The notes under the pieces: model-generated
The model's input: only the letters and a program-made list of their open reading frames with translations
What the model was told of the DNA's origin: nothing
Database searches by the model: none
Shown here: in pieces, positions 1 through 24,465 of the stretch
How the letters are laid out: every line of letters begins with the position of its first letter
Numbering within the stretch: position 1 is the stretch's first letter
Position numbers and translations under genes: made by a program
Source of the DNA: Priapulus caudatus
Lineage: Eukaryota > Priapulida > Priapulimorpha > Priapulimorphida > Priapulidae
Assembly: GCF_000485595.1 (NCBI RefSeq)
Contig: NW_014578813.1
Location: forward strand, 1-24,465
Length of the DNA stretch: 24,465 nt
Reading direction: 5' to 3'

Positions 1-164
1 CTAAAGTCTATCCTTGAACTGCACGTAGGGCTCAAGGATAGAGAACATGTAGCCCAATAAAAGGCGATTTTTTCTGCCGATAGATGGCGCCACTATGCTA
101 TATACACTGTGCTATGTGCGACTTGCATATATACAGAGATATATATAAATATATATATATACTA

Positions 165-197
<33 letters not shown>

Positions 198-259
198 TAT
201 CTAGATATATGTATATATACATATATATAGAGATATATGTATACATACATATATATATA
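1..259. repeat. AT-rich microsatellite and first copy of a duplicated segment
   Basis: The first 50 bases contain an imperfect inverted repeat (CTATCCTTGAA near 8, CTCAAGGATAG near 31). From about 29 onward the sequence matches 850-1102, so this is copy A of a duplicated block. It includes an ATAGATGGCGCCACT motif and then a long TATATA/TACATA microsatellite (about 124-259). The short reading frames here are only translated TA repeat. Confidence 0.75.
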
Positions 260-260
260 N
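260..260. other. Single ambiguous base (N)
   Basis: One N interrupts the TA microsatellite. It marks an unresolved base or a closed assembly gap, and the sequence on either side may not be truly adjacent. Confidence 0.95.
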
Positions 261-849
261 ACTGATCTGAGCGGAGCACCATCATCGTGGCGCGGAGCGT
301 ACAAAAATTTTCGGTTTACAAAACCCTCCCAGATGGCCGAAACGCCCTTCCGGAGTGTTCATTCTGGTTGCCTGGCGCTCCCTTTGGCCAACGTTGTAGA
401 CTACTCATTCAATATCACTTTTAACGCAAACAACCACAAAACGAGTTAAAATAGTGTTATCGAACGAGTTAAAATTTAACAAACTGACCAGATCGGATCT
501 CTAAAGTCTTTTCGGCCGGTAGAGGGTGACTGAACGGGCACGCGATAGACAATGACAGCGCTAGATGAAGAAGAATACGGTGCACCGTAATTTAGGCCAT
601 ATTCTGGCTAAACGTTCATTCAAATAGTTTTTCCTGGCCTAGACTCTTAAACTCGTCCAGCAAGCTTATGGATTGCAATTATGGGTGTTTAAAACAAAGA
701 AAGATAACTTGGCCAAAAAAAAGTGAGGCCCCGGGCCTACAGCTGCTACACTACTGGCTACCCCCTGACCGTCCAGGGTACGCCTTCCGGCGTACCCTTG
801 GGGGACATAGACGCCTATCACTATCACGCACTGCACAGTCAACGACAGT
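261..849. other. No gene recognised
   Basis: Mixed-composition DNA with only short reading frames that have no recognisable motif or codon bias. I see no RNA gene, repeat array or splice structure that I can support. Confidence 0.5.
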
Positions 850-1102
850 GGCTCAAGGACTAGGAAACATGGGTGCCAACTAAAAGACGATTGTTTCTTG
901 CGCTAGATGGCGCCGCCACTGATGCTATATTACATCTGTTGTGCTAGTCACGTGCCACTTGCCTATATACAGAGATAATATATAAATATATATATAACTA
1001 CTAATATATACGATATATATATGTATATATACATATATATCATAGATATCATGGTAATATACATATATATAAGATATATAATTATACATAATATATAACA
1101 CC
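850..1102. repeat. Second, indel-rich copy of the 29-259 segment
   Basis: The block follows 29-259 in order: CTCAAGGA, AACATG, AAAAG.CGATT, the AGATGGCGCC core, CTATATACAGAGATA, then the TATATA/TACATA tract. It differs mostly by single-base or few-base insertions, for example GCCGCCACT against GCCACT. This is either a diverged repeat copy or the same locus represented a second time with sequencing errors. Confidence 0.7.
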
Positions 1103-2560
1103 TATCACAATGTATATCAGTATATATATATATATCTATATATATCATATATGTATCATTAGATATTATATATATATATATTGCGGTATACACAGATACT
1201 ACACACATATACGCACATATACACACATATACCCATCCTCCCCTATCCCCTCCCGCCCCCCCTCTCTCCTCTGCTCTCTGTCGTACATGCGAGCTCGACT
1301 TACGGACTTCGCCTATGCATGAATATATATAGCCTCTGCGACACACACACTTTTGCACATGCGCGGTGTGTGAGATGCCTGAGTATGGATTGTAATATTA
1401 TGTATATATATATTCGTTATGGTGGCGAGGAAAGCGGCGTTACTAGGTATGTATATGACTTGGGCAAATGTGGAAGTGCTTGCGACTCCTTGCGACAATG
1501 CATGTATATAAAAGCTGAAGCTGCGCAGAGAGTTTCAGCATGGGGATTTAAGCATATGATTATATATATCATTGTATTCCCGAGAACGGCATATATAGCT
1601 ATGTATATGCTTGGAAAGCGTGTGGAAGTGAACACAGTGCCGTCCAGCGGTATGAAGGATTAAATCTTCGCGACGTGCACAGATGTAATGCGGATGTATA
1701 TAATTGCATAGAATATATAGCTGCTAGGCATGTATATATATACGTCGCTGCGCGAGCACAACGTAGCGGATAAGGCTGGTAATAGATCGCCACGTGTTGC
1801 AACCCAGTTTTACCTGTTGACGAGCGAGCGAGCGAGCGACCCGGAAGGAAATTAGATACGTACAGGCAAAGCCGTCATGAACAATGAACAGCGGGGAGGG
1901 GAGAGGGCGGTCCTGCAATGCTAGACATGAACGTGTCTATATGTGTGGCGTGTGTGCGGCGTAGGGTGCGGCGTCCTGGGCGTTGCAGCCCCCCCCATTC
2001 CCAGATGAACACCCAGATCGCGTGTATGCATCCATGCAACATGACGTTGATATGTGTGCGCGTGTGTGCCTCATTAGATGGTAATGGGGACGAATGATGA
2101 TTTAATATGGGTGTAGGCTAGCTTAGGGAGTACGTAGACGATAATCGAGGAGAAGACGCTCATCAACCTCCCCCAATAAGGCATGAAATGATGACTACCA
2201 ATGAAAAGGGTGCGGAGATTGAGAGAAAATGTTAGCATTTTCAGCAGTGAGGTTTTTTCAGGTGCCAGTGAGGCATTTTCAGCAGTGAGGTTTACAGAGC
2301 GGCATTGCGTAAATATTTCGGGAAGAAATTATGACAGGATGAAGAGGTAATTTACTTGAGGTATTATAGGGTATTATGAAGCTTGTTAGACAGAATGCAA
2401 AGTAAGAGAAGTGGCATATCGTGCGTTGACAGCCTGTTCTTGCGATACTGACCGGGCCTACTGTATGCGGATGCTGTGTGGTCTTGTGTGCGTGGGCGTG
2501 CGGGCGGCGAGTTGCGTGCGTGCGTGTATGTGTGACTGTGGATGACGGTGTGACTGTGAG
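1103..2560. other. Repeat-rich DNA without a supported gene
   Basis: Contains further TA/CATA microsatellite to about 1235, pyrimidine-rich DNA (1225-1280), a short GAGC tetranucleotide repeat (1821-1838), and a 20-bp direct repeat (GCATTTTCAGCAGTGAGGTT at 2235 and 2273). The longest reading frames are low in complexity and match no family I recognise. Confidence 0.55.
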
Positions 2561-2750
2561 CGTGCACTGGCAGAAACGCAGAAGTAACCTATCCCTGACC
2601 CTATCCGCTGACCTAAGGCTAACCCTAACCGAACCCTAACCCTAAACCACACACTACCCACTACACACACGCTATCCACACTCCACACCGCACACACTAA
2701 ATATCTGCATACACACACACCCACTACACACTACCCAGGCTACACCAGGC
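2561..2750. repeat. Degenerate telomere-like and CA-rich tract
   Basis: Around 2592-2646 there are imperfect CCCTAA-type units (GGCTAACCCTAACC, GAACCCTAACCCTAAACC) running into CACACA/CCACTACAC-rich DNA to about 2735. The units are too degenerate to be a working telomere. This looks like an interstitial, decaying simple repeat. Confidence 0.6.
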
Positions 2751-3557
2751 GATCTAGCCCAGGTCAGCTAGAGGTGCGCGCAGCAGCGAATGGCTAGCTG
2801 GAGAGGGGGGGGGGTGCACTCACATCATGTTTATCGGTTGAAATGAACAAAGAACACCCTCACCAGTACCCCTGTCGATTTTAAAGGGGCTACCCCCACA
2901 TTTACGAAAACGACATAGGTTTCAATGGGCCCCATGATGATGTTCTCTATCCTTGAACCACACAAAGCTCCCCCTATAAACTGAACAAGAACTTGAAGAA
3001 GTTACGCATGATGAATCTAACGTAGTATTTAATATCTATTTAACCGGGCATTATTAATATTACCACTTTTGCTAGTTATTATTATTATTTAACAATCAAA
3101 TCAACGCGATGTACAAACCTTTAGTCTTTACACAAACTCGCATATAAAACTGTGTTGATCAATGACAATGGTTCCCCAGCTACGGTTCAATTGAATGACG
3201 CGCTGTCGGCTGATTGGTTGTTTGGGGCAACATCAGCGCCTATTTGATGGTACAATATGCTACTAGTAGAGGTCGCCACCACCATAGAAACCGCAATTTG
3301 TTGATAATATGGCGAAGAACGCCGCACAACGCAGAGCCCGAGTTCTTTCGCTAAAAATTAAGCTACAAGCTTTGCCCGAATAACGGACACAAAGAAAAAT
3401 TACCCAAAGCCAAGGTAAAATGCTGTTGTTTGCGCTCTTTTGTACAGTAAAATTCAGTGTGAGTGTGATTTTGCTCAAGCCTCAATGCCAATGCTTTCCG
3501 GGGAGTTTCCCAGTGCCACTGCCAGTGGCAGCGCCAGCGGCAGCAGCACCTCGGCTC
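2751..3557. other. No gene recognised
   Basis: No supported gene. A CTATCCTTGAACCACAC stretch at 2945 resembles 8-24 and, inverted, 31-48, so it probably belongs to the same dispersed repeat. A short ATT repeat lies near 3077. A 24-codon frame beginning ATGGCGAAGAACGCC at 3309 is too short to call a gene. Confidence 0.45.
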
Positions 3558-3638
3558 GTAGCTCTAGTAACTATAGCCCGCGTACAGTTGCCGCTGGCCA
3601 ACTATACGCGGGCTATAGCCTATAGTTACTAGAGCTAC
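3558..3638. repeat. Inverted repeat (hairpin)
   Basis: The left arm GTAGCTCTAGTAACTATAG (from 3558) plus CCCGCGTA pairs with the right arm at 3605-3638, which reads TACGCGGGCTATAG and then CTATAGTTACTAGAGCTAC. The right arm carries a 7-base duplication, and the loop is about 20 bases. A second dyad-rich patch of GACAGTG/CACTGAC units lies at 3773-3826. This resembles the centre of a small foldback element; no target duplication was found. Confidence 0.75.
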
Positions 3639-4024
3639 TCGGCTCGAGGCTGGAGTCGACATCGTATTCGGTATTGGTCGTTTTTAGAACATAACGTCGA
3701 TCCTTGGTCCACAAATGTCTGCAACATGATTTGTTGATTGATGCCGCACGGACGTCAAAATCACGGCCATTGACAGTGACAGTGACAGTGCACTGACACT
3801 GACAGTGTCACAGACACAGTGACACCTCGCTTGACATGGACAAGAGATCAAATATTGACCACTTCTTGTTTTTAGTTAAAATTAAATTAAAATTAATTTA
3901 TTGACTTCTTATGTTAATCATGTTATGTTCATTATGTTATCTTCAATAAATACATAATAAATAGTTGGCAATCCTAAATAGTTACGCGTACGTCATCAAA
4001 CTGCATGCAGCGCCCCTTCGTACA
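3639..4024. other. No gene recognised; AT-rich flank
   Basis: Holds the GACAGTG/CACTGAC dyad cluster at 3773-3826, then AT-rich DNA (3850-3965) without a supported coding region. Confidence 0.5.
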
Positions 4025-4031
4025 CTCAGGA

Positions 4032-4270
4032 GGTTACAGCTCGCTAGTCCGACCGCCCAATAGTCCGAAAGCCCACTAGTCCGAAAGCCCCACTATCCAA
4101 ATACCACTAAGTCCGAAAACCCACAGGATGGGGTACCGATCTATACCTAATGTTTAATTAATTAATTAATTAATTAATTAATAATTTTTTTTTTAAATTT
4201 TAATTCTTAATTTTACATTTTTTTTTTCATATTTTTTTTTTAGGGGATGTAGGGGGAGGTGTGTGTGGGG
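4032..4270. repeat. Left inverted end of composite element
   Basis: Tandem short units of the form CCCACTAGTCCGAAAG (4038-4130) are followed by a TTAA repeat (4153-4181), A/T homopolymers, and a G-rich stretch (4230-4277). The first part is the reverse complement of 8160-8287. Confidence 0.75.
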
Positions 4271-4372
4271 GGGGGGCTAAGTGTTTGGATGTGTAGCAAA
4301 ATTGTAGACTACGGTAAAACCTCGTTATACCGCCCTTCGTAATACTGCGCCAATCTCACTTATTGCCAACAT

Positions 4373-4680
4373 AGTCCAGGCATTTCGTGAAAAAAATGGG
4401 GTCAACCTCGGACAAATTGCAACAGAAAGTCTGTCAACTGTTTTATACCCAGAAATATGTCCTCTATAACATATCAAAACTCTTAAGGAATCCTGGTGGT
4501 GGAAGGTTCCATGGCGGCCATTTTTCAAAATGGCCGCCATACAACTGATATTTCCCTATATCTCCGCTTCTAAATAACATAGAGCTTTGATTTTAAGTGC
4601 TAAACATACATTTTCAGGGACAAGGAATCTAATAAAACACATTTCAATAAGCTAAACCTGACCAAAAAGCCGAAATGGCA
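4373..4680. repeat. Left arm of inner ~300-bp inverted repeat
   Basis: Pairs as reverse complement with about 7046-7344. Shared landmarks are AGTCCAGGCATT, CCTCGGACAAATTGCAACAG, AAGGAATCCTGGTGGTGGAA, TTCAGGGACAAGGAATC and AATAAGCTAAA. It contains a near-perfect palindrome of ATGGCGGCCAT halves at 4511-4540. Just outside, 4311-4337 reads ACGGTAAAACCTCGTTATAC, resembling pogo/Tigger-type termini; this outer piece has no partner on the right. Confidence 0.8.
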
Positions 4681-6924
4681 GCCAAAACCAGATGTCATGG
4701 TGCCTGTCACACAACGTGCATCTATTCCACACTGAAGTTCGTGTGTGAGCATGTTCAGCGCCATGGTATTACGCCCATCATCACCTTTGACCAACCACTA
4801 TGGTGGAAAGCACTCATGATCATCGAGACTGAGCCCACAGGAAGTGTCTTGAATGACATAGTCTTGCGCCTGGGGGGCTTTCACACAGAAATGAGTTTCT
4901 TGGGAAGCATCGGGCACCTCATGGCTGGATCAGGACTGCAGGAATTCTTGGAGCTAATCTATGCAGACAACGCGGTGGTACACATGATGACAGGCAAGGC
5001 TATTGCACGAGCAGTGCGAGGACATCTCCTTGTTGATGCAGCACTGAATGCCTTATTTTGTCAGACGTACTTGGTGTGCCACTTCCTCAACCATCTGCAG
5101 AGCCACATGAAGTGGAGGAGACCAATGAGGCAACAGTGTCACCAGATGATGAGCCTACGGAACTGGAAACACTGATCTTGATGAACTTGCTGCCCTCTAC
5201 AAGAACCTGATGGAAGGTTCCGTGTCTGCAGAGGAGTTCTGCCAAACTGATGTGTTAACCAGGATCAAGGAGCTCCTCAGGGCCAAAACCGAATCCTTGA
5301 GGTTCTCTAGGACTGCCACACTTTGGCTACAGTACATGGAGATGGTGGACATACTACGGAAGTTTGTCAGAGCAGAGGGCATTGGCAGCCTCTGGGCACA
5401 ACCTCTACACCAAATCAGCCCGCCTCTATGTGCAGCGAATGAGCAAGCTCAAGGATGAACATCCAGATGTGTACCAACGATTCGAAGAAGGGTCCCATGT
5501 TGTCAGAAGAAGTGATCGCCTATGGGCTGGTCTGTCCGTAGATCTCACCATCGAACAGGTGCTGATGAGGACTATGAAGACCAGCGGTGGCCTGACGAGA
5601 GGGCGAGGCATGACAAAGCAACAGCGGCTCATATGGCTGCTCTCCATGCCTGCCTGTGCTAAAGTCAACAATGCTATGCAGCAGCTCACAGGTGTCAACT
5701 ACAACACTGGTGAACAAAACAAGGACATGGCAAATGCTAGACAAGCACGTGACATGAAAGACACACATGCAGTTATCAGCAATCTGTAAGAGAGACACCC
5801 TTCAGCTCAGATCCGAGCTTGCGCAGCATCTCGACAGGGGTGCATGCAACTAGCACAGTCAATGTGGACTCAGCGAAAACTGTTGGAACAGCTATCCTGA
5901 CCAACATGGATGGACAAACTGCTGCTGACTACACATTCAAGAGGAAGGATCCGGCCATCACATTGGCTGCGAAATCGTCAGTAAAGATTGATGGTGGGGC
6001 AGTACAGGTGGATGCCAAGCTGCTTTTCCAGCGACTGACAATTGCTGCAAAAGCTACAGAGGATCTGGAGTCTGTGTTCAAATATGAGCTGTGCAGTTCC
6101 CACCAGCTCTGTTTGATTCCACACTGCTGCTCCGACAGCCACAGAAGGCAGTGCTAGCAGATGCTATCTGGACACTCCTGACACACGATGCACCAGGAAT
6201 CACAAGCCAAGTCCACAACGTGTTGGATGCTGGGGCACTAGTCCAGCGCATTCCATGAGAACGTGGCTCAATATACAAAGGTATCTGCGCGCAATACACA
6301 GAGTATGTCACAAAGAAGTATACACAGGCAACAGTCGTGTTTGATGGATATGATAGTACATCAACAAATGATACAACACACCAGAGACGTACGAGAGGGC
6401 ATGTTGGAGCAACTGTGACGTTTGATGAAGATATGCAGGTCACAATAAAAAAGAAACAATTCCTGGCAAACAAGACAAACAAGCAGCGCTTCATCAACAT
6501 GCTCAGCACCAAACTACGGGCACAGAACTGCCAAACACATCATTCTGCAAGTGATGCTGATCTCCTCATAGTGCAGAACGCAGTGGAGTCTGCAGCCACC
6601 ACTGATACAGGGCTGATCGGAGATGACACAGATCTGCTCATCCTGCTCATCTACCACACCAACCTCAAGTCATGTGACCTGTTATTCCAACCCGAACCAA
6701 AGAAGAATGTGAAGAAACCGCGTGTCTGGAATATGAAGTCTGTCAAGCAGCAGTTAGGCCCTAATGTATCACAGCACATCTTCTTCATACACGCTCTCCT
6801 GGGATGTGATACTACTCCCCCCGCGTGTATGGCATTGGCAAAGGAGCTTCCCTCAACAAATCCAAAACCAGTGCGCACTTCCGTGAACAAGCCAATGTGT
6901 TTGATGTAGCTTATTGAAATGTGT
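4675..6924 (+). pseudogene. Broken transposon-associated gene with PIN/FEN1-like acidic motifs
   Basis: Readable protein fragments run in order across three frames. The first (4675-5170) has TFDQPLWWKA, LGGFHTEMSFLGSIGHLMAG and AIARAVRGHLLVDAALNAL. The middle part (5190-6110) has KELLRAKTESLRF, RLYVQRMSKLKDEHPDVYQ and MTKQQRLIWLLSMPACAK. The last (6110-6900) has TVVFDGYDST, SDADLLIVQNAVES, GDDTDLLILLIYH and FIHALLGCDTT. The spaced acidic residues of the last part resemble the metal-binding pattern of PIN/FEN1-type nucleases; this is inference. The gene is dead: frame changes near 5135-5190, 5395, 5790-5820, 6105 and the C-run at 6820, plus an in-frame TGA at 6256-6258 within an otherwise continuous frame. 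The 5' end starts inside the left inverted repeat and the 3' end runs straight into the right one, so both termini are probably missing. I recognise it as a repetitive invertebrate gene type but cannot name the family with certainty. Confidence 0.7.
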
Positions 6925-7344
6925 GTCACTGGATTCCTGGCCCCAGAAAATGTATGTTTAGCACTGAAAATCAAAGCCCTAAGTCATTTAGAAGCGGAGA
7001 TATTGAAAAAATATCAGGTTTATGGCGGTCATTTTGGAAAATGGCGGCCATTCCAACTTTTTGGCCAGATTTAGCTTATCGAAATGTGTTTCATTTGATT
7101 CCTTGTCCCTGAAAATGCATGTTTAGCACTTAAAATCAAAGCTCTTAGTTATTTAGAAGCAGAGATATAGGGAAATATCAGTTTTATGGCGGCCATTTTG
7201 AAAAATGGCCGTTATGGAACCTTCCACCACCAGGATTCCTTAAGATTTTTGATATGTTATAGTAGACACCTCCAAGAGCATAAAACAGTTGAGACACTTT
7301 CTGTTGCAATTTGTCCGAGGTCATATCACATAATGCCTGGACTA
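6907..7344. repeat. Right arm of inner inverted repeat, with internal tandem duplication
   Basis: The stretch TAGCTTATTGAAATGTG to the GGCGGCCAT palindrome occurs twice with a period of about 165 bp (starting at 6907 and 7072). The second copy extends to 7344 and is the reverse complement of the left arm. Paired ATGGCGGCCAT half-sites occur at 7021-7052 and 7186-7215. The outermost part of the left arm has no counterpart here, so the right terminus is truncated or replaced. Confidence 0.8.
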
Positions 7345-7389
7345 ACAGCTTTATGGCTATGTACAATCCTATAAAAACGCATTCAGTAG

Positions 7390-7690
7390 AACATGTGCGA
7401 CTCACTGCGACTGCGCTGCGACTGACAATTTTCCAGTCGCATACCCGTCGCTGACAGTCGCAGGGGTGCTTATGTCGAACTTTCTCTGCGACGCGATCGT
7501 CGCTGCGACTTGCAACTAGTTGCAGAAAATCTAGCAATTGGCTGCAAGCCTAGCGCAGACTTGCGACTTTTGGTTGCTCGTCTCTGCAACCTGCAACCGC
7601 ATGCGATCGGTCGCACGCTTCATGCGGGATGATCGTATGCGATTTCGAAGTAATTTCGACTGCGATTCTGGAATCGCAGCCGAGTTGGTC
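7390..7690. repeat. GCGAC/GTCGC-rich dyad patch
   Basis: Dense short TGCGAC and GTCGCA words occur in both orientations, with local hairpins such as GCGACTGACAATTTTCCAGT followed by CGC, and CTGCGATTCTGGAATCGCAG. This is the composition of a small inverted-repeat (MITE-like) insertion within the composite element. Its ends are not clearly defined. Confidence 0.5.
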
Positions 7691-7904
7691 CTCTTTTGGT
7701 TCAGTGCATATCGTAATATCACGAGTGTTACTTAGATATATATATTACATAAATAGATATATAAATATATATACATATATAACATATTGTAAGTGGGCGA
7801 AACCCCACACGCCAGGGAAAGTTATGGCAATGCGAGAACGCAACCGGTGTCAGGAGAATGTATGAAACAGGAACGGGAGAGTCAGCGGCGGGACGCTTTT
7901 AACA

Positions 7905-8287
7905 ATTAAAAATTGAAAATTGAAATTAAAAATTAATTAATTAATTAATTAATTAATTAAAAAATAAATAATTAATTAAACATTAGGACCATAGATCGGC
8001 ACTCCCCATCCCCTGTGGGTTTTCGAACTAGTGGGCTTTCGGACTAGTGGGTCTATTAAAATGTAAATTTAAATAAAATTAAAAATTAAAAAAATTAAAA
8101 TTAAAAATTAAAATTAAAATAAAAAATTAATTAATTAATTAAAAATAAATAATAAATAATTAATTAAACATTAGGACTATAGATCGATACGCGATCCCTG
8201 TGGGTTTTCGGACTAGTGGGCTTTCGGACTGTGGGTTTCGGACTAGTGGGCTTTCGGACTATTGGGCGTCGGACTAGCGAGCAGTCA
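7905..8287. repeat. Right inverted end of composite element, duplicated in tandem
   Basis: Two tandem modules (about 7905-8055 and 8060-8287) each carry a TTAA microsatellite, AATTAATTAAACATTAGGA, ATAGATCG and CCTGTGGGTTTTCG, followed by AGTGGGCTTTCGGACT units. They are reverse complements of the single left module. The TTAA tract lengths and short-unit numbers differ between modules. Confidence 0.75.
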
Positions 8288-8300
8288 ACCCTGCTCAGGA

Positions 8301-9858
8301 TACCACTGCCACAATGCTAGCACTATTTTTAAAGTGGCGGCAGATCCGGGGGAAATCAGCAATGGAGATTCGTAAACAGCATATGATTGAAGAGGTATAA
8401 CTGGGCGCACAATCCGCGTACTATTTGTAGTATCACTATTTTATCAAATCTTATCATGAAATAACGGTCGGATTTTTAATGTCTTTGCACTTTTATTAGT
8501 CCAAATCTTTTACATAGGATACGAGTAATGTGGCTGCTGTAAAAACTTGTAGTAAAAAGCGTTACAAATTGTAACGGAAATCTGCTTGTGGGATTGGTAG
8601 ATTGAGCATGAGCGAGAGGCATCTGTTGTGGAGTTGGGTACGTCATATGTGTTCATCGTGCAGCAAACGCGCAAAGCATTATGGGAAAAGGCTCACAGCA
8701 GAAATCAAAGAATCAAGAATCAGAAGGCATCATTACAAATGCCAGTTACCATCGAATATAACTTCGAGTTAGACGTACTTTCTTGCTGTAATAGTTGGTA
8801 TTTATTAGCTCATCTGACGAAGTCTATATATGGAGGAAATGCAGAATTGCGGCACAAATCTAAACGGCTCGACCTAGGCTCGTGATAGTCGGTGTATAGC
8901 ATCATGGTAGGAAAAGCCATCACTGTGCCGAAATTGGAGGTCACGGTCAAAGGTCAATGGGCACAGTTCAGATTTTAGACATTTTTGAGTACATTGTCTG
9001 ACGGAGCGATTGAAAAACTTTTTTGTTTCAGCGGTGACCTACCATTTTTATGGCTTTATTGAAAGGACCATGAAAATGTGCTTTCCACTGACGTGCGAAG
9101 AGTAAGTGTTGATAAAACTTTTGATCCTCAGATGAGGGTTAAACATGGATTTGTTTTACTGTTAGAAAGAATTTGACTGCTGGGTTTGCTAGTAGAATCT
9201 ATACATGCCTGGGATGTATGAGGCTACAATGTCACAGTGAAATTTCAAAAGCAATTTGGTTGAAGAAGGTTTATGCTCCTTAAATCGTATAATTTCTATG
9301 GCATTCTGTACTGTCAGTGTGTAAATGTAACGTATGCCACTGCCAGTGGCCACTGCCAGTGCATTGGTGGTGGTGATACTGTGTAGTTTTTGCCTGCGTT
9401 AATTAGTTACAGGTGGCAGCTCTCTATTTCAGCTGTAGGCTTGCGTAGGTAAATGGATGACTGCTTACCTATTCTGTCTTGCAAATAGCTGTTGCTACTA
9501 CGTACGATGGGAGCTTCCATCTTTAATCTGAAGACACTTAAACGTACGCGCCATCTCGTGGCAACTTTTATAACGATCCCAACGAACATTCCTTTGAGAA
9601 GGTTGTCCTGATACCACTCCCTGCCTTCCACTGTTTCGGCGCGTAGGTGAACACATTTGGGACTCACAGGGTTTACTAGAATCCCACCACTCCACCACAG
9701 AGTCACTGCAGTAGACGTTAGATGAACGCTGTCGCTTTGCGGCACTTGTTTGTAATTTGCATGTAAATTTGTTTTTTTGAATTTGACATAGCTATACTGA
9801 CTGACGGACTGAAATCTCACTACATCACGTGTAACTAAACACCTGAGCTGCAAGTGAG
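8301..9858. other. Upstream region of CFAP44; no other gene supported
   Basis: No splice-consistent coding region was found. A 148-codon frame on the minus strand (9407-9853) has no recognisable domain and ends just short of the CFAP44 start. A GCCACTGCCAGTGGC-type dyad pair sits at 9335-9361. The 5' untranslated region and promoter of CFAP44 must lie here, but no TATA box is evident. Confidence 0.5.
9550..9565 (+). promoter_or_regulatory. Possible imperfect RFX X-box upstream of CFAP44
   Basis: GCCATC-TCGT-GGCAAC, about 300 bp upstream of the CFAP44 start codon, matches both half-sites of the RYYNYY / RRNRAC X-box used by RFX factors at cilium genes. Its spacer is four bases instead of the usual one to three. 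The overlapping GCGCCATCT.GTGG core also resembles an insulator-type motif. This is a weak call by eye. Confidence 0.25.
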
Positions 9859-9880
9859 ATGGAGAGCAACAATGAAACAG
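9859..9880 (+). CDS. CFAP44: CFAP44 exon 1 (start codon)
   Basis: Encodes MESNNET plus one base; the donor is GTATTA. The single leftover G joins AT of exon 2 to give Asp, restoring a continuous acidic N-terminus. Chosen because it is the only nearby ATG with a donor in the required phase. It is a very short exon, so this is less certain than the others. Confidence 0.7.
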
Positions 9881-12800
9881 GTATTATATTATCAGGAGTG
9901 GATAATAGAGATCTAGAATCTAGAATCTAGAATCTCTATTATCCACTCCTGATATAATTAATTATTATCTGCCGAAACACAGCAGAAGGTTGTGAACGAG
10001 TGTTTATATGAAAACCTAGATACAATAAAATGAATAATGTAACCCAACAAGAGTAGGGTTACAACGCGAGCCTATTCTTTTCTTTGGAGGAGTCCCTGTA
10101 TGATTCACTCAGGGTGGTTTTATGGTGCGTTTTTCGAGACTACAACTTCCAAACTAGGTTTATTCTAAACACGAACCTTTCTCCGCTATCCTGGGACTTA
10201 CTAATACTATGTATCATAATACTCTGTATTAAACTATTATAACCTGTTACAAAATTTTGAAGTGACGAGCGGCGATATTTCGAGCGCTCTTTTCTGTTGA
10301 CCTGTGACGTATAGATTCCCAATGCGCATAGCGTTCGACTAACTTCGACTCCAAGATCGAATGTATCATGGGATGCCTGCTGTCAGTCATGACGTCATGA
10401 CGAAGTTAGCCGAACGCTATGCGCATTGGGAATCTGTACGTCACAGGTCAACAGAAATGGCGCTCGAAATATCGCCGCTCGTCACTTCGAAATTTTGTAA
10501 CAGGTTATAATAGATGTGAGAGATGTGAGATATATACAGAGTATTGTGATACATAGTAAGTCCCACTCCCAGGATAGCGGAGAAAGGTTCGTGTTTAGAA
10601 TAAACCCAGTTTGGAAGTTGTAGTCTCGAAAAACGCACCATAAAACTGCCCTGAGTGAATCACTCAGGGGCTCCTCCAAAGAAAAGAATAGGCTCGCGTT
10701 TTAACCCTACTCTTGTTGGGTTACATTATTGTATCTCATGAAAATCGTGAGGTGCTCTACTTAGTGGTGTTTTGTGTAGTTTCTTGGTGGACTTGAAAGA
10801 GCGAGTAATACTTGATATAAATGAAATTTCCAACTTGAATAATTATTTCTGAATTGTCTAAGGAGCAGTTCATGATTCAAGAACACTATTATTTAGAAGA
10901 CCTCTTATAATTTTGTTTTTGTTTTTAAGCAGATAGCATTGTCCCCAATGATACGCTGACACAAGGTGAAACTGAAGAACAGCGTGCCATTAATGGCGAA
11001 ATAGATGATTCAACAAGCAATGATCCTGCGGCCGAAGATGGCGCTAGTAGTAGTGCTAATGCTGAAGGTGGCGCTAGTAGTGCTGCAGAGGAGAAACGTG
11101 AGGAGACTTTCTACAATTTTGATGACTATGTTTCGAAGCCGACTTACACCCAGGATTCACAGCTTCCCTTAGATGTCCTCACCTTGTAGTATCCTTTTTC
11201 ACTTTTTATTTGGCAGGTTAACTGCAAATGTCTCTAGGTTAATAATAAATAGAACAGGGTGGTAAATCCAGGAGAAGAACCAAAATACATTATTTATTGA
11301 ATGTGGATGATACCTGCCATATGTCAACAATTGCTCTGAATAAGCTTAGCCCCTCGCAAACAACATCTTGTAAAAATATCACCGGGAATTTTCTTACATA
11401 TAGCGTGTTTCACACAAGAACCTGGTTCCCTTTGACGAAGGGTGTTATATGTGAACCTGCTACCTTGCAAAACATACAGCGAAAATATCCTGGGTTGTGG
11501 CTAATGCTCCATTAGGAGTGTTCCCAACTTTGATATCATTAATGATTAATGATTAATGATTAATGATTGATAATCCTAACCCTAACCCTAACCCTAACCC
11601 TAACCCTAACCTAAATGACATTAAACCGCAAACTAATATATGACCATGACCATATATATATACAAAGGCGTCGGAAGCAATAAAATAGTGCCGCGGCTTT
11701 GGTGATAGGGCGAGCCCCGGGGAGGCGAAGCCACCCTAGGGGGGTCTGGGGGCATGCCCTCCCCCGTGAAAATTTTGAAATCTACAAGGCAAATGGTGGG
11801 CTCTGGTGCATTCTGAGCATTGTGATTTAGCACAAAAAAGTGTGTTTCACTGTAATTTGAGAAAAATACATGATGATTTGAAAGATTTGTTGCTTAACAT
11901 AGAATTAAAATATTCAATAATGACCAAAAACTCCAAATTTATTTTTCTCACTTTAACAGTGGAATAATCTGTGGTAAAACTTCTTGAAATACATTCCCAT
12001 TCAAGACATGCATACAATTGTACTGGTGCTCACAAACGAACTGTTAATATTCGTCATGAAACGCGCTGACCCCGGGCAAAGCATGCTCCCTCAATATAAC
12101 GCAACGACATGCTGCCTGCATAGAATCAGGAGTAGACGGGGAGCAGAGGAATGTGTGCCAGAGTTCTGGATCATAAAATTTTATAGCTACAGGTGACCCA
12201 GGGGGGGGGGTCTAACCGTAAGACATACTTGCGAGCACGGGAAGGGGGGATCTGGGGGGCCCTCCCCCAGAAAAATTCTGAAATTAGACCCCCTCAGATG
12301 CGTTTTCTGCGCGAGCAGGGGGGTCCGGACCCCCTGGACCCCCCCTGTACACGCCCCTGGACCTGACCTCATCTGACCCTGGTCTCCGCTTATAGGGGCC
12401 TAGATTACACGTATATACATGATATATGTACCGGCCAAAAGATGGTATAAATTATTGAAAGATTTTGGTTACGGAAAATTTATGGCCTGAAAAAAGTGCC
12501 GCGGCAGTTCCGACGCCCTTGTATATATATATATGTTATTATGACCATTAATGACATTAAAGTTGGAAACATTCCTAATGGAGTATCACCCTGGGTTGTT
12601 TTCATACAAATGACAAAATTCACATGAACATGTATGTTGTTCCCTTTGATTGTGGCAAGTATATATATATAAAAATTCGTTAACGTTATTACATATCCTG
12701 ACCTCCGTCGGCAGTCACTCGTTTGGCTACGATTGCAAGAAGCGACGTAACCTACACCTGATGGATGAAGAAACGGTGATATTCGCTGCTGGCAACTTGC

Positions 12801-15800
12801 TTCAGATACTCAACCTTCACACGACAGAGCAGAGATACTTCCGCACCAGCGGTGGAGGGGGCATCGGCGCTATCGCGGTACGCACACACTACTCTTCAAC
12901 GTTTAGTTTATGGTGCAGTGATTATAGCGACTTATTACACAAGGTCTGAGTAAGGCAGTACATGAAATTTCACAGATATGGACGGATAGCAGCTTTTAAG
13001 TAACTATGTAACCACTGAAGACAGTTTCGGAAATAGCAACGTGGTGTGCCTGTAGTCACTGAGACAAACGGGGTAAAATTAATACCCAGTGTCAAATATT
13101 ATATACACTACTCGCACTATCATTCTCCTCATTTATATCTCCCGGCAACTCCATGTTTCTCACGTCAATAATCGCGTCTGTTCCCTTCATCGGGTGAGGT
13201 TTGTGTAGAGTTCTAGCTGATTTAACGCCGTGTACAACATACACGCTCCCTGTTGTCATCCTATTCCTCAAGAGTTTGATCTTCGTACCATATCACCATG
13301 CATATTGCCCGTGTCATCACGTATGGCACAGGCTCTGCAGTGGCAGCGTTCCATAGTCATAGATGGTTCGTGGCTATGGTCACTCTAGCTCTACCTGTAT
13401 AGCCCTCTCCGCACAGGTCTCTGCAGGAGCAAAGAGCTAGGTATATAGGTAGGTAGGGCCACTACGCCCCACACCAACATCAGGGGTCGTTCACTGCTAT
13501 AGCTATATAGGCAGAGCTATACTCCAGCACTGCACACCACAGCACAAACCTGTGGTAAAGCGAATAGCTGGCTGTATGAGTAGAGCTACGCGTTACACAG
13601 ACATCAGGGGTTGTACAGCACCACGACTTTTCGCTGGCGCTTCCTGCTGCCGTACACCGCAACCATCTGCTCGACCGCGAGGCTGACGAACCCTGCAGCA
13701 ACGCCCCCTAGCAGGAAGAAGAAGATGTTTTGTAGGCTGGACAGCAGCAGTGAGTCACAGGCGACGGCGTCTCGGTCGTGCGTCGCGCACGCGTGCACCG
13801 GGTTGTCCACAAACTCCTGCCGCCACTTGAGCAGCACTCCGTAGCGTGAGAGCGCACGCACGCTGGCATTGAGCGGGGCGTGGTAGCGGCTGCCGTGGGC
13901 CGTCGCGCACGTGCCGTGGTTCAGCAGGTCCGTCGTCACCAGCGCGAGCCGGCACGCCCCGTCGCGCCGGTAGTCCCACTCCGTGTAGAGGCTCGCGAAC
14001 ACGTGACTATCGAGCAGCATCGCGAAGTGGCCGCTCGCGATGAGTGGCACCACCTGTTCGGGCGCGTGCGTGATCGCGGCGGGGTGAGCTGACGTCTTCG
14101 CCCACAGCTGGCCGAGGTCTGACTCCGGGCGGCTCTCCCTCAGCAGTGTCTCCACACCGAACCCCGCGTAGACGACGGGCACGACGGCGCCCTCTGCAGT
14201 CTCGCGCAGGTTCGTGAACGGGTACGCGATGGTGGTTCGCACGGAGAGGAAGCTGACGAGGGTGCCCGTGTACGTCGCCATGACGACGATGACGAAGCCC
14301 CACCAGGCGGCGCTGAGCACACGGCTCGCTCCGCGCCACGCCGCGTACGTCCCGCCCTGATTCGCCAGCGTGCCGAAGATGTACGGCACAGTGACGAGAA
14401 ACGCTAGTGCCCAGCAGGGGGCGCCGCCCGCCGCTGTGCGATGCAGCGCGGCGAGCGTCGCCGCGACGACAGCCGCGCAGACGAATATCAGCAGCCAGGT
14501 GGCGACGCTGAACGGCGAGAACACGGTGAGGAAGGCGTGTCGGCGGGCAGGCCGGCTGATGATGAACACGTAGTTATGCACCAGCATCGACTCGAGGAAT
14601 CTCACGCGGCGCCGCCGCCCCGGCAGCACGGTGAGGTCGCACGCGATGTCAAGGTCGCGAGCATCGAGGAGGTCGGCTACGGTGCGGAAGCCTCCGTCGC
14701 AGACGTGCCGCACAGAGTAGGTGAAGTTGTGGTGGCGGGCAAGCTCATCGATCACCTTCATGTAGAAGTGATTCAGCGGGTAGTCGTGGTAGAAGCTCAG
14801 GCAGCTACACAGCCACATGCTGACCGTCAGGTGAGCGCCATTCAATGCTGTCCCATGATCAACGAGGACGTCGCCGGACGGGCGATTACGCAACGCCGTG
14901 TCACGGTCGTGTTGCCACCGTGAGGCGCCGGCATTGCCACCCGCCCCGACCTCGCATCGCCCGCCACCTCCCGCGTTGACGAGTCCCGCCGCCATCGCCG
15001 TTGTTGCCATGATGACAGTTACCGTGATCGCTGCGTTGCCCATGGCACGTGTCATCCGGACGCTTTCTTTCCTCGAGGAATTCCTCGCCGCTGTCCGTCT
15101 CCTCCCGCGGAGGAAACCGGACGCAGAAGTTGCAAAGAGAAAGCAGATAAACTAGACAGGAGGAGGAGATGGTTTTTCCTCAGATTACGGAGGAAGGATT
15201 CAACAGTCGGCGTTCATTCGGTCAGCGTTCCCTCACGATGTATACGCGACCGTACGTCAGCAGCGTGCATTCTGCACATGTGTTGTAATAGATGCGGCAG
15301 TCCACGCGAGGCAGTTCCGTCACTGATGAAAGCAATCTCAGTAGAAGCTATCTCAGTAGAAGCTACGTGGCAGTTAGATGCCGGTGCTAGCTTCTTCACT
15401 GCCGATCGCTGTCTGTCACCCACCTGTCCCGCAATATAACTACTTATATATACATGACATGCTGAATCAATAGCCGACGCATTAGCTAATGCCCACGTGT
15501 GTATTTACACGGTGTCTGGTTTGTGGTGATTATTGGTCGGAATAAGCTGCAGCTTCCAGATATCTGCAAACAGAACTAGTCAGGTGCGAGCAATGTGATC
15601 TGTTTGCAATTTGCATACAACGGAAGGTAAACAGATCAGTGTCTGCCGTGCTGCTGCATTCCATTACATCATCATCGCTCTCGCTCTATCACACACCACC
15701 GCGTGTTCAGCAAGCAGAATATTATAGTAGCGTCGAGCCACGGCCTATACCTCCGCACACACAGACCCGTATACACACACGCACACATGCGCACGGACGC

Positions 15801-18800
15801 ACGCACGCACGCACGTGCACACACACATGAACGCAAGCATGCACACACACGCACACACATGAACGCAAGCACGCACACACACGCACACACATGAACGCAA
15901 GCACGCACACACACGCACACACATGAACGCAAGCACGCACACACACGCACACATGAACGCAAGCATGCACACACAAGCACACACATGAACGCAAGCACGC
16001 ACACACATGAACGCACGCACACACACATGCACGCACGCAAGCGCACACACATCTTCATCATGTGTCTGATTACAGGTGCATCCTTCGCGAAAATATTTTG
16101 CTGTTGCCGAGAAAGGAACACTGCCCTGCATCAACATCTTTGAGTATCCGTCGCTGCGTCTGTACAAGATCCTGCGCGATGGCACGCAGAAAGCCTATGC
16201 TTCCGTCGATTTTAGGTGAGACAACTAGAGTTTAAAAAATGATCTATTACCGTTGTAAATCCGCAGTGATGTTTGGTATATAAATTTTCACCTGTATTGA
16301 TAGTAAACATTCATACTTTGTGTGTCACTGCAAATTCTAGAATTTTACGCATGCACACACATGTGTATATATATATATATATATTTACATATATACATAT
16401 ATACATACATATATGTACACATACATACATACACAACTCGGGGATGTAAACCTATGTTGTTGTTGCACAGCCCTGATGGAGAGCTGCTGGCATCGGTTGG
16501 CAGTGATCCTGACTACATGCTCACCGTGTGGAGCTGGCAGCAGGAGAAGACCATGCTGCGATACAAGGCCTTCTCCCAGGACGTCTATAAGGTTTCCTTC
16601 TCGCCGGAGAACCCCGGCCAGCTGACGACGAGTGGGTCGGGACACATAAGGTGCTAACGCTACACACGCACACACACTTGAGCTGTTTATCGCGTGAGAG
16701 AGGGTCCTCACCGTCACCCTAATACTAACTTAGTCAGGTGTAACTCTAACCTTTACTGTAGCCCCAATGTGAACCCTTATTATTATGCTAATCCTAATCA
16801 TTATCCTAATTCTAACCCGAACCCTTATGCTAATCCTAACCCTAATTCTACCCCAAGCCCTAAGCCTTACCCTAATTTTAACCATACTCTTAATGCTAGC
16901 TTAAGCTTAACCCTACTCTTAATGCTAATGCTTAAGCTTAACCCTACTCTTAATGCTAAGCTTAAGCTTAACCCTGACTGTTGTTGTTATTGTTGACGTA
17001 GGTTTTGGACGATGGCGAGGACGTTTACAGGGCTGAAGCTGCAGGGAGCCATCGGTCGATTCGGTCGGACGGAAATCTCCGACATTGAAGGTTATGTCGA
17101 ACTGCCCGACGGAAAGGTACTGAAGATCAACGCCATCTGCTGGAACTGCAGTTTAGTTAGTAGTAGTTAGTGATAGAAATGGTTAGTTAGTAGTACTTAG
17201 TAGTAGTAGTTTCGGTACACGCGTGTCCCGTAACGACTGTTTCCTGACCTTGCGTGCTGGACTCTTCCAGGTTCTGTCTGGCTCGGAGTGGGGTAACATG
17301 CTTCTCTGGGAGGGCGGTCTCATCAAGGTGGAGATCTCACGCAAGGCTGGCAAGACCTGCCACCAGGGGGCGATAATGCAGTTCGTCATGGACGAGGGGG
17401 AGCTCATCTCTGTCGGACAGGACGGATTCATTCGCGTGAGAAAACGCACCGTTATTGTTGCTTATATCCGTTCATCGCTATCCGAATGTCAGTCGATGTC
17501 GTTATAATTCCATGTCTATTACTACTTTTTTACTCTATTGCATTATATAATAACCAGTATATATGTTACAGTCAAGCATTAGAGAACCCCATGTCCCTGT
17601 AGGGTCTGTTATACAATGATACCAGCACTATAGAATCGACGGACAACCGTCTATAAAGAACGCTTTTTGGGGGGGTTCCTTTTGTGTGACCCTTATGGCG
17701 CTGTCATACCTCCGTATGAAAGCCAGCGTATACCGACGTATGAAAAATTTGGTGAATACGCTGGCGTACGTTGAAATAAGTTAATGGGTAAGCCTTTGTA
17801 TAAGTTTAAGAGCACGCTGAAGCACGTCTGAAGCACGCTGGTAATACGTCGTAGTACGGCGAGGTCGTCGAAAAATTTTTGAGCATTGCTCACTTTTTCC
17901 ACGTATGCCAGCGTATGCCCATACTCCCCATACGCGGCCATAAGTTGTAGGTAAGTTATGCGATCAGTTGACACACGTTCACACACGTACTTGTAAGTTA
18001 CTCATAAGTCAAATACGTCGAGATAATCAGCGTACCCAAATCTTATTTCTAACCTATGAGTAACGTGCTTTGAACCTATGTGTAAGTTATCTCCATTCTA
18101 TGTAAACGTATTTGACGTGTTCCGGACGACCACAGAAATTGCTGAACGTGTTTCTAACTTACATCTACCGTATAATGGCGTATTAGCAGCGTTTAGGGTA
18201 ATTGGTATATAAAAATGGTATTGGCATGTTGATACTGCGACGGTGATGTTGATACTGCGATGTCTAGTGCGGTTATGATTTGAATCGTCGAGCGGCCGCC
18301 TTTTTATAGGCTACGACACGTGATCGTCGGCGATACGCTGCCGCGCGCTATGCATAAGTTAGACTATCGTTGGGCATAAGTTGTGAACGCCGGCAACACG
18401 CTAAGCATTCGTTGGTATAAGTTATCTATAAGTTATCGAAACGTTCTATATACGTTACTAATACATTATGTATACGTCCAACTCGTTATGAATATGCTAT
18501 GTATACGCCCAAAATTGAAAAAAAACATCGATAGTTCAGCGTATGCCAGCGTTTTAGAGAAATTTTGATACGTCGGCATACGCTGGTTAAATCGTCAAGG
18601 TGTGACAGGGCCATTAGATACAGGTTTGACTGTAATACCAGCGATGTGTGACTCGTGCGTGTGTGCGCGCGCCAGGTGTGGGACTTTGAGACAATCGACC
18701 AGGCGGACACGAGCGATGAGAGCGTCAAGTGTGAGCTGGAGCCGATGAGAGAGCTTCGCGTCGGCAGTAACGCCATCCTCACCTCCATGGTGAAGTCCCT

Positions 18801-20014
18801 CAACCCTGACACACCGACGATATGGTACGCTCAGGTATGTGACCTTGACACGCACAGGTAGGTGACCGCTTGCCCACTATATACTACCCATACTCACGTG
18901 CATGCCAAAATGTCGGGTGTGCAGCACTTCATTGATAAGCATTAGTGAGCATTATTGATTACATCCTTTTTCAATGATTTGAATTTCATTTCTCGAGGAT
19001 GCTAACGGTGGAATCTGGAAGGTCGATCTTGCTATCTCTCTGACATCAAAGGGACCGGAGAAGTTGTTTTCCTACCACGGTGGGGAAGTCACTGACTGTG
19101 ATGTGTCTCCAGTCAGCCACCTGGTAGCAACAATCGGAACCGATGGTATAAATCCTACGCTACTATAAAACTACGAGAGCTGAATGATTAATTGAAGTAG
19201 TAATCTAGGAATAGTGTCAAAGTTTTATGGATGTTTGATTTGTAAGAGAGAGTTGCGTTGTACAGTTACTTTCATTGATGTATTGATAAGTGGTGTATTG
19301 ATGTGATCTCACGCAGGCACACTGCGAGTGTACGACTACTACGGCAAGAAACCCCTGTGTGACGTGCGATACGGAGCAGGTGGCTCCATCGTGCGGTGGA
19401 TGCCGAAAGCTGTGAGTATAGTCATCATAGCTATATGATTCGCAGACCTTTAATGTACAAAATAACAACACCATTACAGAGAGAGAGAGAGCGAGAGAGG
19501 ATATATGACTCTATTCTTGCTTTGTAGGTGGACCGGCGCGGCTCTATGACTCTATGCTTGCTTTGTAGGTGGACCGGCGTGGCTCTATGACTCTATGCTT
19601 GCCTTGTAGGCAGACCGGCGCGGCTCTATGACTCTATGCTTGCCTTACAGGTGGACCGGCGTGGCTCTATGACTCTATGCTTGCCTTGTAGGCAGACCGG
19701 CGCGGCTCTATGACTCTATGCTTGCCTTGTAGGCGGACCGGCGCGGCTCTATGACTCTATGCTTGCCTTACAAGTGGACCGGCGTGGCTCTATGACTCTA
19801 TGCTTGCCTTGTAGGCAGACCGGCGTGGCTCTATGACTCTATGCTTGCCTTGTAGGTGAACCGGCGCGGTTCTATGACTCTATGCTTGCCTTGTAGGTGG
19901 ACCGGCGCGGCTCTATGACTCTATGCTTGCCTTGCAGGTGGACCGGCGCGGCTCTATGACTCTATGCTTGCCTTGCAGGTGGACCGGCGCGGCTCTACGC
20001 TGGTTGCAGGCTTT
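9859..20014 (+). CDS. CFAP44: CFAP44 (WDR52), cilia and flagella associated protein 44, 5' part (11 exons)
   Basis: CFAP44 is an axonemal WD40 protein. With CFAP43 it forms the tether/tether-head complex holding inner dynein arm I1/f on the doublet microtubule, and its loss impairs flagellar beating (established for the family). Eleven exons join in frame with GT-AG introns to give about 492 residues: an acidic low-complexity N-terminus (1-70), the lead-in [20 protein letters not shown], then a WD40 propeller. Landmarks are [87 protein letters not shown] and [20 protein letters not shown]. Family members are near 1,800 residues, so only about the first quarter is here. The start ATG lies in GTGAGATGG, with purines at -3 and +4. 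The frame stops after 12 codons of exon 11 where homologues continue, so the 3' part is absent or misassembled. Confidence 0.93.
9883..9957. repeat. Near-perfect palindrome at the start of CFAP44 intron 1
   Basis: The arms at 9890-9912 and 9932-9954 are exact 23-bp reverse complements, and pairing extends outward through ATTATA/TATAAT with a 3-base offset. The 19-bp loop is a TCTAGAA heptamer repeat that is itself partly palindromic. The left arm begins about ten bases after the exon 1 donor. Confidence 0.9.
10015..10737. mobile_element. Foldback (long inverted repeat) element in CFAP44 intron 1
   Basis: Two arms of about 330 bp (10018-10347 and 10401-10736) are reverse complements at high identity, around a 53-bp spacer that ends in the 16-bp palindrome GTCATGACGTCATGAC. 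The outer ends read AGATACAATA and TATTGTATCT. ATGAAAA occurs on both sides (10008-10014 and 10738-10744), a candidate target duplication. No coding capacity is seen. It is a non-autonomous element whose superfamily I cannot assign. In the pre-mRNA it would fold into a long double-stranded hairpin. Confidence 0.8.
10933..11185 (+). CDS. CFAP44: CFAP44 exon 2
   Basis: Acceptor TTTTTAAGCAG, donor GTAGTA, phase 1 in and phase 2 out. Encodes an acidic, Ala/Ser/Gly-rich stretch ([14 protein letters not shown], then repeated GGASS-like units), followed by [18 protein letters not shown]. The upstream frame is closed by TAA at 10926, which fixes the acceptor. Confidence 0.85.
11535..11574 (+). repeat. 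ATTAATG heptamer repeat
   Basis: About four tandem copies of ATTAATG next to the left terminus of the element and directly abutting the telomere-like tract. Confidence 0.8.
11575..11610 (-). repeat. Interstitial telomere-type repeat, six units
   Basis: Six consecutive CCTAAC units (TTAGGG-type on the minus strand) lie inside the intron 2 element. TTAGGG is the ancestral animal telomere motif. The tract is short and flanked by transposon sequence, so it is not a chromosome end. Confidence 0.9.
11659..12525. mobile_element. Inner nested inverted-repeat element
   Basis: The ends are TATACAAAGGCGTCGGAA (11659-11676) and its inverted partner, reverse complement TATACAAGGGCGTCGGAA (12508-12525). 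Both sit in TA repeats, so a TA or TATA duplication cannot be defined exactly. GCCGCGGC follows each end. Two G/C-rich blocks resemble each other: GGGGGGTCTGGGGGCATGCC then CTCCCCC (11738-11765), and GGGGGGATCTGGGGGGCCCT then CCCCC (12244-12269), each followed by an AAAATT.TGAAAT stretch. No transposase is seen. Confidence 0.65.
12715..12877 (+). CDS. CFAP44: CFAP44 exon 3
   Basis: Acceptor CGTCGGCAG, donor GTACGC, phase 2 in and 0 out. Encodes [20 protein letters not shown], then [20 protein letters not shown] and [13 protein letters not shown], the start of the WD40 propeller and highly characteristic of CFAP44. Confidence 0.95.
12878..13603. other. Intron 3, part upstream of the nested gene
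   Basis: No coding region is supported on the plus strand. ACATCAGGGGTCGT at about 13479 partly repeats the 3' end of the nested receptor reading frame (ACATCAGGGGTTGT at 13603). I see no clear polyadenylation signal for the minus-strand gene. Confidence 0.5.
13604..15055 (-). CDS. Ionotropic-receptor-like (divergent iGluR family) ligand-gated channel, intronless
   Basis: 483 residues in one exon. Order: hydrophobic signal-like N-terminus (5-25), Gly-rich linker, then an S1 half-domain from about 76 ([40 protein letters not shown]). M1 is about 179-204, the pore region about 214-235 ([11 protein letters not shown]) and M3 about 244-271 ([27 protein letters not shown]). S2 is about 272-440 ([35 protein letters not shown]) and M4 about 441-468 ([20 protein letters not shown]). 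The M3 motif [11 protein letters not shown] is the degenerate SYTANLAAFLT typical of ionotropic receptors (IRs). The large amino-terminal domain of classical glutamate receptors is missing. IRs are plasma-membrane cation channels used in chemosensation in protostomes; the ligand is unknown. GC content and codon use are much higher than in the surrounding intron. It lies within CFAP44 intron 3 on the opposite strand. The alternative is a divergent true iGluR, but its short length argues against that. Confidence 0.88.
   Translation of the reverse strand: MTRAMGNAAITVTVIMATTAMAAGLVNAGGGGRCEVGAGGNAGASRWQHDRDTALRNRPSGDVLVDHGTALNGAHLTVSMWLCSCLSFYHDYPLNHFYMKVIDELARHHNFTYSVRHVCDGGFRTVADLLDARDLDIACDLTVLPGRRRRVRFLESMLVHNYVFIISRPARRHAFLTVFSPFSVATWLLIFVCAAVVAATLAALHRTAAGGAPCWALAFLVTVPYIFGTLANQGGTYAAWRGASRVLSAAWWGFVIVVMATYTGTLVSFLSVRTTIAYPFTNLRETAEGAVVPVVYAGFGVETLLRESRPESDLGQLWAKTSAHPAAITHAPEQVVPLIASGHFAMLLDSHVFASLYTEWDYRRDGACRLALVTTDLLNHGTCATAHGSRYHAPLNASVRALSRYGVLLKWRQEFVDNPVHACATHDRDAVACDSLLLSSLQNIFFFLLGGVAAGFVSLAVEQMVAVYGSRKRQRKVVVLYNP
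15056..15775. other. Intron 3, putative upstream region of the receptor gene
   Basis: No coding region is supported. GC-rich DNA next to the receptor start gives way to ordinary intron sequence. It includes a 15-bp tandem duplication (ATCTCAGTAGAAGCT, twice from about 15337). The promoter of the minus-strand receptor should lie here, but I see no definite core element. Confidence 0.45.
15776..16050. repeat. CA-rich 32-bp minisatellite
   Basis: ATGAACGCAAGCA recurs at 15827, 15859, 15891, 15923, 15953 and 15985 (spacing 32, 32, 32, 30, 32), embedded in CACACACACG. The array ends about 25 bp before the exon 4 acceptor. Long Cys/Val/Ala-rich frames on the minus strand are only translated repeat. 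Confidence 0.9.
16076..16215 (+). CDS. CFAP44: CFAP44 exon 4
   Basis: Acceptor GATTACAG, donor GTGAGA, phase 0 in and 2 out. Encodes [40 protein letters not shown] and YASVDF, one WD40 blade. Confidence 0.95.
16363..16433. repeat. TA/TACATA microsatellite in intron 4
   Basis: Alternating TATATA and ACATACAT units, ending about 40 bp before exon 5. Confidence 0.85.
16471..16650 (+). CDS. CFAP44: CFAP44 exon 5
   Basis: Acceptor TGTTGCACAG, donor GTGCTA, phase 2 in and 2 out. Encodes [40 protein letters not shown] and [20 protein letters not shown]: two WD40 blades with the usual Trp-containing ends. Confidence 0.95.
16715..16980. repeat. Degenerate CCTAAN (telomere-like) repeat, intron 5
   Basis: CCTAAT, CCTAAC, ACCCTTATG and CTTAAGCTTAACCCTACTC units are mixed with no long perfect run. 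The 3' part is a clearer ~35-bp tandem unit (CTTAATGCTAAG, CTTAAGCTTAACCCTACT). The Asn/Pro-rich frame on the plus strand is translated repeat, not a gene. Confidence 0.75.
17002..17116 (+). CDS. CFAP44: CFAP44 exon 6
   Basis: Acceptor GACGTAG, donor GTACTG, phase 2 in and 0 out. Encodes the end of the HIRFW motif, then [36 protein letters not shown]. Confidence 0.95.
17271..17435 (+). CDS. CFAP44: CFAP44 exon 7
   Basis: Acceptor CTCTTCCAG, donor GTGAGA, phase 0 on both sides. Encodes [40 protein letters not shown] and [15 protein letters not shown]; this is among the most conserved parts of the family. Confidence 0.95.
17696..18613. mobile_element. PIF/Harbinger-like MITE in CFAP44 intron 7
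   Basis: The left end is TGGCGCTGTCATACCTCCG and the right end (reverse complement) is TGGCCCTGTCACACCTTGA. Similarity continues through CCAGCGTAT.CCGACGTAT and ACGCTGGC.TACG. TTA flanks both sides (17693-17695 and 18614-18616). The 3-bp TTA duplication plus a GGC-CTGT terminus is what PIF/Harbinger elements leave. The interior is rich in ATAAGTTA and TACGT words and has no transposase. It ends about 60 bp before exon 8. Confidence 0.75.
18676..18834 (+). CDS. CFAP44: CFAP44 exon 8
   Basis: Acceptor GCGCGCGCCAG, donor GTATGT, phase 0 on both sides. Encodes [40 protein letters not shown] and [13 protein letters not shown]. Confidence 0.95.
18998..19145 (+). CDS. CFAP44: CFAP44 exon 9
   Basis: Acceptor TTTCTCGAG, donor GTATAA, phase 0 in and 1 out. 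Encodes [40 protein letters not shown] and HLVATIGTD. Confidence 0.93.
19317..19411 (+). CDS. CFAP44: CFAP44 exon 10
   Basis: Acceptor TCACGCAG, donor GTGAGT, phase 1 in and 0 out. Encodes [20 protein letters not shown] and [12 protein letters not shown]. Confidence 0.95.
19504..19995 (+). repeat. 41-bp x 12 tandem array of a 3' splice site plus exon 11 start
   Basis: Twelve units, exactly 492 bp. Each has 24 bases of intron end (TATGACTCTATGCTTGCCTT then GTAG or similar) plus 17 bases of exon start (GTGGACCGGCGCGGCTC). Acceptor dinucleotides are AG in eleven units; unit 7 (acceptor near 19773) has CAA instead. Exon-part variants GTGG, GCAG, GCGG and GTGA occur. Only the last unit continues into further coding sequence (TACGCTGGTTGCAGGC). 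A GA repeat (19479-19499) lies just upstream. Confidence 0.95.
19979..20014 (+). CDS. CFAP44: CFAP44 exon 11, truncated
   Basis: The last acceptor of the array (CCTTGCAG) gives [12 protein letters not shown] in phase with exon 10, as expected for the family. TAA follows at 20015-20017, where homologues continue with an acidic stretch and further WD40 blades. No good donor precedes the stop. It is either a true breakpoint or an assembly join. Confidence 0.75.
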
Positions 20015-20463
20015 TAAAAAGTTTCATGAAATGAAATGGATCGATTTCGTTGAGGAGGGAATCACGTTCAGCGCCTGTGATTGATCTCACACGCGTTTAT
20101 TTGTTTGTTTGTTTACAGACGAGCTTAGGGTTTGCATGGACGCTTGCGATTTGCATGGACAATGGCTTTTAGCTGATTCACCGTGACGCGCGTCCGCCAC
20201 GCGGCTTACGCGGTCGCTTTTTCGTTCGTTTTGAGACGGGGCGCCGATAGGGCAAACGTGTTTTAATCTACCGCTGCATGGAGGAGACTTTGATAGACCG
20301 CGCCGTGTCTGCCACGCGCATCCATCCGCAGAGGGTACAGCAGCCAACCCAGCAGTCGCTAGCGCCAGTCTATGAGCCGCGCAGGGGAGATAGAGCGTCA
20401 AATTTTCGTTGATGTTGAGGCGGAGATTGTCGCAATTGTTTCCCTCGCCCGCATTTATGTGAT
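20015..20463. other. Sequence between truncated exon 11 and satellite; no gene supported
   Basis: I could not find the continuation of CFAP44 here in any frame. A TTTG repeat followed by TTTACAG (20098-20118) looks like an acceptor, but what follows has no family similarity I can see. The GCGTGGCGGACGCGCG-type composition around 20190-20230 is unremarkable. Confidence 0.5.
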
Positions 20464-23400
20464 GTTTGTGGTAAGGAATAACCACCACACCGGCATGTGC
20501 GTGGTTGTAAGGGAGGTTTTAAGGAAATAACCACCACCCGGCATGGTGCGTGTGTGTATTGGAGAGGTACGGGAATAACCACCACACTGGCATTGTGAAC
20601 GTGGTGTAAGGGTGAGAGGTTAGGGATTAAACCCACAACGGCGATGGCTGTTTGGGTGTAAGGAGAGATGGTAGGGAATAACCACCCACACGGCTATGTG
20701 GTGTGTAAGGGAGAGGTAAGGAATAACACCACACGGCATGTGCATGGTGTGTAAGGAAGAGTGTTAAAGAATAACCACCACACCGGGGCTGTGTGTGGTG
20801 TAAGGAGACGGTAGGGATAACCACCACACGGCATGTGCGAATGGTGTAAGGGAGACCAGAGGTAGGGAATAACCACCACACGGCATTGTGGTCGTTGGGC
20901 TGTTATAGGGAGAGGTAAGAATACACCACACACCGCGCTATGTGGCTGGTGTAAGGAGAGGTAGGGAATAACCACCACACCGGATCGTTGCGTGGTTGTT
21001 AAGGCAGAGGTAGGAATAACCACCACACTACCGGCAATGTGCATGAGTTGTAAGGGAGAGGTAAAGAAATAACCACCACAACCGCATTGCGTTGGTGTAG
21101 TGGGAAGAAGCTAAAGAATACACCACACCGGCATGTGCGTGGGTGTATGGATAACACCACCCGGCCATTATGCGTTGGTGTAAGGCATGAGGTAGGGAAT
21201 AACCACCACACTGGCACTGTGAGAACGCGTGGTGTAGGGAGAGGTAGGGAATAAAACCACCACACTGGGATGTGCGTGGTTGTATGGGAGGGTGGGAATA
21301 ACACCACACGGCATGTGCCGTGTTTGTTAAGGAGAGTAGGTACAGAATAACACCACCCGGCATGTGATGGTTGTAAGGGAGACAGCGGTAAAGAATAACC
21401 ACCACACGGCATGTGCGTGGTGTTAGAAGGGAAGAGGTAGGGGAATAACCACCACACCGGCATGTGCGTGGTTGTATGGAGAGGTAGGGGAATTAACCCA
21501 CCACACAGCCATTCGTGTGTGGTTAATCTGGGTTCTGATAAGGGAGAGGTAGGGATAACCCACCACCGGATGTGCATGGTGTAAGGGGGGAGGAGGGGTA
21601 GGGAATAACACACACCGGCATGTGCGTGGTTTGCTGTAAGGGAGAGTATGGGAATAACACACACCGGCATCGTGCCGTGGTGTAAGGATTAAACACACAC
21701 CGGCTATGTGCGATGGTGTAAGGCGAGAGGTATTGGGATAAACCACCCACCGGATCGGCGTGGTGTAAGGGATGAGTAGGGAATACCCACCAACCCGGAT
21801 GGTGCCGTGGTGTAAGGGGATGAGGTAGTGCAATACAACCAGACCGGCTATGTGGTGGTGTAGGGAGAGGGTTAGGGAAATAACACCACACCGGATGTGC
21901 GTATGGTGTATCGGGAGAGCGTATGGGAATAACAACACAACAACAGTCATGTGCGTGGTTGTAAGGGAGAGGTAGGGAATTAAACCACCACACCGGCATG
22001 TGATGGATGTAGAGTTAAGGAATAACGACCACACCAGCATGTGTACGTGGTGTTAAGGGAGAGGTAGGGAATAACCACCACACCGGCATGCTGCATGGTG
22101 TAAGGGAGCGAGGTAGGGAATAACCACCACCGGCAGTGTGCGTGTGTTAAGAATTAACACCACACCGCTGCCATCGTGCAATGGTGAAAGGGAGAGGTAG
22201 GGAATTAATCACACACCCGGCATTGTGCGTAGGTGTAAGGAATAACCACCACAGCCGGCATGTGGTGGTGTCATACGGGGAGAGGTAGGCGATCAACCTA
22301 CCACAACGGCATTCGATGCGTTAGGTGTAGGGCAGAGGTATAGGGAATAAACCAACCACACCGGCATGTGCAGTGTGCTGTAAGGCAGAGGATAAGCGGA
22401 ATAAACCACCACACCGGCATGCTGCATGGTGTAAAGGGAGACGGATCAGGGAATAACCACCACAACGGCATGTGCGTCGGTTGTAAGGCGATGAGGTATG
22501 GGATATAACCACCACCCGGGAATGTTGCTGTGGTGTAAGAGGGTACGGGAATAACCACCACACCGGGCTATGCTGCTGGTTGTTAAGGCGAGAGGTATGG
22601 GAATAACCACCACACCGGCATGTGCATTTGGTTGTAAGGGAGAGGTAGGGAATAAACCACCACACCGGCAAGTGCTTTGGTGTAGGGAGAGGTAGGGAAT
22701 AACCACCACACCGGCCATGTGCGTTGTGGTTAAGGGAGAGGCTAGGGCAATAACACCACACCGTTGCATTGAGTGCCATGGTGGTAAGGCGAGACCCGGT
22801 AGGAATAACACCACACCGGGCATATTAGTGCGTGGTGTTAATGGGAGAGGTAAAGAATTACCCCCACAACCGGCATGTTGGTGGTGTGTAGATGGCGAGA
22901 GGGTAGGGAATCAACCACCCAGCACTGGCATGCTTGCACTCATTGGTTTGTTAAGGAGGAGGTAGGATAACACCCACTTGGGCATAGCTGCGTGCGTGTA
23001 TGGAGAGGTTAAAGAATAACCACCACAACCGGCGATGTGCGTAGCTGTTAATGGGAGAGGTACGGGAATATAACACCACACCGGCACATCGCTGTGCGTT
23101 GGTGTCAAGGGAGAGGTAAAGGATAACCACCACACCCGGAAATTGTGCGTTGGTTGTTTATAGCGGAAGACGGTTAGGGAAATCACCACTCACACCCGGA
23201 ATGTGCAGTTGGGCCTGTAAGGCAGAGGTAGGGAAATAACCACCACACCGGCAATTGTGCGTATGGGCTGTTGGGGCAGAGTAACTAAAGCAACTTACAC
23301 CACCAGCGGCATGAGTGGGTGGCTGTATGGATAACCCACCATCACCGGCGATAATGCGCTGAGAGTGTAAGGTGAGAGCGGTGAAGGATAACCACCCACC

Positions 23401-24465
23401 ATGGCATCGTGCGTGGTGTTATGGAATAAAACCACCAACCGGCATATGCGTGGTGTAAGGGATGAGGTAGGGACAATAACCACCACACTAGGGATGTTGC
23501 GTGGTGTAGGGAGAGGTAGGGACATAACCACCACACTGGCATGGTGCCCGTGTGTGTAATGAGCTGAGAGGTTATGGAATAAACCACCACACCGGCATGT
23601 GCAGTGGTTAGTAGGGAGGAGAGGTAAGGAATACATCCACCGAACACCGGCATGTGCATTAGTGTAGTTCAAGGGAGCACGGTTTCTACAAAGACATACA
23701 CACCACCCACACCGGCATGTGTAGTGTGGACTGTAGCAGACTGGTAGGGAATAACCCACCACACCGGCAATGTGCAAGAGTGTATGGAGAGGTAGGGAAT
23801 AACCACCACACCAGCATGTGCCCGCCACGCCATGGTATGTAACGGGAAGGGTATGGGAATAACCACCACACCGGCATGTGCATGGTGTAATGGATAGAGG
23901 TAGGGAATAACCACCACGACCGGCCATGTGCGTCGGTTGTAAGGGAATAACCACCAACCACCGGCTGTGGCGTGGGTAATGGGAGACCCGGTAGCCGGAA
24001 TCACACCACACCCGGCATGTTGCGTGTGTCAAGCGGAGAGCGGTAGGGAATAACCACCACCACCCGGCCATGTGCGGTGTGTGTAAGGGAGACGGTTACG
24101 GAATAACCCAACACACCGGCATGATGCATGAGTGTATAGGGAGAGGTGGAATAACCACGCACACCGGGATCGTGCGTGGGTAAGGAGGGTAGGGAATAAC
24201 CACCACACCGGCAATGTGGTTCGTGTGCTAAGAGGCAGAGTAGCGGATATAACCACCAGCACCGGCAGTGTGCCTGGTGTAAGGAGAGGTAAGGTGAATA
24301 ACCACACCACACCGGAATGTGCATGGTGTAAGGGAGAGGTATGGGAATCAACCACCACACCGGCAGTGCCGTGGTGTAAAAGGGGAGAGTATGGGAATAA
24401 CCACCACACCGGCATGGTGGTGGTGTAAGGGTAGAGGTAGTGGAATATACCCACACCGGGTATGT
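20464..24465. repeat. ~46-bp satellite array with heavy indel noise, runs off the window
   Basis: The consensus unit is about GGTGTAAGGGAGAGGTAGGG followed by AATAACCACCACACCGGCAT and GTGCGT. Roughly 85 copies fit. Each unit contains an imperfect dyad (CCACCACAC and GTGCGTGG around CGGCAT). Copies differ mainly by one- or two-base insertions and deletions rather than substitutions. All long frames in this region, such as the minus-strand WWLFPT-type ones, are translated repeat. Confidence 0.95.

Follow-up and report, generated by a model that had tools for sequence, protein, structure and literature searches.

A twelve-copy minisatellite across an intron/exon boundary of CFAP44 in Priapulus caudatus, probably a neutral "mirage"

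The CFAP44 gene of the priapulid Priapulus caudatus, a cilia-and-sperm gene, contains a tandem array that repeats the intron 10/exon 11 boundary, with bases from either side of it, twelve times head to tail in units of 41 bp. The array looks like a known type of DNA stutter, the "mirage" minisatellite. We consider it fairly likely that it is a high-copy mirage in a phylum other than that of amphioxus, probably neutral, with the last copy serving as the exon start. Coordinates within the window (the whole stretch of DNA analysed, 24,465 nucleotides of contig NW_014578813.1) are collected in Table 1.

Results

The COX1 sequence of the assembly is 100% identical to Priapulus caudatus COX1 across 95% of the query, which rejects a vertebrate or an insect as the source. 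The gene that holds the array is CFAP44. Its N-terminal WD-repeat region finds three solved CFAP44 chains as best matches (E 1.8e-22 to 4.4e-21), and the CFAP44 of Tegillarca is 66% identical to the protein of the contig. Nine exons upstream of the array are open and bordered by AG and GT. Scans of the whole window against Rfam (gathering threshold) and for tRNAs returned nothing.

Table 1. Positions of the array, its gene and the surrounding sequence
Feature	Position	Strand	Remarks
CFAP44 exons A-H overall	10933..19145	+	B-H also recovered with Tegillarca query
CFAP44 exons A-D	10933-11185, 12715-12877, 16076-16215, 16471-16650	+	open; AG before, GT after
CFAP44 exons E-H	17002-17116, 17271-17435, 18676-18834, 18998-19145	+	open; AG before, GT after
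CFAP44 exon I (exon 10 of the earlier note)	19317..19411	+	phase-0 end ...WMPKA; donor GTGAGT at 19412
Intron 10	19412..19978	+	567 nt with last acceptor; 116 nt with unit 1
12 x 41-bp minisatellite	19504..19995	+	unit: last 24 bases of intron 10 plus first 17 of exon 11
Unit 7	19750..19790	+	YAG replaced by CAA; AAG one base downstream, AG at 19773-19774
Shifted frame from penultimate acceptor	19938..20084	+	48 codons; TGA 20082-20084
Exon 11 part with family sequence	19979..20014	+	sole such stretch; 12 codons read from last acceptor
In-frame TAA	20015..20017	+	relatives here continue xDG[VIM][VIL]R
Sequence after the stop	20018..20469	+	single assembly match is itself; no CFAP44 similarity found in 20000-20462
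46-49-bp satellite	20470..24465 (contig end)	+	many indels, resembling long reads before correction

Both a listing of the units and TRF confirm the twelve tandem copies that an earlier note on this DNA had claimed. The array comprises 492 bases with no indels, and TRF reports 19504-19997 with a period of 41, 12.0 copies, 92% matches, 0% indels and a score of 827; its repetitiveness is well above chance expectation. Units differ pairwise at 6 or fewer of 41 positions (85-100% identity), and 22 of the 23 differences from the consensus are transitions. A two-unit query against the P. caudatus assembly gave six matches, all inside the array, which this search, within its reach, places at a single locus. 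Neither a dispersed distribution nor a higher-order organization was upheld: within the limits of the search, the array and the sequence 3′ of it each matched only themselves in the assembly, and a three-unit pattern, suggestive in units 3-8, showed no more lag-3 similarity than units placed in random order (p 0.30).

The array is genuine sequence. That noisy long reads produced an assembly artefact, in the copy number or at the junction, is very unlikely. The final 4 kb of the contig, a satellite, is indeed indel-rich (0.177 per base, against 0.029 for substitutions; 402 insertions, 161 deletions), and one amphioxus mirage is judged, in the accessible part of that report, to have been aberrantly assembled in the draft genome (PMC3087553); however, the complete lack of indels in the array and the transition-type differences among its units are unlike the satellite noise.

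Each unit consists of 24 intron bases (TGAC, a pyrimidine-rich tract and usually a YAG) followed by 17 exon bases, and the units straddle a genuine phase-0 CFAP44 intron/exon junction. The fit to the family is exact: where exon 10 ends ...WMPKA in P. caudatus, Tegillarca reads ...WAPQI/VDPKGATFLAGF. The unit content first proposed, the polypyrimidine/AG of intron 10 joined to the first 17 bases of exon 11, is therefore correct. TGAC at -22 to -19 and the pyrimidine-rich tract are present in all twelve units and the YAG in eleven. The earlier count of eleven acceptors, with the AG of unit 7 lost, thus holds for the YAG, but unit 7 keeps an AG (as AAG) one base on; additional AGs (GCAG) occur 4 bases downstream of the acceptor in units 3, 5 and 8. 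Scored with a crude matrix built from 9 sites only, all twelve unit acceptors fall inside the range that leave-one-out scoring gives for the remaining CFAP44 acceptors, and unit 1 has the top score (7.3; units 11 and 12 reach 6.6). Because every copy scores in the range of real acceptors and has its own TGAC, use of an upstream acceptor is plausible from these signals. RNA folding distinguishes none of the acceptors, as accessibility is low at each of them (0.15-0.33).

The unit borders read AG followed directly by GT in seven of the twelve units, which could allow the intron to be removed stepwise and would make use of an upstream acceptor harmless. We regard such recursive splicing as scarcely credible. 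AG/GC in four units and the lack of an AG at the border of unit 7 count against it, and the donor half, GTGGAC, fits the general donor consensus poorly. Ratchet points are indeed juxtaposed acceptors and donors (AG/GT), but the available text of PMC8605326 places them in long introns, and intron 10 has at most 567 nt.

Variable columns are similarly frequent in both parts of the unit (intron 5 of 24, exon 5 of 17). Three of the five exon columns are third codon positions, and two alter a residue (V to A, D to N). Variation is more frequent at third positions (3 of 5) than at the others (2 of 12) without reaching significance (Fisher p 0.12); it is a hint of coding constraint, and the repeated acceptors carry no clear sign of constraint.

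The acceptors of units 1-10 lead to early stops, as had been claimed, although the stop does not generally lie in the next unit: from units 1-7, 9 and 10 it falls two units on (with unit 7 computed as though its lost AG served as acceptor), and only unit 8 meets a TGA in the following unit, 9. The penultimate acceptor does open the shifted frame described for it, which closes at the TGA at 20082-20084 rather than at 20078. The last acceptor, said to be the only one to give the family sequence, gives twelve family codons and then the TAA, and therefore no acceptor on the contig yields a complete message. These frames bear on a competition among acceptors in which upstream choices would produce early-stop messages that are degraded, so that the length of the array tunes CFAP44 output. 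The YAG in eleven units, the acceptor scores and the early stops from units 1-10 speak for it. We nevertheless consider it unlikely, since the repeated acceptors lack a clear constraint signal, the amphioxus arrays are reported, in the accessible portions of two papers, not to disturb splicing (PMC3087553, PMC3902484), and the family frame extends no further than twelve codons from any acceptor of the contig. The proposal that acceptor choice tunes the amount of functional message is not supported, as the contig has no such message to tune.

The last copy runs on only to 20014. All 112 relatives that align through the TAA (of 120; 8 fell short of it) continue there with the family motif. The TAA is a contig error, a rearrangement or a real truncation; the gene probably does not truly end there, the contig being unreliable from that point or the copy broken. 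The noise in the satellite resembles that of uncorrected long reads, and the sequence beyond about 20015, including the contig end, is therefore doubtful. Searches for CFAP44 coding sequence past 20015 with 113 downstream queries, drawn from 120 relative proteins, gave 41 tblastn rows at E ≤1 over the window, none of them in 20000-20462; nine fell in the tail, of which three, at E 0.72, overlap 20463-20513, while the strongest (E 0.016) lies inside the satellite. Neither the best 120 of 659 nor the best 120 of 214 protein matches (candidates of up to about 1720 aa) included a P. caudatus CFAP44 protein; longer proteins fall outside this set, and thus a full-length one may exist unseen.

If a rearrangement had interrupted exon 11 at 20015, the array would border a gene end in decay. 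The TAA and the loss of family similarity at that point are consistent with this, as is the failure to find a downstream exon in the assembly, whereas the upstream portion of Tegillarca CFAP44 matches eight exons on the contig. We think a broken or truncated gene improbable, however. The upstream exons are intact, the seven matched at E ≤2.4e-9 showing 54-75% identity to the mollusc, and the contig end appears uncorrected. The missing downstream exon, for which four protein queries and a pattern were run against the assembly, is weak evidence, because conservation is lower in downstream CFAP44 (33-58% in 19 of 21 comparisons) than upstream (57-74%) and the number of candidates scored was small. 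A second CFAP44 copy with the missing part was also sought; in the search with the upstream Tegillarca portion, the sole off-contig match below E 1, on C2333, is CFAP43 (184 bits to solved CFAP43 versus 72.5 to CFAP44).

Discussion

The lack of indels, the preponderance of transitions, the exact family junction and the nine exons with intact borders support a neutral mirage, as do the similar variability of the intron and exon parts and the reportedly undisturbed splicing in amphioxus. We propose that a tandem duplication happened to cover the junction between intron 10 and exon 11, and that slippage or unequal exchange then expanded it to twelve copies, which probably drift functionless. The last copy is most likely the junction used in cells, because it alone is joined to further exon sequence; the upstream copies would be spliced out as intron, and probably only a small share of transcripts use one of them and are frameshifted or stopped. 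Against this reading stand the scores in the real range with a TGAC in every copy, the top score of unit 1, the third-position hint and the incomplete frame from the last acceptor.

In a further scenario, which we consider quite improbable, the array would supply a series of 3′ splice sites, each complete in itself with branch point, tract and YAG within 41 nt, amid intron remodelling: stochastic use would give nonsense-bearing isoforms that set CFAP44 output, AG/GT borders could seed new introns, and copy number would act as a heritable dial. A twelve-copy array of this kind would offer a natural test of how the spliceosome chooses among a dozen near-identical consecutive acceptors, and also of intron gain by tandem duplication.

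A minisatellite in human 6-16/IFI6 (G1P3), in work attributed to Turri (1995), reportedly creates multiple splice donor sites. In both cases, as far as that account goes, a minisatellite multiplies a splice signal within a transcribed gene, a donor site in IFI6 and the intron 10 acceptor with its exon start here. Minisatellite-size repeats at boundaries are likewise described from human segmental duplications, where changes in tandem repeats at exon-intron boundaries may create introns; those cases, in the available text, are recently duplicated paralogues, whereas our search of the P. caudatus assembly found no second CFAP44 copy (PMC2812944). Drosophila ratchet points, as the accessible text presents them, share the juxtaposed AG/GT with seven units of the array, which differs in its short intron, weak donor half and tandem arrangement (PMC8605326).

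The closest likeness is to the mirage minisatellites of amphioxus, described, in the portions of the reports available, from the globin genes BflGb6/BflGb9, Adh3 and troponin C, with PGBD5 repeats likened to them (PMC3087553, PMC3902484). There, as here, tandem repeats of minisatellite size lie across an authentic intron/exon boundary and multiply its splice signals, and BflGb6 again repeats the 3′ end of an intron together with the 5′ portion of the exon that follows. Unit identity is 81-100% in BflGb6, close to that of the CFAP44 array, and the 41-bp unit lies within the published 10-160 bp, with units of 150-160 bp in amphioxus mirages and of 10-72 bp in Adh3 (PMC3087553). The amphioxus transcripts were examined; the CFAP44 array is described here from the genomic sequence of one assembly. 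It also differs in phylum and gene, in its shorter unit than the 150-160 bp, and in its twelve copies, against six in one BflGb6 haplotype and three in the other. As far as these excerpts go, mirages across a boundary have been an amphioxus feature, and a twelve-copy priapulid case would suggest that they are no cephalochordate oddity.

CFAP44 and the array across its intron 10–exon 11 junction

The window is the complete contig C1701 (24,465 bases) of an assembly of 385 Mb in 2,952 contigs. The mitochondrial COX1 encoded on contig C2952 is 100% identical to that of Priapulus caudatus over 95% of the query, with Halicryptus next at 90%, which makes the animal a priapulid worm. A COX1-like stretch with many stops on contig C1568 may be a mitochondrial copy lodged in the nuclear genome. 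By comparison with solved CFAP44 chains and with relatives such as Tegillarca (66% identical), we identified nine open CFAP44 exons, A–I, on the + strand. All nine are preceded by AG and followed by GT, and codon phases, derived by hand from the exon coordinates, are compatible from A through I; among these exons of the window, none bearing the start codon was identified. CFAP43, a relative of CFAP44, lies elsewhere in the assembly within a single open frame, given as 1485 codons long (665 of them present in the examined stretch), in contrast to the many introns of CFAP44. Other features noticed in the window are listed in the table. The GTGGGCTTTCGGACTA-like repeats are a near-reverse-complement form of the TAGTCCGAAAGCCCAA repeats, and the open frames at 4651-6909 may together represent one broken gene; Pfam searches with four pieces of them gave no match.

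Coordinates of features in the window and on two other contigs of the assembly
Feature	Position	Strand	Details
16-bp repeats	4045-4090, 8015-8051, 8200-8277		TAGTCCGAAAGCCCAA; later ones GTGGGCTTTCGGACTA-like
Overlapping open frames	4651-6909	+	174, 101, 162, 134, 75, 216 codons
Ionotropic-receptor-like open frame	13604-15151	-	515 codons; Pfam Lig_chan PF00060, E 2.7e-14; inside the CFAP44 intron that separates exons B and C, antisense to CFAP44
Tandem repeats	15790-16052, 16366-16433, 16878-16975		end 23-37 bases short of exons C, D, E; no exon entered
End of exon I (exon 10 of the earlier note)	19411	+	...WMPKA, phase 0; donor GTGAGT
Array	19504-19995	+	12 units of 41 bp
Last acceptor	19979	+	unit 12
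TAA in exon 11 (break)	20015	+	12 codons from last acceptor
Satellite	20470-24465 (contig end)		unit 46-49 bases, GGAATAACCACCACACCGG...
COX1-like stretch	C1568:75493-76781		many stops
CFAP43	C2333:about 10280-10627		within one open frame

The array is a real feature, and the earlier note's reading of it is correct in outline. In the TRF output, positions 19504-19997 hold a 41-base unit in 12.0 copies, with 92% matches and no indels. Reading from the last acceptor gives 12 residues that align without gaps with the CFAP44 family at the same place; therefore each unit comprises 24 intron bases and 17 exon bases. A query of two units matched the assembly six times, always inside the array, in a search that ignores very common words.

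Among the units, 10 columns vary, each between two bases, and 23 of 492 positions deviate from the consensus, 22 by transitions. Units 3 and 5 are identical, as are 11 and 12, and the largest pairwise distance is 6/41. The exon part (5/17 columns variable) varies roughly as freely as the intron part (5/24). Three of the five variable exon columns are third codon positions, an excess that is not significant (Fisher p 0.12), and two alter the encoded residue: units 3, 5, 6 and 8 carry A for V, and unit 9 carries N for D. A YAG lost in a single unit is too slight a change to speak for selection, and we tentatively read the variation as drift.

Splice signals and reading frames

The intron part of the unit carries TGAC at -22 to -19 and a tract rich in pyrimidines, and in 11 units it ends in YAG; unit 7 retains a poor AAG one base downstream, from which the frame would stop at 19793. 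Intron 10 is 116 nt long if it ends at the first acceptor and 567 nt if it ends at the last. On a crude matrix built from CFAP44's nine other acceptors (leave-one-out scores -3.7 to 7.4), scores of the units run from 1.5 to 7.3, with unit 1 highest, followed by units 11 and 12 (CAG) at 6.6; the matrix is weakly selective, because 2% to 20% of the window's 1,491 AGs score as high. Use of the upstream acceptors is possible, judging from these signals.

The earlier note had units 1-10 run into a stop in the next unit. They do stop early, but the TGA lies two units on for units 1-7, 9 and 10 (unit 7 being counted as though its lost AG were used), and in the next unit for unit 8 alone. The frame from unit 11 stays open past the exon 11 stop, as proposed, for 48 codons, ending at a TGA at 20082 rather than 20078. 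The last acceptor does give family sequence, until the TAA. The proposal that acceptor choice tunes the amount of functional message requires both that upstream acceptors be used and that the last one yield functional message; on this contig, the frame from the last reaches TAA without a complete CFAP44 message. A regulatory role is possible but unproven.

The break in exon 11

Where the TAA stands, all 112 relatives aligned through the query end continue with xDG[VIM][VIL]R (120 matches were listed; eight falling short of the position were left out). For the downstream half of CFAP44, the assembly gave no match to a Tegillarca piece (E 1e-3), a consensus query (E 10), a C-terminal Tegillarca piece (E 10) or a conserved-motif pattern with two mismatches, and a Bulinus piece (E 10) matched exon I alone. 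A control query with the upstream part of that Tegillarca protein matched eight window exons: exon I reached E 0.098, and the other seven 2.4e-9 or better. This control flatters the downstream negative, because downstream identity is lower (33-58% in 19 of 21 comparisons, 28% and 75% in the other two, versus 57-74% upstream, n=7) and the first pass yielded few candidates (33 for the first Tegillarca piece, one each for the Bulinus, consensus and C-terminal queries).

Per base, the satellite that fills the contig end shows 0.029 substitutions against a hand-typed consensus and 0.177 indels; inserted bases number 402 and deleted ones 161. These figures cover the 64 segments, out of 74, that are 40-60 bases long; the 10 others and the last were left out. 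Uncorrected PacBio reads have such a substitution-poor, indel-rich, insertion-heavy profile, unlike natural divergence, which suggests uncorrected long-read sequence here. The array has the opposite profile; we therefore trust the array but not the last 4 kb. The break falls between the two, and we judge a contig error or misjoin to be more likely than a true truncation.

Comparison with known boundary repeats

A minisatellite in IFI6 reportedly provides multiple donor sites. The priapulid array, with repeated acceptors, is best read as a further mirage, a known kind of repeat, with a high copy number and in another phylum. In the amphioxus globin BflGb6, tandem duplications repeat the 3′ end of an intron together with the 5′ part of the following exon, and of two haplotypes one has 6 units and the other 3 (identity 81-100%); they were named mirages after the Adh3 case, and an intron-gain model was proposed alongside (PMC3087553). 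In that work, Adh3 data and globin RT-PCR suggested undisturbed regular splicing, with cryptic use possible (PMC3087553). According to a second source, the mirages in amphioxus Adh and in troponin C give rise to no aberrant mRNAs, and PGBD5 repeats are likened to them (PMC3902484). In human boundary repeats, alternative transcripts accompanied most intron changes (PMC2812944), which favours some effect on splicing. Set against the amphioxus mirages, the priapulid array matches in every feature examined other than continuity with the full exon, which on this contig can be followed from the last copy as far as the TAA.
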